A stretch of 64,000 nt of DNA from Streptosporangium brasiliense (GTDB lineage Bacteria > Actinomycetota > Actinomycetes > Streptosporangiales > Streptosporangiaceae): positions 434,001-498,000 of the forward strand of contig NZ_JAUSRB010000001.1 of assembly GCF_030811595.1 (NCBI RefSeq). Reading direction: 5' to 3'. The notes beneath the pieces are model-generated. The model ran no database searches, was not told the DNA's origin, and saw only the letters and a list, made by a program, of their open reading frames with translations. This document shows positions 1 to 64,000 of this stretch, piece by piece. Numbering within the stretch: the stretch's first letter is position 1; the number at the start of each line of letters is the position of its first letter. A program made the translations under genes and the position numbers.

Positions 1-194
1 ACCGTCCTGCGCCATTCGGGCGCGCTCTCGATCGGATGCTCGGCGAAGACCCTCCGCAGCGCCGTACGGCGAGGCCCGGCCTGGACGCCGAGGAAGGGTA
101 TCTCCGACTTCATGTAGGCCCGCATCGCCGGCGCCTTGGCCGGGTCGGCCACCTCGGTGAACGCGCGCCGCACCGCCTCGTGCAGGGTGTCCAT
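1..194 (-). CDS. DNA alkylation repair protein, AlkD-like (partial, N-terminus only)
   Basis: An open frame runs from an ATG at 194 off the left edge of the window, giving about 64 residues. The N-terminus has the pattern typical of the HEAT-repeat DNA alkylation repair family: an acidic helix, then residues reading MRAYMKSEIPFLGVQAGPRR, where the K-x-x-x-P-F/Y-x-G-V core is the family signature. Members of this family excise or bind alkylated bases. The start is only weakly supported, with a GAGGAG about 12 bases upstream. The rest of the gene lies outside the window, so completeness cannot be judged. Confidence 0.72.
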   Translation of the reverse strand, partial: MDTLHEAVRRAFTEVADPAKAPAMRAYMKSEIPFLGVQAGPRRTALRRVFAEHPIESAPEWRRT

Positions 195-311
195 GCCCGC
201 TCGCCACTCCTCGTCCGCACCGTGGGCGGCCCGTCCCGCGCCGGCCGCCGCGCTCGTCGGGCGGGCTCCGCCCGCGCTGTCATGCCCGCCCGTCACTCTC
301 CGTCCGCACCG
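192..311. repeat. Imperfect direct repeat of about 31 bp (192-222 and 281-311)
   Basis: The stretch beginning CATGCCCGCTCGCCACTCC at 192 recurs at 281 as CATGCCCGCCCGTCACTCTCC with a few changes and a one-base shift. The first copy overlaps the start of the alkylation repair gene; the second lies in the gap before kstR2. It looks like a local duplication of a gene 5' end. No function is evident. Confidence 0.5.
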
Positions 312-335
312 CCCGCCGCCGCCCGGCCGGGCGCG

Positions 336-1025
336 TCACGCGCTGTGGCTGCTCCGCTCGCCGGTCGCCAGGCCGTCGAACAGGACCGTGATGTAGTGCT
401 CGGCGAGGCCGGTGGTGTTGAGGCGGCCTCCGGGGCGGAACCAGCGGACCGCCACCCAGATGGTGTCGCGGATCATGCGGTAGGTGAGCTTGGGGTCCAC
501 GTCGGCGCGGAACTGGCCGACGGCCTGGCCGCGCTTGATCTGCTCCACCCACATGCGCTCGACCTCGTCCTCGGCCTTGACCAGGTAGTCGAACCGGTCG
601 CCGGGCAGGGAGCGCAGATAGTTCCAGTCGTTCTGCATGACGGTGATCGCCGCGCGGTGCGGTTCGAGGGTGCTGAACCCGATGCGCACCATCTCTGACA
701 GGATTGCGCGGGGCTCGCCCTCCTGCTCCAGGGCCGCGCGGTAGCGGCCGACGAGGTCGTCGAGGAAGGTGGTCAGCACCTCGTCGACGATCGTCTCCTT
801 GGAGTCGAAGTGGTGGTAGAGGCTCCCGGACAGGATGCCCGCCTCCTCCGCGATCTCGCGGACGGTGGTCGCCTGGAAGCCCTTGCGGGCGAAAAGCTCG
901 GCGGCGAGCTTGACGAGGTGGTCGCGGCGTTCGGAGGCGGAGCCGGATGAGGCCGCGCGCTTCGTCGTGCCCTGGCGCTTGACTGGGGTGGTGGTCGCGC
1001 CGCCGGAGTTCTTTCGCGTGTTCAC
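336..1025 (-). CDS. kstR2: TetR-family repressor of steroid C/D-ring catabolism, KstR2-type
   Basis: A 229-residue TetR protein. After a basic N-terminal tail of about 32 residues comes a helix-turn-helix region containing TTVREIAEEAGILSGSLYHH. The C-terminal half carries RDTIWVAVRWFRPGG, which closely matches remembered mycobacterial KstR2 (Rv3557c). Known KstR2 binds HIP-CoA and releases the cluster for degrading the last two steroid rings. It is divergent from the FadA6-type thiolase, and two KstR2-like boxes lie in the 121-bp gap, so autoregulation is likely. The GTG start at 1025 has GGAGG almost touching it; no better in-frame start is seen, so the exact start is uncertain. Confidence 0.9.
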   Translation of the reverse strand: MNTRKNSGGATTTPVKRQGTTKRAASSGSASERRDHLVKLAAELFARKGFQATTVREIAEEAGILSGSLYHHFDSKETIVDEVLTTFLDDLVGRYRAALEQEGEPRAILSEMVRIGFSTLEPHRAAITVMQNDWNYLRSLPGDRFDYLVKAEDEVERMWVEQIKRGQAVGQFRADVDPKLTYRMIRDTIWVAVRWFRPGGRLNTTGLAEHYITVLFDGLATGERSSHSA

Positions 1026-1045
1026 ACCTCCATTATGAGCCCTTG

Positions 1046-1059
1046 CGCAATCGCTTGTT
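1046..1059. promoter_or_regulatory. Weak KstR2-type box upstream of kstR2
   Basis: CGCAATCGCTTGTT matches the palindromic pattern AnCAAGnnCTTGnT with two mismatches at fixed positions (C for A at position 1, T for G at position 6). It lies 21 bp before the kstR2 start, where a repressor would block its own transcription. Confidence 0.5.
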
Positions 1060-1097
1060 CACCTGAACGCGCCAGCTCATCCAGGTCTTTGTATGTG

Positions 1098-1111
1098 ACC
1101 AAGCGCTTGCT
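1098..1111. promoter_or_regulatory. KstR2-type operator (perfect pattern match) before fadA6
   Basis: ACCAAGCGCTTGCT fits AnCAAGnnCTTGnT at every fixed position. It lies 36 bp upstream of the thiolase start and 73 bp from the kstR2 start, so it can control either gene. The same 14-mer recurs exactly at 42572. Confidence 0.85.
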
Positions 1112-1146
1112 ACCCTTGTCGTCTGCGGACAACGAAGGGACACGCA

Positions 1147-2298
<1,152 letters not shown>

Positions 2299-2324
2299 GA
2301 GAGCATTCGCCCCGGGCGGGCGCC

Positions 2325-2444
2325 CGGCGTGCGGCGGTGAACCAGGTGCGCGGGGAGACGTCCGTCGTCCGGGGTGACGGCCACGGAGGCGACGGAGCGG
2401 TCGATGACGACCATCCGCCGGGCGGGAAGGTCGAGGGCGCGGTG
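2325..2444 (-). pseudogene. Possible relic of a LuxR/TrmB-like regulator C-terminus
   Basis: The minus-strand frame reads LPARRMVVIDRSVASVAVTP, which resembles the 'P-x-x-M-x-I-x-D-R-x-x-A' strand found in the effector region of actinobacterial TrmB/LuxR-type regulators. Neither the helix-turn-helix nor a credible start or stop is attached. If real, it is a short decayed fragment; chance similarity in GC-rich DNA cannot be excluded. Confidence 0.25.
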
Positions 2445-2501
2445 GCGGTGGATCCGCCGGTCCGCCTCGTCGTGGCCGTCGGTCCGCTCGGAAGCGGCGT
2501 C

Positions 2502-2549
2502 GTCGCACGCGCCTTCCGCCGGTAAGTCGCACGCGCCTTCCGCTGGTAA
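2502..2549. repeat. 24-bp tandem repeat, two copies
   Basis: The unit starting GTCGCACGCGCCTTCCGC occupies 2502-2525 and 2526-2549, differing at a single base. It lies within the possible relic region and has no evident function. Confidence 0.75.
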
Positions 2550-2830
2550 TGGGAGAGCGGCCCGGGCGGAGGCGGTGCGGGCCATCTCGGCGTCGGTCCC
2601 GTTCGGTCTGCGCGTGATCAGTCTGGAGACCGCCGGCCGGGGCTCGACGGCGACGACGTCCCCCGGCGGGGCGCTGCTCGGCGTCCGCCGGGGAGGTGAC
2701 GGCCGGTTCCCGCGCGCGGCCGGCGTCCCGGCCCGGACGAGGTCTCGTCCCGGCGGGCTCCCTCCAGCCCCACTGATCACTTTGGTGAGTAAACCTTGAG
2801 TCAAATGCCCATGGTCAGCCCACTAGCAAT

Positions 2831-2845
2831 TAGGAAAGTTTCCTA
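2831..2845. promoter_or_regulatory. Perfect 15-bp palindrome TAGGAAAGTTTCCTA
   Basis: A perfect 7-bp inverted repeat around a central G, in the promoter region 112 bp before the GH3 gene. From memory it resembles operators of ROK-family repressors of amino-sugar or chitosan genes in Streptomyces; that link is unverified. Its place beside a second palindrome suggests dual sugar control. Confidence 0.55.
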
Positions 2846-2866
2846 TTAGATTTACGCCCAAGCCTC

Positions 2867-2880
2867 TGGGAGCGCTCTCT
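2867..2880. promoter_or_regulatory. LacI-family-type operator TGGGAGCGCTCTCT
   Basis: Matches the CebR-style palindrome TGGGAGCGCTCCCA at 12 of 14 positions. Such sites bind LacI-family repressors that control glycoside hydrolases in actinomycetes. It lies 77 bp upstream of the GH3 start. No LacI regulator gene is in the window. Confidence 0.6.
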
Positions 2881-2956
2881 CTCGAGGTGCCACACAATGC
2901 GTTGTCTACGTGTCTTCGGCAGGGGATGCCGGTCGGCCGTCAGGCGAGGAGGGTGC

Positions 2957-4465
2957 ATGAAACGCGGCCCAGAGCTGCTCCGTCTGGCGGACACGGTAGT
3001 TCTTCCGGGGTTCGAGGGGAAGACGCCGCCTGACTGGCTGCGCAGGCGTCTGGCCGACGGCCTGGCCGGAGTGGTGCTCTTCTCCAGGAACATCGCGACC
3101 CTGTCCCAGGTCGCCGAGCTGACGGCCGCGCTCCGCGCGGAGAACCCGCAGGTGATCGTCGGCGTCGACGAGGAGTCGGGGGAGGTCACGCGCCTGGAGG
3201 CCGCGGCCGGCAGCACCCGGCCGGGGAACTTCGCCCTCGGCGTCGTCGACGACACCGAGCTCACCGAGGAGCTCGCCCGGGATCTCGGTCGCGACCTCGC
3301 CGCGGCGGGCGTCAACCTCGACTTCGCCCCTTCGGCGGACGTCAACTCCAACCCGGACAACCCGGTCATCGGCCTGCGTTCCTTCGGCGCCGACCCCGAC
3401 CTGGTCTCCCGGCACACCGCCGCCTGGGTCCGGGGCCTGCAGTCCTCCGGCGTCGCCGCCTGCGCCAAGCACTTCCCCGGGCACGGCGACACCTCCGTCG
3501 ACTCCCACCACGGCGTCCCGCTGGTCGCGGCCACCGCCGAAGAGCTCCACGAGATGGCGCTGCGGCCCTTCCGCGCGGCCATCGCCGAGGGCGTGCGCAC
3601 GGTCATGACCGGCCACCTGCTGGTCCCCGCCTTCGACGCCGCTCTGCCCGCCACGCTCAGCGGCCGGGTGCTGCACGACCTGCTCCGGGTCGAGCTGGGC
3701 TTCGACGGCGTCATCGTCACCGACGGCATCGAGATGGCGGCCGTCTCCGGCCCGTACGGCATCGGCGGCGCCTCGGCGCGGGCCATCGCCGCGGGCGCCG
3801 ACGCGATCTGCGTGGGCGGCGAGCACGCCGACGAGCACACCGCGACCGCGGTCCGTGACGCCATCGTGGACGCCGTGATCGAGGGACGGCTCCCCGAGGA
3901 GCGGCTGGCCGAGGCGGCCCACCGGGTCTGCGAGCTCGCGCTCTGGAGCGTCTCCGCCGCACGGGGGCGCTCCGGGGCCGCCCGCCCCGGCGACGCGGGG
4001 ATCGGCCTGGCCGCCGCCCGGCGGGCCCTGCGGATCACCCGCCGCTCGGCGACCGCGGTCCTCCCGCTGCCCGCCCCGCCCCACGTGGTCGAGCTCGCCC
4101 CGGAGATGAACCTCGCCATCGAGAAGGACACCCCCTGGGGCGTCGGGGAGCCGCTCGGCAAGCTCCTGCCCGGCACCACGGTGACCCGCCTGAACGCCTC
4201 GGCCGCCACCGGCGGCGCGATCGAGGCCGCCCTCGCCGCAGCGGCGGAGCGCCCGCTGGTCACCGTGGTCCGCGACGCCCACCGCCACCCCTGGCAGACC
4301 GACGCCCTCCACCACCTCCTGGCCGCCCGGCCGGACGCCGTGGTGGTCGAGATGGGCCTGCCCGGCCGCTCCGACCTCGGCGCCGTCCACATCGCCACCC
4401 ACGGGGCCGCCCGGGTCTGCGGCCAGGCCGCCGCCGAGCTCCTCGCCGGGGACGCCCAGCTCTGA
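2957..4465 (+). CDS. nagZ: Glycoside hydrolase family 3, beta-N-acetylhexosaminidase (NagZ-type)
   Basis: A 502-residue GH3 enzyme with the NagZ signature KHFPGHGDTSVDSHH at residues 171-185, including the D182-x-H184 acid/base dyad. The nucleophile is D256 in VTDGIEM. A roughly 150-residue C-terminal domain follows, as in Gram-positive NagZ. It likely removes terminal GlcNAc from muropeptides or chito-oligosaccharides. No signal peptide is present, so the enzyme is probably cytoplasmic. The ATG at 2957 follows GAGGAGGG; an earlier ATG at 2897 lacks homologous sequence. Two palindromes upstream point to sugar-responsive repression. It converges on the ClpX gene across a hairpin. Confidence 0.9.
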   Translation: MKRGPELLRLADTVVLPGFEGKTPPDWLRRRLADGLAGVVLFSRNIATLSQVAELTAALRAENPQVIVGVDEESGEVTRLEAAAGSTRPGNFALGVVDDTELTEELARDLGRDLAAAGVNLDFAPSADVNSNPDNPVIGLRSFGADPDLVSRHTAAWVRGLQSSGVAACAKHFPGHGDTSVDSHHGVPLVAATAEELHEMALRPFRAAIAEGVRTVMTGHLLVPAFDAALPATLSGRVLHDLLRVELGFDGVIVTDGIEMAAVSGPYGIGGASARAIAAGADAICVGGEHADEHTATAVRDAIVDAVIEGRLPEERLAEAAHRVCELALWSVSAARGRSGAARPGDAGIGLAAARRALRITRRSATAVLPLPAPPHVVELAPEMNLAIEKDTPWGVGEPLGKLLPGTTVTRLNASAATGGAIEAALAAAAERPLVTVVRDAHRHPWQTDALHHLLAARPDAVVVEMGLPGRSDLGAVHIATHGAARVCGQAAAELLAGDAQL

Positions 4466-4467
4466 CC

Positions 4468-4496
4468 TCCGGTGCCGGACCGCGGCGCCGGAGGCC
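4468..4496. terminator. Hairpin between convergent nagZ and clpX
   Basis: CCTCCGGTGCC pairs with GGCGCCGGAGG across a 7-nt loop, giving an 11-bp stem with one G-U pair. It lies in the 40-bp gap between convergent stop codons and can serve both strands. Confidence 0.65.
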
Positions 4497-4505
4497 GGGG
4501 ACGTC

Positions 4506-5801
4506 TCAGGCGGACTTCTCGGGGCGCTCCCATCCGCGGTCCGGCCGCCCGCGGGGGACCAGGGTCGGGTTGACGTTGCCGAGCACGGTCTCGCGGCTGA
4601 TCACGACGCGGGCCACGTCGTCCCGGCTCGGCACCTCGTACATCACGTTGAGCAGGACCTCTTCGAGGACCGCGCGGGCCGCCCGGGCACCGGTGCGGCG
4701 CAGCAGCGCCTGCTCGGCGATCGCGTCGACGGCGTCCTCGGTGAACTCCAGCTCGACGCCGTCGATCTCGAAGAGCCGCTGATACTGCTTGACCAGCGCG
4801 TTGCGCGGCTCGGTGAGGATCCGCGTCAGCGCCGTCCGGTCCAGCGCCTGGAAGGTCGACACCACCGGGAGGCGGCCGACGAGCTCCGGGATCAGGCCGA
4901 ACCTCAGCAGGTCCGCGGGCATGACCCGGGCGAGGGCGTCCTTCTCGGCTGCCCTGTCCTCGGTGCGGGCCGGGGCGCCGAACCCGGCGCCCCGGTGGCC
5001 GGCCCGCCGCTCGATGATCCTTTCCAGGCCGTCGAACGCGCCGCCGACGATGAACAGCACGTTGCCGGTGTCGATCTGGATGAACTCCTGCTGCGGGTGC
5101 TTACGGCCGCCCTGCGGCGGCACGCTCGCGATCGTGCCCTCCAGGATCTTCAGCAGCGCCTGCTGGACGCCCTCGCCGGAGACGTCACGGGTGATCGACG
5201 GGTTCTCGCTCTTCCGGGCGACCTTGTCGATCTCGTCGATGTAGATGATGCCGGTCTCGGCCTTCGCGATGTCGTAGTCGGCGGCCTGGAGCAGCTTGAG
5301 CAGGATGTTCTCGACGTCCTCCCCGACGTAGCCGGCCTCGGTGAGCGCGGTGGCGTCGGCGGTCGCGAACGGGACGTCGAGCATCCGGGCGAGCGTCTGG
5401 GCGAGGTGGGTCTTGCCGCAGCCGGTCGGGCCGATCAGCAGGATGTTGGACTTGCCGAGCTCGACCGGCTCCTCCTTCGCGGCCTGCCGCCCGCTCCCGC
5501 GGGCCCCCGGCCGGATGCGTTTGTAGTGGTTGTAGACCGCCACCGCGAGTGTCTTCTTCGCGGCGTCCTGCCCGATGACGTACTGATCGAGGAAGTCGTG
5601 GATCTCCCGCGGCTTCGGCGGCTCCCACGGCTCACCCGCGGCGGACTCGGCGAGCTCCTCCTCGATGAGCTCGTTGCAGAGCCCGACGCACTCGTCGCAG
5701 ATGTAGACGCCGGCCGGGCCCGCGATGAGCTTGCGGACCTGCTTCTGGCTCTTGCCGCAGAACGTGCACCTCAGCAGGTTGCCGTCACCGATGCGTGCCA
5801 T
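4506..5801 (-). CDS. clpX: ATP-dependent unfoldase ClpX (solitary paralogue)
   Basis: A 431-residue ClpX. It has a four-Cys zinc finger (C12, C15, C35, C38), Walker A GPTGCGKT at 124-131, Walker B IIYIDE at 185-190, the substrate-gripping pore loop GYVG at 157-160, and a sensor-2 TGARAAR. ClpX unfolds proteins and feeds ClpP. There is no clpP or trigger-factor gene beside it, so it may be an extra copy. The ClpP-docking loop reads AGF at 272-274, where IGF or LGF is usual, so docking may be altered. Start chosen at ATG 5801 behind GAGGAGA; an earlier start adds six unlikely residues. Confidence 0.93.
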
Positions 5802-5917
5802 TCGAGAACGTCTCCTCAACGGTCGTGCGGGCCGGGACCCGGCCGGATCAGGTCGATCTCGGGTGCGCCGCCCGCACCCGGTCCGACGCCGGTCATGGAC
5901 ACCCCAGGCTTCGAATG

Positions 5918-5929
5918 ATCTGATCAGAT
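5918..5929. promoter_or_regulatory. Perfect 12-bp palindrome ATCTGATCAGAT
   Basis: Lies in the divergent gap between clpX and the TetR gene, 70 bp before the TetR start, in an AT-richer stretch. It is a good candidate operator for an autoregulating TetR protein. Confidence 0.5.
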
Positions 5930-5999
5930 GATCCCATCATATAGATGGCGACGATATCTTGGGGCGGAACGGGCGGGCAACGCCGGAACGAGGGGGACG

Positions 6000-7181
6000 A
6001 TGGGCCGGCTCACCAGGGCTGAGACGCAGGAGCGCAACCGCGCCAGGGTGCTGGCCGCCGCCCAGGAGGAGTTCACCGAGCGCGGCTTCCGCGACGCCAA
6101 GATCGACGCGATCGCCGAGCGCGCCGAGCTCACCCGCGGCGCGGTCTACTCCAACTTCCCCGGCAAACGGGCTCTCTACTTCGCCGTCCTGGCCGACCTC
6201 GCCGAGCGCGCGCCGCGGTCGCCGCACCCGGAGCCGGGCCGCACCGCCCGCGAGGCGCTCGGCGCGTTCGCCCGCGCCTGGGTCGCCGGGCTCCCCCTCG
6301 CCACCGACGAACGGCCCGGCCCGGCCCGGCTCGGCTCGGACCTGATGTCCGAGATCCTGGTGGACGGGCGGACCCGGCTGCCGTTCGCGCAGCTGATGAG
6401 GTTCGACGCGATCCTGCTCGGACTGGCCCTGGAGCGGCTGCGCCCGCCCGGGACGCCCGCCGGCCGCCTGGTGCGCGTGGCCGAGTCCGTGCTCACGACC
6501 CTGCACGGCGCGGGGCAGCTGGCCGCCGCCGCGCCCGGCTTTGTCGAGCCCTTCAACGTCATCGGCGTCTGCGAGCAGCTCGCGGACCTCGACCTGGGCG
6601 ACGCGTGGCAGCCCCCGCACCTCCCCTACGTCCCATTGGCGCGGCCCGCCGACGAGCCGTGGTCCCCGCCGCCCGCCGCGGACGTCATCCGCGGCGGACC
6701 CGCGCGGCTGGCCGACGACGGCGTGGTGGCGGTCCTCGGGCTGCACCGGCTCGAGGCCGTCGAGGAGGCGGTGCGGGCCGCGCCGGCCGGAGCCACGGTC
6801 ACCGCCGTCCTGGTCACCGGCGACCCCGCCGAGCTGACGCCGCTGGCCCGGCTGGCCGTCGCCGGCCTCTGCGCCTGCCTGCGCCAGGCCTTCCCGCCCA
6901 CGGCGTGGCCGCCCCTCCAGGTGGTCCACGACGGCTCCGGCGCCCTCGCCGCGGCCGCCGGTGTGCCCGCCGTCAGCGACGGGACCGAGGCCGCCGTCCG
7001 CGTCGAGGCGGGCCGGATCGTCGCCCGGGCCGACGGCCGCGGCGCGTGCCACGCGGCCGCGTCGGCCGGCGGGGCCGTACCGGCCGAAGAGACCCGAAAA
7101 ACGGACATACTTCGTAAAGGCGGGCCCGACCTGGTCACGGACGCGGCAGACGGTCCAGTACGGCGTGCGCCTCGGACATGA
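6000..7181 (+). CDS. TetR-family regulator with an added C-terminal domain
   Basis: A 393-residue protein, about twice the usual TetR length. Residues 1-200 form a standard TetR: the helix-turn-helix includes AIAERAELTRGAVYSNFPGK, followed by a helical ligand domain. After a Pro-rich linker comes roughly 130 residues of alternating strand/helix sequence, including VVHDGSGALAAAAGVP and AAVRVEAGRIVARADGRG, which resemble the C-terminal part of AhpC/redoxin folds. No clear peroxidatic CxxC is seen. The fusion suggests a sensor or redox-linked regulator. ATG 6000 follows GAGGGGG. Its 3' end overlaps the convergent ipdC end by 47 bp. Target unknown. Confidence 0.8.
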   Translation: MGRLTRAETQERNRARVLAAAQEEFTERGFRDAKIDAIAERAELTRGAVYSNFPGKRALYFAVLADLAERAPRSPHPEPGRTAREALGAFARAWVAGLPLATDERPGPARLGSDLMSEILVDGRTRLPFAQLMRFDAILLGLALERLRPPGTPAGRLVRVAESVLTTLHGAGQLAAAAPGFVEPFNVIGVCEQLADLDLGDAWQPPHLPYVPLARPADEPWSPPPAADVIRGGPARLADDGVVAVLGLHRLEAVEEAVRAAPAGATVTAVLVTGDPAELTPLARLAVAGLCACLRQAFPPTAWPPLQVVHDGSGALAAAAGVPAVSDGTEAAVRVEAGRIVARADGRGACHAAASAGGAVPAEETRKTDILRKGGPDLVTDAADGPVRRAPRT

Positions 7182-8241
7182 TCCGGCCGATCAGCTCCGC
7201 GCAGCTCGGCAGATCGTCGATCAGCCCGACGACCTGTCCCGAGGCCATGACGCCCAGGTCCGCGCGCCCGTCCACCATGGCGGCCCGCAGCAGCATCGGG
7301 GTGTTGGCCGCCTGCAGGACCTGGGCCCAGGTCAGGTCGCGGCCGTGTCTCATCCGGCGGCCCTCGCGCACCATCCCGGCCCATGACGTGCCCGACAGCC
7401 TCCTGAACCGGGCTCCGTTGGCGATCGCGCGGAGCAGGCGCAGCCGGGAGCGTTCGAGGGAGTCGACGAAGGGGGTGCGCAGGACGCGGTGCGGGACGCC
7501 GTCCACCCGGGTGGTGACCACGGTGTCGGACATGCCGAGGTAGACCTTCTTCACCTCCTCGCCGACCGGGGAGTCGGAGGTCAGCAGGAAGCGGGTGCCC
7601 ATCGCGATCCCGCACGCGCCGTACGACAGGGCGGCGACCAGCCCGCGTCCGTCGAAGAAGCCGCCCGCCGCGATGACCGGGACGTCCACCGCGTCCACGA
7701 CCTGGGGGAGCAGCACCGTGGTCGGGACGGCCCCGGTGTGCCCGCCGCCCTCGCCGCCCTGCACGATCACCGCGTCCACCCCCCAGGCGGCGACCTTCTC
7801 GGCGTGCCTGCGCGCGCCGACCGAGGGGACCGTCACCACGCCGGCGTCCTTCAGCCGGGCGATGAGCTCCCGCCTGGGCGCCAGCGCGAACGACGCGACC
7901 CGGACGCCCTCGCGGATCATGATGTCGATCCGCTCGCGCGCGTCGTCGGCGTCGGAGCGGATGTTCACCCCGAAGGGCGCGTCGGTCCGCTCCCGGACCG
8001 CCCGGATCGCGGCGGTCATCTGCTCGACCGGCATCGTGGCCGCCGCGATGATCCCCAGGCCGCCCGCGGCGGAGGTGGCGGCGGCCAGCCGGGCGCCGGC
8101 CACGTAGCCCATGCCGGTCTGCACGACGGGATGGCGGCAGCCGACCAGCTCGGTGAGCCGGGTGGTCAGGGTGGGCGCCGCGGGCCCGGCCGGGTCCGCG
8201 GCGCCGCCGGCGGGTACGGCCGGCCCGGGACCGGAGGTCAC
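7135..8241 (-). CDS. ipdC: Nitronate monooxygenase-family flavoprotein, IpdC-type
   Basis: A 368-residue FMN-dependent TIM-barrel protein of the nitronate monooxygenase / 2-nitropropane dioxygenase family, with the motif VQGGEGGGHTG and the phosphate-binding GACGIAMGTRF. In the KstR2 regulon IpdC (Rv3553) acts on the CoA-linked D-ring intermediates before ring opening. Operon order and the GTGA overlap with ipdB (start GTG at 8241) support the IpdC call. The long open frame upstream of 8241 belongs to ipdB in another frame. Its terminus overlaps the convergent TetR gene. Confidence 0.88.
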   Translation of the reverse strand: MTSGPGPAVPAGGAADPAGPAAPTLTTRLTELVGCRHPVVQTGMGYVAGARLAAATSAAGGLGIIAAATMPVEQMTAAIRAVRERTDAPFGVNIRSDADDARERIDIMIREGVRVASFALAPRRELIARLKDAGVVTVPSVGARRHAEKVAAWGVDAVIVQGGEGGGHTGAVPTTVLLPQVVDAVDVPVIAAGGFFDGRGLVAALSYGACGIAMGTRFLLTSDSPVGEEVKKVYLGMSDTVVTTRVDGVPHRVLRTPFVDSLERSRLRLLRAIANGARFRRLSGTSWAGMVREGRRMRHGRDLTWAQVLQAANTPMLLRAAMVDGRADLGVMASGQVVGLIDDLPSCAELIGRIMSEAHAVLDRLPRP

Positions 8242-9083
8242 GCGGGGGCCCCGCGCTCGCGCGGGGAGGCGGCGCCGGGGGGCCCAGGGGCCGCGGCGGC
8301 CGCGGGGGCGCCGGGCGGGCCCGGGTCGGGGACCTCGCGCTCGCGCAGGGAGCCGGGGTCGAGGACCTCGCGGAGGACGCGGAGCTCCTCGCCGGTGGGC
8401 AGGCGGGTCCGGGGGACCGTGTCCGGGACGGCGAGCCGGAAGCCGGTCCGCTCCACGACCTCCGCCACGGTGACGCCCGGGTGGACCGAGGCCAGGCGCA
8501 TCGAGTGGTCGGGGGTGTCGAAGTCCAGCACGGCCAGGTCGGTGACCACCCGGCGCAGGTCGTGGTGGCGGTAGGCGCTGGGTCCCGCCTCGGCCGCGCG
8601 GTCGTGGCCGACGCCGCTGACCATGTCCACCTTCGGCACGAACACCCGGGGCGAGTGCTTGGGGATCCAGTAGCTGGTCGGGCCGCACACGGTGTTGCCC
8701 GGGACGCCGCGCACGCCGAGGAGCTGGGAGCGGGGCCTGGCCCAGTCGCCGATGCAGGAGATGTTGCTGTTGCCGTACCGGTCGAGCTGGCTAGCCCCCA
8801 GCATGACGTGCCGCCTGCCGTTGAGCACCAGCCACAGGTGGTCCCGGAGGGGCAGCCAGCCCTCGACCACCCCGGGCGTCCCGCCCAGCGGCGGCACGTC
8901 CCCGGTCAGCAGGCACGTCCCGTCATGGGTGATCAGGTGGGGCTCGAAGGTGAGCCGGGCCAGCCGGGCGGCCAGCATGGTGATCGCGCCGCCGATGCCG
9001 GCGGCGAGGATCTCCCCGTCCCCCCGGAACGCCTCGGCGCAGGCGACGACGCACACCTCGGCGCGTGTGGCGGTGATCGTCAC
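8238..9083 (-). CDS. ipdB: CoA-transferase-like beta subunit, ring-opening hydrolase IpdB
   Basis: A 281-residue class I CoA-transferase beta-type subunit. IpdAB of mycobacteria and rhodococci opens the final steroid C-ring by a retro-Claisen hydrolysis of COCHEA-CoA. Recognisable IpdB segments include YGNSNISCIGDW and GVPGNTVCGPTSYW. The last roughly 35 residues are a Pro/Ala/Gly-rich tail not expected in the family, possibly disordered. Start is GTG 9083 behind GGGAGGG at 9088-9094. It lies between ipdA (64-bp gap) and ipdC (4-bp overlap). Confidence 0.92.
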   Translation of the reverse strand: MTITATRAEVCVVACAEAFRGDGEILAAGIGGAITMLAARLARLTFEPHLITHDGTCLLTGDVPPLGGTPGVVEGWLPLRDHLWLVLNGRRHVMLGASQLDRYGNSNISCIGDWARPRSQLLGVRGVPGNTVCGPTSYWIPKHSPRVFVPKVDMVSGVGHDRAAEAGPSAYRHHDLRRVVTDLAVLDFDTPDHSMRLASVHPGVTVAEVVERTGFRLAVPDTVPRTRLPTGEELRVLREVLDPGSLREREVPDPGPPGAPAAAAAPGPPGAASPRERGAPA

Positions 9084-9147
9084 GTGTCCCTCCCGGGGGC
9101 CGGTGTCCTGAACTGTCCGGTGCGGCGGCGCCGGAGGGGGCCGGCGC

Positions 9148-10008
9148 TCACGCGCCCTCCCGTGCCTGCCGTACGGCCTCCTGGTAGGAGGTCTCGTCGC
9201 CGGACAGGTAGCGCTCCCGGAACGCCTTCCACGCCTGCGGGTCGGCGGCGGCGGCCACGTAGGCCCGCTGGAAGGTCTCGTCGCGGCCGTAGTCCGGCTC
9301 GCAGGTGGAGAAGTGGGCGCCGCCGGGCGTCTCCACCACGCCGGTCACCATGGACCTGCTGATCAGCAGCGACTGGAGCGGGCCTTCCTTGAGCAGGTCG
9401 GCGGTGTCCACCAGGCGCTCGCAGGAGACGTAGCAGCGCTCGGCGGCCTTGGCGTAGAGGTCGTCGAAGTAGGGGTCGGGGCCGAGATACTGGGCGTTGC
9501 CGAGGTGGTCGGCCCGGTTGAGGTGGACGAGCGCGGCGTCCATGGTCAGCGCGGGGACCGCGATCAGCTCCTCGCCGTCGGGGTAGGGGGAGCGGACGGT
9601 CCGCAGGCCGGGGTTGACCCGCGTCACGTCCGAGCCGAGCCCGGCCCGGGTCGGCAGGAAGGGCAGCCGGTGCGCCGCCGCGAGCAGGCCGAACATGAAC
9701 ATGCCCTCGTCGTACTCGGTGAACTCCACGGCGCCGCTCTGCCGGGCGGCCCGGAAGTGCGGTTCGAGGGGGATCGAGTCGAGCGTGACGAAGGGCGCGA
9801 TCACCCTGCGGACCTTGCCGTGGGCGCAGAGCAGGCCGACGTCGGCGCCGCCGTAGGAGACGATCGTCAGGTCTTCGAGGGGGGAGCGGCACAGCGCGCG
9901 GACCAGGGCCATCGGCTTGCGCCGCGAGCCCCAGCCGCCGATCCCGACCGTCATGCCGCTGCGCAGCGAGCCGACGATCTCCTCGACCGACATCACCTTG
10001 CCGCTCAT
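9148..10008 (-). CDS. ipdA: CoA-transferase-like alpha subunit, ring-opening hydrolase IpdA
   Basis: A 286-residue class I CoA-transferase alpha-type subunit and partner of IpdB. Motifs include GMTVGIGGWGSRRKPMALVR near the N-terminus and EFTEYDEGMFMFGL; the family acts as a hydrolase rather than a transferase. ATG at 10008 overlaps the echA20 stop (ATGA), with GAGGA upstream inside echA20. The open frame continues far upstream through echA20 on another reading frame, so the coupled ATG is clearly the better start. Gene order echA20-ipdA-ipdB-ipdC equals the mycobacterial order. Confidence 0.92.
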   Translation of the reverse strand: MSGKVMSVEEIVGSLRSGMTVGIGGWGSRRKPMALVRALCRSPLEDLTIVSYGGADVGLLCAHGKVRRVIAPFVTLDSIPLEPHFRAARQSGAVEFTEYDEGMFMFGLLAAAHRLPFLPTRAGLGSDVTRVNPGLRTVRSPYPDGEELIAVPALTMDAALVHLNRADHLGNAQYLGPDPYFDDLYAKAAERCYVSCERLVDTADLLKEGPLQSLLISRSMVTGVVETPGGAHFSTCEPDYGRDETFQRAYVAAAADPQAWKAFRERYLSGDETSYQEAVRQAREGA

Positions 10009-10781
10009 CGATCCTCCTCGCCCGGCGCCCCGTCCGCCCCGGCCTCGCCGGAGACGAACGCGTCGCGGTGTCTGTCGCCGGCGCCCATCAGGTTGAGTTC
10101 GAAGGTGAAGCCCTGCTCGAACCGGTAGCTGCGCCTGACGTCGACCGGGTCGATGCCGTTGAGCGACTCCTTGGCCCGGCGGATGACGTAGGGGTCCTTG
10201 GCGGCGATCGCGGAGGCGATGTCGAGGGCGGCCTCGCGCAGCTTGTCGCGGGGGACGACCTCCAGCACCGAGCCGAAGGCGCGCAGTTCGGCGGCGGTGA
10301 CGGTGCGGCAGGTGTAGACCATGGCGCGCATCAGGTGCTGGGGGACCAGCCGGGCCAGGTGGGTGGCCGCGCCCAGCGCGCCGCGGTCCACCTCCGGCAG
10401 GCCGAAGTAGGCGTTCTCGGCGGCCACGACGATGTCGGCGTTGCCCGCCAGGCCGACGCCGCCGCCCAGGCAGAACCCGTGCACGGCGGCGATCACCGGG
10501 ACCTCGCACTCGTAGACCGCCGCGAAGGCCGCCGCGCATCCCCGGTTGGCCCCGACCAGGGCGGCGTGCCCGGGGGTGGCCTGCATCTCCTTGACGTCCA
10601 CCCCGGCGTTGAAGCCCCGGCCCTCGGCGCGCAGCACCACCGCGCGGGTGACGGGGTCGCGTCCGGCCTCCCGCAGGGCCCGCGCCAGCTCGAACCAGCC
10701 CGAGACGGTCAACGCGTTGACCGGGGGCACGTCCATGACCACCTCGGCGACCGGTCCGCCGCCGTGCAGAGTGATTCCCAT
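10005..10781 (-). CDS. echA20: Enoyl-CoA hydratase-family ring hydrolase EchA20
   Basis: A 258-residue crotonase. The oxyanion-hole segments are GRGFNAGVDVKEMQ and GFCLGGGVGLAG, and the C-terminal RFEQGFTFELNLMG strongly matches remembered Rv3550 (EchA20). EchA20 hydrolytically opens the D-ring of the CoA-linked indanone intermediate before IpdAB acts. First gene of the echA20-ipdA-ipdB-ipdC operon, with a KstR2-like box 18 bp upstream of its start. Divergent from a short-chain dehydrogenase. Confidence 0.93.
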   Translation of the reverse strand: MGITLHGGGPVAEVVMDVPPVNALTVSGWFELARALREAGRDPVTRAVVLRAEGRGFNAGVDVKEMQATPGHAALVGANRGCAAAFAAVYECEVPVIAAVHGFCLGGGVGLAGNADIVVAAENAYFGLPEVDRGALGAATHLARLVPQHLMRAMVYTCRTVTAAELRAFGSVLEVVPRDKLREAALDIASAIAAKDPYVIRRAKESLNGIDPVDVRRSYRFEQGFTFELNLMGAGDRHRDAFVSGEAGADGAPGEEDR

Positions 10782-10798
10782 CGCGCCTCACTGTATTC

Positions 10799-10812
10799 AC
10801 CTAACGCTTGCT
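10799..10812. promoter_or_regulatory. KstR2-type operator in the echA20/SDR divergent promoter
   Basis: ACCTAACGCTTGCT equals the best box at 12 of 14 positions and continues as TGGT. It sits between the divergent starts at 10781 and 10864 and could control both directions. Confidence 0.7.
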
Positions 10813-10863
10813 TGGTACGGTAGCACGCGACAGGCCGGGCGGAAGGAAGACGGTGAGGGTGTC

Positions 10864-11619
10864 ATGCGGGTCTCCTACGACTACGCCGGATCGGTCGTGC
10901 TGGTCACCGGTGGGACCAAGGGACTCGGCGCCGGGATCGCCGGCGCCTTCCTGGCCGCCGGGGCCCGGGTGGTGGTGTGCGCGCGCCAGGAGCCGCGGGC
11001 GCTGCCGGCGGGCATCGGGTTCGTCGCGGCCGACGTGCGGGACCCGGCCGAGGTGGACCGGCTGGTCGGGGAGATCGAGGAGCGGCACGGGCGGCTCGAC
11101 ACGGTGGTCAGCAACGCGGGCGGTTCGCCGTACGCGCCGCTGGCCGGGACCTCGCCGCGGCTGCACGCCCGGATCGTCGAGCTCAACCTGATCGCTCCGC
11201 TGCTGGTCGCCCAGCGCGCCCACCCGCTCCTGGCCGCGGTGGGCGGCTCGATCATCATGATCGGCAGTTCGAGCGGCGCGCGTCCCTCGCCCGGCACCTC
11301 CGCCTACGGCGCGGCCAAGGCGGGCCTGCACCACCTGGCCGCCTGCCTGGCCGCCGAGTGGGCGCCGCGGGTCCGCGTCAACACGGTGGTCGTCGGCCTC
11401 GCCGAGACCGAGAGCGCGGCCGATCACTACGGCGGCCCCGAGGGGGTCCGGCGGATGGGCGCCGCCGTCCCCGCGGGCCGGATGGCCCTGCCCGAGGACG
11501 TGGCCGGGGCGTGTCTGTGGCTGGCCGCCCCCGGTTATGTGACCGGGGCCGAGCTCCTCCTGCACGGCGGCGGGGAGATCCCCGCCTGGCGGCGGATCGC
11601 TTCTGGACACGGCGGGTGA
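10864..11619 (+). CDS. Short-chain dehydrogenase/reductase (position of Rv3549c)
   Basis: A 251-residue SDR. It has the nucleotide-binding TGGTKGLGAG, the NAG motif in SNAGGSP, and the catalytic S/Y-x-x-x-K with YGAAK. In mycobacteria two SDR genes (Rv3549c, Rv3548c) lie divergent from echA20 in the KstR2 regulon; this gene and the next hold the same places. It probably oxidises or reduces a hydroxy/keto CoA intermediate of C/D-ring breakdown; the exact substrate is unknown. ATG 10864 has a GTGAGGGTG leader. Confidence 0.85.
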   Translation: MRVSYDYAGSVVLVTGGTKGLGAGIAGAFLAAGARVVVCARQEPRALPAGIGFVAADVRDPAEVDRLVGEIEERHGRLDTVVSNAGGSPYAPLAGTSPRLHARIVELNLIAPLLVAQRAHPLLAAVGGSIIMIGSSSGARPSPGTSAYGAAKAGLHHLAACLAAEWAPRVRVNTVVVGLAETESAADHYGGPEGVRRMGAAVPAGRMALPEDVAGACLWLAAPGYVTGAELLLHGGGEIPAWRRIASGHGG

Positions 11620-11650
11620 ACCCCCGGGAAACTCTGCATGATCACGACGG

Positions 11651-11680
11651 AGGACCTTGCATGGAAGGACCTTGCATGAG
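11651..11680 (+). repeat. 15-bp tandem duplication carrying two ribosome site/start pairs
   Basis: AGGACCTTGCATGGA (11651-11665) is repeated as AGGACCTTGCATGAG (11666-11680). Each copy ends in an ATG in the same frame (11661 and 11676), and each ATG has a purine-rich ribosome site at good spacing. The SDR could start at either, differing by five residues. Confidence 0.75.
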
Positions 11681-12581
11681 CGGCATCTGTGACGGGCGTG
11701 TGGTGATCGTGACCGGGGCCGGGCGCGGCATCGGGCGGGAACACGCCCTTGAGTTCGCCAGGCAGGGGGCGAAGGTCGTGGTCAACGACCTCGGCGCGGG
11801 TCCCCGGGGAGACGGCCGCTCCGGGGTGCCCGCGCTGGAGGTGGCCGCCGAGATCCGCGCGCTGGGGGGCCAGGCGATGGCCAACAGCGACGACGTCGCC
11901 GACTGGGACGGCGCGGCGCGGCTGGTCAAGACGGCGCTGAGCGCCTACGGCCGGCTGGACGTGCTGGTGAACAACGCCGGGTTCGTCCGCGACCGGATGC
12001 TGGTCTCGATGACCGAGCAGGAGTGGGACGAGGTGATCCGGGTGCACCTCAAGGGCCACTTCCTGCCGCTGCGCCACGCCGGGGCGCACTGGCGGGAGCG
12101 GTCGAAGGCGGGGGAGCCGGTGGACGCCCGCGTGATCAACACCTCCTCCGGCGCCGGACTGCTCGGCAGCGTGGGGCAGGGCAACTACGCCGCGGCCAAG
12201 GCGGGCATCGTGGCGCTCACCCAGGTGGCCGCCGCCGAGCTCGGCCGCTACGGCGTCACGGTGAACGCGATCGCCCCGGCCGCGCGGACCCGGATGACCG
12301 AGGAGGTCTTCGCCACGACGATGGCCAGGCCCGCGGACGGCTTCGACGCGATGGACCCGGCCAACGTGGCGCCGCTGGTGGCATGGCTCGGCTCGGCGAG
12401 GTCCGCCCACGTCACGGGGCGGGTCTTCGAGGTCGAGGGCGGCGTCCTCTCCCTCGCCGACGGCTGGCGGCACGGCCCCCGCGCCGACCGGGGCGCCCGC
12501 TGGGAGCCCGCCGAGATCGGCGACGCGGTCGCCGGGCTCCTGGCCGAGGCGGCCGAGCCGGAGCCCGTCTACGGGGCGTAG
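11676..12581 (+). CDS. Short-chain dehydrogenase/reductase (position of Rv3548c)
   Basis: A 301-residue SDR of the long, hydroxyacyl-CoA dehydrogenase-like type. Motifs: TGAGRGIGREHALEFARQGA, the NNAGFVRDRM segment, and the catalytic serine/tyrosine/lysine with NYAAAKAG. It follows the previous SDR by 56 bp and is probably its operon partner under the same KstR2-type box. The start at 11676 matches family N-termini (M-x-G-x-C-D-G-R-V); ATG 11661, which has a stronger GGAGG, is the alternative. Likely dehydrogenates a hydroxyacyl-CoA in the pathway. Confidence 0.87.
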   Translation: MSGICDGRVVIVTGAGRGIGREHALEFARQGAKVVVNDLGAGPRGDGRSGVPALEVAAEIRALGGQAMANSDDVADWDGAARLVKTALSAYGRLDVLVNNAGFVRDRMLVSMTEQEWDEVIRVHLKGHFLPLRHAGAHWRERSKAGEPVDARVINTSSGAGLLGSVGQGNYAAAKAGIVALTQVAAAELGRYGVTVNAIAPAARTRMTEEVFATTMARPADGFDAMDPANVAPLVAWLGSARSAHVTGRVFEVEGGVLSLADGWRHGPRADRGARWEPAEIGDAVAGLLAEAAEPEPVYGA

Positions 12582-12670
12582 CCGCGGAGGCCCGGGGCTG
12601 GGCCGGGGCTGGCGAGCGGCTCTGTGTAAGGTCCTTGATGTTTGGTTGGTGCTGACATGAGGGGCTTTCA

Positions 12671-13504
12671 ATGAGCGTTTCCGCGGCTTATGTGACTTTC
12701 GCAGACCCGGACGGGGGCGACGACGAGAAGGAGCTCGCTCTCGCCGCCTGGGCCGAGGCCGGGATCGCCGGGCGGATCGTGCGCTGGGACGACCCCGAGG
12801 CCGACTGGGCCGCCTTTGACGCCGTCGTGGTCCGCTCCGCCTGGGACTACGTGGACCGGCGGGCGGAGTTCCTCGACTGGGCCCGCCGCGTCGAGTCCGT
12901 CACCCGGCTGCTCAACCCGGCCGCCGTGCTTGAGCGCAACACCGACAAGACCTACCTGCGGGACCTGAAGGCGCCGGCCATCCCCACCTACTGGGTCGGG
13001 CCGGGCGAGGAGGCCGACTTCCCGGTCCTCGACGAGTATGTGGTCAAGCCCACGGTGTCGGCCGGGGCCCGCGACACGATCAGGACCGGCGACCGCGGGG
13101 AGGCCGGGGCCCACGCCGCCCGGCTGGTCGCCGAGGGGCGGACCGCGATGATCCAGCCCTATCTGGACATGGTCGAGACCGAGGGGGAGACCTCGCTGCT
13201 CTACTTCGGCGGCCGGTTCAGCCACGCCATCCGGCGCAACCCGATGCTGGCCGGCAACGCCACCGGGCCGGGGCGCGGGAACGGCCACGGTGAGCTCCGC
13301 ACTCCCGGGGGCGACCAGCTCGCCCTGGCCGAGCAGGTGCTGGCCGAGTTCCCCGACGTGCTCTACGCCCGGGTGGACCTGGTCCGCCTGCCCGACGGCA
13401 GCCCGGTCCTCATCGAGCTGGAGCTCACCGAGCCCTACCTGTTCCTGCGCTACGCGCCCGAGGCCGCGGCCAACCTGGCCCGCGCGCTGGGCGCGGCGCT
13501 CTGA
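12671..13504 (+). CDS. ATP-grasp domain protein of unknown substrate
   Basis: A 277-residue ATP-grasp enzyme, RimK/glutathione-synthetase-like. Visible features are the early RSAWDY segment, the nucleotide-binding lysine in YVVKPTVSAGARDT, and the metal-binding acidic residues near the end in LIELELTEPYLFLRY. Such proteins form amide or ester bonds using ATP; nothing nearby names the substrate. It stands alone, with GAGGGG before the ATG, and is followed by a strong hairpin facing the MauE-like gene. Confidence 0.75.
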   Translation: MSVSAAYVTFADPDGGDDEKELALAAWAEAGIAGRIVRWDDPEADWAAFDAVVVRSAWDYVDRRAEFLDWARRVESVTRLLNPAAVLERNTDKTYLRDLKAPAIPTYWVGPGEEADFPVLDEYVVKPTVSAGARDTIRTGDRGEAGAHAARLVAEGRTAMIQPYLDMVETEGETSLLYFGGRFSHAIRRNPMLAGNATGPGRGNGHGELRTPGGDQLALAEQVLAEFPDVLYARVDLVRLPDGSPVLIELELTEPYLFLRYAPEAAANLARALGAAL

Positions 13505-13512
13505 CCCGCGCG

Positions 13513-13535
13513 CCGGCGGCCGGGTAGGCCGCCGG
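13513..13535. terminator. Bidirectional hairpin between convergent genes
   Basis: CCGGCGGCC and GGCCGCCGG form a perfect 9-bp stem with a 5-nt loop, in the 35-bp gap between the ATP-grasp stop and the MauE-like stop. Confidence 0.7.
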
Positions 13536-13539
13536 ACGG

Positions 13540-14316
13540 TCAGGTGAGCGCGGGCTCGTCGACGAGGGCGGCGCGGACGGCCGACGGGTCGCCGCCGGAG
13601 AGCGGGACGGCGAAGACCGCCGTCCGCCCGCCGGCGGCGTAGACCACGAACCGCAGGCCGTCCTCGTCCCACACGTCCTGGACGTCGGAGGTGAGCCGCG
13701 CCGACGTCGAGCAGTAGGCGGGGCTGAGGTAGAGCAGGCGCAGGGTGACCTCCAGCGGGATCTCCTGCGGTGCGGGCGGGGCGAGCGGTCTGCGCAGCCG
13801 TACGAGCAGCCGGCGCAGGGGCATCAGCCAGTGGCGGTCCAGCTCCGCCGAGAGCCCCAGCAGGACGGCGATCTCCACCAGGCCCAGGACCGCGAGCGGC
13901 GGGTCCAGCGGGTACGGCCGCGCCCAGAGCGCCGCGACGCCCATGACGAGCAGGAGCCCCGCCCGGGCGAAGGCGCGCCGGTCCGCCGGGCGGGAGTGCG
14001 TGCCCAGGCAACCGCAGGACGCGGCGGGCGCGGCCAGGCGCGCATAGGTGAGATAGGCGAGGAATCCCGCGGAGAGCGCGGCGCCGGCCGCGCCCTCCGC
14101 GGGCAGGACCGGCGGCAGCAGCAGCGCGGCCGCCACCGCGAGCTCCAGCACCCCGACGAGCCGGAGCGCGGGGACCGCGCGCGCCGAGCCGACCAGCCGG
14201 GCCAGCGCGCTCTGCCCGGCCCGCGCCCGCATCTTCCGGCTGAGCAGTTTCACCAGCGCGGCCCAGAGCAGGAAGGAGCCGATCACATACGGCTGCAGCG
14301 CGGCGATCCCATGCAT
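13540..14316 (-). CDS. MauE/DoxX-like redox-associated membrane protein with cytosolic tail
   Basis: A 258-residue protein with about four membrane segments in residues 8-165 and a Cys pair C101-x-C103 in the SCGCLG motif that marks MauE-type proteins. MauE is needed for disulfide formation in the methylamine dehydrogenase light chain. After the membrane part is a tail of about 80 residues ending in alternating strands, which is unusual. It is the last gene of a coupled operon with a Cys-rich protein and a Tat substrate, so it probably handles their disulfides. Its ribosome site AGGAG (14323-14327) overlaps the previous gene's TAG stop. Confidence 0.8.
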   Translation of the reverse strand: MHGIAALQPYVIGSFLLWAALVKLLSRKMRARAGQSALARLVGSARAVPALRLVGVLELAVAAALLLPPVLPAEGAAGAALSAGFLAYLTYARLAAPAASCGCLGTHSRPADRRAFARAGLLLVMGVAALWARPYPLDPPLAVLGLVEIAVLLGLSAELDRHWLMPLRRLLVRLRRPLAPPAPQEIPLEVTLRLLYLSPAYCSTSARLTSDVQDVWDEDGLRFVVYAAGGRTAVFAVPLSGGDPSAVRAALVDEPALT

Positions 14317-14325
14317 CTGTCGCTC

Positions 14326-14922
14326 CTAATGAGGGGAGAAGACGGTGGCGATGTCGACTTCGTTGGTGTCGGGCCGCCAGGCGCCCAGGACCTGCACGTG
14401 CTGGCTCACCCGCAGCAGCGACAGGTCGGCGGAGGGCGGCGAGTCGGAGTAGACGGCGACCGATCTGCCCGGCACGCGGTGGCAGAGGATCTCCTGCCCC
14501 TTGTGGTCCAGGTGGATCTTCTCGCTGGTGATGTTCCTGATGTGGCCCTTGATGTTGACGATGTTGAGCCACACCGCCTCGGCGGCGAGCACCCCGTCGG
14601 GCATCCGGACGCCCCGGGCGTAGAGCCCGTCACCGGGTCTGGCCTGGTCGAAGGCGACGGGACCGAGCTTCCACAGGCTCGTGCCGTCGACGACCCTGAT
14701 GCGGTGGAAGACCATGTTCGATCCCAGGACGAAGAGCGTGTTGTCCTTGATGGAACGGATCCGTCCCTCGGCGAAGTTGGGGTCGGGGGTGCCGGGCTCG
14801 ATCTCGGGTGCCACGGCGCCGAAGGCCGCCTCCGGGCCGAGCGATCCCAGCGCGGTCGCGGCGACGACGCCGGCTCCGCCGCCGAGCAGGGCGGACTTGA
14901 GCAGTTGCCTTCTGCTGGTCAT
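14326..14922 (-). CDS. Tat-exported protein of unknown function (DUF5666-like strands)
   Basis: A 198-residue protein. The N-terminus SRRQLLKSALLGGGAG is a twin-arginine signal. The mature part is strand-rich with repeated short barrels (GRIRSIKDNTLFVLG; GVLAAEAVWL; HVQVLGAWRPD), resembling DUF5666-style OB-like folds. One cysteine is seen in the mature part (ILCHRV). Gene two of the cassette: its AGGAG ribosome site (14931-14935) overlaps the TAG stop of the Cys-rich gene, so translation is coupled. It may act as a scaffold, or carry the leaderless Cys-rich protein out; both are inference. Confidence 0.7.
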   Translation of the reverse strand: MTSRRQLLKSALLGGGAGVVAATALGSLGPEAAFGAVAPEIEPGTPDPNFAEGRIRSIKDNTLFVLGSNMVFHRIRVVDGTSLWKLGPVAFDQARPGDGLYARGVRMPDGVLAAEAVWLNIVNIKGHIRNITSEKIHLDHKGQEILCHRVPGRSVAVYSDSPPSADLSLLRVSQHVQVLGAWRPDTNEVDIATVFSPH

Positions 14923-14933
14923 CGGACCGCCTC

Positions 14934-15383
14934 CTAGGGGACCGAGATCTCGCACGGCCGCAGGCCGGTCGAGAGGCTGGCGATCCGGCTGTAGGCGGCC
15001 GGGGTCAGGTCGATCAGCCGGTTGCTCGCGCAGGTCGCGCCGCAGCAGCTGCGCTCGCCGCAGAACAGGTCCGTCTGCGGTCCGCAGTCGGCGATGGAGG
15101 TGACGACGGCGGCGCCGCTGCACAGCGCCGTGATGCGGTGGTTGAAACCGCAGGTCCTGCGGGACAGCGAGACGCCGCAGCTGTCCGGCCGGGTGATCGA
15201 CCAGCAGGCGTCGGAGGTGTTGGGCCAGGCGTGTTGCAGGTTCCCGGAGTTGCAGGTGCCGCAGGCTCCCTTACCGGTGCTGCTGCACGGCCCCCAGGCC
15301 GTGCCGCAGCAGAACCAGGAGACTTCTCCTTGGACTGCTGCGAGTAAGTCGACGGGCGGGTCAGTGGGCTGGCTGCGCGCCAT
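14934..15383 (-). CDS. Cysteine-rich protein, possible maturation client of MauE-like partner
   Basis: A 149-residue protein with 15 cysteines (about 10 percent), including paired CC at SWFCCGTAWGPC and RSCCGATC, plus four tryptophans near cysteines. This composition recalls the methylamine dehydrogenase light chain MauA, which has six disulfides and a tryptophan-derived cofactor, but no clear alignment can be claimed. No signal peptide is visible. Start chosen at ATG 15383, seven bases after GGAGG; the ATG at 15389 is too close. A possible sigma-70-like -35 TTGACG (15484-15489, minus strand) lies in the AT-rich leader. First gene of the operon. Confidence 0.72.
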   Translation of the reverse strand: MARSQPTDPPVDLLAAVQGEVSWFCCGTAWGPCSSTGKGACGTCNSGNLQHAWPNTSDACWSITRPDSCGVSLSRRTCGFNHRITALCSGAAVVTSIADCGPQTDLFCGERSCCGATCASNRLIDLTPAAYSRIASLSTGLRPCEISVP

Positions 15384-15529
15384 GCGCATCCTCCTGGGGT
15401 GGGCTCCGACGGTCCCCCGGGTCCGATGGTGCAGCTGTGTGGAAATTTTCTGACTTATCTCATCAAAACATGTAATTAATCTCCGTCAATGCCCGATCCG
15501 GAGCCGGCCGCCAAGTCACCCGAGCCTGA

Positions 15530-15865
15530 TGCGGGGGTCGAGGAGGGCGCCTGGACGGGCGGCACCACCTGGTCGCGGTCACCGCGCGCAGCAACCGCAG
15601 CAAAGCCGACAAGGATCCCGGCCAGTGGCTGCCGCCGTATGCCCCGACCCGCTGCCGGTGTCTGGCCGAATGGATCGCGGTCAAGCTGCGCTGGGCCTTG
15701 AGCGTCGATCCGGCGGGGAAACAAGCGCTGATCGCGCTCGCCGGGGACCGCCCCCACGCGCCCCCGCCAGGGACAACCCCGCCCGCCGGCGACCGGGACC
15801 TCGCACCCCCTCGGCTGTCCCGCCCGCGGGAGTCCATCTCATCGACGGTTCGGGCGGGAGCGTGA
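15530..15865 (+). pseudogene. 5'-truncated HNH endonuclease-family (DUF1524) fragment
   Basis: The plus frame after a TGA at 15527 reads HLVAVTARSNRSKADKDP, then QWLPPYAPTRCRCLAEWIAV, which is the C-terminal half of the actinobacterial HNH/DUF1524 family. The upstream half, with the catalytic D-x-N-x-E-H region, is missing, and no start codon or ribosome site is present. It is therefore a remnant ending at 15865. It lies head-to-head with the Cys-rich operon promoter. Confidence 0.7.
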
Positions 15866-15899
15866 CTTTCCAGCGCCGGCGGTGCGCGCCGGAGGAAGC

Positions 15900-15955
15900 G
15901 ATCGGCGGGCGGTGGTCGGCGGGCGGTGATCGGCGGGCGGTGATCGGCGAGGGCG
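15900..15955. repeat. 14-bp tandem repeat, three close copies plus a degenerate fourth
   Basis: GATCGGCGGGCGGT is repeated at 15900, 15914 (one change), 15928 and, degenerately, 15942. It lies between the HNH fragment and the secreted-protein gene. No function is evident. Confidence 0.7.
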
Positions 15956-16060
15956 ACACGGAATCACCGCGGCTGCCACTGAACGAAATCCTCCGGTTGC
16001 ATTCAGTAACATCGCCATGTATTTGATCTTGAACGTGTCCCCACACAGATCGGGAGTTCC

Positions 16061-17506
16061 ATGGCGATATCGCAACGGCCCAGGTCCGCGCTCACCACGC
16101 TTACCTGTGCCCTGACCACGCTGCTGGCCGCATGGGTGACCCCGGCGGTAGCCGACACCGATGCGCACACCGGCGCTACAACGCGGCAGGCCACCACACA
16201 GGCCGCCGCACCCTGCATCCGGCACGGGCAGCACAACTACCCCGTCGACTACTACTGGAAGAACGTGCTCGGCATGAGGCTGGGCAACGGGTCGGTGGCG
16301 GTCACCACCTCCCCCTCCCTGTGGGGCGGGCAGATCGCACCGGGCAGCACCTTCACCCTCACCCTGACGCACCGCACGGCCCGCTGGCCGCTGCTGGTGC
16401 GCACCTACACCACCACCTGGGACCTGTCGTCCCTGCGAGCCAGCGCCGACATCGTCGGCCAGTCCGGGACCGGCGTCATCAACGGCAACACCCTGTCGAT
16501 CACCTCGCCGGGCACCAAGACCGACCCGGCCGCGAAGGTCATCACCTTCCGGGTCAGGCCGGGCACCGTCGGGCGCAGCATGACCATCCGGCCGACCGGG
16601 ATCAGCAGCGTCATCGCCTTCCCGGGCCAGCTCGGGAACAACGCCCCCGCCCCGCCGATCCACATCGTCAGCGGCCAGTCCATCTCGCCCACCAACGCCG
16701 TCGACGACACCGCCACCACCACGGAGGGCACCGCCGTCACCGTGCCCGTGCTGGCCAACGACACCGCGACCGCGCCGACGATCACCAGCGTCACCCAGCC
16801 CCGCCACGGCGCCGCGACGATCTCCGGCAACACCGTCGTCTACACGCCCGACCCGGGCCTGGGCGGCACCGACACCTTCGCCTACACCATCACCACCGCC
16901 TGCGGAAGTTCCACCGCCACGGTCACCGTCACCGTCACCTGCACCCGCGAGCCCATCAACCTGGTCAACGGCAGCTTCGAGACACCCGCCGTGCGCCGGA
17001 TCGACTGGAACATCCCCGACGCCTCCACCAACCCCGCCGTCGGCTGGCACACCACCGCCACCGACAACAAGCTGGAGTTCTGGCCCAGCGGCGCGGGCGG
17101 GGTCCCGGCAGCCGACGGCCGGCAGTTCGCCGAACTCAACGCCAACCAGGTCTCCACGCTCTACCAGGACGTCCCCACCGTTCCCGGCACCCAGATGACC
17201 TGGTCGCTGTATCACCGAGGCCGTCTGGGGACCGACGTGATGCGGGTTCTCATCGGCGCCCCGGGCGCACCCGTGCCCCAGACTCCGACCGGAGCCTCCT
17301 CCCCGGACATCTCCGACGGCAACACCGCCTGGGGCCACTACAGCGGCACCTACGTCGTGCCCGCCGGGCAGACCGTCACCCGGTTCGCCTTCAAGTCGGT
17401 ATCGGCCGCCGGAGGCCGCCCGACGTTCGGCAACTTCCTGGACGGCGTGGTCTTCCAGACACCGCCCTGCCGGCCCATGACCGAAAGCGCCGCGAAGGCC
17501 GGCTGA
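16061..17506 (+). CDS. Secreted surface protein with Ig-like repeat domain
   Basis: A 481-residue protein with a Sec signal (hydrophobic segment and A-x-A site near residue 31). The middle holds a cadherin/VCBS-type Ig-like domain: [20 protein letters not shown] followed by [15 protein letters not shown]. The C-terminal part (NGSFETPAV through [14 protein letters not shown]) resembles jelly-roll or carbohydrate-binding modules. No LPXTG anchor or membrane segment is seen, so it is probably released. Function is likely adhesion or polymer binding. A long hairpin follows. Codon use is Thr/ACC-rich compared with neighbours. Confidence 0.72.
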
Positions 17507-17551
17507 TCCCACAACGCGCGCCGAGCCGGGTGACCATCCCGTCCTGAACGC

Positions 17552-17594
17552 CCCCGGGGCCGGCCCGCACACCTGCGGCGGGCCGTCCCCGGGG
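17552..17594 (+). terminator. Strong hairpin after the secreted Ig-like protein
   Basis: A 17-bp stem (17552-17568 with 17578-17594) with one mismatch and a 9-nt loop, 46 bp after the stop codon. It separates this gene from the serine hydrolase. Confidence 0.75.
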
Positions 17595-17664
17595 CACCCT
17601 CCGAGCTTTTCGGAATCGAGATCCACCGTCTTGCGGCCGTGATCCCTGACCAAGGAGACCCCTG

Positions 17665-18786
17665 GTGAAACCGCACGCCCTCGCCCCGCTACTGCTCACT
17701 CTGCCGCTGCTGCTGGCCTCGGCACCCACACCGGCCGCCGCCCAGCACACCGCATCCGCCCCGCCCACCCGCCGGCAGGCGGTCCAGGCCGCCCTGGAGG
17801 CGATCGTCACCGCCGGAGCCCCCGGCGCCCTGGCCGAGACCCGCGACGAGAACGGCCGCTGGAGCGGCACCGCCGGCACCGGCGACACCCGCACCCACGC
17901 CCCCGTCCCGCCCAACGCGCGCTGGCGCATCGGCAGCGTCACCAAAACCTACATCGCCGCACTGATCCTCCAACTCGCCGGCGAGAACAAGCTCGCCCTG
18001 GACGACCCCATCGACCGGCACCTGCCCGGCCTGCTGCCCCACGGCGATCAGATCACCGTCCGGATGCTGCTCAACCACACCAGCGGCATCGCCGACTATG
18101 CCGCCACCTTCGGCAACACCCCGGCCGGACTGCGCCGCCTGGCCATCACCACCTACACCCCCCGGCGACTGATCGCCATCGGCACCGGCCTGCCGCCCAC
18201 CTCCGCCCCCGGCGGCGCCTGGGCCTACTCCAACACCGGCTACACCGCACTCGGCCTGCTGATCGAGAAGATCACCGGCCAGAACCTGACCCGCGCCCTG
18301 CACACTCGCCTGCTCAGCCCGCACATCCTGCCCGCCACCCACCTGCCCACCACCACCCGCGCCATCGCCGGAGCCCACCCCCGCGGCTACATGCGCGATG
18401 AGAACAACCACCTCGAGGACATCACCAGCTTCAACCCCTCCAACGCCTGGGCCGCCGGCGCCGTCATCTCCACCGCCGCCGACGTCAACCGCTTCTTCAC
18501 CCTGCTGCTGCACGGCCGGCTGTTCCCGGCCCGCCTGCTCACCCAGATGAAACAGACCGTCCCGGTCACCCCCGGCTTCACCTACGGCCTGGGCCTGATG
18601 AAACTCACCCTCACCTGCGGCACGACCGTCTGGGGGCACAAGGGCCACATCCCCGGATATGCCACCTACAGCTTCCACACCGACCGCCGCAGCATCACCG
18701 TCGCCGCCACCGCCCTGCCCGCCCCCGACGACGCCGCCGTCGACCAGGCCATGAACCAGGCCCTGAACGCCGAGTTCTGCACCTGA
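17665..18786 (+). CDS. Secreted serine hydrolase, class C beta-lactamase / D-Ala-D-Ala carboxypeptidase type
   Basis: A 373-residue protein with a signal peptide (cleavage near AAAQ, residue 27). The catalytic set is S91-x-x-K94 in GSVTK, Y188-S-N in AWAYSNTGY, and HKG in VWGHKGHIPG near the end. These are the three motifs of the Streptomyces R61 DD-peptidase and class C beta-lactamase fold. It acts outside the membrane on peptidoglycan stems or small esters; beta-lactamase activity cannot be inferred from motifs. GTG 17665 follows AAGGAG. Confidence 0.88.
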   Translation: MKPHALAPLLLTLPLLLASAPTPAAAQHTASAPPTRRQAVQAALEAIVTAGAPGALAETRDENGRWSGTAGTGDTRTHAPVPPNARWRIGSVTKTYIAALILQLAGENKLALDDPIDRHLPGLLPHGDQITVRMLLNHTSGIADYAATFGNTPAGLRRLAITTYTPRRLIAIGTGLPPTSAPGGAWAYSNTGYTALGLLIEKITGQNLTRALHTRLLSPHILPATHLPTTTRAIAGAHPRGYMRDENNHLEDITSFNPSNAWAAGAVISTAADVNRFFTLLLHGRLFPARLLTQMKQTVPVTPGFTYGLGLMKLTLTCGTTVWGHKGHIPGYATYSFHTDRRSITVAATALPAPDDAAVDQAMNQALNAEFCT

Positions 18787-18838
18787 GAACAGACCACCAT
18801 GCCGGCGCCGGCCCTCCGCCGGAGGTGATTCTGCAGCG

Positions 18839-20251
18839 ATGCCAGTAGTACTACTATTGATTTCCGTGGCGGACAGTAGCACTTCTGCGGAGTTGGTCGA
18901 GAGCCTCCGGCCCCTGCTGGCCCGTATGGCGCCCGGCGACCGGTTGCCGAGCAGCCGAGAGCTGATCGAGCGCTTCCGGGTCGGGCCCGGCACGGTGTCC
19001 CGTGCGATCGCCGTGCTGATCGCCGAGGGCACCGTGGTCACCCGCCCGGGAATCGGCACGTTCGTCGCCCCTCGCCCGGCCCGTCCGGCCGCGACGCCGG
19101 GTGACACGTCGTGGCAGGAGATCACGCTGGCCGGCCGGGAGTACGACCCGGGCAACGCCGTCGAGGCGGCCCACCCTCCGCTGGAGGGAGGGATCGCGAT
19201 GTCCGGCGGCTACCTTCACGAGACGCTGCAGCCGACGCGGGCGCTGGCGGCCGCCCTCGCCCGCGCGGCGCGCCGCCCGGACGCCTGGCACCGCGCGCCG
19301 ACAGCGGGCCTGGAACCACTGCGCGCCATCTTCGCCCGAGCGGTGGGCGGCGCCGTGACCGCGCAGGACGTGCTGATCACCGGTGGCGGCCAGGGCGCGC
19401 TGTCCATGCTGTTCCGCGCCGTCGCGGCACCGGGGAGCCCGGTGCTGATGGAGTCGCCCACCTACCCGGGGGCCCTGGCCGCCGCCCGGGCCGCGGGGCT
19501 GCGCCCGATCCCCGTCCCCATGGACGACGACGGCGTCCGTCCCGACCTGCTGGCGAGCGCCTTCGACATGACCGGAGCCTCCCTTCTGTACTGCCAGCCC
19601 ACCTTCCACAACCCCACGGGGACGGTGCTGGCCCCCGACAGGCGCCGCCGGATCGTCGAGGTCGCGCGGGCCGCGGGCGCCTTCCTCATCGAGGACGACT
19701 TCGCCAGGCACCTCGGCCACGGACGCCCCCCGCTCGCCCCGCTGGTCGCCGACGACCCCGACGGGACCGTCGTCCACCTGACCTCCCTGACCAAGCCCGC
19801 CTCTCCCAGCCTGCGCATCGGCGCCGTCATCGCCCGCGGCCCGGTGACGCGGCGGCTGCTCGGCATGCGCTACGTCGACGACTTCTTCGTCGCCCGGCCG
19901 CTGCAGGAGGCGGCGATCGAGTTGCTCAGCACGCCTGCGTGGGATCGCCACCTCCAGGCTCTGGCCGGCGCGCTGCGCGAACGGTGCGCCGCCCTCGCCG
20001 GCGCCCTGGCCCGCCAGGTCCCCGATTGGACGCTCACCCGAGTGCCGGAGGGCGGGCTCCACCTGTGGGTCCGGCTGCCGTCCGGCCGGCAGGCCGTCGC
20101 TGTGGCCGACGCCGCCCAGGCCCGCGGCGTCTTCGTCAACCCCGGCAACCGCTACTTCCCCGCCGAGCCCCCCGACGCCTACCTCCGGCTGAGCTTCGCG
20201 GCGGCCGCGAACATCGCCGAGCTGGTCGAGGGCGCGAGCCGGCTCGGCTGA
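18839..20251 (+). CDS. MocR-type regulator: GntR winged helix fused to PLP aminotransferase fold
   Basis: A 470-residue protein. Residues 20-85 form a GntR-type DNA-binding domain (DRLPSSRELIERFRVGPGTV). The remainder is a fold-type I aminotransferase domain with the cofactor lysine in HLTSLTKPASPSLRIG and the NPTGTV motif. MocR proteins sense amino acids or vitamin B6 forms. No ribosome site is ideal: ATG 18839 has GGAGGTGA 13 bases upstream, and GTG 18866 removes nine residues. The palindrome at 18844-18855 overlaps the first start, which hints that the later start or a leaderless mRNA may be used. Confidence 0.85.
   Translation: MPVVLLLISVADSSTSAELVESLRPLLARMAPGDRLPSSRELIERFRVGPGTVSRAIAVLIAEGTVVTRPGIGTFVAPRPARPAATPGDTSWQEITLAGREYDPGNAVEAAHPPLEGGIAMSGGYLHETLQPTRALAAALARAARRPDAWHRAPTAGLEPLRAIFARAVGGAVTAQDVLITGGGQGALSMLFRAVAAPGSPVLMESPTYPGALAAARAAGLRPIPVPMDDDGVRPDLLASAFDMTGASLLYCQPTFHNPTGTVLAPDRRRRIVEVARAAGAFLIEDDFARHLGHGRPPLAPLVADDPDGTVVHLTSLTKPASPSLRIGAVIARGPVTRRLLGMRYVDDFFVARPLQEAAIELLSTPAWDRHLQALAGALRERCAALAGALARQVPDWTLTRVPEGGLHLWVRLPSGRQAVAVADAAQARGVFVNPGNRYFPAEPPDAYLRLSFAAAANIAELVEGASRLG
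18844..18855. promoter_or_regulatory. Perfect palindrome AGTAGTACTACT
   Basis: A 12-bp perfect palindrome at the 5' end of the MocR gene, just upstream of the alternative GTG start at 18866. It is a candidate autoregulatory operator. Confidence 0.45.
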
Positions 20252-20323
20252 GACGGCTTCCCCGACACGTTGTCGACCGGCGGCCCGGCAGGGCCCGGTT
20301 CAGGGCCCCGCTCGAGAGCGTCG

Positions 20324-21307
20324 TCACGACAGCCGCACCGAGACATTGCCCCGGTAGGACCCCTGGAGCAGGGACAGGAACGCCTGCGGCACGTCCTCGA
20401 TCCCGCCCTTGACGACCGTCTGCGGGTAGACGAAGCGGCCCTCGCCCAGCCAGGTGCTGAAGTGTTCCCGCCAGGCGGCGATCTGGTCGGGGGTGTGGTA
20501 GCAGGAGAACGGCAGCAGCTCGACGCCCAGGGCCTGGGCCGCGGCGTGATCGGGCTTGGGGAAGCGCTCCGCCGCACCGCCGAGCTGGCTGGACAGCGAG
20601 CCGCACAGCGCGAAGCGGGCGCCGGGCCTGGCCGTCTGCAGCGCGGCCTGATACTGCTCGCCGCCCACGACGTCGAAGAACACCGAAATGCCCTCGGGCG
20701 CGAGCTCTCGGAGCCGGTCGGCCACCGAGCCGTCGCGGTAGTCGAAGGCGGCGTCGTAGCCGAGCTCGTTCACCAGATAGTCGACCTTGGCCGGGCTGCC
20801 GGCGCTGCCGATCACCCGCGCCGCGCCCAGGCACTTGGCGATCTGCCCGGCCAGCGAGCCGACCCCGCCCGCCGCGCCGGAGACGAACACCACGTCGCCC
20901 TCGCCGACGCCCGCCACGTCGGCCATCCCGTAGTAGGCCGTGGGCCCCTGACCGAGGTAGTAGCCGGGGTCCACGACGGGATCAAGCTTGGTGTACTGGA
21001 TGGCCGGGCCCGCCGAGTACTCGCTCCAGCCGGTCATCGACTGGACCAGGTCACCGACCGCGAGCTCGGGGCTGTCGGACCGGACGACGGTGCCGATGGC
21101 GGCCACGCCCACCCGCCGGCCCGGCTGCCAGGCCGGTACCGGGATGGTGCAGTCGGCGCGCATCAGCTCCAGGTAGGTCGCGGCGAGCCCGATCCGGTCA
21201 GTCCGCACCACAACCTCGCCCTCCACCTCGGTCGTGGTGACAGTGAAGTGGTCGAGCGTGGGGGTGCCGACGACCTGTGCGGTCAGCTGGATCTCGCGGG
21301 TGATCAT
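20324..21307 (-). CDS. NADP-dependent oxidoreductase, medium-chain (CurA/PTGR-like)
   Basis: A 327-residue zinc-independent medium-chain reductase. The NADPH-binding loop is SGAAGGVGSLAGQIAKCLGA, and GYYLGQGPTAYYGMADV is typical of the alkenal/one-reductase branch that reduces alpha,beta-unsaturated ketones or aldehydes. Divergent from a WYL-domain regulator, with a perfect inverted repeat between them, suggesting direct regulation. Substrate unknown. Confidence 0.87.
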   Translation of the reverse strand: MITREIQLTAQVVGTPTLDHFTVTTTEVEGEVVVRTDRIGLAATYLELMRADCTIPVPAWQPGRRVGVAAIGTVVRSDSPELAVGDLVQSMTGWSEYSAGPAIQYTKLDPVVDPGYYLGQGPTAYYGMADVAGVGEGDVVFVSGAAGGVGSLAGQIAKCLGAARVIGSAGSPAKVDYLVNELGYDAAFDYRDGSVADRLRELAPEGISVFFDVVGGEQYQAALQTARPGARFALCGSLSSQLGGAAERFPKPDHAAAQALGVELLPFSCYHTPDQIAAWREHFSTWLGEGRFVYPQTVVKGGIEDVPQAFLSLLQGSYRGNVSVRLS

Positions 21308-21355
21308 CTCTTGGTCCTTATGTCGGTGCGGCCTTCGAAATCGACTCTAGAGAGG

Positions 21356-21380
21356 CTTCCGGTCACTTTTTGACCGGAAG
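21356..21380. promoter_or_regulatory. Perfect 10-bp inverted repeat in a divergent promoter
   Basis: CTTCCGGTCA (21356-21365) and TGACCGGAAG (21371-21380) flank CTTTT. It lies 49 bp from the oxidoreductase start and 19 bp from the regulator start. It is the likely operator of the WYL regulator. Confidence 0.75.
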
Positions 21381-21398
21381 TCGGGCGAGGATGGTGGT

Positions 21399-22370
21399 AT
21401 GGCGAACACCAGCTCACGGACTCTCACGCTGCTCTCGCTGCTGCAGACCCACCGCCACTGGCCCGGCATGGAACTGGCCGAGCGGCTCGGGGTGTCCGAG
21501 CGGACCCTGCGCCGCGACGTTGACCGGCTGCGCGAGCTCGGCTACCCGGTCAGCGCGGCCCGCGGCACCGACGGCGGCTACCAGCTCGCGCCCGGTGCGG
21601 TCCTGCCGCCGCTGCTGCTGGATGACGAGGAGGCGGTGGCCCTCGCGGTGGGCATCGGTGACGTGGCGCAGAGCGGGATCGCCGGGATGCAGGAGGCGTC
21701 GCTGCGCGCACTCACCAAGGTGGTTCAGGTCCTGCCGCCCAGGCTGCGGGCCAGGGTGGACGCCCTGCGGGAGATGACCCTCTCCGTCGCCGCATCCGGG
21801 CCGGTCGTCGCCGCGGGAGTGCTCACCGCGGTCGCCCAGGCCTGCCGGGACCAGGAGCGGCTGCGCTTCGGCTACACCGCCAGACGCTCCGCCCCCACCG
21901 AGCGCGAGGTCGAGCCGCACCGCGTCGTCGCCCTCGGCGGACGATGGTACCTGGTCGCCTACGACCTGGCCCGGCACGACTGGCGCAGCTTCCGCCTCGA
22001 CAGGCTGACCGAGCCGGCCGCGACCGGCACGCGCTTCCGACCGCGTCCGCTCCCGGCCGAGGACGCCGCGGCCTTCGTCCAGGAAGCCGGCGGGGCGCCG
22101 GCGCCGTACACGGTCCAGGCGCTCGTCCACGCCCCCGCGGCCCGGGTACGGCAGGCGGTCGGTCAGTGGGGCACGATCGAACCGCTCGACCACGGCACCT
22201 GCCGGATCACCATGACCTCGACCTCTCTCGATTGGCCGACCCAGGCGCTGGGCAATGTGGGCGCCGAGTTCGAGGTGCTGGGGCCGCCGGAGTTCGCCGC
22301 GCACGTCCAGGAGTGGGGCGCACGCTTCATCCGGGCCACCAGCGCACCCGACAGACCGTCCCCGCCATAG
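21399..22370 (+). CDS. YafY-type transcriptional regulator (HTH-11, WYL and WCX domains)
   Basis: A 323-residue regulator. An N-terminal winged helix (MELAERLGVSERTLRRDVDR) is followed by a WYL domain with the characteristic RVVALGGRWYLVAYDLARHD and a C-terminal WCX extension. WYL proteins bind small ligands or nucleic acids and often control the gene opposite. Here that is the oxidoreductase, and the inverted repeat between them supports this. Confidence 0.9.
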   Translation: MANTSSRTLTLLSLLQTHRHWPGMELAERLGVSERTLRRDVDRLRELGYPVSAARGTDGGYQLAPGAVLPPLLLDDEEAVALAVGIGDVAQSGIAGMQEASLRALTKVVQVLPPRLRARVDALREMTLSVAASGPVVAAGVLTAVAQACRDQERLRFGYTARRSAPTEREVEPHRVVALGGRWYLVAYDLARHDWRSFRLDRLTEPAATGTRFRPRPLPAEDAAAFVQEAGGAPAPYTVQALVHAPAARVRQAVGQWGTIEPLDHGTCRITMTSTSLDWPTQALGNVGAEFEVLGPPEFAAHVQEWGARFIRATSAPDRPSPP

Positions 22371-22607
22371 CCGGATCGCGACGGTGGCGCGGCGTCCGGG
22401 TACAACGCCACGCTGGTCCACCGGCGCGCTGTCGTGCCGTTGGGCAGGGGTCCCGGTGGTAACGGCGCACGACATCCAGGTGGAGAAGATTCATCAGGGC
22501 GCACCCAGGACGACCTGCCCGCGCTGCACGGCAGGCGGCCGGGCCTGCCCGGTGGGGGCTGCGCCTTCCGGCCGGTCGTGTCAACGCTCACCGCCGGTAT
22601 CTCCCTG

Positions 22608-23825
22608 TCACACCTTCTCCATGGCCGCGGCCCTGCGGCGCTCGGCGAACTCCAGGCCCTCGGCCCACGAGGCACCGCGCATGATGAGCCCGCGGTACTT
22701 CATGATCTGAGCCTGACCGTTCATCGTCAGAGTCCCGGCCAGGCGACCGCCTTCTCGATAGAGAGCGACGAAGTGGTTCCCGCCGGGGTCTCCGTCGATC
22801 ACGCGGATCTCATCGGTGGCCGGGACCCCGACGAACTGGATGCGCGAGCCGTACCAATCCGACCAGAAATACGGCACCGTGGAGTACGGCTTGGCGTTGC
22901 CGGGGTCGAGTGCGTTGCGCGCTGCGACGGCCCCCTGCTCGGCCGCGCTGGTCCAGTGCTCCAGCCGCATGTGCCGATCGAACGCCGGATTGCGCCAGCG
23001 GGCGACGTCCCCGGCGGCGTACACCCCTGGAGCTCCGGTGCACAGGGTCTCGTCGCAGACGACACCGTTGTCCAGGGACAGCCCCGACCCGGCGAGCCAG
23101 TCGACGGCGGGCACCGCGCCGATGCCGGCCACCACCAGGTCGGCCGGCAGCACGGTCCCGTCGGTGAGCCGGACCCGCTCGACCCTCCTCTCGCCCTCGA
23201 CGGCTGCCACACCGGCCCCGCATCGCAGATCCGTGCCGTTGCGTGTGTGCAGGACGGCGCAGGCCGTTCCCATGGTCTCGCCGACCGCGCGCGCCAGCGG
23301 GGTGGGCAGCGCCTCGACGATCGTCACCTCCAGGCCGCGCTCGCGGGCGGCGGAGGCGACCTCGGAGCCGATGAATCCGGCGCCGACGACGACCGTGCGG
23401 GCACCGGCGTCCAGCGCCCGCCGTACGGCGATCGCGTCGTCGCGGGTGCGCAGGGTGTGGACCCCGTCCAGCCCCTCGGTGCCCGGCAGGGTCCGGGCCG
23501 TGGCACCGGTCGCGATGACCAGGGCGTCGTAGCCGTACTCGCGATCCCCGGCCCGGACGGTCCGGGCAGCGGTGTCCAGTGCGGTCGCCGCCGTGCCGAG
23601 CGCCAGTTCGGTACCCAGTCCGTCGCGGAGCACGTCTTCGGAACGGAAGGGGGGCAGCCCGGCCCCGCCCAGGAACTCCTTGGACAGCGGCGGCCGGTCG
23701 TAGGGCAGGTGGGGTTCGGCACCGATGAGGGTGATGGAGCCGTCGAAGCCGCTCCTGCGGGCCGCCTCGACCGCCCGCAGGCCCGCCAGGGAGGCTCCGG
23801 CGACCACCAGCCGCCGCTCGGTCAT
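22608..23825 (-). CDS. NAD(P)H-ferredoxin reductase (rhodocoxin/putidaredoxin reductase type)
   Basis: A 405-residue FAD enzyme with two dinucleotide folds: VVAGASLAGLRAVEAARRSG at the start and VVVGAGFIGSEVA near residue 150, plus the GVYAAGDVA FAD motif and a C-terminal reductase domain. It passes electrons from NAD(P)H to a ferredoxin that usually serves a cytochrome P450. It overlaps the upstream 3Fe-4S ferredoxin by 4 bp (ATGA). No P450 gene is adjacent, so the electron acceptor is elsewhere or lost. Confidence 0.92.
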   Translation of the reverse strand: MTERRLVVAGASLAGLRAVEAARRSGFDGSITLIGAEPHLPYDRPPLSKEFLGGAGLPPFRSEDVLRDGLGTELALGTAATALDTAARTVRAGDREYGYDALVIATGATARTLPGTEGLDGVHTLRTRDDAIAVRRALDAGARTVVVGAGFIGSEVASAARERGLEVTIVEALPTPLARAVGETMGTACAVLHTRNGTDLRCGAGVAAVEGERRVERVRLTDGTVLPADLVVAGIGAVPAVDWLAGSGLSLDNGVVCDETLCTGAPGVYAAGDVARWRNPAFDRHMRLEHWTSAAEQGAVAARNALDPGNAKPYSTVPYFWSDWYGSRIQFVGVPATDEIRVIDGDPGGNHFVALYREGGRLAGTLTMNGQAQIMKYRGLIMRGASWAEGLEFAERRRAAAMEKV

Positions 23826-24013
23826 GACTTGAGCCGCAGCGCTTCGGTCGGGCAGCCCTCGACCGCCGCCCGCAGCCCGTCGAGGTCCTCCTCCGGCATG
23901 TCCTCCCGCAGCAGGACCAGCTCACCGTCGCCGTCGACCTCGAAGTACTCCGGAGCGAGCGACTCGCAGATGCCCAGGCCGGCGCACCTGGCACGGTCAA
24001 TGGTGATCTTCAT
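23822..24013 (-). CDS. [3Fe-4S] ferredoxin, P450-type
   Basis: A 63-residue ferredoxin. Cluster ligands are C10 and C16 in CAGLGIC and the C-terminal C-P in EGCPTEAL. The x-G-x residue in place of the fourth ligand marks the 3Fe-4S type that serves actinobacterial cytochromes P450. A strong GGAGGA ribosome site precedes the ATG. It forms a two-gene operon with its reductase. Confidence 0.92.
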   Translation of the reverse strand: MKITIDRARCAGLGICESLAPEYFEVDGDGELVLLREDMPEEDLDGLRAAVEGCPTEALRLKS

Positions 24014-24257
24014 TGTTCCTCCTTGGACGGATGCGCCGGCTCTGACGGCCGGACGCGACAGGGTGGCGCTCAGCGATCTCGTCGACGACGAGATCGGCGG
24101 TCTCGGCGCAGGCCGTGGTGCCGCCGTTGGCGTACTCCTCGACCCCGTCCCAGACGTTCCACAGGTCCGCGATCGGGGGCTGGGGGCCGGGTCGAAGCCG
24201 GCGGCGGTTCCGGGGCGGGCGGTCGTTCCGGGACCGTTCCGGGATCGGCCTCCGGGA
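24014..24257. other. Gap upstream of the ferredoxin; possible gene remnant
   Basis: The minus frame directly after the DUF2306 stop stays open through about 24030 and includes DLWNVWDGVEEYANGG and ADLVVDEIAERH. That is more protein-like than its surroundings but has no start or recognisable family. It may be the tail of a deleted gene (P450 operons often begin here) or chance. Confidence 0.25.
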
Positions 24258-24977
24258 TCAGGCCGCGAGCGTGCTGCGGCGGCCGCGGCGGGCCACCTCG
24301 CGCTCCAGGTACCACTCCATGGCCAGCAGCGGGATCGTCCAGCCGAGCCAGCCGGCCAGCCCGGAGGTCGTCCACGCCACCAGGTTGGGGTCGCCGTGGA
24401 AGACGGTGTCCTGCAGCGGGGGCAGGGCGATGATCAGGATCACGGTCCACACCCGGTTGGTGATGATGGAGTAGGTCAGCACGGTGCTGCGCAGCATCCA
24501 GCGCCGGTGGTCGGCGTACCGGCGGGCGCGGGCGGCGCGCCAGCCCGCCCCGGTGAAGGCGAGCCACAGCAGGGCGAGGAGCACGTCGCTGACCGCGAGG
24601 AACAGCCCGAACGGGCTGCCTGCCCCGATGGCCAGGCCGGTCAGGCCGGCCGGCAGCACCCCGGCGAACACGTAGACCCGCCCGGCGCGCCGGTGCCACA
24701 CCGGGTGCCGTCGGCGGAACCACGGCCACACCTGGAAGAACGCGGTGACCATGGCGACCGTGGCGACCAGCACGTGTGCCACGAGCAGCGGGTAGTGCAG
24801 GCCGAACCCCTCTGGCTGCGGCACCCGGGACAGCGACGGGTCCCCGGTCAGGTACGGCGGCAGCGAGAACGCGAGGAATCCGGCCGTGAGCAGGCCGAGC
24901 GGCGCCGTCCAGGGGCGCCGCCACCACGGACGTCGGTGGGCCGGTACCGGCGGAGGGCTGTCGATCGTCGTGTGCAT
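24258..24977 (-). CDS. DUF2306-family membrane protein
   Basis: A 239-residue protein with about six membrane segments and the DUF2306 pattern HRRAGRVYVFAG and ADHRRWMLRSTVLTYSIITNR; the histidines and arginines are the conserved residues of the family. Function is unknown. It is divergent from a TetR regulator, with three operator-like palindromes packed between them, so it is almost certainly the TetR target. Confidence 0.85.
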   Translation of the reverse strand: MHTTIDSPPPVPAHRRPWWRRPWTAPLGLLTAGFLAFSLPPYLTGDPSLSRVPQPEGFGLHYPLLVAHVLVATVAMVTAFFQVWPWFRRRHPVWHRRAGRVYVFAGVLPAGLTGLAIGAGSPFGLFLAVSDVLLALLWLAFTGAGWRAARARRYADHRRWMLRSTVLTYSIITNRVWTVILIIALPPLQDTVFHGDPNLVAWTTSGLAGWLGWTIPLLAMEWYLEREVARRGRRSTLAA

Positions 24978-25007
24978 GACGGCTCCAAGGGGGATGGTCG
25001 AGCAGAT

Positions 25008-25060
25008 GCGTATGCCATACGCTTACTGCGTATCATATACGCAATGCGTAGGCCATACGC
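25008..25060. promoter_or_regulatory. Three consecutive TetR-type operators
   Basis: GCGTATGCCATACGC (25008-25022), GCGTATCATATACGC (25028-25042) and GCGTAGGCCATACGC (25046-25060) are palindromes with 6-bp arms and a 3-bp centre; the third has one mismatch. Centres are 20 and 18 bp apart, about two helical turns. They fill the divergent promoter between the DUF2306 gene and the TetR gene. Confidence 0.85.
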
Positions 25061-25079
25061 AAACTGGTAGGCTCCTGGA

Positions 25080-25820
25080 ATGCCGGACGACATCGAAGAC
25101 GGGCTGCCACACGCGCTGAACGTGCTGTGGGGGCGGACCAAGCCGAAGGGGCGGGGACGCACGCCCGCGCTCAGCCTGGAGCGGATCGTGGCGGCGGCCG
25201 TCGCCCTCGCCGACGAGGAGGGCCTGGCCGCGCTGTCCATGGCCCGGCTCGCCGACCGGCTCGGCTGCGCGCCCATGTCGCTGTACCGGCACGTGGCCGG
25301 CAAGGACGACCTGCAGCTGTTCATGCTGGCCGCCGCGCCCGGCCCGCCGCCGGAGTTCGGCACGGCGCCGGCCGACTGGCGCGGCTCACTCACCCGGTGG
25401 GCCGTCGAGCTGTTCGGCGTCTACCTACGGCATCCATGGATCGTCCAGCTGGTGAACTCCCCGCCGATGGACCCCGGCCAGCTCGCCTGGCTGGACGCCG
25501 CGCTGCGCGCCCTCGACGGCACGCCGCTGGACCCGCGGGCCCGGCTCTCAATCGTCATGCTGACGGTGCACTACGTACGCGGCGCGGCCCAGCTCCTGAC
25601 GTCCATGACCGCCGAACCGGAGGAAAAGGCCGACGAGACGTACGCCGCCCTGCTCACCGAGCTCGCCGACCCCGGCCGGTTCCCGGCGCTGGCCCGCGCC
25701 GTCGAGGCCGGGGTGTTCGCCCCCCGCCCAGGGGCCGGCCCGGACGACGACTTCCGCGCCGGCCTGGACCACCTGCTCGACGGGGTGGGGGTGGCGATCG
25801 AACGCGCCGCCCGGGCCTGA
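25080..25820 (+). CDS. TetR-family regulator with TetR_C_1-type ligand domain
   Basis: A 246-residue regulator. A short N-terminal tail ending in LWGRTKPKGRG precedes the helix-turn-helix (LADRLGCAPMSLYRHVAGKD), a layout typical of the drug/metabolite-sensing TetR_C branch. It lacks a clear ribosome site at ATG 25080, so the mRNA may be leaderless. The three palindromes just upstream suggest tight autorepression and control of the DUF2306 membrane protein. Confidence 0.9.
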   Translation: MPDDIEDGLPHALNVLWGRTKPKGRGRTPALSLERIVAAAVALADEEGLAALSMARLADRLGCAPMSLYRHVAGKDDLQLFMLAAAPGPPPEFGTAPADWRGSLTRWAVELFGVYLRHPWIVQLVNSPPMDPGQLAWLDAALRALDGTPLDPRARLSIVMLTVHYVRGAAQLLTSMTAEPEEKADETYAALLTELADPGRFPALARAVEAGVFAPRPGAGPDDDFRAGLDHLLDGVGVAIERAARA

Positions 25821-26253
25821 GCCGGGTCAGCCGGCGGCCGGCTCGGGGCAGTGAGACCGAGCCGTGCGAGCGGCGCGGCAGGCCGACGTCGGCCGGCGCC
25901 GCTCCGAACTCCGGTGGCGAGGGCCTGGTCGAGGCCGGCGCGGTTTGCGGCGGGTGGTGCCGGAGAAGCCGATTCCCGATATTGGGTAAGGCCCTTAATT
26001 GGATTGTGTAATGCCCTTAATTAAGGGCGGACTCGGTATCGCCCGCAGTAGGGCGAATGGCGTCCGGTGGGGTGCCGATCTGGCGCGGCGTTTCATTGCA
26101 TGGCGCCGCAGGATTGCAGCGTTCCAAGGCGCTCCAAGCAATTTTCCGGCAATTCTCTTGGAGCTCACCCCTGTGCAATGTGACATGTGGCATCTTATAA
26201 ATCACGGGCGCCCGGCAACGGGGCTGGGCGCCCGATCCCAACGGAGGAATTCG
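25821..26253. other. Gap with an AT-rich promoter region
   Basis: No gene seen. The segment from about 25975 to 26215 is distinctly richer in A/T than its surroundings. It contains a 16-bp palindrome at 26013, an extra half copy GCCCTTAATT at 25991, the motif ATGTGACAT at 26178-26186 and TATAAA-like sequence near 26196. It is most likely the regulatory region of the small secreted protein. Confidence 0.5.
26013..26028. promoter_or_regulatory. Perfect palindrome GCCCTTAATTAAGGGC
   Basis: A 16-bp perfect palindrome with a further half-site at 25991-26000. CCCTTAAT also occurs, in sense orientation, upstream of the M6 protease gene (29305-29312 on the minus strand). Confidence 0.6.
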
Positions 26254-26733
26254 ATGAACCAGATCGTCAACCGCGGTCTCGCGCTCGTGATGGCCGGGGC
26301 CGCCATCGCCGGCGGGCTCGCGATGAGCACTCCCGCCTCGGCCGCGACTCTCACGACGACGACCACATGCAGCACCAGCGGTCCGATCCAGGGGCTGAAC
26401 GTCAAGGCGTGCGTGGACGTCACCGGCGGTCAGGTGCGGGTCTACGGGATCATCGGCGCCCTAGGCATCTCCGAGCCCCCGGTCAACCCCCGCAGCGTCG
26501 GTGCGCTGGTCTCCGGCGCGATCGTCGGCGGTGCCCCGCTCGGGTCGGGGAGCCAGGCGCTGAGCATCTGGAACAACACCTTCACCGTCGAGGGCGTCAC
26601 CACGACCGTGGCCTCCGGGACCACGGTCCGCGCCAAGGTGGAGATCACCCCCGGCCCGGTGGGCCCCGGTGGCGGCGGCACGCCCCTGCCCGGCCCGACC
26701 TCCGTCTCCGTCGATGTGCCGGTCATCTACTGA
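26254..26733 (+). CDS. Small secreted protein of unknown function
   Basis: A 159-residue protein with a clear Sec signal ending in STPASAA near residue 31. The mature part is Thr/Val/Gly-rich with two cysteines (CSTS and VKACVD), likely one disulfide, and reads as beta-strand sequence. ATG 26254 has ACGGAGGAA upstream; the frame is open further 5' but without a ribosome site. Its promoter shares two motifs with the neighbouring M6 protease. No family recognised. Confidence 0.75.
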   Translation: MNQIVNRGLALVMAGAAIAGGLAMSTPASAATLTTTTTCSTSGPIQGLNVKACVDVTGGQVRVYGIIGALGISEPPVNPRSVGALVSGAIVGGAPLGSGSQALSIWNNTFTVEGVTTTVASGTTVRAKVEITPGPVGPGGGGTPLPGPTSVSVDVPVIY

Positions 26734-26756
26734 TCCGGCCCGGGGCGACTGAATGA

Positions 26757-26790
26757 GCGGGGGCGCGCGACCACGGTCGCGCGCCCCCGC
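26757..26790. terminator. Very strong bidirectional hairpin
   Basis: A 16-bp perfect stem (26757-26772 with 26775-26790) with a 2-nt apex. It lies between convergent genes for the small secreted protein and the M6 protease. Confidence 0.85.
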
Positions 26791-26894
26791 GCGTTCGCCC
26801 CCGCGTGCTCACCCGGCCGCGGGTGGCAGGCGGCCGTCATCGGCCGCCGGGATCCGGGCTCTCCGGGCCCGGTGGAACGCGAGCCCGCGCCCGC

Positions 26895-29207
26895 TCAGGA
26901 GGCGGGGCCCACCGTGATGGTGGTGCGAAGGCCCTTGGCGGCTTCCCGGACCACCTTGATCTCGGTGTTGGTGTCGGGAGGCCGGACGCCCAGCAGGGGG
27001 CTGGTGCTGTACCAGTAGACGCCGGTGCGGTCGTTGAAGGCCGGGACGGCGGGGAGCGAGGGGAAGGTCGTCTTGGCGCTGTCCTTGTGCAGCGCGAAAC
27101 GGCCGGTGGAGGACAGGCCGAAGGGGGCGTCGAAGCCCTGGAGCCGGTCGTTGACCATGCTGTTGTCTTTCCAGAGCAGCGGGACCGGGTGGGCGTCGAT
27201 GGGCAGGATCATGCCCTCGCCGGGGTGGTTACGGGTGGCGTTGTCGGTGTAGTAGGTGTCCCAGAGCCAGACGAGGACGCCCTCCCGGTAGGAGTAGTGC
27301 TCGTAGATCTCGCGCCGGGTGGGGTCGTTGGAGAAGCCTGCGCTGTAGGGGCCGGTCTTGAGGTAGGCGCCGTAGCCGGTGTAGCGCCGGTTCTCGGCGA
27401 TGTAGGCGCGGGGGTGTTGCTTGGTCCCGGTCTTGCCGACGCGGCTGAAGCCCGCCGCGCTCCAGCCGTTGTCGCCGTTCTCGGCGTCGTCGGTGACGGC
27501 GCCGGTGACGGCGTCGACGATGAAGCCGTTCTCGGCGGTGTTGGTGTCGGTGAAGTAGCGGAACCGGAACTGGATCTTCTTCCCCCGGTAGGCGTCCAGC
27601 GGGAGGCTCAGGTCGGTCCAGCCGCTGCGTCCGGTGATGCCGGGCACGCCGTTGACGCTCGGGATCGGCTGCCCGCCGACGGTGCCGCCGATCGGCGTCC
27701 AGACCTTGCCGTCCTCGGAGACCTCGGCGTAGAGGTAGTCGAAGTCCTGCTCGATCTGGTACCAGACCTTGGCGTTCAGGACGGCCGGGGCCGCGCCGGT
27801 CAGGTCGATCTCGCGGCTGAGCGTCTCGTTGAGGTAGTCGCCCCTGCCGCTCCACCACTGATGGGAGCCCTGGGCCGGCTCGACCAGCTCGGTGGTGACC
27901 GTGTGCGGTGGCAGGTCGACGATGACGGCCTGTGGGTCGGCGGTGTTGTAGGAGCTCACGCCGAGGGTGTGGGTGGACGCCGTGGCGGCCTTGGCCCTGT
28001 CGTGGGACAGCCAGCCGAGCCGCAGTTTGCTCCAGGCGTCCAGGTCGCCCGGATACTCGCCGCTCGGTCCGTCCTTCCTGCTCAGGTACGAGGCGCTGGA
28101 CATGAGCGACCAGAACTGGACGCTGTTGCTCCCGCCGCCGTCGTACAGGTCGGGTAAGCCCAGGTCGTGGCCGTACTCGTGGGCGATCAGGCCGACGCCG
28201 CTGTTCTCGCCGGCGGTCAGGAACTTGCCGACCCAGACGCCGGTGTCGCCGATCTGGGTGCCGCCCCGCAGGTTGCCCGCCGGACCGGAGCTCCCGCGCA
28301 GGTTCCAGTAGGCGTCGTGGTTGACCGCCCACAGCGCGTCCGCGCCCTGCGCGCCGCCGCCCCATGTCTCGTCGACACCGGCGTGGATCACCTGGAAGCG
28401 GTCGATGTAGCCGTCGGGCTCGTCGAAGTCGCCGTCGAAGTCGTGGTCGTAGCGGTCCCAGACGTCGTAGGACTTGAGCTCGGCCGTGATGTCCTCGACG
28501 CTGCGGCCCTTGGCGCGCTCGGCGTCGTACCAGGCGTTGGCGGAGTCTTTGACGAAGTCGAACAGGGGGGTGTCGCAGTCCAGGCCGCTGTCGCAGCGGG
28601 GGGTGCCGTAGCGGGACTCGTTGTAGGGGACCTTCACCCAGTCGGAGACGTAGCCGTCGAAGTCGTACCGGCCGGCGGACTGGAGCCGGTAGAAGTTGCG
28701 CAGCGAGTTGGCGCCCTGGGCGCCGTTGAAGTAGATGTCCTGGTAGTAGGCCCGGCTGAAGTCCCGCTGCCAGAGCGTGTGGTTGTCGTAGCCCCGCTGG
28801 GGTCTGGGGATCTGGTTGTGCAGCGGGCCGGGTACGCCGCCGTAGCGGATCTTTCCTCCGTGCAGGGTCGTGTTGTCGATCTTGTTGCCGAACTCGGCGA
28901 GCACGGTGAAGATCTTGTCCTTGCGTTCGAGGGCGAGCTCGACGTACCGGTCGCCGACCTTGACCTTGCCCGAGGAGCGCTTGCCCGCCTGGGGGGCGGT
29001 CAGCGCCTGCTCCATGGCCTTGGTCCGGAGGGACTGCTCTTCGACCGCGAACGGGCTGACCGCGTCCGAATGCCGGCCGTCCCCGGGCTTGGCGGCGGGA
29101 AGCTTGGGGGCCGGGTCCGGGTCCGCGGCGGCGAGGCCGGGCAGCGCGGAGGCGCCCAGGGCCGTCCCGACCAGCCCGGCCGCGAGCATGGTGATGAGCT
29201 TACGCAC
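26895..29207 (-). CDS. Secreted M6 metalloprotease (immune inhibitor A type)
   Basis: A 770-residue protein with a signal peptide and a pro-region, then the zinc motif HEYGHDLGLPDLYD. The C-terminal half has the strand-rich MAM/lectin-like module usual in immune inhibitor A proteases (FRFRYFTDTNTAENGFIVDA). It is an extracellular endoprotease that degrades host or competitor proteins or recycles protein. The GTG at 29207 gives a proper signal peptide start; the frame opens 36 bases earlier without a ribosome site. It converges on the small secreted protein. Confidence 0.9.
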   Translation of the reverse strand: MRKLITMLAAGLVGTALGASALPGLAAADPDPAPKLPAAKPGDGRHSDAVSPFAVEEQSLRTKAMEQALTAPQAGKRSSGKVKVGDRYVELALERKDKIFTVLAEFGNKIDNTTLHGGKIRYGGVPGPLHNQIPRPQRGYDNHTLWQRDFSRAYYQDIYFNGAQGANSLRNFYRLQSAGRYDFDGYVSDWVKVPYNESRYGTPRCDSGLDCDTPLFDFVKDSANAWYDAERAKGRSVEDITAELKSYDVWDRYDHDFDGDFDEPDGYIDRFQVIHAGVDETWGGGAQGADALWAVNHDAYWNLRGSSGPAGNLRGGTQIGDTGVWVGKFLTAGENSGVGLIAHEYGHDLGLPDLYDGGGSNSVQFWSLMSSASYLSRKDGPSGEYPGDLDAWSKLRLGWLSHDRAKAATASTHTLGVSSYNTADPQAVIVDLPPHTVTTELVEPAQGSHQWWSGRGDYLNETLSREIDLTGAAPAVLNAKVWYQIEQDFDYLYAEVSEDGKVWTPIGGTVGGQPIPSVNGVPGITGRSGWTDLSLPLDAYRGKKIQFRFRYFTDTNTAENGFIVDAVTGAVTDDAENGDNGWSAAGFSRVGKTGTKQHPRAYIAENRRYTGYGAYLKTGPYSAGFSNDPTRREIYEHYSYREGVLVWLWDTYYTDNATRNHPGEGMILPIDAHPVPLLWKDNSMVNDRLQGFDAPFGLSSTGRFALHKDSAKTTFPSLPAVPAFNDRTGVYWYSTSPLLGVRPPDTNTEIKVVREAAKGLRTTITVGPAS

Positions 29208-29250
29208 GTGGGGGGAGTTCCTTTCGGAAACGGGGAGTGTCACGCGTAAT

Positions 29251-29312
29251 ATGTCACATCACATTAATTGCGAACAAGGGGGATTTGTTGTAGTTGATAT
29301 CCCCATTAAGGG
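29251..29312 (-). promoter_or_regulatory. AT-rich promoter of the M6 protease with shared motifs
   Basis: On the gene's strand CCCTTAAT (29305-29312) precedes ATGTGACAT (29251-29259), followed by TATTAC. The same two motifs, in the same order and orientation, lie upstream of the small secreted protein at 26014 and 26178. Confidence 0.45.
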
Positions 29313-29393
29313 ACATGATTTAATGCTTGCGGCCTATTCAACGCATTGTCCCATTTAAGGATCGATAGGCGTTTTGTGGCGCGATGTGCTGGC

Positions 29394-29457
29394 GTCGAGC
29401 CTCTGCTCTCCGGCCGGCCGGGGAAGTCGAGCCTCTGCTCTCGGGCCGGACGGGGCA
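29394..29457. repeat. 32-bp tandem repeat, two copies
   Basis: The unit starts GTCGAGCCTCTGCTCTC and occupies 29394-29425 and 29426-29457 with a few differences. It lies in the gap between the protease promoter and the next small gene's 3' end. Confidence 0.7.
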
Positions 29458-29492
29458 GGGGGCGGTGCCCGCCGACGTCCGGCCCTCGGCTC

Positions 29493-29801
29493 TCAGTCTT
29501 CGCCGTGATAGGCGCGTAGCGCGTGGCGTGCCTGGTGACGGCTGCGGCGGCGCTCTTCGCGCCGGAAGCGGTACCACTCCCGGCCCCCGTCACCGCGGCC
29601 GCAGTGGAACAGGTAGTAGGTGTGGGCGGTGGCGCCCCAGTAACAACCGTCCGTGCGGTGGCTCAGGGACGCGCTGTCGGCGGTGATCTCCTCCGGTAGC
29701 GTGCACGGCCCGGACCGGTGATCATGCACGGGCAGGCAGGTCACCATCGGCGCCTCGGCCATCCGCACCCACCAGGGCCGGGTCTTGTCGGTCTTGCTCA
29801 T
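29493..29801 (-). CDS. Small conserved-looking hypothetical protein
   Basis: A 102-residue protein, basic at the C-terminus (RFRREERRRSRHQARHALRA), with aromatic/His/Cys-rich centre (DGCYWGATAHTYYLFHCG) and an ordered N-terminus (VTCLPVHDHRSGPCTLPEEI). ATG 29801 follows AAAGGTGA at good spacing. It looks like a real cytoplasmic, perhaps nucleic-acid-binding protein of actinomycetes; no named family is recognised. Confidence 0.65.
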   Translation of the reverse strand: MSKTDKTRPWWVRMAEAPMVTCLPVHDHRSGPCTLPEEITADSASLSHRTDGCYWGATAHTYYLFHCGRGDGGREWYRFRREERRRSRHQARHALRAYHGED

Positions 29802-29976
29802 ACGGTCACCTTTCGGCTCCGTGACACCCCGGGATGGGGCTGTCATGGGACCGGATGCACCGTGATCACCTCCGACTCCGCGCGATGGACCGGGACCGAG
29901 GGTGAGGTTGCCGCTCGGAGAGGCCGGCTCCCACGCTACCGCGGGCCGCGGGAGCCCGGCGAGTGGCGGGACGGGA

Positions 29977-30738
29977 CTAGCCGCGGGCGGAGATGCCGCC
30001 GTCCACGGGGATGACCGCCCCGGTGAGATAGGCGCCCGCCCGCGACGACAGGAAGATCGCGGTGCCGGCCATGTCCTCCGGGCTGCCGATGCGGCCCAGC
30101 GGCACGTGGGACTCGATCGCCGAGCGGGTCGCCGGGTCGTCGAGCGCGAAGGCCATCATCTTCGACTCGAACGGGCCCGGCGCGATGGCGTTGACCGTGA
30201 TCGACTCGCCGGCCAGCCGCTGGGACAGGTGCCGGGTGAGCATGTGCACGGCCGCCTTGGCCGCCGAGTAGGCGTAGTTCTCCATCGCGGGCACCCGCAT
30301 CCCGTCGATCGACCCGATGTTGATCACCCTGGCCGGCTCCTCCGGGGTCGCGGCGGCGCGCAGCAGCGGCAGGAAGCGCTGGGTCAGGTGGAAGACGCCC
30401 TTGACGTTGATCCCCCAGAGCTTGTCGAAGGCGTGCTCCGGATACTCCTCAAGGGGTGCGCCCCAGGTCGCTCCGGCGTTGTTGACCAGCACGTCCAGCC
30501 GTGACTCCCGTGCGGTGACCGCCGCGACGAGCGTGCGGGCGCCGTCCTCGGTGGACAGGTCGGCCGGCACGGCGACGCATCCCAGCTCGGCGGCCGTCTT
30601 CTCGACCTCGGCGGCCTTGCGCGAGGAGATGTAGACGGTCGCCCCGGCCGCCACGAAACCGGCCGCGATCATCCTGCCGATCCCGCGCGAGCCGCCGGTG
30701 ACGACGACGGTCTTGCCTTCCACCGAGAACAGATCCAT
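29977..30738 (-). CDS. Short-chain dehydrogenase/reductase (RhlG/FabG-like)
   Basis: A 253-residue SDR with TGGSRGIGRM, NNAGATWG, and the catalytic tyrosine/lysine in YAYSAAKAAVHML. It is of the 3-ketoacyl reductase type. ATG 30738 is preferred over the start four codons earlier. Divergent from the peptide transporter, with an imperfect TetR-like palindrome in between. Substrate unknown. Confidence 0.88.
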   Translation of the reverse strand: MDLFSVEGKTVVVTGGSRGIGRMIAAGFVAAGATVYISSRKAAEVEKTAAELGCVAVPADLSTEDGARTLVAAVTARESRLDVLVNNAGATWGAPLEEYPEHAFDKLWGINVKGVFHLTQRFLPLLRAAATPEEPARVINIGSIDGMRVPAMENYAYSAAKAAVHMLTRHLSQRLAGESITVNAIAPGPFESKMMAFALDDPATRSAIESHVPLGRIGSPEDMAGTAIFLSSRAGAYLTGAVIPVDGGISARG

Positions 30739-30775
30739 GGTCGGCAGCATGCCGCACCGCCGGACGCCCGTCCAT

Positions 30776-30789
30776 ACCGAACGGTTGGT
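30776..30789. promoter_or_regulatory. Imperfect palindrome ACCGAACGGTTGGT
   Basis: Five of seven arm positions are symmetric. The form recalls operators of acyl-CoA-sensing TetR regulators, but it differs from the KstR2 boxes in this window at several positions. It lies 38 bp before the SDR start, in the gap shared with the transporter operon. Confidence 0.35.
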
Positions 30790-30912
30790 TGAAAATTAAC
30801 GTCACGGAAAGAAACAAGAATGAAACAATCTTCCACCGCTCGTTGACGTGCGGCGTCTCTATGGTGTGCCTTCGTCTACAACGGACCACCGGCTCGGAGA
30901 TGGGACACCACC

Positions 30913-32733
30913 ATGACGAGAATGGGCGCGCGGCTGGCCGCGCTCGGCCTGACCCTGCTGTTGGCGATACTCCCGGCGACGCAGGCGCTGGCCGGACAGG
31001 CGCCCGCGACGGGCAAGAAAATCGTGCGAGTGGGCGCCCTGCAGGCCGTCGACTCGCTGAACCCGTTCCTGGCGGTCCGGGTGGTCTCCTCCTCCATCCA
31101 CCGGTGGATGTACGGCTTCCTCACCGTCCCCGACCCCAAGACCCTGCAGCCGAGCCCCGACCTGGCCGAGTCGTGGGAGACGGCCGACGACAAGCTGACC
31201 TGGACCTTCAAGATCCGTGCCAACGCCAAGTGGTCGGACGGCCGGCCGGTCACCGCGCAGGACGCCGCGTGGACCTTCAACACGGTCATGACCGTCGACG
31301 CGGCCAAGCAGGCCAACGGTCCGGCGGTGGAGAACTTCGAGAGCGTCACGGCGACCGATGACCGGACCCTGGTCATCAAGACCAAGAAGCCACAGGCCTC
31401 GATGCTGGAGAACCCCATCCCGATCGTGCCCAAGCACGTCTGGGAGAAGGTCGGCGACCTCGGCAAGTTCGAGAACGACCGGTTCCCGGCCGCCGGCAGT
31501 GGCCCGTACCTCCCGGTCGAGTACAAGAAGGACGCCTACATCAAGCTCAGGGCCAACCCCGACTACTGGCGGGGCGCCCCCAAGATCGACGAGCTGCACG
31601 TCGTCTTCTACGAGAACCCCGAGGCCGCCATCGCGGGCCTGAAGAAGGGCGACATCGACCTGATCGGCCGGCTGGACGCTCCCCAGTTCCAGGCGCTGGC
31701 GGGCGCTCCGGACATCGTCCAGTGGAACACCCTCGGCCGCCGGGCCGCCTACCTGCAGATCAACCACGGCGCGAAGACGATCGACGACAAGCCGGTCGGC
31801 GACGGGCACCCGGCCCTGAAGGACCCGAAGGTCCGGCAGGCCATCCACTACGCGATCGACAAGCAGGCACTGGTCGACCAGGTGCAGAACGGCCTGGCCG
31901 TGCCGGCCGACGGGTCCGTCATCCCGCCGATGTACAAGGACTTCTTCTGGAAGGCCGAGGGCGACGACCTCGTCACCCACGACGTGGCGAAGGCCAACAA
32001 GATCCTCGATGACGCCGGCTACAAGAAGGGTCCCGACGGGATCCGGACGATGCCCGACGGCGAGCGCAAGCTGGAGATGCGCTTCAGCATCCACACCGAG
32101 GTCCCGGTCGAGGACAAACTCGCGCAGTTCCTGACCGGCTGGTTGAAGGACATCGGCATCGCGCTCACGACGAAGAAGCTCGACTCCAGCAAGTTCACCG
32201 AGGAGACCGGCTTCACCGGTCTGTTCGACATCGCGATCAGCGGCTGGTCGGTCAACCCCGACCCCGAGGAGGTCCTGGCCACCCACCTGTGCAGCCGCCG
32301 GCCCACGGCAGGCGGCGAGGGCGGCGGCACCGAGTCGTTCTACTGCGACCCCGAGTACGAGAAGCTCTACCAGGAGCAGCTGACCGAGCTCGACCGCGCC
32401 AAGCGCATCGAGATCATCAAGCAGATGCAGAGGCGCCTCTACACCGACGCCCCGGTCATCGCCATCTACTATCCCAACAACCTCGAGGGCTACCGCAAGG
32501 ACAAGATCACCAGCATCACCCCGATCCCCGAGGACAAGGGCCTGCTGTACGGCGGCAGCAGCTCCTGGCCCTTCTACTCGCTGGACGCGGTGGCCGCGCC
32601 GGCGGCGGGCACGTCCGGCGGCGGCCTCGGCACCGGCCTCGTCGCGGGCATCGCCGCCGCCGTGGTCGTCCTGGGCGCGGGCGGTTTCCTGCTCGCCAGG
32701 CGGCGCCGCTCCGCGGCGGACGAACGCGAGTGA
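30913..32733 (+). CDS. Peptide-type ABC transporter substrate-binding protein with C-terminal anchor
   Basis: A 606-residue SBP family 5 protein (WSDGRPVTAQDAAWTFNTV; AIHYAIDKQALVDQV). It has a Sec signal at the N-terminus with no lipobox cysteine. Instead the C-terminus has a Gly-rich stretch, a membrane segment (VAGIAAAVVVLGAGGFLLA) and a basic RRRR tail, as in surface-anchored proteins. Anchoring by a C-terminal helix rather than a lipid is unusual for this family. It captures oligopeptides or similar ligands for the permeases encoded next. First gene of a five-gene operon. Confidence 0.9.
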   Translation: MTRMGARLAALGLTLLLAILPATQALAGQAPATGKKIVRVGALQAVDSLNPFLAVRVVSSSIHRWMYGFLTVPDPKTLQPSPDLAESWETADDKLTWTFKIRANAKWSDGRPVTAQDAAWTFNTVMTVDAAKQANGPAVENFESVTATDDRTLVIKTKKPQASMLENPIPIVPKHVWEKVGDLGKFENDRFPAAGSGPYLPVEYKKDAYIKLRANPDYWRGAPKIDELHVVFYENPEAAIAGLKKGDIDLIGRLDAPQFQALAGAPDIVQWNTLGRRAAYLQINHGAKTIDDKPVGDGHPALKDPKVRQAIHYAIDKQALVDQVQNGLAVPADGSVIPPMYKDFFWKAEGDDLVTHDVAKANKILDDAGYKKGPDGIRTMPDGERKLEMRFSIHTEVPVEDKLAQFLTGWLKDIGIALTTKKLDSSKFTEETGFTGLFDIAISGWSVNPDPEEVLATHLCSRRPTAGGEGGGTESFYCDPEYEKLYQEQLTELDRAKRIEIIKQMQRRLYTDAPVIAIYYPNNLEGYRKDKITSITPIPEDKGLLYGGSSSWPFYSLDAVAAPAAGTSGGGLGTGLVAGIAAAVVVLGAGGFLLARRRRSAADERE

Positions 32734-32740
32734 CCCCTCG

Positions 32741-33793
32741 ATGACAGCGCCTCTCGACACCGAGCCCGCCGCCGGCCCGGCGGCGGGCTCCGGCCAGGAG
32801 CGCGGCGCCCGCCGGACGGTGCTGCGCTACGCGCTGGCGAAGGCCGGCGGGGCCGTGCTCAGCGTCGCCATGGTCATCGTCGCGACGTTCTTCGTCTTCC
32901 GGCTGATCCCCGGCGACCCCGCGATCGCCTACACGCGCGACGTACCGCTCAGCCCCGAACAGCTCGACCTGCTCCGCCACCAGATGGGGCTCGACAGGCC
33001 CCTGGCGCAGCAGTTCCTCGACTTCGTGCTGCGGACCCTCAGGCTGGACCTCGGCACCTCCTACGAGTACAAGCGCCCGGTCGTCGACCTCATCGGCGAG
33101 CGGGTCGGCCCGACGCTGGTGCTGGTGGGCACCGGACTGGTCATCGCGGTCAGCCTGGGTCTGTGGCAGGGCACCCGGGCGGCGTGGAAGCACGGCAGCC
33201 GGTTCGACCGCCTGTCCACCGGCCTGTCGCTCGTCCTGTGGTCGGTGCCGACGTTCTGGCTGGGACTGCTGCTGCTGATGGTCCTGGCCGCCGGGGTGGG
33301 GCCGATCCCGGGGATGTTCCCCACCCGGGGCATGGAGGGGATCGACGCGCCCGACGGGCCCGCCTACCTCCTGCACGTCGCCCACCACCTCGTGCTGCCG
33401 TGCCTCACCCTGGTCGCCGTGGTCTACGCGCAGTACCTGCTGGTCATGCGCTCCTCGCTGCTCGACGAGATCGGCCAGGACTACGTGACCACCGCGCGCG
33501 CCAAGGGGCTGCGCGACGACGAGGTACGGCGGCGCCACGCCGTGCCCAACGCGCTCCTGCCGACCGTGACGCTGGTGTTCATCCACATCGGGTTCGTGGT
33601 CGGGGGAGCGGTCTCGGTGGAGACCGTCTACTCCTGGCCGGGTCTCGGTCTGCTGTTCTACGAGGCGATCAAGGGACCGGACTTCGCGGTCATGCAGGGG
33701 ACGTTCATGGTGGTGTGCACCGCGGTGATCGTCATGAACACGCTGGCCGACGTGGCCTACCACGTCCTGGACCCGAGGGTGAGGTCGGCGTGA
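32741..33793 (+). CDS. ABC transporter permease, DppB/OppB type
   Basis: A 350-residue inner-membrane permease with about six membrane helices and the ABC-coupling EAA-like loop in DYVTTARAKGLRDDEV. A 30-residue polar N-terminal tail precedes the first helix. Starts 7 bp after the binding protein and overlaps the next permease by 4 bp. Forms the channel with the DppC-type partner. Confidence 0.92.
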   Translation: MTAPLDTEPAAGPAAGSGQERGARRTVLRYALAKAGGAVLSVAMVIVATFFVFRLIPGDPAIAYTRDVPLSPEQLDLLRHQMGLDRPLAQQFLDFVLRTLRLDLGTSYEYKRPVVDLIGERVGPTLVLVGTGLVIAVSLGLWQGTRAAWKHGSRFDRLSTGLSLVLWSVPTFWLGLLLLMVLAAGVGPIPGMFPTRGMEGIDAPDGPAYLLHVAHHLVLPCLTLVAVVYAQYLLVMRSSLLDEIGQDYVTTARAKGLRDDEVRRRHAVPNALLPTVTLVFIHIGFVVGGAVSVETVYSWPGLGLLFYEAIKGPDFAVMQGTFMVVCTAVIVMNTLADVAYHVLDPRVRSA

Positions 33794-34668
33794 GCGTCAC
33801 CTGGACCCGCCGCAGGGCGGCGCTGTCGCGCTTCTGGCGAGACTACCGCCGGCAGCGGGCCGGACTGTACGGCGCCGCGATCCTGATCACGGCCGTCGTC
33901 CTGGCCCTCCTCACCCCGCTGGTCACCGACCCGGCCGGGATGGACGTCACCAAGGCGACGGGCGCCAAGATGGCCGCCCCGAGCCTGGACTTCCCGCTGG
34001 GCACCGACGAGTCGGGCCGGTCCGTCCTGCTGATGATCCTGTGGGGCTCGCGTGTCTCGCTGCTCATCGGCTTCATGTCGGCCCTGCTCAGCATGACCAT
34101 CGGCACGGTGATGGGCATCGCGGCGGGCCACTTCCGCGGCTGGACCTCGGCCGTGCTGATGCGGATCACCGACTGGTTCCTGGTCCTGCCCTCGCTCGTG
34201 CTGGCCCTGGTGCTCGCGGCCATCCTCGGTGGCGGCACCTCCACCATCATCCTGGCGATCGGCGTGACCTCCTGGGCGTCCACCGCGCGGCTGATCCGGG
34301 CGCAGACCCTGTCGGTCGAGGCCAGGCCCTACATCGAACGCTCCAGAGCCCTCGGCGCGGGACACTGGCACATCATGACCAGGCACGTGCTGCCGAACGT
34401 CGCCCCGCTGGTGCTGGCCAACACCACCCTGCAGGTGGCCAGCGCCATCGTCGCCGAGTCGACGCTGGCCTTCCTCGGCGCCGACTCGGGCAGCGTGTCG
34501 TGGGGCGGCATGCTGCGCGGCTCCTACGACTGGGGCGCCGCCACCTCCGGCGCGTGGTGGTACATCCTCGCGCCCGGCCTGTGCATCGTCGCGGTCGTCA
34601 TGGCGTTCACGCTCTGCGGCCGGGCGCTGGAGGCCGTACTCAACCCACGCCTGCGGGGGGCCTCGTGA
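33790..34668 (+). CDS. ABC transporter permease, DppC/OppC type
   Basis: A 292-residue permease with an N-terminal OppC-like segment, FPLGTDESGRSVL, and the coupling loop PYIERSRALGAG. GTG 33790 overlaps the DppB stop (GTGA). The open frame extends upstream inside dppB but the coupled start fits the family N-terminus. Confidence 0.92.
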   Translation: MSVTWTRRRAALSRFWRDYRRQRAGLYGAAILITAVVLALLTPLVTDPAGMDVTKATGAKMAAPSLDFPLGTDESGRSVLLMILWGSRVSLLIGFMSALLSMTIGTVMGIAAGHFRGWTSAVLMRITDWFLVLPSLVLALVLAAILGGGTSTIILAIGVTSWASTARLIRAQTLSVEARPYIERSRALGAGHWHIMTRHVLPNVAPLVLANTTLQVASAIVAESTLAFLGADSGSVSWGGMLRGSYDWGAATSGAWWYILAPGLCIVAVVMAFTLCGRALEAVLNPRLRGAS

Positions 34669-35738
34669 CTCTGCTCGAACTGCGCGATGTGACGGTGACC
34701 TACCGGGGCACCGCCGGAGAGGTGCCCGCCGTACGGGGGGTGTCCCTGGACCTGGCCGCCGGTCAGGCCCTCGGCGTGGCGGGGGAGTCCGGGTCGGGCA
34801 AGTCGACGCTGGCCATGGCCCTGCTGCGGCTGCTGCCCCGGGACGCGCGCGTGTCCGGCGAGATCCTGCTGGACGGGGAGGACGTGCTCACGATGAAGTG
34901 GGGACGGCTGCGCGCGGTGCGGTGGGCGTCGGCCTCGGTGGTCTTCCAGGGGGCCCAGCACGCCCTGAACCCGGTGCGGCGGATCGAGGACCAGCTCGCC
35001 GAGCCCCTGCTGGTCCACGGGCTGGCGACCCCGGCCGCGGCCCGCCGGAAGGTGGCGGAGCTGCTGGAACAGGTCGGCATGCCCGCCTGGCGCGCCCGCG
35101 GCTACCCGCACGAGCTGTCCGGCGGGCAGCGCCAGCGGGTGATGATCGCCATGGCGCTGGCCTGCTCGCCACGCCTGATCATCGCCGACGAGCCGACGAC
35201 GGCCCTGGACGTCATGATCCAGGCCCAGGTGCTCGCGCTGATCCGCTCGCTCATCGCCGAGCACGGCATCGGCATGATCATGATCTCCCACGACCTGTCG
35301 GTCCTGGCCTCGATGTGCGACCGGCTGGCGGTCATGTACGCCGGGCGCGTGGTCGAGTCGGGCCCCTCGCACGAGGTCTTCCAGGACGCCCGCCATCCCT
35401 ACAGCCGGGCGCTGGCCGCCGCCTTCCCCACGGTCGGCGACCCCGCCTCCCGGATGGCGCCCAAGGGCCTGGGCGGGGACCCGCCCGACCCCCGGCACCT
35501 GCCCACCGGCTGCTCCTTCCACCCGAGGTGCCAGGTCTCCCTGCCCTCGTGCGCGTCGCGGGAGGTCGAGCTGTGGCCCGCGGGCGGCGGCCCGGCCCCG
35601 CACACCGCCGCGTGCGTGCGCGTCCTGCCGGAGACGGCCGGGGCACAGGGTGAGCACGGTGAGGAGCCAGGGGCGCACGGTGAGGAGCCCGGGGCGCGGG
35701 GCGCCGTGTCCGGCCGGCCGGTGGAGGAGGTCCAGTGA
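34665..35738 (+). CDS. ABC transporter ATPase, DppD/OppD type
   Basis: A 357-residue ATPase: Walker A GESGSGKS, signature LSGGQRQRV, Walker [13 protein letters not shown], and the C-terminal oligopeptide ABC domain with Cys residues ([14 protein letters not shown]) that may bind a metal cluster. GTG 34665 overlaps the previous stop by 4 bp. A short Gly/Glu repeat ([18 protein letters not shown]) ends the protein. Confidence 0.92.
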
Positions 35739-35802
35739 CCGGGCGGATCACACGCACCGGCAAGCACCGCATCTCGGTCGTCCGACCGACGGAGGGGGCC
35801 AC

Positions 35803-36777
35803 ATGAGCCTGCTGGAAGCCCGCGACCTGCACGTGGAGTTCTCCTCACGCGGGCGGCGCGCCCGCGCGGTGGACGGGGTGAACCTCCAGGTGGGCGAGGG
35901 GGAGATCGTCGCGCTGGTGGGTGAGTCCGGCTGCGGCAAGACGACGCTGGCGCGCACCCTGCTCGGCCTGGAGCGGCCCACCTCGGGATCGGTCCTGTAC
36001 GGCGGGGCGCCCCTGTCCTACGGCTCGCGCGCCCTGAAGGCGTACCGCCGCGAGGCGCAGCTCGTGCTGCAGGACCCGACCGGGTCGCTCAACCCCCGGC
36101 ACACCGTCTACGAGGCGGTGGCCGAGGGGCCGCGGATCCACCGCCTGGCCGGGGAGGAGGAGCGGGTCGCCTCGGCGCTGTCGCGCGCCGGGCTGCGCCC
36201 GCCGGAGCGCTTCTTCCACTCCTACCCCCACGAGCTGTCCGGCGGCCAGCGCCAGCGCGTCGTCATCGCCGGAGCCCTCGCGCTGGAGCCCCGGCTCCTG
36301 GTGGCCGACGAGCCGGTGGCCTCGCTGGACGCCTCGGTCCGCGGCGAGATCCTCGCCCTGCTGCTGCGGCTCCGCGCCGAGCTGGGCCTGTCGGCCCTGG
36401 TGGTCACCCACGACCTCGGGCTGGCCTGGAACATCGCCGACCGCGTCGCGGTGATGTATCTCGGCAGGATCGTCGAGTCAGGACCCGTCGAGCAGATCCT
36501 GAAGTCGCCGTCCCACCCCTACACGCAGGCGCTGCTGTCGGTGCTCCCCGAGTCGCCGTCGCCGGTCGTGCTGGGCGGCGAGCCGCCGGACCCGACCCGG
36601 ATCCCGCAGGGCTGCCGCTTCCACCCGCGCTGCCAGGTCCTGGCCGCGGGCGCGGCCGCCGAGGCCGGGGTCGAGGGGCGGTGCAGATCACAGCCGCTGC
36701 CCGTGCTCCCCTCCGTGCCCGGGTCGCAGGCCGCCTGCCACTACGCCGGGGCGCGCCGGGGACAGCCGCGGCCGTGA
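35803..36777 (+). CDS. ABC transporter ATPase, DppF/OppF type
   Basis: A 324-residue ATPase: Walker A GESGCGKT, signature LSGGQRQRV, Walker B LLVADEPVASLD, and the C-terminal CRFHPRCQV region. It pairs with the DppD-type subunit. Starts 64 bp after it with GGAGGGGG upstream. Last gene of the transporter operon; 10 bp separates its stop from the convergent DUF2252 gene. Confidence 0.92.
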   Translation: MSLLEARDLHVEFSSRGRRARAVDGVNLQVGEGEIVALVGESGCGKTTLARTLLGLERPTSGSVLYGGAPLSYGSRALKAYRREAQLVLQDPTGSLNPRHTVYEAVAEGPRIHRLAGEEERVASALSRAGLRPPERFFHSYPHELSGGQRQRVVIAGALALEPRLLVADEPVASLDASVRGEILALLLRLRAELGLSALVVTHDLGLAWNIADRVAVMYLGRIVESGPVEQILKSPSHPYTQALLSVLPESPSPVVLGGEPPDPTRIPQGCRFHPRCQVLAAGAAAEAGVEGRCRSQPLPVLPSVPGSQAACHYAGARRGQPRP

Positions 36778-36787
36778 TCCGGCGCCC

Positions 36788-38086
36788 TCAGAGGCCGGGG
36801 AGGCGGCCGTTGCGGAACAGGTCGACGAAGCGCTGGTGGTCGGTCCTGGCCTGCGCGCCGTAGGAGTGGGCGAACTCGACGAGCATGGCGGTGAAGCCGT
36901 CGGCGTCGCCGCCGATCACCGCCACGATCGCGTCCTCGGTGGAGAAGTCGACCAGGTCGTGGCTGGACTCGTCGTCGGCCACCGAGTGCATCCGGGCCAC
37001 GGCCCGGCCGAGGTCGCCGATCACCGAGGCCAGCTCGTCCGGCTCGTTGACGTCGCCCCAGTCGAGGTCGGCGGAGTAGGGGGAGACCTCGGCGACGAGC
37101 TGGCCGACGCCGTTCAGGGTGGTGTAGCCGAGCCACGGGTCGGCGTAGGCCTGCAGGGCCCGCTGCGACTCGGCGGTGCGGTGGCCCTGGTGCCTGAAGT
37201 AGCCGTGCACCTTCTCGTCGGAGATGTGCCGGGCCACGGCGGGGACCTGGGCCTGCTTCATGTAGAGGATGACGTCGTTCTCCAGGGCCTGGGTGTGGCC
37301 CTCCAGCAACATGTTGTAGGAGGGCAGCCCGGCCGAGCCGATGCCGACGCCCGTGCGGAGCGCGAAGTCCTTGATCCGGTGCTCGACCCCGGAGACGGCG
37401 GGGAGCGTGGTCAGGTAGTCCTGGAAGGCCGCCTCCACCGCGTGCCGGGTCTCCTCGTCGATCGGGAAACGGCCCTCCATGGCGGCGAACCTGCGGTCGA
37501 AGTTGTCGATCGTGGTCTCGGCGTCCAGCAGCGCCACCCGGGTGTTGAGCCGGGCCACCTGCAGCACCCGGTGGAGCACGCCGGTGGTGGTCTCCAGGGT
37601 CAGCGAGCCGATCGCGTCGTCCCCGCCCTCGGAGATGCCGGTCAGCTCGGCGAGGTAGGCGTGGGCGAACCCGGCCACCAGATCGGTGATCACCTCGTCC
37701 GACAGCGCCTTGGCGTACCCGATGAGCGCGACGCTGGCCACGAACCGCTTGAGGTCCCAGACATAGGGCCCGACGTAGGCCTCGTCGAAGTCGTTGACGT
37801 TGAAGACCAGGACGCCCGAGGCGTTCATGTAGGTGCCGAAGTTCTCGGCGTGCAGGTCACCGTGGATCCACACCCGGCGCGTCTGGCCGTCGAGGAAGGA
37901 CCCGTCGGCGAACGCCCCGGTCATGTCCGCGTAGAACAGGCTGGCGCTGCCCCGGTAGAAGGCGAAGGGCGAGGCGGCCATCTTCCGGAACTTGCGCCGG
38001 AAGGCCGCGGGGTCGCGCTTGATGGAGTCACCGAACTCGGTGATCAGGACGTCGAGAATGTGCGCCGAGCGCCCATCGGTGGTCAT
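36788..38086 (-). CDS. DUF2252 family protein (kinase-like fold)
   Basis: A 432-residue DUF2252 protein with WIHGDLHAENFGTY and NDFDEAYVGPYVWDLKR, which resemble the catalytic and metal-binding loops of phosphotransferase-like kinases (HGDxHxxN, then D-F-D). Its substrate is unknown. ATG 38086 chosen over a GTG three codons upstream; neither has a good ribosome site. Confidence 0.85.
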   Translation of the reverse strand: MTTDGRSAHILDVLITEFGDSIKRDPAAFRRKFRKMAASPFAFYRGSASLFYADMTGAFADGSFLDGQTRRVWIHGDLHAENFGTYMNASGVLVFNVNDFDEAYVGPYVWDLKRFVASVALIGYAKALSDEVITDLVAGFAHAYLAELTGISEGGDDAIGSLTLETTTGVLHRVLQVARLNTRVALLDAETTIDNFDRRFAAMEGRFPIDEETRHAVEAAFQDYLTTLPAVSGVEHRIKDFALRTGVGIGSAGLPSYNMLLEGHTQALENDVILYMKQAQVPAVARHISDEKVHGYFRHQGHRTAESQRALQAYADPWLGYTTLNGVGQLVAEVSPYSADLDWGDVNEPDELASVIGDLGRAVARMHSVADDESSHDLVDFSTEDAIVAVIGGDADGFTAMLVEFAHSYGAQARTDHQRFVDLFRNGRLPGL

Positions 38087-38255
38087 GATGCGCACGTTAG
38101 AGGGAGAAGCCCGAACCGCGCCATATGCGGGACGTCACGGATCTGGAACGTACCAATGACCCGCCGGGCATGACCGCTCCCCGGCGCGGCACGGACCGAG
38201 GGGGAGGGGCGTGGCGGCGGACGCCGTGCCGCCTCCCCCGCTCGGGCGCTCTCAC

Positions 38256-38789
38256 TTACCGGGTGCCGGATCCGCCGCTACCGCCACCGGATCCGCCGCC
38301 ACCGCCACCGGCCCCGCCGGACCCGCCGCTACCGCCGCCGCCACCGGCCCCGCCGGACCCGCCGGATCCGCCGCCGGACCCGCCACCGGGTCCGCCGCTA
38401 CCGCCACCGCCACCGCCGCCGGGCGGCGTGGTCGTGGTCGTGGTCGAGGGTTTGGGCTTGGGCTGCGTGCAGCTGTGGTAGCCCTCGTTGTAGCCGTCCC
38501 GGAATCCCCTGGCGTAGTTCCCGGAACCGCTGATGTTGAGGTCATGGGGCCGCCCGGCCTTGCAGTCGCCCCGGCCGTCCGCGAAGCCGTCTCGTCTACC
38601 CGCTCTGTACCGTTTACCGGGCTTTTCGGATGTGGAGGTGAGCACGGTCGTCAGGTTCACCATGGTGCCGGTCCCCGCCGGCTGCACGGGGCCGGGGACG
38701 GCCATGGCCTGCGAGGGCACGGCGGGTCCCAGTGCGAGGGCGCCCAGGAGCGCCGGCCCCATCAGCAGCAGACGTCGCTTGCCATGCAT
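38256..38789 (-). CDS. Secreted Gly-rich protein with a Cys-bearing DG-repeat domain
   Basis: A 177-residue protein: signal peptide, then a short domain with the repeated pattern RRDGFADGRGDCKAG and ARGFRDGYNEGYHSC (two cysteines, likely bridged). A Thr/Pro linker and a tail of about 55 residues made almost only of Gly and Ser with scattered Pro/Ala follow. The tail looks like a flexible wall-spanning or cohesive segment. No known function. The encoding DNA is a simple CCGCCACCG-type repeat on the plus strand. Confidence 0.75.
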   Translation of the reverse strand: MHGKRRLLLMGPALLGALALGPAVPSQAMAVPGPVQPAGTGTMVNLTTVLTSTSEKPGKRYRAGRRDGFADGRGDCKAGRPHDLNISGSGNYARGFRDGYNEGYHSCTQPKPKPSTTTTTTPPGGGGGGGSGGPGGGSGGGSGGSGGAGGGGGSGGSGGAGGGGGGSGGGSGGSGTR

Positions 38790-38905
38790 GCCTGTCTCCT
38801 TTCGGGAGCAGGGCCGTCCACGGCACCATCCGGTGGCCGGGTCCGGTCCTGACCTCCTCGTTCATCGTGACCAGCCCGGCGTCACCCGGCCGCGACGCCG
38901 GTGTG

Positions 38906-38941
38906 ATGCGGGCGTGACCACGCATGCGGGCGTGACCACGC
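38906..38941. repeat. 18-bp perfect tandem repeat, two copies
   Basis: ATGCGGGCGTGACCACGC is repeated exactly at 38906 and 38924. It lies about 120 bp upstream of the Gly-rich protein gene and just after the SARP gene's 3' end. Direct repeats are the usual form of SARP binding sites, although their typical period is 11 or 22 bp. Confidence 0.7.
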
Positions 38942-38981
38942 CGCGGGAGAGGCCGGGCTCCGCCGGCAGGTGAGACCGCCG

Positions 38982-39716
38982 TCAGCGGCCGGTGCCCGGG
39001 CGCAGCCCGGCGACGAGTCCGCACAGGCGTGGCGTCGGCTGAAGGCCCAGCTCGGCCTGGAGATGGTGGCTGTAGTGCTCGAAGCACCGCAGCGCCTCGG
39101 CCTGGTTGCCCTCGGCCAGGTAGGCCCGGATGAGCGCGGCGCGGGCGCTTTCGCGCAGTGGTTCGGCGCGCACGGCCACGCTGGCGGCGGCGACCGCGTC
39201 GGCGTACCGGCCGGCCGTGATGAAGTCGGCGGTCAGCGCCTCCAGCGCGTGCAGGCGCCGCTGGTGCCACTCCTCCGCCTCGACGACGGCCCAGTCGTCG
39301 TACCAGCCGGGCAACAGGCTGTCCGACAGCAGGGCGACGGCCTCCGCGCTGAGGTCCCGCTCGTGGGTCGGCGTGGTGGGGTCGAGGACGCGCTGGGCCA
39401 GTGACCGGGCCTCGTGGAAGTCGACGTGGGCCCCGGGGCGCAGGCATATCTCGGTCGAGCCGACGCTGAGCACCTGCCGTCCGGCGCCGTTCAGGCGGAC
39501 CAGCGCCGAGCGCAGGCTCGCACCCGCGCGCCGCTCCGGCGCGTCGGGCCAGAGGGTCCCCGCCAGCAGGTTGCGGGGCACGGGATGGCCGCACAGGGCG
39601 ACGAACGCCAGGAGGCGCTCGGACCCGCCGGAGACCGTCACCTGGCCGCCCGCGGCCAGCAGCCGGAAGCCGCCCAGAAGGGCGACACGCGGAGGGGACT
39701 GGTCGCTGCTCTCCAT
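38982..39716 (-). CDS. SARP-type regulator (winged helix plus BTAD)
   Basis: A 244-residue regulator. Residues 10-95 form an OmpR-like winged helix (LLGGFRLLAAGGQVTVSGGS; LLAGTLWPDAPERRAGASLR), and the rest is a bacterial transcriptional activation domain ending in ALRCFEHYSHHLQAELGLQP. SARP proteins activate secondary metabolism or local operons. No biosynthetic cluster is in the window. ATG 39716 follows GGGAGGA. The Gly-rich gene downstream is the nearest candidate target. Confidence 0.88.
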   Translation of the reverse strand: MESSDQSPPRVALLGGFRLLAAGGQVTVSGGSERLLAFVALCGHPVPRNLLAGTLWPDAPERRAGASLRSALVRLNGAGRQVLSVGSTEICLRPGAHVDFHEARSLAQRVLDPTTPTHERDLSAEAVALLSDSLLPGWYDDWAVVEAEEWHQRRLHALEALTADFITAGRYADAVAAASVAVRAEPLRESARAALIRAYLAEGNQAEALRCFEHYSHHLQAELGLQPTPRLCGLVAGLRPGTGR

Positions 39717-39891
39717 GGTCCTCCCGTCCCCCCACCTCGGGGAACAGAGCCGTTCGGTCGGCAGCCCTTCCATCTCCGACTATTGTCCGATACCCACCCA
39801 AGCCGTGTCGACCCACTCACACTCTTCGATCTCGGCCCTGAGCTGGGCCGATGTCGACGGCGCCGGCCGTACGGGCGCAGGGCGCGCGGTC

Positions 39892-40674
39892 CTACGGGTG
39901 GCGGCTGGAGACCGAGACCACCTCGCCGGTCATGTACGTGGAGTAGTCGCTCGCCAGGAAGACGATCACGTTGGCCACCTCCCACGGCTCGGCCGGGCGG
40001 CCGAACGCCTCGCGGGCGGTGAGCTCGGCGAGCAGCTCGTCGCTGGTGACCTTGGCCAGGAAGGGGTGCATGGCCAGGGACGGGGCGACCGCGTTGACCC
40101 GGACGCCGTGCGGGGCGGCCTCCACGGCGGCGCATCTGGTCAGCGCCATCACCCCGGCCTTGGCGGCGGCGTAGTGGGACTGGCCCTCCTGGGCCCGCCA
40201 GCCGATCACCGAGGAGTTGTTGACGATCACCCCCGAGCCCCGCGGGACCATCAGCCGCAGGGCGGCCCGGGTGCAGCGCATCGTGCCGGTGAGGGTCACC
40301 CCCAGCACCGCGTCCCACTGCCCGTCGGTCATGTCGACGAGCCTGGCCGTACCGCCCAGGCCGGCGTTGTTGACCACCACGTCCAGCCGCCCGTGCGCCT
40401 GCTCCACCGCTTCGAACAGCTCCTGGACCTGGGCCTCGGAGGTGACGTCGCACGGCACCGCGAGCGGCCGGACCCCGGTCAGCTCGGCCAGCGCGTCGGC
40501 GGCCTCGCCCAGCCGCCGCTCGTGGCGGTCGGAGATGACCACGCTGGCGCCCTCCTCGGCGCAGCGCCGGGCCGTGGCGTATCCGATGCCCGCGCCGGCC
40601 GCGGCCGTGACCAGCGTGACCTTCCCGTCGAGCAGGCCGTGGGGGCGGGGGTAGGGGGGAGGCGGAGGGATCAC
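39892..40674 (-). CDS. ipdF: Short-chain dehydrogenase IpdF
   Basis: A 260-residue SDR. Segments HGLLDGKVTLVTAAAGAGIG, VISDRHERRLGE, GWRAQEGQSHYAAAKAGVM and FLASDYSTYMTGEVVSVS match remembered Rv3559c (IpdF) closely. IpdF oxidises the 5-hydroxyl group of the HIP-CoA-derived intermediate. GTG 40674 follows GGAG at 7 bases; the frame opens 12 codons earlier without family similarity. Last gene of the flavin reductase-fadE30-ipdF operon. Confidence 0.93.
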   Translation of the reverse strand: MIPPPPPYPRPHGLLDGKVTLVTAAAGAGIGYATARRCAEEGASVVISDRHERRLGEAADALAELTGVRPLAVPCDVTSEAQVQELFEAVEQAHGRLDVVVNNAGLGGTARLVDMTDGQWDAVLGVTLTGTMRCTRAALRLMVPRGSGVIVNNSSVIGWRAQEGQSHYAAAKAGVMALTRCAAVEAAPHGVRVNAVAPSLAMHPFLAKVTSDELLAELTAREAFGRPAEPWEVANVIVFLASDYSTYMTGEVVSVSSRHP

Positions 40675-40717
40675 CTGGGCTCCGTTCCGGCGGGGGAGGG
40701 GGGCGGGCACGGCCGGC

Positions 40718-41863
40718 TCAGCCCTTGGGCAGGCCCAGGGTGCGCTCGGCGATGATGTTGCGCTGGATCTCGCTGGACCCGGCGTAGATGGTGTCGGCGC
40801 GGCTGAACAGGTAGAGCCGCTGCAGGTCGTTCAGCTCGTACGGCGGGCCGTCGGCGACCAGGCCCTCCCGGCCCTGGACGGCCTGGGCCAGCTCGCCCAG
40901 CCGCCGGTGCCACTCCGACCAGTAGAGCTTGCCGATCGACACCTCGGGGCCCGGTTCCCCGGCCGACAGCGAGGTCATCGTGCGCAGCGCGTTCAGGCGC
41001 ATGATCTGCAGCTCCAGCCACGACTGGACCAGCCGGTCGCGCAGCACCGGGTCGGCGGCGGCCCCGGTCCGCCTCGCGGTCTCCACGACCCCGGCGAACT
41101 CCCGCTGGAAGCCGATCTGCTGGCCGAGGGTGGAGGCGCCGCGCTCGTAGCCGAGCGTGGCCATGGCCACCCGCCAGCCCTCGCCGGGGGCGCCCAGGAC
41201 GTTGGCGGCGGGGGTGCGGGCACCGTCGAAGAAGACCTCGTTGAACTCGCTGGTGCCGGTCATCTGGACGATGGGTCGGACCTCGACCCCCGGCTGGTCC
41301 ATCGGGACCAGCAGGTAGGACAGGCCCCGGTGCCGCTGCGAGCCGGGCTCGGTCCGGGCGATCACGAAACACCAGTCGGCCACGTGGGCCAGTGAGGTCC
41401 ACACCTTCTGGCCGGTGATCACCCAGTGGCCGTCTTCGAGGTGGGCGCGGGTCCGCACGCCGGCCAGGTCGGAGCCCGCGTCGGGTTCGGAGTAGCCCTG
41501 GCACCACAGCTCCTCGCCCCGCCGGATGGGGGGCAGGAAGCGCCGTCGCTGCTCCTCGGTGCCGTGGTCGATGATGGTCGGCCCGATCAACCCCTCGCCG
41601 ATGTGCCCGACCCTGGCCGGGGCCGCCGCGCGGGCGTACTCCTCGTGGAAGGCGACCTGCTCCTCCAGCGTCGCGTCCCGCCCGCCGTACTGCCTGGGCC
41701 AGCCCAGGCACGTCCAGCCGGCCTCGCCGAGCAGCCGCTCCCAGGCCAGGCGGACGTCGTGGCTCTCGTGCTCGCGGCCCGGCCCGCCCAGACCGCGGGC
41801 GTGCGCGAACTCGCCGTCGAGATGCTCGGCCAGCCAGGCGCGGATCTCCTCGCGCAGGGTCAT
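40718..41863 (-). CDS. fadE30: Acyl-CoA dehydrogenase FadE30
   Basis: A 381-residue acyl-CoA dehydrogenase. FAD and substrate segments are ELWCQGYSEPDAGSDLAGV and WVITGQKVWTSLA; YERGASTLGQQ and the C-terminal IYAGSSEIQRNIIAERTLGL are also present. Similarity to remembered Rv3560c is high along the full length. FadE30 dehydrogenates HIP-CoA on the propionyl side chain. ATG 41863 overlaps the flavin reductase stop by 4 bp, and ipdF follows 43 bp downstream, as in the mycobacterial order. Confidence 0.93.
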   Translation of the reverse strand: MTLREEIRAWLAEHLDGEFAHARGLGGPGREHESHDVRLAWERLLGEAGWTCLGWPRQYGGRDATLEEQVAFHEEYARAAAPARVGHIGEGLIGPTIIDHGTEEQRRRFLPPIRRGEELWCQGYSEPDAGSDLAGVRTRAHLEDGHWVITGQKVWTSLAHVADWCFVIARTEPGSQRHRGLSYLLVPMDQPGVEVRPIVQMTGTSEFNEVFFDGARTPAANVLGAPGEGWRVAMATLGYERGASTLGQQIGFQREFAGVVETARRTGAAADPVLRDRLVQSWLELQIMRLNALRTMTSLSAGEPGPEVSIGKLYWSEWHRRLGELAQAVQGREGLVADGPPYELNDLQRLYLFSRADTIYAGSSEIQRNIIAERTLGLPKG

Positions 41864-42483
41864 GAGCGGAACCGGCCGTAGCCGCCCCGGAAGAACAGCA
41901 GCGGCCCGCCGTCGCCGTGGAGGCCGAGCTGGTGGACCCGGGCGACGACGATGACGTGGTCGCCCGCCGGGTACTCGGCCTCGATCGTGCAGTCGATCCA
42001 GGCCAGTGCCTCGTCGATCACCGGGCTGCCGCCGGGGGAGTCGGTCCAGGTCAGGCCGGCGAACTTGGTGCCGCCCCGGCTCGCGAGCGCGGCGCAGACC
42101 GCTTCCTGGTGCTCGGCGAGCACGTTGACGGTCTGGCTCTTGGCCGCGCGCAGGCGCGGCCAGCTCGTGCTGGTGTGCGCCACGCAGAAGGCCACCAGGG
42201 GCGGGTCCAGCGAGACCGAGGTGAAGGAGTTGGCGGCCAGGCCGCACGGCTCGCCGCTGTCGGGGTCGATGGCGGTGATGGCGACGACGCCGGTGGCGAA
42301 ATGGCCCAGCACGGAGCGGAACCATGTGCCGTCCACGGCCTGGGCGCGGTTGTCGGCTCCGTCGGACAGGCCTTGGGGAAGGCCACTGTGCATGGCGACT
42401 CCGTTGGCGATGATCCCGCGTGCGCCGGGGGTGACGCGCAGGTGACCGTCCGGCTCCAGCAGCCGGGCCGCATGGGTGTTCAT
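41860..42483 (-). CDS. Flavin reductase (HsaB-like) in the fadE30-ipdF operon
   Basis: A 207-residue flavin reductase of the HpaC/HsaB family (FRSVLGHFATGVVAITA; GLAANSFTSVSLDPPLVAFC; FFRGGYGRF). About 50 extra residues precede the usual start; an alternative ATG at 42393 with GGAG would remove 30 of them. Such enzymes supply reduced FMN or FAD to a partner monooxygenase. Being first in an operon with a KstR2 box, it may serve the luciferase-like monooxygenase at 53 kb. HsaB itself belongs to A/B-ring breakdown, so a plain HsaB role is the alternative. Confidence 0.85.
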   Translation of the reverse strand: MNTHAARLLEPDGHLRVTPGARGIIANGVAMHSGLPQGLSDGADNRAQAVDGTWFRSVLGHFATGVVAITAIDPDSGEPCGLAANSFTSVSLDPPLVAFCVAHTSTSWPRLRAAKSQTVNVLAEHQEAVCAALASRGGTKFAGLTWTDSPGGSPVIDEALAWIDCTIEAEYPAGDHVIVVARVHQLGLHGDGGPLLFFRGGYGRFRS

Positions 42484-42571
42484 GGTCGCACTCGCCTCCT
42501 CGATCGCGCCAGGTCGGCCCCCGAGGGAAGTTCGGCGGCGGACGGCGTCCTCCGCCGTCTCCGTTCATATT

Positions 42572-42585
42572 ACCAAGCGCTTGCT
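42572..42585. promoter_or_regulatory. KstR2-type operator (perfect) before the flavin reductase operon
   Basis: ACCAAGCGCTTGCT is identical to the site before fadA6. It continues as TGG. It lies 89 bp from the flavin reductase start, 93 bp from the second box. Confidence 0.85.
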
Positions 42586-42664
42586 TGGATAACAGTGGAG
42601 CGCCGGAAAAAGTGGTGGCCGTCACGTCCCGTTGACACCCAGGGGTGGTCCTGCCTAGCCTTTG

Positions 42665-42678
42665 GCCAAGCGCTTGCT
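42665..42678. promoter_or_regulatory. KstR2-type operator before the Ltp2-like gene
   Basis: GCCAAGCGCTTGCT equals the best box at 13 of 14 positions and continues as TGT. It ends 19 bp before the GTG start at 42698, so bound repressor would cover the transcription start region. Confidence 0.82.
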
Positions 42679-42697
42679 TGTATTCGGAGGGGTGTGC

Positions 42698-43855
42698 GTG
42701 GGCGGTTTCCGGGACCGTACGGCCGTCGCGGGGGTCGGATACACGCGCCTGTCCAGGGACTCCGGGGTGAGCACGCTGACCCTGGCCTGTGAGGCGGTCC
42801 TGGCCGCGCTGGAGGACGCCGGACTGACCGTCGACGACGTCGACGGGATCGCCACCCACCGGGTCGGCGACTCCGCAGCCCCCTCGGTGGTCGGCCCCGC
42901 GCTCGGCATCCACCGGCCGGCCTGGCACCTGGACCAGTTCGGCGGCGGCAGCGTCTCCCACGCGGTGGTCGGGCAGGCCGCGCTCGCGGTCGCGGCGGGG
43001 GTGGCCGAGACGATCGTCTGCTACCGGGCGATCAACGCCCGCTCGGAGTTCCGGATGGGCGGCACGGGCCGGGGGCTGCCGGTCGGCCCGGAGGTGCAGT
43101 ACCAGGCGCCCTACGGATACTTCGCGCCGCCGCAGCAGTACGCGATGGTCGCCCGCGCCCACATGGAGAGGTACGGCACGCGGCCCGAGCACTTCGGCCG
43201 GCTCGCCGTCACGCAGCGGGCCAACGCGGCACGCAACCCCCGCGCGCTCATGCGCACCCCGATCACCCTGGACGACTACCTGGGCAGCCGGTGGATCGCC
43301 GAGCCGTTCCGGCTGCTCGACTGCTGCCTGGAGACCGACGGGGCCTGCGCGCTCGTCATCACCGGCGCGGACCGGGCCCGTGACCTGAGGCGGCCGCCCG
43401 TGCTGATCTCCGCGGCGGCGTGGGGCGGCGGCGACTCCTTCCTGTCCGGCGGCGGCACGGACGTCACGGTGACCGCCGCGGCCGAGCTGGCCCCCCGCCT
43501 CTACCGCCAGGCGGGTGTCGGTCCCGCCGAGATCGACGTGGCCGAGATCTACGACTGCTTCACCTACTCGGTGATCGTGCAGTTGGAGGACTACGGCTTC
43601 TGCGCCAAGGGCGAGGGCGGGCCGTACGTCGCCTCCGGCGCCACCGCGCTCGGCGGTGAGCTGCCGGTCAACACGCACGGCGGGTTCCTGTCCGAGGGGT
43701 ACGTGCACGGCGTCAACCACATCGCCGAGGCCGTCTCGCAACTGCGGGGCGATGCGGGCGAGCGGCAGGTGGAGGGCGCCGAGGTGGCCCTGTCCACCGC
43801 CCAGCCCGGCTACATCCTGCCCGCCACCTCGGCCCTGATCCTCCGGAAGGGGTGA
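42698..43855 (+). CDS. Lipid-transfer-protein/thiolase-fold aldolase, Ltp2-like
   Basis: A 385-residue thiolase-fold protein lacking the classic thiolase Cys motif. The C-terminal region THGGFLSEGYVHGVNHIAEA and IYDCFTYSVIVQLEDYGF are typical of Ltp2-type retro-aldolases, which cleave the steroid side chain together with a DUF35 protein. Here the partner follows immediately with 4-bp overlap. GTG 42698 sits six bases after GGAGGGG. The KstR2-like box directly upstream differs from mycobacteria, where ltp2 is under KstR1, so the substrate may be a ring fragment rather than the side chain. Confidence 0.85.
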   Translation: MGGFRDRTAVAGVGYTRLSRDSGVSTLTLACEAVLAALEDAGLTVDDVDGIATHRVGDSAAPSVVGPALGIHRPAWHLDQFGGGSVSHAVVGQAALAVAAGVAETIVCYRAINARSEFRMGGTGRGLPVGPEVQYQAPYGYFAPPQQYAMVARAHMERYGTRPEHFGRLAVTQRANAARNPRALMRTPITLDDYLGSRWIAEPFRLLDCCLETDGACALVITGADRARDLRRPPVLISAAAWGGGDSFLSGGGTDVTVTAAAELAPRLYRQAGVGPAEIDVAEIYDCFTYSVIVQLEDYGFCAKGEGGPYVASGATALGGELPVNTHGGFLSEGYVHGVNHIAEAVSQLRGDAGERQVEGAEVALSTAQPGYILPATSALILRKG

Positions 43856-44244
43856 GCGTGCGCCCGGTCACCGATCGCGACTCGGCGGAGTGGTGGGAGC
43901 GGGTCGCCCGGCACGAGTTCGCCGTCCAGGAGTGCGACTCCTGCGGCACGCTCCGCTTCCCGGCCCGGGCCTACTGCCACCGCTGCCGGACCCGCCGGTG
44001 GCACTGGCGGCCGATCGCCCCGGCCGGCCGCGTCGAAAGCTGGATCGTCAGCCACCAGCCCTTCCTCGCCGGGGTGACCGAGCCCTACGTCGTGGTGATG
44101 GTACGGCTGGCGGACGCGCCCGAATGCGTGATGTACGGCAACTGGGACTGGCCGGAGCCGCCGGTCGCGGGCGGGCCCGTCCGGGCGGTCTTCGCCGTGG
44201 TGGACGAGGAGCTGTCCCTGATCAACTGGCGGCCGGCGGAGTGA
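43852..44244 (+). CDS. DUF35 / OB-fold zinc-ribbon partner of the Ltp2-like aldolase
   Basis: A 130-residue protein. A zinc ribbon with CDSCGTLRFP and CHRCRTR (C-x2-C, C-x2-C) is followed by an OB-fold strand set. DUF35 proteins bind and activate Ltp-type enzymes. GTG 43852 overlaps the aldolase stop (GTGA); GTG 43858 is an alternative with better spacing to GGAAGGG. The gene pair is almost certainly a functional complex. Confidence 0.88.
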   Translation: MSVRPVTDRDSAEWWERVARHEFAVQECDSCGTLRFPARAYCHRCRTRRWHWRPIAPAGRVESWIVSHQPFLAGVTEPYVVVMVRLADAPECVMYGNWDWPEPPVAGGPVRAVFAVVDEELSLINWRPAE

Positions 44245-44353
44245 CGCGGCCGCAGGGGACGGGCGGCCCGGGAGTGCCGGGGGAGGCCCCGGGCCGCACG
44301 TCCGGTCGAGGTCGGGACGGGCCGCCGGAGCCGACGGAGGGCGCGTCCTGACG

Positions 44354-44398
44354 GGAGCGCGCCCTGGCGGGCGTGGGGGACCCGCCAGGACGCGCTCC
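44354..44398. terminator. Strong bidirectional hairpin
   Basis: An 18-bp stem (44354-44371 with 44381-44398) with one mismatch and a 9-nt loop. It lies between the convergent DUF35 gene and the small hypothetical gene. The remaining part of the 208-bp gap holds nothing recognisable. Confidence 0.8.
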
Positions 44399-44452
44399 GT
44401 CCCCGGCGCGGCGGTGTGAGGACCCCGGCGAGGGTTGGGGTCCTGGCACCGG

Positions 44453-44803
44453 CTAATCGCGCGCGGAGCGGGTGGGGGGAGAGGAGTGGCCCCGGGGGCC
44501 CGTCCTCTCCCCGGAGGGGGCACCGCGGGCCGGCGACCGGTGGTGACGTGAGATGAGACGCGCCGCCCCGACCGGGTCGCCGGCCGGGTGGGAGGTCTCG
44601 CGGCCGGCCTCGCTCCACACGAACAGGCCGCTCTTGCACCACACGGTGAGATCGGTCAGCACCGAAAGCACGGACATCCCGCTCCCGTTGCTCTGGTAGG
44701 TGTGGGTGAATCCCTGGCGATGCAACGCGTAGCGCAGTAAACGTGTTGCCTCGCAGGGATCGCGCCAGGGCAGGTAGGGCGCGTCCGCGCGGATCGACGG
44801 CAC
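44453..44803 (-). CDS. Small hypothetical protein
   Basis: A 116-residue protein. Its first 85 residues look ordered and conserved (APYLPWRDPCEATRLLRYAL; LTDLTVWCKSGLFVWSEAGR), and the tail is Pro/Ser/Arg-rich. GTG 44803 follows GGAGGTGA at proper spacing; a longer frame to 44926 has no ribosome site. It is divergent from a GntR regulator, which may control it. No named family is recognised. Confidence 0.65.
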   Translation of the reverse strand: MPSIRADAPYLPWRDPCEATRLLRYALHRQGFTHTYQSNGSGMSVLSVLTDLTVWCKSGLFVWSEAGRETSHPAGDPVGAARLISRHHRSPARGAPSGERTGPRGHSSPPTRSARD

Positions 44804-44841
44804 CGGTCTCACCTCCTCGCCGACCTTTCGATGGATTTGTA

Positions 44842-44929
44842 CCAACGATTGGATGATGCGGGTATTGGGAGGTTGGGTCAAGGGGCTGTTCCCCGCTAGA
44901 ACCAGATCGTCTAGTTTTGTTGGCACAAA
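44842..44929. promoter_or_regulatory. Two small palindromes before the GntR gene
   Basis: CCAACGATTGG (44842-44852) and TTTGT-TGGC-ACAAA (44916-44929) lie in the divergent gap. The second overlaps the ribosome-site region of the GntR gene, a common place for GntR autorepression. Confidence 0.4.
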
Positions 44930-44938
44930 GGGGACTAA

Positions 44939-45685
44939 ATGGCACGGTCAACGCTGTATCAGTTGGTGGCCTCCGAGCTTCGGAGGACCATCTACTCCGG
45001 TGCGCTCGGACCGGGAGATCAGCTGCCGACCGAAGCGGAGCTCATGCTGACCCACCAGGTCAGCCGTAACACCGTGCGGCTCGCCCTCGGTGAGCTGGTC
45101 AACGAGGGCCTGGTCACCCGCACCCCGCGCAGGGGCACCGTGGTCAGGGAGCGCCGCCCGCTGCTCATCCACCCCCAGCGAGAGCTCCAGCCGCAGCCCG
45201 AGGAGACCAGGGAGGCATTCGCCTGGGCGGTCTCCCAGGAGGGCCGCGAGCCCAGCCAGGAGATCGAGGTCTCGATCGTGCAGCCCGTCGAGGAGATCGC
45301 CAGCAGGCTGGAGCTGCCCGACGAGGAGCTCGCCGTGGTCCGCCGCAGGCTCCGGTTCGTGGACGGCCAGCCGTACAACACCAACGACTCCTACTTCCCC
45401 CTGGCGCTGGTCGCCGGCTCCGAGATCGCCCGTCCCGGCGACATCATGCGCGGCGCCAACCGGGTGCTGGAGGAGCTCGGCCACCCCCAGGTCCGCGTGG
45501 TGGACGACATCTGGGCGCGGATGCCCACCAGCTCGGAGGCCGAGCGGCTCCAGCTCCAGTCGGGGACGCCCGTGGTCGTCTACGTCCGGGTCGGATACGA
45601 CGAGACCGACACCGCCGTACGTGTCGCCGTGTCGGTGCTCCCCGCCGACAAGCACCTGATCAGATACGAGCTGGAAAGCCGTTGA
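44939..45685 (+). CDS. GntR/HutC-family regulator with UTRA domain
   Basis: A 248-residue regulator. The winged helix (LPTEAELMLTHQVSRNTVRL) is followed by a UTRA ligand-binding domain (VVRRRLRFVDGQPYNTNDSY; WARMPTSSEAERLQLQSGTP). HutC-type GntR proteins sense sugars or other small metabolites. ATG 44939 follows AAGGGG. Divergent from the small hypothetical gene and followed by a short hairpin; target otherwise unknown. Confidence 0.9.
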   Translation: MARSTLYQLVASELRRTIYSGALGPGDQLPTEAELMLTHQVSRNTVRLALGELVNEGLVTRTPRRGTVVRERRPLLIHPQRELQPQPEETREAFAWAVSQEGREPSQEIEVSIVQPVEEIASRLELPDEELAVVRRRLRFVDGQPYNTNDSYFPLALVAGSEIARPGDIMRGANRVLEELGHPQVRVVDDIWARMPTSSEAERLQLQSGTPVVVYVRVGYDETDTAVRVAVSVLPADKHLIRYELESR

Positions 45686-45694
45686 CGTCTCCGT

Positions 45695-45715
45695 GGCCGC
45701 CCTGACGGGGCGGCC
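45695..45715 (+). terminator. Hairpin after the GntR gene
   Basis: GGCCGCCC (45695-45702) and GGGCGGCC (45708-45715) form a perfect 8-bp stem with a 5-nt loop, 9 bp after the stop. Confidence 0.6.
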
Positions 45716-45898
45716 CGAACACCGTCCGCGCCGCGGGCGACCACCGGGTCGCGCCGGCCGGACGGGCAGGCGCGGCCTGTTCCCGCCGCTCCCCTCAGAC
45801 CCCTAGGCGCCCCGCCTAGCCGGGCATGGATACCGCGCGCCATCATCCGGCCACTTTCCGTGTCCACTCCCGCACCCAGTGCAACGAAGGGATCAACC

Positions 45899-46504
45899 AT
45901 GCACTCCGACACCTTCCACCCCACCACCGCACGCCGGCTCGCGCTGCGCAGGGCGACCGGGACCGACCTCCCGGGAGTGCTCGCGCTCCTCGCCGAGACG
46001 GCCGGCTGGCTGAACCGCCGCGGCGTGCGCCAGTGGCCCGCCGGAGGCTTCCCGGCCGAGCGCATCGCCCCGCTGATCGAGGAGGGGACCATGTATCTGC
46101 TGGACGGCGAGGAGGGGCCCGCCGCCACCCTCGCCCTGGACGGCCACGCCGACCCCGAGTTCTGGGCCGCCGAGGACGGCCCCGAGTCGGCGCTCTACGT
46201 CCACAAGCTGTCGGTGGCGCGGGCGCACTCCGGCCGCGGCCTGGGGGAGGCGCTGCTCGACTGGGCGGGCCTGCGGGTGCTGGCGACGGGCAGGCGTTGG
46301 CTCCGGCTTGACTGCTCCAAGGACAACGCGCGACTGCAGGACTACTATCGGGGCCAGCGTTTCGCCCACCTCCGCACGGTCGATCTGCCGCACCGCGCCT
46401 CGGGGGCGCTGTTCCAGCGCGCCGGAGGTCTGCGCGGCGGTGCCGCCGGTGCCGCGCTGCCCTTCGTCGACCTGCGTGGATCCTCCGTGAGGCAGCATGT
46501 CTGA
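45899..46504 (+). CDS. GNAT-family N-acetyltransferase
   Basis: A 201-residue acetyltransferase. Motif A for acetyl-CoA binding is KLSVARAHSGRGLGEALL, followed by LRLDCSKDNARLQDYYRGQRF. ATG 45899 follows GAAGGGA. The last 35 residues are a Gly/Ala-rich extension. Substrate unknown; the near neighbour CutC offers no clue. Confidence 0.87.
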   Translation: MHSDTFHPTTARRLALRRATGTDLPGVLALLAETAGWLNRRGVRQWPAGGFPAERIAPLIEEGTMYLLDGEEGPAATLALDGHADPEFWAAEDGPESALYVHKLSVARAHSGRGLGEALLDWAGLRVLATGRRWLRLDCSKDNARLQDYYRGQRFAHLRTVDLPHRASGALFQRAGGLRGGAAGAALPFVDLRGSSVRQHV

Positions 46505-46547
46505 ACCAGGGCGATCCTAGGACAAAGTCATCCGATAGCCTCACTCC

Positions 46548-47222
46548 ATGACCGGATCCTTGCTTGAGGTGATCGCGCTCGACGTGCGTGACGCCGTCGC
46601 GGCGGAAGAAGGCGGTGCCGACCGCCTGGAGATCGTCGTCGACATGGCGTCGGACGGGCTCACCCCCGCGGTGGAGACGGTCGCGGCGATCTCCAAGGAG
46701 TGCGCGCTGCCGCAGATGGTGATGTTGCGCGGCGAGCCCTCGTTCCTGGCCACGCCCGAGTCGCTGGAGGGCCTGCGGCGCGATGCCAGGGCCCTCTCCG
46801 AGGCGGGCGCGGCCGGGTTCGTGTTCGGCTTCCTCGACTCCGCGGGGGCGGTCGACCTGGCCGCCACCGAGGCGCTCATCCACGCCGTCGCCCCGCTGCC
46901 CTGGACCTTCCACCGGGCGGTCGACCACGCGGCCGACCTCCAGGCGGGCTGGCGGGCCGTCCGGCTGCTGCCCAACCTCGCCACCGTCCTCACCTCGGGC
47001 GCGCCCAGCGGCGTGGCCGACGGACTGGCGCTGCTCAAGACCCGGTGCGAGGCCGGCGACGGCCCGCTGATCATGGCGGGTGGCGGGCTCCGGCCGGGTC
47101 ACGTCCCGGCGCTGCTGGAGTACGGCGTGCGGGCCTTCCACGTCGGCAGCGCCGTGCGGCCGTCGTGGTCCGACCCGGTCGACCCGCACCTGGTCCGCCG
47201 GTGGCGCGCTCTGATCGACTGA
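46548..47222 (+). CDS. cutC: CutC-family protein
   Basis: A 224-residue CutC-type TIM-barrel (ADRLEIVVDMASDGLTP; TFHRAVDHAADLQAGWRAVR; LTSGAPSGVADGLALL). Historically linked to copper homeostasis, although the biochemical role is unclear. It converges with the aldolase-like gene across a 6-bp gap, so the two mRNA ends must overlap. Confidence 0.9.
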   Translation: MTGSLLEVIALDVRDAVAAEEGGADRLEIVVDMASDGLTPAVETVAAISKECALPQMVMLRGEPSFLATPESLEGLRRDARALSEAGAAGFVFGFLDSAGAVDLAATEALIHAVAPLPWTFHRAVDHAADLQAGWRAVRLLPNLATVLTSGAPSGVADGLALLKTRCEAGDGPLIMAGGGLRPGHVPALLEYGVRAFHVGSAVRPSWSDPVDPHLVRRWRALID

Positions 47223-47228
47223 CGGCCG

Positions 47229-48407
47229 TCAGGCCGTCCCGAGGGCCAGGTCGGCGCGGCGGAGTGCGGCGGCCATCGTCCTGACCGTGGCGGGCTCGTC
47301 CATCACGCCGCCGCCCGCCTCGCGCTGCTCCTCCCAGGCGCGCACCCGCCGCGCGTACTCCTCGTAGCGCGACAGATGGAAGTGGTAGACCGCGACGTAG
47401 CGGCTGACCAGGTGCGAAGGGTGCATGTCCCAGCCCTGGTAGAAGCCGTGGCTCAGGGAGTGCCTGATCAGCGCCACGTGCCGCCACCACAGGTTCCGCA
47501 CGACGTATCTGTCGTCGGAGGCGGGCGAGGCGGCCAGCGAGCCGTCCGACAGCTCCACCCCGGTCCCGGCGAAGGCCGTCTGCATGACGTGCCGGGCGTG
47601 GTCGCAGGCCGGATGGTCCAGCCGCTGCTCGTGCGGGGGCAGGGAGCAGCTCGCCGTGTAGTCGAAGACGCCGAAGTGTGCCGCGGCCAGCCGGCCCCCG
47701 AGCGAGGCGACCAGGCCGGCGTCGAGGAAGCGCACCGTCTGGGTGGCCTCCACCTGCATCTCGAACCGGAGCGTGCCCCCGGCGAGGCCGAGCCCCCGCT
47801 CCAGCGCCTCCAGGCAGTCGGCGAACTGGCCGAGGTAGGCCCTCATCAGGACCTTGGGGAAGGTGACCACGAACCCTCCCGGCAGGTGCCCGACCCGGTC
47901 GATCACCCCGGTCAGGAACCCGTCCAGCGTGCGCAGGCTCCGGACCGGGTCACCGTCGGCGAACGACTTCACCCGCAGCCCCCAGCGGCGCGGGAGCGTC
48001 CCGCCCGCGTGCAGGGCCGCGACGGCCTCCGCCGCCCGCGCGACGTGGCCGTCCTCCTCCCCGGGACGCAGGCCGTACCCGTCCTCGAAGTCCACCCGCA
48101 GGTCCTCGATCGGCTCCCGGTCGAGCTTGGCGGCGACCTTCTCGTGCACGGCCTTGGCGGTCTGCTCGTGCATCTCGAAGAGCCTGGCCAGGTCCTTCCT
48201 GGACAGGTGCCGCCCGAGCAGGTCCTGCGCCTCCTCACCCCACGCCGCCACGGTCCCCGCGTCGAACCGGTCGGCGGGGACGTAGACGGTGTGCACCGGC
48301 TGCCATCCCACCGTCGCCGCCGTCGCCGGATAGGCCGCCGACTGCTCGCGGTGGGTCTGCTCGAAGCCGGGGATCAGGGCCGACGGGTCGGCGAGTGTGA
48401 CGCGCAT
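47229..48407 (-). CDS. Aldolase/citrate-lyase-like protein (DUF6986 type)
   Basis: A 392-residue protein with HpcH/CitE-like features: the acidic metal-site segment IEDLRVDFEDGYG and the strand RFEMQVEATQTV with conserved Glu residues. A C-terminal helical part includes VRNLWWRHVALIRHSLSHGF. Probably a lyase acting on a keto-acid or CoA ester; the substrate is unknown. ATG 48407 follows GAGGAG. Name of the DUF is from memory. Confidence 0.75.
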   Translation of the reverse strand: MRVTLADPSALIPGFEQTHREQSAAYPATAATVGWQPVHTVYVPADRFDAGTVAAWGEEAQDLLGRHLSRKDLARLFEMHEQTAKAVHEKVAAKLDREPIEDLRVDFEDGYGLRPGEEDGHVARAAEAVAALHAGGTLPRRWGLRVKSFADGDPVRSLRTLDGFLTGVIDRVGHLPGGFVVTFPKVLMRAYLGQFADCLEALERGLGLAGGTLRFEMQVEATQTVRFLDAGLVASLGGRLAAAHFGVFDYTASCSLPPHEQRLDHPACDHARHVMQTAFAGTGVELSDGSLAASPASDDRYVVRNLWWRHVALIRHSLSHGFYQGWDMHPSHLVSRYVAVYHFHLSRYEEYARRVRAWEEQREAGGGVMDEPATVRTMAAALRRADLALGTA

Positions 48408-48485
48408 GGCGGTACTCCTCGTGGGCGGGCCGGGCTTCGCCCCTCAATGCTCGGCCGTTCTCGGGCGCCCTGTCCATGCCTGCGT

Positions 48486-48557
48486 GGTGCGGTGGTCGGG
48501 TCGCCGTGTCCATGTCTGCGCGGTGCGGTGGCCGGGTCGCCGTGTCCGTGTCTGCGC
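48486..48557. repeat. 36-bp tandem repeat, two copies plus a partial
   Basis: The unit starting GGTGCGGTGGTCGGGTCGCC occupies 48486-48521 and 48522-48557 with two differences; a partial third copy precedes it near 48470. It lies in the 214-bp gap between the aldolase-like gene and fprA. Confidence 0.75.
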
Positions 48558-48621
48558 GGTCCGACGGTCCGGCGGCGGGCCGCCCCGCCGATCTCCGGCA
48601 CCGGCCCGCCGCACCGCCGGG

Positions 48622-49920
48622 TCATCGGCCGGAGGCGGTGAGCATGGCGGCGAGACCGAGGAGCTTGACGCGCTCGCCGCGGCCCAGGGTCCTGGCCAGG
48701 GCCGCCTCCGCCTCCTCGATGGCCAGCCAGTGCCCGTAGGTGATGGGGGAGACGCCCCGGGAGGCGAGGAGGTCGTCCAGGTCGGCGCGGCGGGCCGGCT
48801 CGCGGCCGGCGAGGTCGGCCAGCAGGGTGCGGACCGTCTCCGCGGCGTCGGACTTGTTGGTGCCGATCACGCCGGTGGGGCCGCGCTTGAGCCAGCCGGC
48901 CACGTACTCGCGGTCACGGACCCGGCCGGCCTCGTTCGGGACGGTCATGGTGGCCTCGGAGAAGGGGACGCCGGGCAGCGGCACGCTCTGGTAGCCGACC
49001 GAGCGCAGGACCATGCCGACCGGGAGGGTCTCGAACTCACCGGTGCCCACGACGCGGCCGTCCACCAGCCGGGTCCGTTCGAGCCTGAGCGCCTCCACCC
49101 GGCTCTCGCCGAGGATCTCCACCGGGCGCATCCAGAACCGCACGTCCAGCCTCCGGGGGCGGCCCACCGGGGTGCGGGCGGCCCAGCCCTGCAGCACCTC
49201 GACGTTCCCCCGGACCTGGCGCGGCAGGTCCGTGACGTCCGCCACCGCCTCCTCGGGCCGCACGCACACGTCGGCGTTGGTCAGCTCGCCCAGCTCCCGG
49301 AGCTCCTTCAGGGTGAACTTGGCGTGCTCGGGCCCCCGGCGGCCGATCATGTGGATGGCCTTGACCTGGCTGCCGGCCAGCCGGGACAGCACCTCGTCGG
49401 GCACGTCCGTGGCGCGCAGCTCCTCGGCGGTCTTGGCGAGGACGCGCACCACGTCCACCGCCACGTTGCCCACGCCGATCACCGCGACCTCCGGGCTGTC
49501 GAGGACGAAGCGGTCGGCGGGCATGTCGGGGTGGCCGCAGTACCAGTTCACGAAGTCGGTGGCGGCCACGCTGCCGGGCAGGTCCTCACCGGGGATGCCC
49601 ATCCGCCGGTCCACCATCGCGCCGGTGCAGTAGACCACGGCGTCGTAGCAGTCCAGCAGGTCCGTGACGCCGACGTCCTTGCCCAGCTCGACGCCGCCCA
49701 GGAACCGCACGGACGGCAGCTCCAGCACCCGGCGCAGGTACTGTGCGATCGACTTGATCGAGGTGTGGTCGGGGGCCACGCCGTACCGCACCAGGCCGTA
49801 GGGCGTGGGCAGCCGTTCGAGCACGTCCACCTCGACGGCCCCGGGGGCCTGCTTCATCAGCGCCTCGGCCGTGTAGATCCCGGCAGGCCCTGATCCGACG
49901 ATCGCGACTCGCAGTGACAC
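48622..49920 (-). CDS. fprA: NADPH-ferredoxin reductase FprA (adrenodoxin reductase type)
   Basis: A 432-residue FAD/NADPH enzyme: FAD site VAIVGSGPAGIYTAEAL, RYGVAPDH, NADPH site VIGVGNVAVDVVRVL, and a C-terminal ATG-like WLKRGPTGVIGTNKSDA. It reduces ferredoxins for P450s and for steroid-active Rieske oxygenases, so it may support sterol breakdown here. GTG 49920 sits six bases after GGAGG. Two TATATCCG palindromic motifs lie 125-155 bp upstream. Confidence 0.92.
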   Translation of the reverse strand: MSLRVAIVGSGPAGIYTAEALMKQAPGAVEVDVLERLPTPYGLVRYGVAPDHTSIKSIAQYLRRVLELPSVRFLGGVELGKDVGVTDLLDCYDAVVYCTGAMVDRRMGIPGEDLPGSVAATDFVNWYCGHPDMPADRFVLDSPEVAVIGVGNVAVDVVRVLAKTAEELRATDVPDEVLSRLAGSQVKAIHMIGRRGPEHAKFTLKELRELGELTNADVCVRPEEAVADVTDLPRQVRGNVEVLQGWAARTPVGRPRRLDVRFWMRPVEILGESRVEALRLERTRLVDGRVVGTGEFETLPVGMVLRSVGYQSVPLPGVPFSEATMTVPNEAGRVRDREYVAGWLKRGPTGVIGTNKSDAAETVRTLLADLAGREPARRADLDDLLASRGVSPITYGHWLAIEEAEAALARTLGRGERVKLLGLAAMLTASGR

Positions 49921-50256
49921 ATCGCCTCCTAGGCGCGGGCTGTCGTGAACGCGATTCTGTATCAACGGGGCGCGCCCTGCCAGCCTCGACAGGCAACATG
50001 ATCCAGATAACCCGTGTGGCCGGTGCGCGCGCCGCCATACCGGCGGATATATCCGACGTCATGCCGTATATATCCGTCATACCCACTCATAGAAGCCGTT
50101 CTCGCCGGATCTAACTCGCTGAGGCCGTCGCCGCTTCACTCCGCCCGCCGCGGCTTTCTCGCCGCATCCCACCGGTCGGGGCCGTCGCCGACCCGCTCCG
50201 CCGGTCGCCGCCGTGCCCCGCCCGCCGCGCGCCGGGCCGCGGGGACCGCCGGTCCG
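49921..50256. other. Gap between fprA and fadD3 with AT-rich palindromes
   Basis: No gene seen in 336 bp. CGGATATATCCG (50044-50055) is a perfect 12-bp palindrome and CCGTATATATCCG (50064-50076) a close relative in an otherwise GC-rich stretch. They may be operators for fprA. The part after 50100 is the fadD3 3' flank and looks empty. Confidence 0.4.
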
Positions 50257-51858
50257 TCACGCCTGCGCCCGGGGGGCCGCCCGGGCGCGCAGGGCCCGCT
50301 TGTCGATCTTCCCGTTGGCGTTGACCGGCAGGGCGTCCACCACGACCACCCGCCTGGGCACCTTGTAGTCGGACATGTTCTCCCTGGCCCACGCGACGAT
50401 CCCGGCCGGATCGACGGCGACGCCCGGCCGGGGGACCACGAACGCCCACCCGGCCTCGCCCGACCTCCCGTCCGGCACCCCGACCACCGCCGCCTGGGCC
50501 AGCGAGCCCTCCCGCAGCAGCAGGCCCTCCACCTCGGCGGGGGAGACGTTGAACCCGCCGACGATGTACAGCTCCTTCTTGCGGTCCACGACCGCGAGGT
50601 TGCCGCCGGGATCGAAGGCGCCGACGTCACCGGTGTGGAGCCAGCCGTCCCTGATCACCTCGGCGGTCCTGCCCGGCTCGTTCCAGTAGCCGCGCATCAC
50701 CCCGTAGCCCCGCACGACGATCTCACCGCGCCCGCCGGGCGGGACCTCGGTGCCGCGCTCGTCCACGATCCTGACCTCCATGCCCGGCACCGGGCGGCCG
50801 GTGCTCGACGCGACGACCTCGACGGGGTCCTCCGCCCTGGTCATGGAGACGACCGTGCCCTCCATCAGCCCATAGGCGTTGATCATGCGCTCCAGCCCGA
50901 GCCGCTCCAGCAGCCTGCGGATGAGCTCGGCGGGCACCGAGGCCGCGCCGCAGATCGCCACCCGGAGCGAGTGCTCCCCGAGGTCGGGCTCCTCCAGCAG
51001 CCGGTGGAACAGCGTCGGCGGCCCGGCCAGGACCGTGATCCTCCTGTCGCGGATCAGGTCCATGAGCAGGTCGGGGCCGAACGCCCGGACCGGAGTCATC
51101 ACGGCCCGGCGCATCACCGAGGCCAGCAGCCCCGCGTTGAGCCCGAAACCGTGCGCGAACGGCGCGATGACCGGATAGCGGTCGCCGGGGCGGAGGGTGA
51201 CGATCTCCGCCCAGTCCCAGTAGCCGCGCAGCGTGTGGCCGTGTTCCAGCATGACGCCCTTGGGCGTCCCGGTGCTGCCGGAGGTGGACATGATCTCGCA
51301 CAGGTCGTCCGGCCGTACGGCCAGCGCCCGCTCCTCCGCCTCGGCCCGGCCGACCCGGGACCCGTCCGAGAGCAGTTGGGAGGGCCGCACCGTCCCGGGG
51401 CGTCGCACCCGCTCCGGCACGATCACCTGCCGCAGCTCCGGCAGGCCGGCGTAGGGCCGCCCGGCGTCCGGCCCGCCCGCCGCGCCGGCCAGCAGGTCGG
51501 TGAAGACCGTGCCGTCCAGGCCGTCTCCGGTGATCAGCACGCTCGTCCCGGTCCCGCGCAGCGTGCCGGCGGCCTCGATGCCCCTGCAGCGCGCCGAGAG
51601 CGGCACGAGCACCGCCCCGGCGTCCCAGACGCCGAACGCGCTCGTGACCCAGCCCGGGTCGTTCGGGCCCCAGATCGCGACCCGGTCCCCGGCCCGCACG
51701 CCCAGGGCGATCAGGCCCCGGGCGACGGCGCCGGCCCGGTCGCGCAGATCGGCGAGCGACAGCCGTACCTCGCCGTCGTCCACGACGATGTCGGAGGGGT
51801 GGGTGCTGGCCTGGTCGCGGAGCATCCGGGGGATCGTCCCCCAGCCGGGTACTTCCAT
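50257..51858 (-). CDS. fadD3: Acyl-CoA synthetase, FadD3-type (HIP-CoA ligase candidate)
   Basis: A 533-residue AMP-forming ligase: phosphate loop STSGSTGTPKG, YGLMEGT, GWLHTGD, hinge RKKELYIVGGFNVSP and catalytic lysine NGKIDK. In the KstR2 regulon FadD3 (Rv3561) attaches CoA to HIP, the indanone propionate left after A/B-ring removal. Operon position under a KstR2-like box supports that assignment; similarity to Rv3561 is clear but not extreme, so another acyl substrate is possible. Last of three genes transcribed from 54 kb. Confidence 0.85.
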   Translation of the reverse strand: MEVPGWGTIPRMLRDQASTHPSDIVVDDGEVRLSLADLRDRAGAVARGLIALGVRAGDRVAIWGPNDPGWVTSAFGVWDAGAVLVPLSARCRGIEAAGTLRGTGTSVLITGDGLDGTVFTDLLAGAAGGPDAGRPYAGLPELRQVIVPERVRRPGTVRPSQLLSDGSRVGRAEAEERALAVRPDDLCEIMSTSGSTGTPKGVMLEHGHTLRGYWDWAEIVTLRPGDRYPVIAPFAHGFGLNAGLLASVMRRAVMTPVRAFGPDLLMDLIRDRRITVLAGPPTLFHRLLEEPDLGEHSLRVAICGAASVPAELIRRLLERLGLERMINAYGLMEGTVVSMTRAEDPVEVVASSTGRPVPGMEVRIVDERGTEVPPGGRGEIVVRGYGVMRGYWNEPGRTAEVIRDGWLHTGDVGAFDPGGNLAVVDRKKELYIVGGFNVSPAEVEGLLLREGSLAQAAVVGVPDGRSGEAGWAFVVPRPGVAVDPAGIVAWARENMSDYKVPRRVVVVDALPVNANGKIDKRALRARAAPRAQA

Positions 51859-51882
51859 GCCGGTCGCGCCTTTCGAGGGGGG

Positions 51883-53007
51883 TCAGCGGGCGATGGCCGT
51901 GCGGTCCCTGCCGAGATGGTGGCCGCGCTCGTCGTTCACCACGCCCCGGGGGCCGGCCTCCGAGACCTGCGGGCAGATCTCGACGGCGATCGTGACCGGC
52001 GTGAGCGCCTTGAGCGACTGCTGGATGCGCGACCTCCACATGGGGTTACTGACGAGACTCTCTCGGTTGAAGGTCACCGTCAGGGTCGCGGCGTCGAGCG
52101 TGCCCTGCCGGGTCACGCCCAGTTCCCAGCCGGAGACGCCGTCGATCCTGCCGAGCGCCCTCTCGATCCGCTCCAGCGACAGCCACACCCCGCGTACCAG
52201 CACGTGGTCGCCGACGGTGTGCTCGGGCGCGGGGAAGGCGTCTCCGGCGGTCGGCCGGACGACCTGCCCGGTACGGAGCGTCGTGCCGGCCGACGGGTCG
52301 GCGACGACCACCTCGGCCAGGCCGGGGGCGTACGGAGCGGTCAGTAGTTCGTCCCTGTCCAGCGGGGCCAGGCCCGCCGACCCCGGGGCGAACAGGGTGA
52401 GCGGGGCCGTCTCCGAGGAGCGCCATCCCAGCGGCACCGCGGTGAACGGCGAGCAGTAGACCTCCGTCACCTCCGCCTCGAACTCCGCCGCCAGGTGCGG
52501 CATCGTCCGCCGGGAGGCGATCTCCCCGGTCAGGATGATGTGCCGCAGCCCCAGGTCCAGCGGGTCGAGCAGGAACTCCAGGTGCAGCCTGGCCAGCAGG
52601 TCCATGGCCCCGGTCGGCGTGATCACCAGGGTGGTCGCCCTCAGCGACTCCAGCGCGTGGTGCAGCCGGAGCCTGCCGCGCGGGCCGACGGAGGCCGCCG
52701 CCTGGGCCGTCTCGGCCGCGGCCATCGCCCACCGCGCGCCCGCGAGCTCGCCGTCCCCCGACAGCGCCACCACGACCCGGTCCGTCGCGCCCACCCCCGC
52801 CGCCTCCAGCGCGGCGGTACAGGCGCGGACGGTCTCGGCCGGCCCGCCGGCGGAGACCACGCTGCCGGCGTCCGCGGAGACCAGCAGCAGGCCGGTCGCC
52901 GTACGGCCCGCCGCGGCGAGATCACCCCGGGTCTTCCAGGCCGTCGTGTCACCGGCCGTCCTGTCGCCCCGGTCGCGGACCCGGGTCCCTCCCGGGCCGG
53001 CCGTCAT
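51883..53007 (-). CDS. PaaK-like adenylating-enzyme homologue with degenerate ATP loop
   Basis: A 374-residue protein resembling the phenylacetate-CoA ligase branch of AMP-binding enzymes: VTEVYCSPFTAVPLGW at the A5 position, TGQVVRPTAGDAFPAP and a C-terminal small domain with ERIERALGRIDGVSGWELGV. The expected S-G-T-T-G-K-P phosphate loop is replaced near residues 43-55 by VSADAGSVVSAGG, and the lysine is missing. It may be a non-catalytic CoA- or ligand-binding partner. ATG 53007 overlaps the monooxygenase stop; fadD3 follows 24 bp later. Confidence 0.68.
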   Translation of the reverse strand: MTAGPGGTRVRDRGDRTAGDTTAWKTRGDLAAAGRTATGLLLVSADAGSVVSAGGPAETVRACTAALEAAGVGATDRVVVALSGDGELAGARWAMAAAETAQAAASVGPRGRLRLHHALESLRATTLVITPTGAMDLLARLHLEFLLDPLDLGLRHIILTGEIASRRTMPHLAAEFEAEVTEVYCSPFTAVPLGWRSSETAPLTLFAPGSAGLAPLDRDELLTAPYAPGLAEVVVADPSAGTTLRTGQVVRPTAGDAFPAPEHTVGDHVLVRGVWLSLERIERALGRIDGVSGWELGVTRQGTLDAATLTVTFNRESLVSNPMWRSRIQQSLKALTPVTIAVEICPQVSEAGPRGVVNDERGHHLGRDRTAIAR

Positions 53008-54071
53008 CTGGCCACCTCGGTCATGAACAGCCGCATCGACTCGCAGACGTGCTCGTGGGCGAGCCCCCCGACCTGGGCCTGGAGGATCAGGTCGGTGGCC
53101 CCGGCCTCGGCGATGCGGGCCGCCGCCTTGCGCGAGCCCTCCACGTCGTCCACCACGACCATGTGGTGCTCGCGGAGCGTGGCCATCGCCTCCTCCGACG
53201 GCATCCCGGCCGCGAGCTGGCCGAGGACCTTGTGCGTGGCGTGCCGGGCGTCGTAGTAGTCGGGCGGCGTGACCAGGTTGACCTGGCGCCGGATGTACCA
53301 CAGCACCGGGTCGGCGGCGATCTCGAACGCCCGCGCGCGGGTCTCCGCGACGTACCAGGGGATCATCAGCGCGACCCGGCGGCTGTCGGGGTCGAAGCCG
53401 TTGTCGGCCAGGCACTGCCGGTAGCGGGCGATGTCGTCGGCGACGTCGTCGATCCCCTTCAGCATCGTCATGCCGAGCAGGTTGTAGCCGTGCTTGGCGG
53501 CGGCCAGATATCCCTCCAGCGAGGTGGAGGCCACCCACACGGGAGGGTGCGGCACCTGGGCGGGGCGCGGGTAGACCGCGACGTCGGGGATCTCGAAGAA
53601 CTCGCCGGAGCGGCTGACCGGCTCCCCGTCGGCCCTCCAGATGGCGAGGGTCGCCTCCAGGGATTCCTCCCAGATCTGCCGGGACTTCTCGAACGGCTTC
53701 CGGAACGCCTGGTACTCCAGCGGGGAGGCGCCCCGGCCCGTGCCGAACTCGACCCGGCCGCCGGAGATGACGTCGAGGGTCGCGACCCGCTCCGCCGTGC
53801 GGATGGGGGACTGGAAGGGCAGCAGCACCACGCCCAGGCCCAGATGGATGCGCTCGGTGCGCTGGGAGATGGCGGCCAGCACCAGGTCGGGGGCCGAGGA
53901 GTGGGAGAAGCCGCGGGTGAAGTGGTGCTCCACGAACCACGCGGTGTCGAAGCCCAGCCGGTCGCCGAGCACCACCTGCTCGATCACGTTCTGGAACGCC
54001 TGTTGCTCGACCTCGCGGGAGCGCCCGCGGACCTCCAGCTCATATCCCAGGCTGATCCGTAGGGACGTCAT
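53004..54071 (-). CDS. Luciferase-like monooxygenase (LLM family)
   Basis: A 355-residue bacterial luciferase-type TIM-barrel oxygenase: FDTAWFVEHHFTRGFS, LGVVLLPFQSPIRTAERVAT, SGGRVEFGTGRGASPLEYQA. Such enzymes use reduced FMN or F420. It opens a three-gene operon with the PaaK-like protein and FadD3, and a KstR2-like box lies 52 bp upstream. No LLM gene belongs to the mycobacterial HIP cluster. ATG 54071 follows GGAGG; earlier starts lack similarity. It may oxygenate a C/D-ring intermediate or a related terpenoid. Confidence 0.85.
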   Translation of the reverse strand: MTSLRISLGYELEVRGRSREVEQQAFQNVIEQVVLGDRLGFDTAWFVEHHFTRGFSHSSAPDLVLAAISQRTERIHLGLGVVLLPFQSPIRTAERVATLDVISGGRVEFGTGRGASPLEYQAFRKPFEKSRQIWEESLEATLAIWRADGEPVSRSGEFFEIPDVAVYPRPAQVPHPPVWVASTSLEGYLAAAKHGYNLLGMTMLKGIDDVADDIARYRQCLADNGFDPDSRRVALMIPWYVAETRARAFEIAADPVLWYIRRQVNLVTPPDYYDARHATHKVLGQLAAGMPSEEAMATLREHHMVVVDDVEGSRKAAARIAEAGATDLILQAQVGGLAHEHVCESMRLFMTEVAR

Positions 54072-54122
54072 CCACGCCTCCGTTGTGTCACATCCGGTCC
54101 CCGGTCGTGAGCCCTTCATTTA

Positions 54123-54136
54123 ACCAAGCGCTCGCT
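54123..54136. promoter_or_regulatory. KstR2-type operator before the LLM-fadD3 operon
   Basis: ACCAAGCGCTCGCT equals the best box at 13 of 14 positions and continues as TGG. It ends the promoter region between the LLM start at 54071 and the hypothetical gene at 54241. Confidence 0.8.
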
Positions 54137-54240
54137 TGGCGAGATTACCAGCCTGGTGGGACGGCAACAAGCCGACCCCGCCCACCCGGCGGCCGGACCG
54201 GGGCTTGCGGGGACGGGCCCCGCCGATCACAGTTGGCTCT

Positions 54241-54774
54241 GTGAGCTCAGGGGCGGACAGACGGCGCGGAGCCGGCGCGCGGCGTCGGCGGGACGGCACG
54301 CCCCCGGAGGTGAGGACGCCGGGCCCGGCGGGGCGCCTCCGCGCCTCCTCCGGCGAGGCGCCGCCCGAGGACGGGCGCCGGTTCGAGGCCCTGGGGCGGG
54401 TGATGGCCGCGCTGGCGGGCGAGGCCGGGCTCATGGAGTCCTGCCGGGACCTGGCCTGGTGGCGGGGGAGCGACCAGAGCTGGCACGTCGAGTGGCGCGA
54501 CGGCCCCCACGCCGCCGAGGTCGCCGCCGCGCTGGCCGAGCGCGTCCGGGACCCTGGCGTCCCCGGCGCCCTGGCCGTCCCGGCGGGTCCGGCCACCTCC
54601 GCCACCGCCGCCCTCGACGTCATGGGCGTCCTGTTCGTCCTGCGCGCGGCGGACCCCGTGGGGCGCGAGCGGCTGCGCGTCCGTCCCGGCCTCTGGCGCA
54701 TGTCCGAAGCCCTCGACACCACCCGCAGGACCACCTCCCGGCCGCCCTGGGAAGTGGTGCTCCTCGGCGGCTGA
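54241..54774 (+). CDS. Hypothetical protein
   Basis: A 177-residue protein with an Arg-rich N-terminal tail (DRRRGAGARRRRDG) and an ordered part from about residue 45 (FEALGRVMAALAGEAG; DLAWWRGSDQSWHVEWRDGP; LDVMGVLFVLRAADP). No known family. GTG 54241 has no ribosome site and may be leaderless; an upstream ATG at 54136 overlaps the KstR2-like box and is unlikely. Divergent from the LLM gene. Confidence 0.55.
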   Translation: MSSGADRRRGAGARRRRDGTPPEVRTPGPAGRLRASSGEAPPEDGRRFEALGRVMAALAGEAGLMESCRDLAWWRGSDQSWHVEWRDGPHAAEVAAALAERVRDPGVPGALAVPAGPATSATAALDVMGVLFVLRAADPVGRERLRVRPGLWRMSEALDTTRRTTSRPPWEVVLLGG

Positions 54775-54833
54775 CCCCGCCGGGGTCCGTGGCGTCCTCG
54801 CGCGCCGCGCGCGTGCCCCGGCCGTCCGGCGGG

Positions 54834-55805
54834 TCAGAGGCCGGCGGCCGCGGCCAGCCGGCCGCGGTGCGCCTGCGGGGGGCCGAAGAGCTGGGCGTCG
54901 GCGGTGGCGCGCTTGAAGTGGCGGTGGGCGGAGTGCTCCCAGGTGACACCGGTGCCGCCGTGGATCTGGATGTTCTCGCCCGCGGCGGTCAGATACGCCT
55001 CCGTGCAGTAGGAGCCGGCGATGGCCGCCTGGACGGGGAGGTCGTCCCCGGAGGCCCGGGCGGCCGCCTGCGCGGCGGAGCGGGCGGACTCGACGAGCAG
55101 GAGCAGGTCGGCGAGTTTGTGCTTGACGGCCTGGAAGGAGCCGATGGGGCGGCCGAACTGGTGGCGCTGCCTCGCGTGGGCCAGGGCCGTCTCCAGGCAG
55201 CGGGCGGCGCCGCCCACCTGCTCGGCGGCGAGGCCGGTGATCCCCAGGTCCCGGACCCGGCCGCAGGCCGCGCCGTCGCCCACCCGCACGGCCGGGACGG
55301 CGTCGAAGACGAGCGTGGTGAGCGGACGGGTCTGGTCCAGGGTGGTGTGCGGCGTCCGGGAGGAGGGGACGGCCTCGATCAGCTCGCCGTCGACATAGGC
55401 GAGCACCACCTCGGCGTCCAGCGCGTAACGGGCGGTCCCGGTGAGCTTTCCGTCACTGAAGGTTAGATCCGCGTCATCGGGGAACAGCACAGTTGCGGTG
55501 ATTGAGCCATCCGCCATGCCCGGCAGCAGCCGGGCCATGGCGCAGCGGTCCCCGGCGGTCCTGATCGCCTCGGCGGCCAGCACCGCGGTTGACAGATAGG
55601 GGTAGGGCGCCAGGACGCGGCCCAGTTCCTCGCAGACGACGGCGACCTCCGCCATCCCGCACCCCGCCCCGCCATATTCCTCGGGGACGGCCAGGCCCGC
55701 CACGCCGAGTTCGGCGGCGAACCGGCTCCAGGGGGCTCCGGGCCGTTCGACGAGGAAGGACCGGACGGCCTCGCGGAGTTCGGACTGCTCTTGGGTCAGG
55801 CTCAT
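54834..55805 (-). CDS. Acyl-CoA dehydrogenase (FadE31-33-like)
   Basis: A 323-residue short acyl-CoA dehydrogenase (VPEEYGGAGCGMAEVAVVCE; RQFGRPIGSFQAVKHKLADL-type helix written here as HQFGRPIGSFQAVKHKLAD; QIHGGTGVTWEHSAHRHFKR). Short members often form alpha2-beta2 pairs in steroid degradation; only one such gene is here, so a partner may be elsewhere or replaced by FadE30. ATG 55805 lies 13 bp from a KstR2-like box. Probably dehydrogenates a late ring-cleavage CoA ester. Confidence 0.86.
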   Translation of the reverse strand: MSLTQEQSELREAVRSFLVERPGAPWSRFAAELGVAGLAVPEEYGGAGCGMAEVAVVCEELGRVLAPYPYLSTAVLAAEAIRTAGDRCAMARLLPGMADGSITATVLFPDDADLTFSDGKLTGTARYALDAEVVLAYVDGELIEAVPSSRTPHTTLDQTRPLTTLVFDAVPAVRVGDGAACGRVRDLGITGLAAEQVGGAARCLETALAHARQRHQFGRPIGSFQAVKHKLADLLLLVESARSAAQAAARASGDDLPVQAAIAGSYCTEAYLTAAGENIQIHGGTGVTWEHSAHRHFKRATADAQLFGPPQAHRGRLAAAAGL

Positions 55806-55817
55806 CCGGCCAGCATA

Positions 55818-55831
55818 AACAAGCGGTTGCT
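55818..55831. promoter_or_regulatory. KstR2-type operator before the short acyl-CoA dehydrogenase
   Basis: AACAAGCGGTTGCT fits AnCAAGnnCTTGnT with one mismatch (G for C at position 9) and continues as TGTT. It lies 13 bp before the start codon, between divergent genes. Confidence 0.78.
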
Positions 55832-55918
55832 TGTTATGGAATATTTGCCGCATTTTGTGCATTCTTGCAGGTCAGATATGCTTCACATGGCCACAAGGTA
55901 ATGCGGATCGGGGGATCA

Positions 55919-56578
55919 GTGGCTTCGCTTGACCGGAACTACACGTTTGACCAGAACTACACGGCCGCCTTCCTCGCCGATGATCGCCAGGAGCGGGCGA
56001 TCGTGCTCCACATGGTCCTCTCGTTCGTCGGGGGAATGGTGCTGGGCGCCTTCGGCGCGGTGCTCTCCTCCAAGTCGGACCTGCTGTACGCGATCTACGA
56101 GCCCTATGCCTACGTGCTGTTCGTCGTCGTCGTGGGACGCACCGCCGCCAGCCTCGGCTGGGCGGCGCTGACCAGCGCGCTGGCCACCTTCGGCCCGATA
56201 ATCTCGCTGCTGGCCGCCTCGATCTTCAGAACGGGCGGTGAGTCCCTCAGTCTCGGCAGCCACGGCGCCACGCTGAACATCACGCTCCTGACCCTCGCCT
56301 CCTTCGGCATGCTGTCCTACTTCACCAGGCGCAAGGACCTGTGGGGAGACCTCGCGAGCGGGGTGCTGGGCGGGGTCTTCGCGCTCGACGCCATGGACAA
56401 GGCGCTGCCCACCGGACCGGAACACGTCGCCGGATTCTGGCCGTGGAGCGTCCTGATGGTGATCGCGCTCGTGACGGGGCTGCTGTTCTGGCTGCGGCGG
56501 GGCGCGGGGTGGCTCCGCTCGGCGTTGGTGGTGCTGATCATCGCTTCCACCTACTTCGTGTTCGTGGTCGGCCTTTAA
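55919..56578 (+). CDS. Multi-pass membrane protein of unknown function
   Basis: A 219-residue protein with six to seven membrane segments (for example AIVLHMVLSFVGGMVLGAFG and ALVVLIIASTYFVFVVGL) and a short polar N-terminus. No family recognised. GTG 55919 has GGGGGA at 5 bases; ATG 55901 is an alternative six codons earlier. It lies 67 bp before proS and may share no function with it. Confidence 0.72.
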   Translation: MASLDRNYTFDQNYTAAFLADDRQERAIVLHMVLSFVGGMVLGAFGAVLSSKSDLLYAIYEPYAYVLFVVVVGRTAASLGWAALTSALATFGPIISLLAASIFRTGGESLSLGSHGATLNITLLTLASFGMLSYFTRRKDLWGDLASGVLGGVFALDAMDKALPTGPEHVAGFWPWSVLMVIALVTGLLFWLRRGAGWLRSALVVLIIASTYFVFVVGL

Positions 56579-56645
56579 AGACAGGCGACCGGCTTGCGCG
56601 AGTCGATAGCCTGTAGCCATCGATCCCTGCTAGCTAGGAGTAGCC

Positions 56646-58388
56646 GTGCTGCTGCGAATGTCGTCGTTGTTTCTTCGAACGCTGAGGGACGACCCGGCAG
56701 ACGCGGAAGTCCCGAGCCACAAGCTGCTCGTCCGCGCCGGTTATGTCCGTCGTGTCGCACCCGGCATCTACTCCTGGCTGCCGCTCGGCAAGATGGTCCT
56801 GGAGAACGTCACGCGCATCGTGCGCGAGGAGATGGACCGCATGGGCGGCCAGGAGGTGCTCTTCCCCGCCCTCCTGCCCCGCGACTACTACGAGGCGACC
56901 GGCCGCTGGACGGAATACGGCGACACGCTCTTCCGCCTCAAGGACCGCAAGGGCGCCGACTACCTGCTCGGCCCCACCCACGAGGAGATGTTCACCGACA
57001 TGGTCAAGGGGGAATACTCCTCCTACAAGGACTACCCGGTGACGCTCTACCAGATCCAGACGAAATACCGCGACGAGGCCCGCCCCCGGGCCGGCATCCT
57101 GCGCGGCCGCGAGTTCGTCATGAAGGACTCCTACTCCTTCGACCTGGACGACGACGGTCTCAAGCGCTCCTACGAGCAGCACCGCGAGACCTACATCAGG
57201 ACCTTCGACCGCCTGGGCATCAACTACAAGATCTGCTTCGCCACCTCCGGCGCGATGGGCGGCTCCGCCTCCGAGGAGTTCCTCGCGCCCGCCCCGACGG
57301 GCGAGGACACCTTCGTCGCCTGCCACCGGTGCGGCTACGCCGCCAACGCCGAGGCGGTCACCACCCCCGCCCCCGCGGCGATCACCGGGGAGCGGCCGGC
57401 CCTGCGGGTCCTCGACACCCCCGACACCCCGACCATCGAGTCGCTGGTCAACCACGTCAACGAGCACCACGGCCTGGGCATCACCGCCGCCGAGACGCTC
57501 AAGAACGTCGTGGTCAAGGTCGCGACCCCCGGTTCCGGCAAGACCGAGACGCTGGTCATCGGCGTGCCGGGCGACCGCGAGGTCGACTTCAAGCGGCTGG
57601 AGGCCTCGCTGGCCCCCGGTGAGCCCGCCATCTTCGAGGCCGAGGACTTCGCCAAGCACCCCGGGCTGGTCCGCGGCTACATCGGCCCGCAGGTGCTCAA
57701 GGACCTCGGCATCCGCTACCTCGTCGACCCCCGCGTGGTCGACGGCAGCGCCTGGGTGACGGGTGCCAACGAGCCCGGCAGGCACGCCGCCGGCGTGGTC
57801 GCCGGCCGTGACTTCGTCGCCGACGGCACGATCGAGGCGGCCGAGGTCCGCGCCGGCGACGCCTGCCCGGTCTGCGGTTCCGGCCTCTCCATCGACCGGG
57901 GCATCGAGATCGGCCACATCTTCCAGCTCGGCCGCAAATACGCCGACGCCGCGAAGCTGGACGCCCTGGGCCCCGACGGCAAGCCGATCCGCGTCACCAT
58001 GGGTTCCTACGGCGTCGGCGTCTCCCGCGCCGTGGCCGTGCTGGCCGAGCAGAGGCACGACGAGCTCGGCCTGGTCTGGCCCCGTGAGGTCGCCCCGGTG
58101 GACGTCCACGTCGTGGGCACCGGCAAGGACAACCAGATCGAGGTCGCCTCCCAGCTCGCCGAGGAGCTCCAGGCCCGTGGCCTGCGCGTGCTGGTGGACG
58201 ACCGCCCCGGGGTCTCCCCGGGCGTGAAGTTCAAGGACGCCGAGCTGCTCGGCATGCCCACGATCCTGGTCGTCGGCCGGGGCCTCGCCCAGGGCGTCGT
58301 CGAGCTGCGCGACCGCGCCACCGGCGTCAAGGAGGAGATCCCCGTCGCCGAGGCCGCCGAGCGGGTCCTGGCCGCCTGCCGCGGCTGA
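56646..58388 (+). CDS. proS: Prolyl-tRNA synthetase, bacterial type
   Basis: A 580-residue class II synthetase that charges tRNA-Pro. Motif 2 [19 protein letters not shown], motif 3 [18 protein letters not shown], the YbaK-like editing insert between them ([34 protein letters not shown]), and an anticodon-binding C-terminal domain are all visible. GTG 56646 follows TAGGAG. No T-box leader is seen upstream. The gene is a stable actinobacterial neighbour of rimP-nusA. Confidence 0.97.
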
Positions 58389-58523
58389 CCCGCCGCCTGA
58401 CGCCGCGGCCCCGGACCGCGGACGTTTCCCCCGTCGGCCAGGTGGGCAGTCCAGTCACTGAGACCGACGGTAATCCCTCGCATGCGGACGGTGAGCATGC
58501 GGGGGATCGGGGGACGGGGGCCC

Positions 58524-59255
58524 ATGGCGCAGGAGTTCGACGCGTCCGCGTACGGGCGCGCCATCGCGGACGTCTATGACATGACCATGGCGGACGCCCC
58601 CACGGAGCCCGCCGTGGAGCGGCTCCAGGAGCTCGCCGCGGGCGGCCCCGTTCTGGAGTTCGGCATCGGCACCGGCCGGTTGGCGCTGCCCCTGGCGGCG
58701 CGGGGGCTGATCGTCGCGGGGGTCGACGGCTCCCCGGAGATGGTGGAGGTGCTGCGCGCCAAACCCGGAGGCGACCGCATCCCGGTGACGGTGGGCGACT
58801 TCGCCGGCACCCGGGTCGAGGGCGAGTTCAGCCTGGTCGTGCTGGCCGTCAACACGATCTTCGCGCTGCCCTCGCAGGAGGCCCAGATCTCCTGCTTCCG
58901 CAACGCGGCGGCCCACCTGAGGCCCGGCGGCCGCTTCGTGGTCGAGGCGTGGACGCCCGATCTGGCGGCGTTCCGGGACGGCACGGCGCTGCGCCTGCTG
59001 TCGCTGGGCGAGGACAGGGTCTTCGTGGAGGCGGCGCGGCTGTCCCCGGCCGATCAGATGATGTACACGACCAAGATCGACCTGACCTCCGGCGGCCTGC
59101 GGCTCCTGCCCGCCAACCACCGTTACGCCTGGCCCGCCGAGCTCGACCTGATGGCGCGCCTGGCGGGCATGGAGCGCGAGCACCGATGGGCCGACTGGCG
59201 GGGCGCCCCCTTCACCGACGACAGCCGGGCGCACGTGTCGGTCTACCGCCGCTGA
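58524..59255 (+). CDS. SAM-dependent methyltransferase (class I)
   Basis: A 243-residue methyltransferase with the SAM loop VLEFGIGTGRLALPLAARG and acidic VAGVDGSPEMVEVLR; post-loop AAHLRPGGRFVVEAW. ATG 58524 is preferred to the upstream start. It is followed 38 bp later by the haem-oxygenase-like gene and may form an operon with it. Substrate unknown. Confidence 0.88.
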   Translation: MAQEFDASAYGRAIADVYDMTMADAPTEPAVERLQELAAGGPVLEFGIGTGRLALPLAARGLIVAGVDGSPEMVEVLRAKPGGDRIPVTVGDFAGTRVEGEFSLVVLAVNTIFALPSQEAQISCFRNAAAHLRPGGRFVVEAWTPDLAAFRDGTALRLLSLGEDRVFVEAARLSPADQMMYTTKIDLTSGGLRLLPANHRYAWPAELDLMARLAGMEREHRWADWRGAPFTDDSRAHVSVYRR

Positions 59256-59293
59256 CCCGCCCGCCGAGCCCCGACCCCGTCCGGAAGGCCGCG

Positions 59294-60310
59294 ATGCAGC
59301 TACCTGCGCCCCGAGGGCCCGTCACCGCCCTGCTCTTCGACGGGCTGGCGGGCCCGCCCCGCGAGCTCGGCCCGCTGCCCGCGCCCGCCGGCGGACCGGC
59401 GGTCGAGGACGAAGACCTCCAGCTCGCGCTCTTCGCCTGCTACGAGCTGCACTACCAGGGCTTCGACGGGGTGGACGACAGGTGGGAGTGGGACCCGTCG
59501 CTGCTGGCCGCCAGGCAGGTGCTGGAACGGCGGTTCGAGGGCGGCCTGGCAGAGGCCGTGCCGCGCCCGCTCCCCGCGCCGCCCACGCCGCCCGCGCGCA
59601 TGCGCCGGGCCCTGGCGGAGCTGGTGGTCGCCGCCGGCGAGGGCCCGTCCCTGGCGTCGTTCCTGGAGAAGAAGGCGGACCTCGGGCAGTTCCGCGAGTT
59701 CGTCGCGCACCGTTCGATCTACCACCTGAAAGAGGCCGACCCGCACACATGGGCGATCCCCCGGCTGCGCGGCCGCGCCAAGGCGGCCCTCGTGGAGATC
59801 CAGGCCGACGAGTACGGCGGGGGCCGGCTCGAACGCATGCACTCGGAGCTGTTCCGGGCCACGATGCGCGGGCTGGGTCTCGACGACTCCTACGGGGCCT
59901 ACCTCGACCGGGTCCCGGCGACCACCCTGGCGGTCGGCAACGCCATGTCGCTGTTCGGCCTCCACCGGCGGCACCGGGGCGCTCTGCTGGGGCACCTCGC
60001 GGCCTTCGAGATGACCTCCTCCCTGCCCAACCGCAAATACGGACGGGGCCTGAGGCGGCTGGGCGGCGACGCCACGGCCTGCCGCTTCTACGACGAGCAC
60101 GTGCAGGCCGACGCCGTCCACGAGCAGATCGCCGCGCACGACATGTGCGGCGGGTTCGCCGCCGCGCACCCCGCCCTGGCCGGTGACGTCCTGTACGGGG
60201 CCGCCTGCGCCCTCACGCTCGACCGTCTATTCGCCGAGCGGGTCCTGGACCGCTGGGAGCGCGGGGCCACGTCGCTGCGCGAGGCGGGGCAGGCGGTGGG
60301 CGGCCGGTGA
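59294..60310 (+). CDS. Iron-containing redox enzyme, haem-oxygenase-like fold
   Basis: A 338-residue protein of the Haem_oxygenas_2 / iron-containing redox family. Helical metal-ligand segments are ALVEIQADEYGGGRLERMHS and HVQADAVHEQIAAHDM, with conserved Glu, Asp and His; FVAHRSIYHLKEADPHTWAI is also typical. These diiron-type enzymes oxidise varied substrates. ATG 59294 follows GGAAGG. It overlaps the glycosyltransferase by 4 bp and faces a CDGSH protein, a recurrent pairing in actinomycetes (from memory). Confidence 0.83.
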   Translation: MQLPAPRGPVTALLFDGLAGPPRELGPLPAPAGGPAVEDEDLQLALFACYELHYQGFDGVDDRWEWDPSLLAARQVLERRFEGGLAEAVPRPLPAPPTPPARMRRALAELVVAAGEGPSLASFLEKKADLGQFREFVAHRSIYHLKEADPHTWAIPRLRGRAKAALVEIQADEYGGGRLERMHSELFRATMRGLGLDDSYGAYLDRVPATTLAVGNAMSLFGLHRRHRGALLGHLAAFEMTSSLPNRKYGRGLRRLGGDATACRFYDEHVQADAVHEQIAAHDMCGGFAAAHPALAGDVLYGAACALTLDRLFAERVLDRWERGATSLREAGQAVGGR

Positions 60311-61401
60311 CGGATCTCGACTACGTGCTGCCGCTGCGCTGGGACGACGACTCGGGCCTGGCGGAGCTGACGGCCTATCTGCGCCGGCTCGGGCGGAGCG
60401 CGCGGGTCATCGTCGTCGACGGCTCCCCGCAGGCGGTCTTCGACCGGCACGCCGCCCTCTGGGACGGGCTCGTCCTGCACGTGCGGCCCGACGGCGACCT
60501 CGGGTCCGCCAACGGCAAGGTCGCCGGGGTGATCACCGGGATGCGCCGGGCCCGGGCGGAGCACGTGATCATCGCCGACGACGACGTCCGCTACGGCGAG
60601 GCCGAGCTGGCCGGGGTCGACGCCCTGCTGCGGACGGCCGACCTGGTGCGGCCACAGAACTACTTCGACCCCCTGCCCTGGCACGCCCGCTGGGACACCG
60701 CCAGGGCGCTGCTCAACCGCTGCTTCGGCGCGGACTACCCGGGCACGTTCGGCGTGCGACGCTCGACCTTCCTGAGGATGGGGGGCTACGACGGCGACGT
60801 GCTGTTCGAGAACCTGGAGCTCATCCGCACCGTCCGCGCCCACGGTGGGCGCGAACGCCGCCCGCTCGACCTCTACGTCCGCCGCCTGCCGCCCGATCCG
60901 GCGAGGTTCTGGGCCCAGCGCGTACGCCAGGCCTACGACGATCTGGCGCAGCCCGCCCGGATGGCGCTCTTCCTCGCCGTCCTGCCCGCGCTGGCCGCCG
61001 GAGTGCTGCTACGGCGGCGCGGGACGGTCCTGGCCGGTGCCGGGCTGGTGGTGGGGCTGGCCGAGATCGGCCGCCGCCGGGCCGGCGGGCGGCGGGTCTT
61101 CCCCTTCGGCGCCGCGCTGTTCGCCCCGGTGTGGGTGCTGGAGCGGGCCGTCTGCAGCTGGCTGGCGCTGGGGGCCCGGTTCCTCCGGGGAGGGGTCGCC
61201 TACTCGGGGCGCCGGATGCGGACGGCCGCGCATTCGAGCCGTCGGCTCAGGGCGCACCGTCAGGCCGGCGGGTCGGGCTCGCTCGGGGCCCGGAACCCGG
61301 CGGGCCGGTGCGAGCCGTCGCAGAAGGGCTTGGCGGACGAGCGCCCGCAGCGGCACAGCGCCACCGTGGCCCTGCCGGGGGCGATGGGGGCCCCGTCCTG
61401 A
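60307..61401 (+). CDS. Membrane-associated glycosyltransferase family 2-like protein
   Basis: A 364-residue protein. The first 200 residues form a GT-A-type domain (VIVVDGSPQAVFDRHAALWD; nucleotide-metal motif IIADDDVRYGE). Two or three membrane helices follow around residues 225-280. The last 45 residues are antisense to the CDGSH gene and have little protein character, so the natural end may once have been earlier. GTG 60307 overlaps the previous stop. It may glycosylate a lipid or the product of its operon neighbours. Confidence 0.78.
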   Translation: MTDLDYVLPLRWDDDSGLAELTAYLRRLGRSARVIVVDGSPQAVFDRHAALWDGLVLHVRPDGDLGSANGKVAGVITGMRRARAEHVIIADDDVRYGEAELAGVDALLRTADLVRPQNYFDPLPWHARWDTARALLNRCFGADYPGTFGVRRSTFLRMGGYDGDVLFENLELIRTVRAHGGRERRPLDLYVRRLPPDPARFWAQRVRQAYDDLAQPARMALFLAVLPALAAGVLLRRRGTVLAGAGLVVGLAEIGRRRAGGRRVFPFGAALFAPVWVLERAVCSWLALGARFLRGGVAYSGRRMRTAAHSSRRLRAHRQAGGSGSLGARNPAGRCEPSQKGLADERPQRHSATVALPGAMGAPS

Positions 61402-61487
61402 GTCGTCAGCGTGAACGGCCCCCGCAGCAGCAACGGCCCGTCTTCGCAAGGGGTCACTGTGACCGAATTGTCCGTTTCGCGTTGCAT
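61260..61487 (-). CDS. CDGSH iron-sulfur domain protein
   Basis: A 75-residue protein with the 2Fe-2S motif CRCGRSSAKPFCDGSH (three Cys and one His ligand). Such proteins are redox or cluster-transfer factors. ATG 61487 has no strong ribosome site. Its 3' part overlaps the convergent glycosyltransferase gene by 142 bp. It probably works with the haem-oxygenase-like protein. Confidence 0.85.
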   Translation of the reverse strand: MQRETDNSVTVTPCEDGPLLLRGPFTLTTQDGAPIAPGRATVALCRCGRSSAKPFCDGSHRPAGFRAPSEPDPPA

Positions 61488-61687
61488 GTGAGGTTTGTGC
61501 CCGATGGGTCCGGTGAGAAAACCAGCCGTCCGCGGCCCGCATGATCGGCCCCCGCGGGCCGTGCAGCCGGGGCATCGGCCCCCGCGGGCCGTGCGGTCGG
61601 GGCGCGCCCGGCCCGCGGACCGGCACGTGGAGCCCGCGGCGCCGCGCCCGGGAGCCCCGCCGGGCGGGTCCTCCCGCGCGGCGCCGG

Positions 61688-61879
61688 TTACCGGGAGTTG
61701 CCGCCGAGGGTCTTGCGCCAGTGGAAGCCCCCGGGCAGGTTCACGCTCAGGGTGCGGCGGCCGTCGGCCGTCTTGGTGACCCGGAACGCGCGGTTGCCCC
61801 AGCTGTGGCCGACCCCGCTCCGCGACAGGTTGAGACGGAACGGACCGAACTTCAGCGACTTCCTGTATCCCCAGCCCAT
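61688..61879 (-). CDS. DUF4236 small protein
   Basis: A 63-residue protein. RKSLKFGPFRLNLSRSGVG is the DUF4236 signature, found as a short stand-alone domain. Function unknown. GGGAGGA precedes the ATG at good spacing. The 200-bp gap to the CDGSH gene start shows repeated GGCCCCCGCGGGCCGTGC units near 61545-61590 and no other gene. Confidence 0.82.
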   Translation of the reverse strand: MGWGYRKSLKFGPFRLNLSRSGVGHSWGNRAFRVTKTADGRRTLSVNLPGGFHWRKTLGGNSR

Positions 61880-61963
61880 TGCTTCCTCCCTTGAGGTGTC
61901 GGCAGGGAGGTTCAGCTACCCGCCTGCGCCGTTCCAAACGCGGGCGGGCGGCGGCTCACGCGG

Positions 61964-62413
61964 TCACGGTGGCGGGGTCGTCGCGGTGGGGGTGGGCGCG
62001 GGACGCGCGGGCATCCCGGGGAAGGCCTCGATGTCCGGGCGCAGGCCGTAGGAGCGGACGGCGCACTCCTGCATGGCCAGCGCGGCCATCTTCCGCAGGG
62101 CCGGGTCGTCGGAGGCGGCCAGCTCCAGATAGGCGCCCGTCACCCCCCGCTCGACCGTCACGGCCAGCTCCACGGCCTGGGCCGCGCCGGACGGGGTGAG
62201 CGGCAGCCGGTAGCTCGGGGCCGGCTCGGCGGGGGCGCCGCCGCGGGCGACGATCAGGGCGCGGAGCCGGTCACGGCGGGCGCGGTGGGCGTCGAAGGCG
62301 TCGGTCGCGACGGTGCGCAGAGCGCCCGTGGACCTGGCGGCGATGACCCCGTAGGCGTAGACGGCCGCGTGCTCGGCCGCCAGGGCCGTGTCGAGCCCCC
62401 GTCCGGCCCTCAC
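61964..62413 (-). CDS. Ferritin-like DUF4439 protein
   Basis: A 149-residue helical protein with ferritin-like repeats: LAAEHAAVYAYGVIAAR, FDAHRARRDRLRAL, AVTVERGVTGAYLELA and MQECAVRSYGL, giving the Glu/His pattern of DUF4439. GTG 62413 overlaps the stop of the lipoprotein gene (GTGA). Ends in a Pro/Thr tail. May bind iron; the pair is a frequent neighbour of rimP in actinomycetes (from memory). Confidence 0.8.
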   Translation of the reverse strand: MRAGRGLDTALAAEHAAVYAYGVIAARSTGALRTVATDAFDAHRARRDRLRALIVARGGAPAEPAPSYRLPLTPSGAAQAVELAVTVERGVTGAYLELAASDDPALRKMAALAMQECAVRSYGLRPDIEAFPGMPARPAPTPTATTPPP

Positions 62414-62901
62414 AGCGGCCTCGACAGGGCCAGGGCGTGGGCGGCCTCGCAGGCGCCGATGGAGGCGATCAGCTGGGCCAGGGAGGGGGAGGCCCCGTCG
62501 AGCTGGCGGGGGCGGAGCGCGGCGGCCTTCCGCTCCAGTGCCTGCAGGCTCCGCAGGGACGCCTTCCGGGCCGGCGCGGGGGTGCCGGAGGGCGCGGGGG
62601 ACGGGGCGCCCCCGGCCGGCGCCGGGGTGGCCGCGGCCTCGGGCGGCAGCCGCCTGTGGAGCTCGGCGAGGTGGGCCTCGTGCCGCTCCCTGAAGGGGGC
62701 GAGCTTGGCGGAGGCGGCCGACGCGTAGTGCGCGATGGTCTGCTCCTTGCCCGCGATCAGCTGCTTGAGCAGCACGGTCTCCGGGTCGGGAGGCTCGGCC
62801 CGCGGGGGCTCCGGCTCCTCGGCGGCGCACCCCGTGACCGCCGCGGCGGCCACCCCGAGAGCGCCGCCCCGCAACAGGGCGCGCCGGGACAGGGAACGCA
62901 C
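62410..62901 (-). CDS. Tat-type lipoprotein, ferritin-like partner
   Basis: A 163-residue protein. The N-terminus SRRALLRGGALGVAAAAVTG ends in a lipobox cysteine (VTGC), so it is a twin-arginine lipoprotein. The body is helical with EQTIAHYASAASAKLAPFRE and RHEAHLAELHRRL, then a Pro/Ala-rich loop and a final helix. GTG 62901 follows GGAGGT. Coupled to the DUF4439 gene; together they may form one split ferritin-like unit at the membrane. Confidence 0.75.
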   Translation of the reverse strand: MRSLSRRALLRGGALGVAAAAVTGCAAEEPEPPRAEPPDPETVLLKQLIAGKEQTIAHYASAASAKLAPFRERHEAHLAELHRRLPPEAAATPAPAGGAPSPAPSGTPAPARKASLRSLQALERKAAALRPRQLDGASPSLAQLIASIGACEAAHALALSRPL

Positions 62902-63090
62902 GGACGACCTCCGGTTATGGGTGGGCTGCTGACGCTCTAGCATCGTACGGGCTTGGAATCACATTCACCGCGCTTCTCGGACGGGCTCGCCGTACCGAGT
63001 GGCGCTCTTTCCACGTCCCGGTGTGGATAGGCTGGTGAACCACATGGGCGAGGTCCGCCCGGCTTGAGATCGTGACAATAGGAGGTCGGC

Positions 63091-63591
63091 ATGGGCAGCG
63101 CCACATCCCGCGACCGCCTGATAAAGCTTCTGGAACCTGTCGTCGGAGCCGAAGGGCTCGACTTGGAGGACGTCACGGTCACACCGGCGGGCAAGCGGCG
63201 GTTGCTGCGCGTCGTCGTCGACCGTGACGGCGGCGTGAGCCTGGACGACGTCGCCGAGGTCAGCCTCGCCGTCTCCGCCACGCTGGACGCCGACGACGCC
63301 ATGGGGAACACCCCCTACGTGCTGGAGGTCTCCTCTCCGGGGGTCGACCGCCCCCTCACCGAGCCGCGCCACTGGCGCCGGGCGGTGAAACGGCTGGTCA
63401 AGGCCGACCTGAGGGACGGCACCTCCGTGGAGGGCCGGATCGTCGCCACCGACGAGACCGGCGTGGAGCTGGACGTTGCGGGCGCACCGCGCCGCATCGA
63501 TTATCAGGACCTGACCCGAGGACGGGTGCAGGTGGAATTCCGCCGGCTAGACGACGCCGAAGACGACGGCGAAGACGGCGACGAAGGCTAA
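63091..63591 (+). CDS. rimP: Ribosome maturation factor RimP
   Basis: A 166-residue RimP, needed for 30S subunit maturation. N-terminal domain with LEPVVGAEGLDLEDVTVTPA, then YVLEVSSPGVDRPLTEPRHW, and a C-terminal SH3-like domain. Ends in an acidic tail. ATG 63091 follows AGGAGG. It opens the rimP-nusA operon. Confidence 0.96.
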   Translation: MGSATSRDRLIKLLEPVVGAEGLDLEDVTVTPAGKRRLLRVVVDRDGGVSLDDVAEVSLAVSATLDADDAMGNTPYVLEVSSPGVDRPLTEPRHWRRAVKRLVKADLRDGTSVEGRIVATDETGVELDVAGAPRRIDYQDLTRGRVQVEFRRLDDAEDDGEDGDEG

Positions 63592-63602
63592 GGGGGAGCC
63601 TC

Positions 63603-64000
63603 GTGGACATCGACATGAGCGTCCTGCGCAGCCTGGAGCGGGAGAAGGACATCTCCTTCGACCTGGTCGTCAAGGCGATCGAGGACGCGCTACTGATCGC
63701 ATACTTCCGGAGCGAGGGCGCGGCCGCCAAGGCGCGGGCCCAGCTCGACCGGCAGTCCGGGCACGTGACCATTTTCGCCGCCGAGATCGACGACGAGAGC
63801 GGGGAGGTGCTCAGGGAGTTCGACGACACCCCGGGCAACTTCAGCCGCATCGCCGCGACCACCGCCAAGCAGGTCATCCTGCAGCAGCTCAGGGACGCCG
63901 AGGACGAGATCAACTTCGGTGAGTTCGCCAGCCGTGAGGGCGAGCTCGTGGCCGGCGTCATCCAGCAGGGCAAGGACCCGAGGGTCGTCCTGGTGGACCT
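63603..64000 (+). CDS. nusA: Transcription termination/antitermination factor NusA (partial, N-terminus)
   Basis: 132 residues are visible before the window ends. The N-terminal RNA polymerase-binding domain is clear: MSVLRSLEREKDISFDLVVK, EDALLIAYFR, TAKQVILQQLRDAEDEINFG. GTG 63603 follows AAGGGGGAG, 11 bp after rimP. NusA binds RNA polymerase and modulates pausing and termination. Confidence 0.96.
   Translation, partial: MDIDMSVLRSLEREKDISFDLVVKAIEDALLIAYFRSEGAAAKARAQLDRQSGHVTIFAAEIDDESGEVLREFDDTPGNFSRIAATTAKQVILQQLRDAEDEINFGEFASREGELVAGVIQQGKDPRVVLVD

Follow-up and report, generated by a model that had tools for sequence, protein, structure and literature searches.

Organization of the three-gene locus

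The window analyzed here is a stretch of 64,000 nucleotides from Streptosporangium brasiliense (assembly GCF_030811595.1, contig NZ_JAUSRB010000001.1, positions 434,001 to 498,000). We found three closely spaced genes on its minus strand. Gene 1 (14934..15383) encodes a protein of 149 amino acids with 15 cysteines that, from its sequence, homologs and fold, is predicted to be a leaderless, Cys-rich double-psi beta-barrel (DPBB) protein. Gene 2 (14326..14922, minus strand) encodes a twin-arginine (Tat) substrate of 198 amino acids, modelled as two OB-like barrels and a candidate escort. Gene 3 (13540..14316, minus strand) encodes a MauE-type membrane protein of 258 amino acids with a CxC motif at residues 101-103 and an extra C-terminal domain.

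The stop codon of gene 1 lies within the ribosome site of gene 2 (TAGGAGG, 14930..14936, minus strand; exact in 16 of 80 relatives), and the stop codon of gene 2 lies within the ribosome site of gene 3 (TAGGAG, 14323..14328, minus strand; exact in 23 of 80 relatives). A preliminary description of this DNA had placed three genes here, with each TAG stop inside the next ribosome site and with a leaderless 15-cysteine protein encoded first; all of this was confirmed, and both junctions read TAGGAG. Across the 80 relatives, the gap between the first two genes was 1-16 nt in all 79 loci with a rule-placed start.

For gene 1, the ATG at 15383 is the most likely start, because the AGGAGG ribosome site (15390..15395, minus strand) precedes it with a spacing of 6 nt and because the earlier in-frame ATG at 15389, which abuts AGGAGG, reads ACG in 7 of 9 aligned relatives. 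Further upstream lies an element containing TTGACG..., TTACATG and GTCAGgAAaTTT (15443..15490, minus strand) that was conserved in 10 of 10 aligned sequences. It is a possible promoter or operator; a generic promoter scan returned no consensus promoter at this position.

The cassette is flanked by two plus-strand genes. One (12671-13504) encodes an ATP-grasp-type protein that scored 236.8 bits with the D-cycloserine synthetase model NF058666, under the cut-off of 360. The other (16061-17506), which is divergent from the cassette, encodes a protein whose N-terminus resembles a signal and which contains a Big_9 immunoglobulin-like domain.

The cassette is conserved and patchily distributed

We searched a genome collection with a profile of the Cys-rich family and obtained 126 loci, 80 of which were kept for synteny counts. 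These came from Streptosporangium, Nonomuraea, Sphaerisporangium, Thermoactinospora, Kribbella, and many Micromonosporaceae and relatives. The Tat-substrate gene was located directly 3' of the gene 1 homolog in all 80 fetched relatives, and the mauE gene came next in 79; the sequence of the remaining locus, L019, ends at base 7148, before mauE. This search for the three-gene pattern in other genomes had been proposed in the preliminary description as a check, and the genes were found to be conserved together. A neighbour-family comparison of 37 diverse loci recovered all cassette genes in all 37, and no other flanking family was common to more than 7 of them (ORFs of at least 130 amino acids within about 6 kb).

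The distribution of the cassette is patchy. Among 100 relatives of the window's genome, the Cys protein matched 13 loci, comprising 10 full-length split genes, one remnant (genome G002) and two fused proteins described below. MauE was recognised weakly (E about 1e-3) in one of the 10 full-length split loci, L010. An independent search of the 100 related genomes with the Tat profile identified exactly the same 11 genomes with a split Cys gene or remnant, and no other. G002 has intact tat and mauE genes and a Cys gene reduced to its last ~36 codons (L108:3048-3155). Seven of 16 same-genus genomes, the window's own included, have the Tat gene, and in a class-wide draw of 296 genomes the Tat and Cys profiles matched the same 2, again including the window's own. 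The co-conservation of the three genes across loci and genomes excludes chance linkage, and the cassette is real and conserved.

Gene 1 encodes a predicted leaderless double-psi beta-barrel

No signal peptide was found in the gene 1 protein. The frame of gene 1 homologs opens just 10 codons before a WFCC motif in three loci, and the chosen start is 8-12 codons ahead of this motif in 46 of 46 Kribbella and Micromonosporales-type loci. The frames and starts lie so few codons before WFCC that the product appears to be leaderless. A Pfam scan of the gene 1 protein at E up to 1 matched DPBB_1 alone, and DPBB_1 also matched 51 of 53 homologs. We therefore predict a leaderless barrel of the expansin/loosenin/RlpA fold, present as a single domain from which the second (D2) domain of expansins is missing. 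Thirteen cysteines were kept in all 53 homologs and a 14th in 52. Two aspartates, D101 and D127, were also kept in all 53; by their motif they may correspond to expansin D71 and D82. Their invariance suggests an extracellular polymer, possibly a polysaccharide, as the target of the barrel.

Leaderless Cys-rich proteins often bind metals, and Tat cargoes often carry cofactors. The barrel might accordingly hold a metal or an Fe-S cluster in the cytoplasm, with MauE tuning its thiols and the folded metalloprotein leaving together with the Tat partner. This would fit the CxC...CxxCxxC cluster, which is kept even in a fused paralog that probably has no usable signal (see below). However, the closest folds belong to extracellular DPBB proteins, often disulfide-bonded ones, and the Pfam scan found no metal-protein family match for the gene 1 protein. 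We consider metal binding in place of disulfides to be quite unlikely.

The preliminary description had also pointed to a Trp next to a Cys and had raised the idea of a peptide-derived cofactor. Gene 1 would then be the subunit bearing a Trp-derived quinocofactor, matured in the manner of the Mau system, and a MauE-type protein is indeed present in the cassette. Two tryptophans, W25 and W55, occur in every homolog, and a third, W32, in 52 of 53. W63 does adjoin Cys62 in the window, but it is poorly kept, the commonest residue at this position being F (23 of 53). A match of gene 1 to the methylamine-dehydrogenase light chain was sought at E up to 1 and none was obtained, the protein having the DPBB fold instead. 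Moreover, no MauB-, MauD- or MauG-like family was common to the 37 loci, in agreement with the earlier statement that the set is not a standard mau operon. The DPBB_1 matches and the variability of W63 speak against a peptide- or Trp-derived cofactor, and Mau-like maturation of gene 1 is hardly credible.

Gene 2 encodes a predicted Tat substrate

All 49 aligned gene 2 homologs have an RR pair followed by 20-26 uncharged residues. The motif RRx[LFVIM]L together with a start was found in 79 of 80 loci, and the 80th has RRRLF. The assignment of gene 2 as a twin-arginine substrate thus holds, although the NCBI Tat-signal model TIGR01409 scored the window protein at 12.7 bits, below its cut-off of 16.7. 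With that reservation about the score, genes 1 and 2 have the make-up of a hitchhiker pair, in which one partner carries a Tat signal and the other does not. The structural model of the gene 2 protein (pLDDT 80.5) contains two OB-like barrels, which do not imply a function. DUF5666 reached 13.7 bits in the window protein against a cut-off of 27, and a few gene 2 homologs bear a precomputed PF18914 annotation.

A fused paralog joins the two halves

In two of the 13 Cys loci, a single ORF combines a Tat-protein-like half with a diverged Cys-DPBB half. Profile comparison matched the N-terminal half to the Tat family with a probability of 95.5 and E of 1.6e-8, the RRR motif included, and the C-terminal half to the Cys-DPBB family with a probability of 75 and E of 2.5e-5. 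Among the candidates scored, 666 fused-protein homologs passed. The fused profile matched 59 of the 100 relatives, made up of 57 of 61 same-family genomes and two matches to other-family split Cys genes. The window's own genome also encodes a fused paralog (L107:3450-4403). A MauE that aligned through the extra C-terminal domain adjoins the fused gene in 29 of 30 loci, while none was found beside the fused gene in locus L134.

Of 31 rows, 30 have RR at the N-terminus; the exception is P0270, whose record begins past the motif. The uncharged run that follows spans 7-12 residues (median 8) in the fused proteins, compared with 20-26 in the Tat family, and because this run is short a working Tat signal on the fused paralog is unlikely. 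The hydropathy maxima of the two groups overlap (0.41-1.86 in the fused proteins and 1.46-1.95 in the Tat family). The N-terminal RRRxLAAAALGR, seen at L107, is nearly invariant despite the short hydrophobic stretch. The fused proteins have 9-12 cysteines, and by motif the first aspartate is replaced by A or G in 28 of 31 and the second by E in 28. As judged from these features, a usable Tat signal is not indispensable to the module.

That the two halves occur naturally fused, and that the split genes strictly co-occur, argues for a direct association of the gene 1 and gene 2 proteins. The suggestion in the preliminary description that the Cys-rich protein is carried out through its signal-bearing partner gains support from the same two observations. 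They count against a reading in which the two proteins share a pathway only, gene 2 being an ordinary Tat substrate and gene 1 a cytoplasmic protein served by a MauE at the inner face. The two expansin-type aspartates kept in the barrel, suggestive of an extracellular target, also disfavor it. The lack of a signal in gene 1 and of a usable one in the fused paralog would be expected from such independent fates, as would the retention of gene 2 in G002, where gene 1 is not intact. On balance, we judge it decidedly unlikely that the two proteins go separate ways.

Topology of MauE and the side of oxidation

The gene 3 protein belongs to the MauE family, with 55.4 bits for Pfam PF07291 against a cut-off of 27, and the two CxC cysteines are kept in 79 and 78 of 79 homologs, as expected from the earlier assignment of a MauE-type protein with a CxC. 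Averaged over the 79 homologs, the cassette MauE has five hydrophobic segments, and the mean loop charges are +3.5, -0.6, +2.3 (the CxC loop), -0.3 and +1.8 (after the last segment). These charges favour a topology with the N-terminus outside and with the CxC loop and the C-terminal domain in the cytoplasm, as derived from hydropathy and the positive-inside rule. The number of hydrophobic segments found varied from 4 to 6 among seven compared MauE.

The window's genome encodes five MauE in total. One adjoins a DSBA-type thioredoxin gene, lacks the C-terminal domain and has an ambiguous charge pattern. Two others adjoin thioredoxin-fold and ABC transporter genes; both have a positive CxC loop and lack the C-terminal domain. 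On contig C2 near 3556000, a gene for a 63-amino-acid Cys-rich peptide (L105:2314-2502) precedes a set (L105:2628-5575) of a MauE gene, a thioredoxin-like gene that matches Pfam below the cut-off, and an ABC transporter gene. This unit looks like the RiPP-type MauE candidates of PMC7794033. On the same contig near 1353000, a MauE gene is accompanied by an AhpC/TSA-type thioredoxin-fold gene and an ABC transporter gene (L106:2843-5848), and the filtered ORF list contained no small Cys-rich ORF beside this set.

The role of MauE in methylamine dehydrogenase concerns the disulfides of an exported subunit. By analogy, the barrel might cross by Tat as a hitchhiker in a reduced or part-folded state, and an outward-facing CxC of MauE might form the disulfides there. 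The same synteny and co-occurrence would fit such a scheme, as would the methylamine-dehydrogenase role recounted in PMC7794033 and the own-genome MauE next to a DSBA-type gene. However, the loop charges of the cassette MauE put the CxC inward, no thioredoxin-type partner was common to the cassettes in the 37 loci, and Tat prefers folded cargo. Oxidation on the outside is in our view unlikely.

A proposed hitchhiker unit for the Cys-rich barrel

We propose that the three genes form a dedicated Tat hitchhiker unit. In it, the DPBB protein would first be oxidised by MauE at the membrane and would then be exported by the partner. We put the probability of this reading a little short of even. The Cys barrel would be synthesised without a signal and, in its split form, would bind the gene 2 OB protein, as the fusion and co-occurrence suggest. 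MauE would form the disulfides of the barrel, a role to which its family, its CxC and the cysteine count point, and the complex of barrel and OB protein would cross by Tat on the gene 2 signal. The least certain step is that the CxC faces the cytoplasm and that the disulfides precede export; an inward CxC would imply oxidation ahead of export, an order favoured by the folding control of Tat. Once outside, the DPBB protein may bind or loosen polysaccharide, or serve as a wall, matrix or inhibitor protein. The fused paralog may do a related job intracellularly, as MelD2 does beside the exported MelC2. The complete version, in which a MauE facing the cytoplasm forms as many as seven disulfides, the OB escort exports the finished barrel via Tat and the fused paralog keeps the chemistry inside, is more doubtful.

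The preliminary description had seen in the set a compact system to oxidise, export or mature a Cys-rich redox protein. Co-occurrence, the fused paralog and the finding that no other family is widely shared among the 37 loci fit such a unit, but its "redox protein" label for gene 1 is not needed, the predicted fold being expansin/loosenin-like.

According to PMC6708511, one scFv was not exported by Tat unless disulfides could form in the cytoplasm. Work cited there describes, by its title, Tat export without prior disulfides, which counts against the proposal. The Aeropyrum VKOR, the subject of a title cited in PMC12453122, sets a precedent for a membrane enzyme that forms disulfides in two compartments. 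Further points against the hitchhiker reading are the retention of tat and mauE in G002 without an intact gene 1, the Tat model score under cut-off, the signal-less fused paralog, the weak MauE of L010 and the missing MauE of L134.

Comparison with known systems

We are not aware of any bacterial disulfide machine that works on the cytoplasmic side and is dedicated to a single Tat cargo. The cassette protein shares the DPBB fold and, by motif, two groove aspartates with expansin D1, loosenin, RlpA and the Streptomyces papain inhibitor. Those proteins are secreted with their own signals, whereas the protein described here is leaderless, has 14 conserved cysteines and lacks a D2 domain. Leaderless expansin-like proteins of this kind would escape signal-peptide surveys.

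The MauE/MauD maturation of methylamine dehydrogenase and the Cys-rich RiPP candidates with MauE (PMC7794033) likewise place MauE beside a Cys-rich product, with a proposed disulfide role. Those systems act on subunit or peptide precursors, with MauD in one candidate family, whereas the cassette pairs a predicted folded DPBB protein with a Tat partner, and its MauE bears an additional C-terminal domain. For MauE, which has been known chiefly for its part in methylamine metabolism, the cassette would provide an assayable function in actinomycetes.

The Streptomyces tyrosinase pair MelC1/MelC2, with its intracellular counterpart MelD1/MelD2, is described in PMC2758597. There too, a signal-less protein and a Tat-signal partner are encoded in one operon, and a paralogous version that lacks the Tat signal is retained in the cell. 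The two architectures of the present module, with and without a usable signal, may be compared with MelC (exported) and MelD (intracellular). The cargo of MelC1 is a copper enzyme, and no MauE is known to take part; the signal-less paralog here is a single fused protein. The E. coli PaoABC and HybOC complexes are similar in that one Tat-signal subunit ferries signal-less subunits, but they are cofactor enzymes with proofreading chaperones (PMC4273604), in contrast to the small Cys-rich barrel with MauE found here. It is plausible that the cassette is of the Tat hitchhiker type, distinguished by its unusual cargo and by a MauE of its own.

How a disulfide-rich Tat cargo acquires its bonds ahead of export is a question for biology as well as for practice, and engineers answer it with foreign oxidases (PMC6350376). 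A natural three-gene cassette with a fused paralog as a built-in comparison makes this question directly testable. In the CyDisCo plus Tat scheme engineered in E. coli, as outlined in the same source, disulfides form in the cytoplasm before Tat export, as they would here if the inward reading holds. That scheme relies on yeast Erv1p and human PDI, whereas the cassette is natural, has one membrane protein and would export a hitchhiking cargo. CyDisCo plus Tat, as engineered, may thus have a natural counterpart in the cassette.
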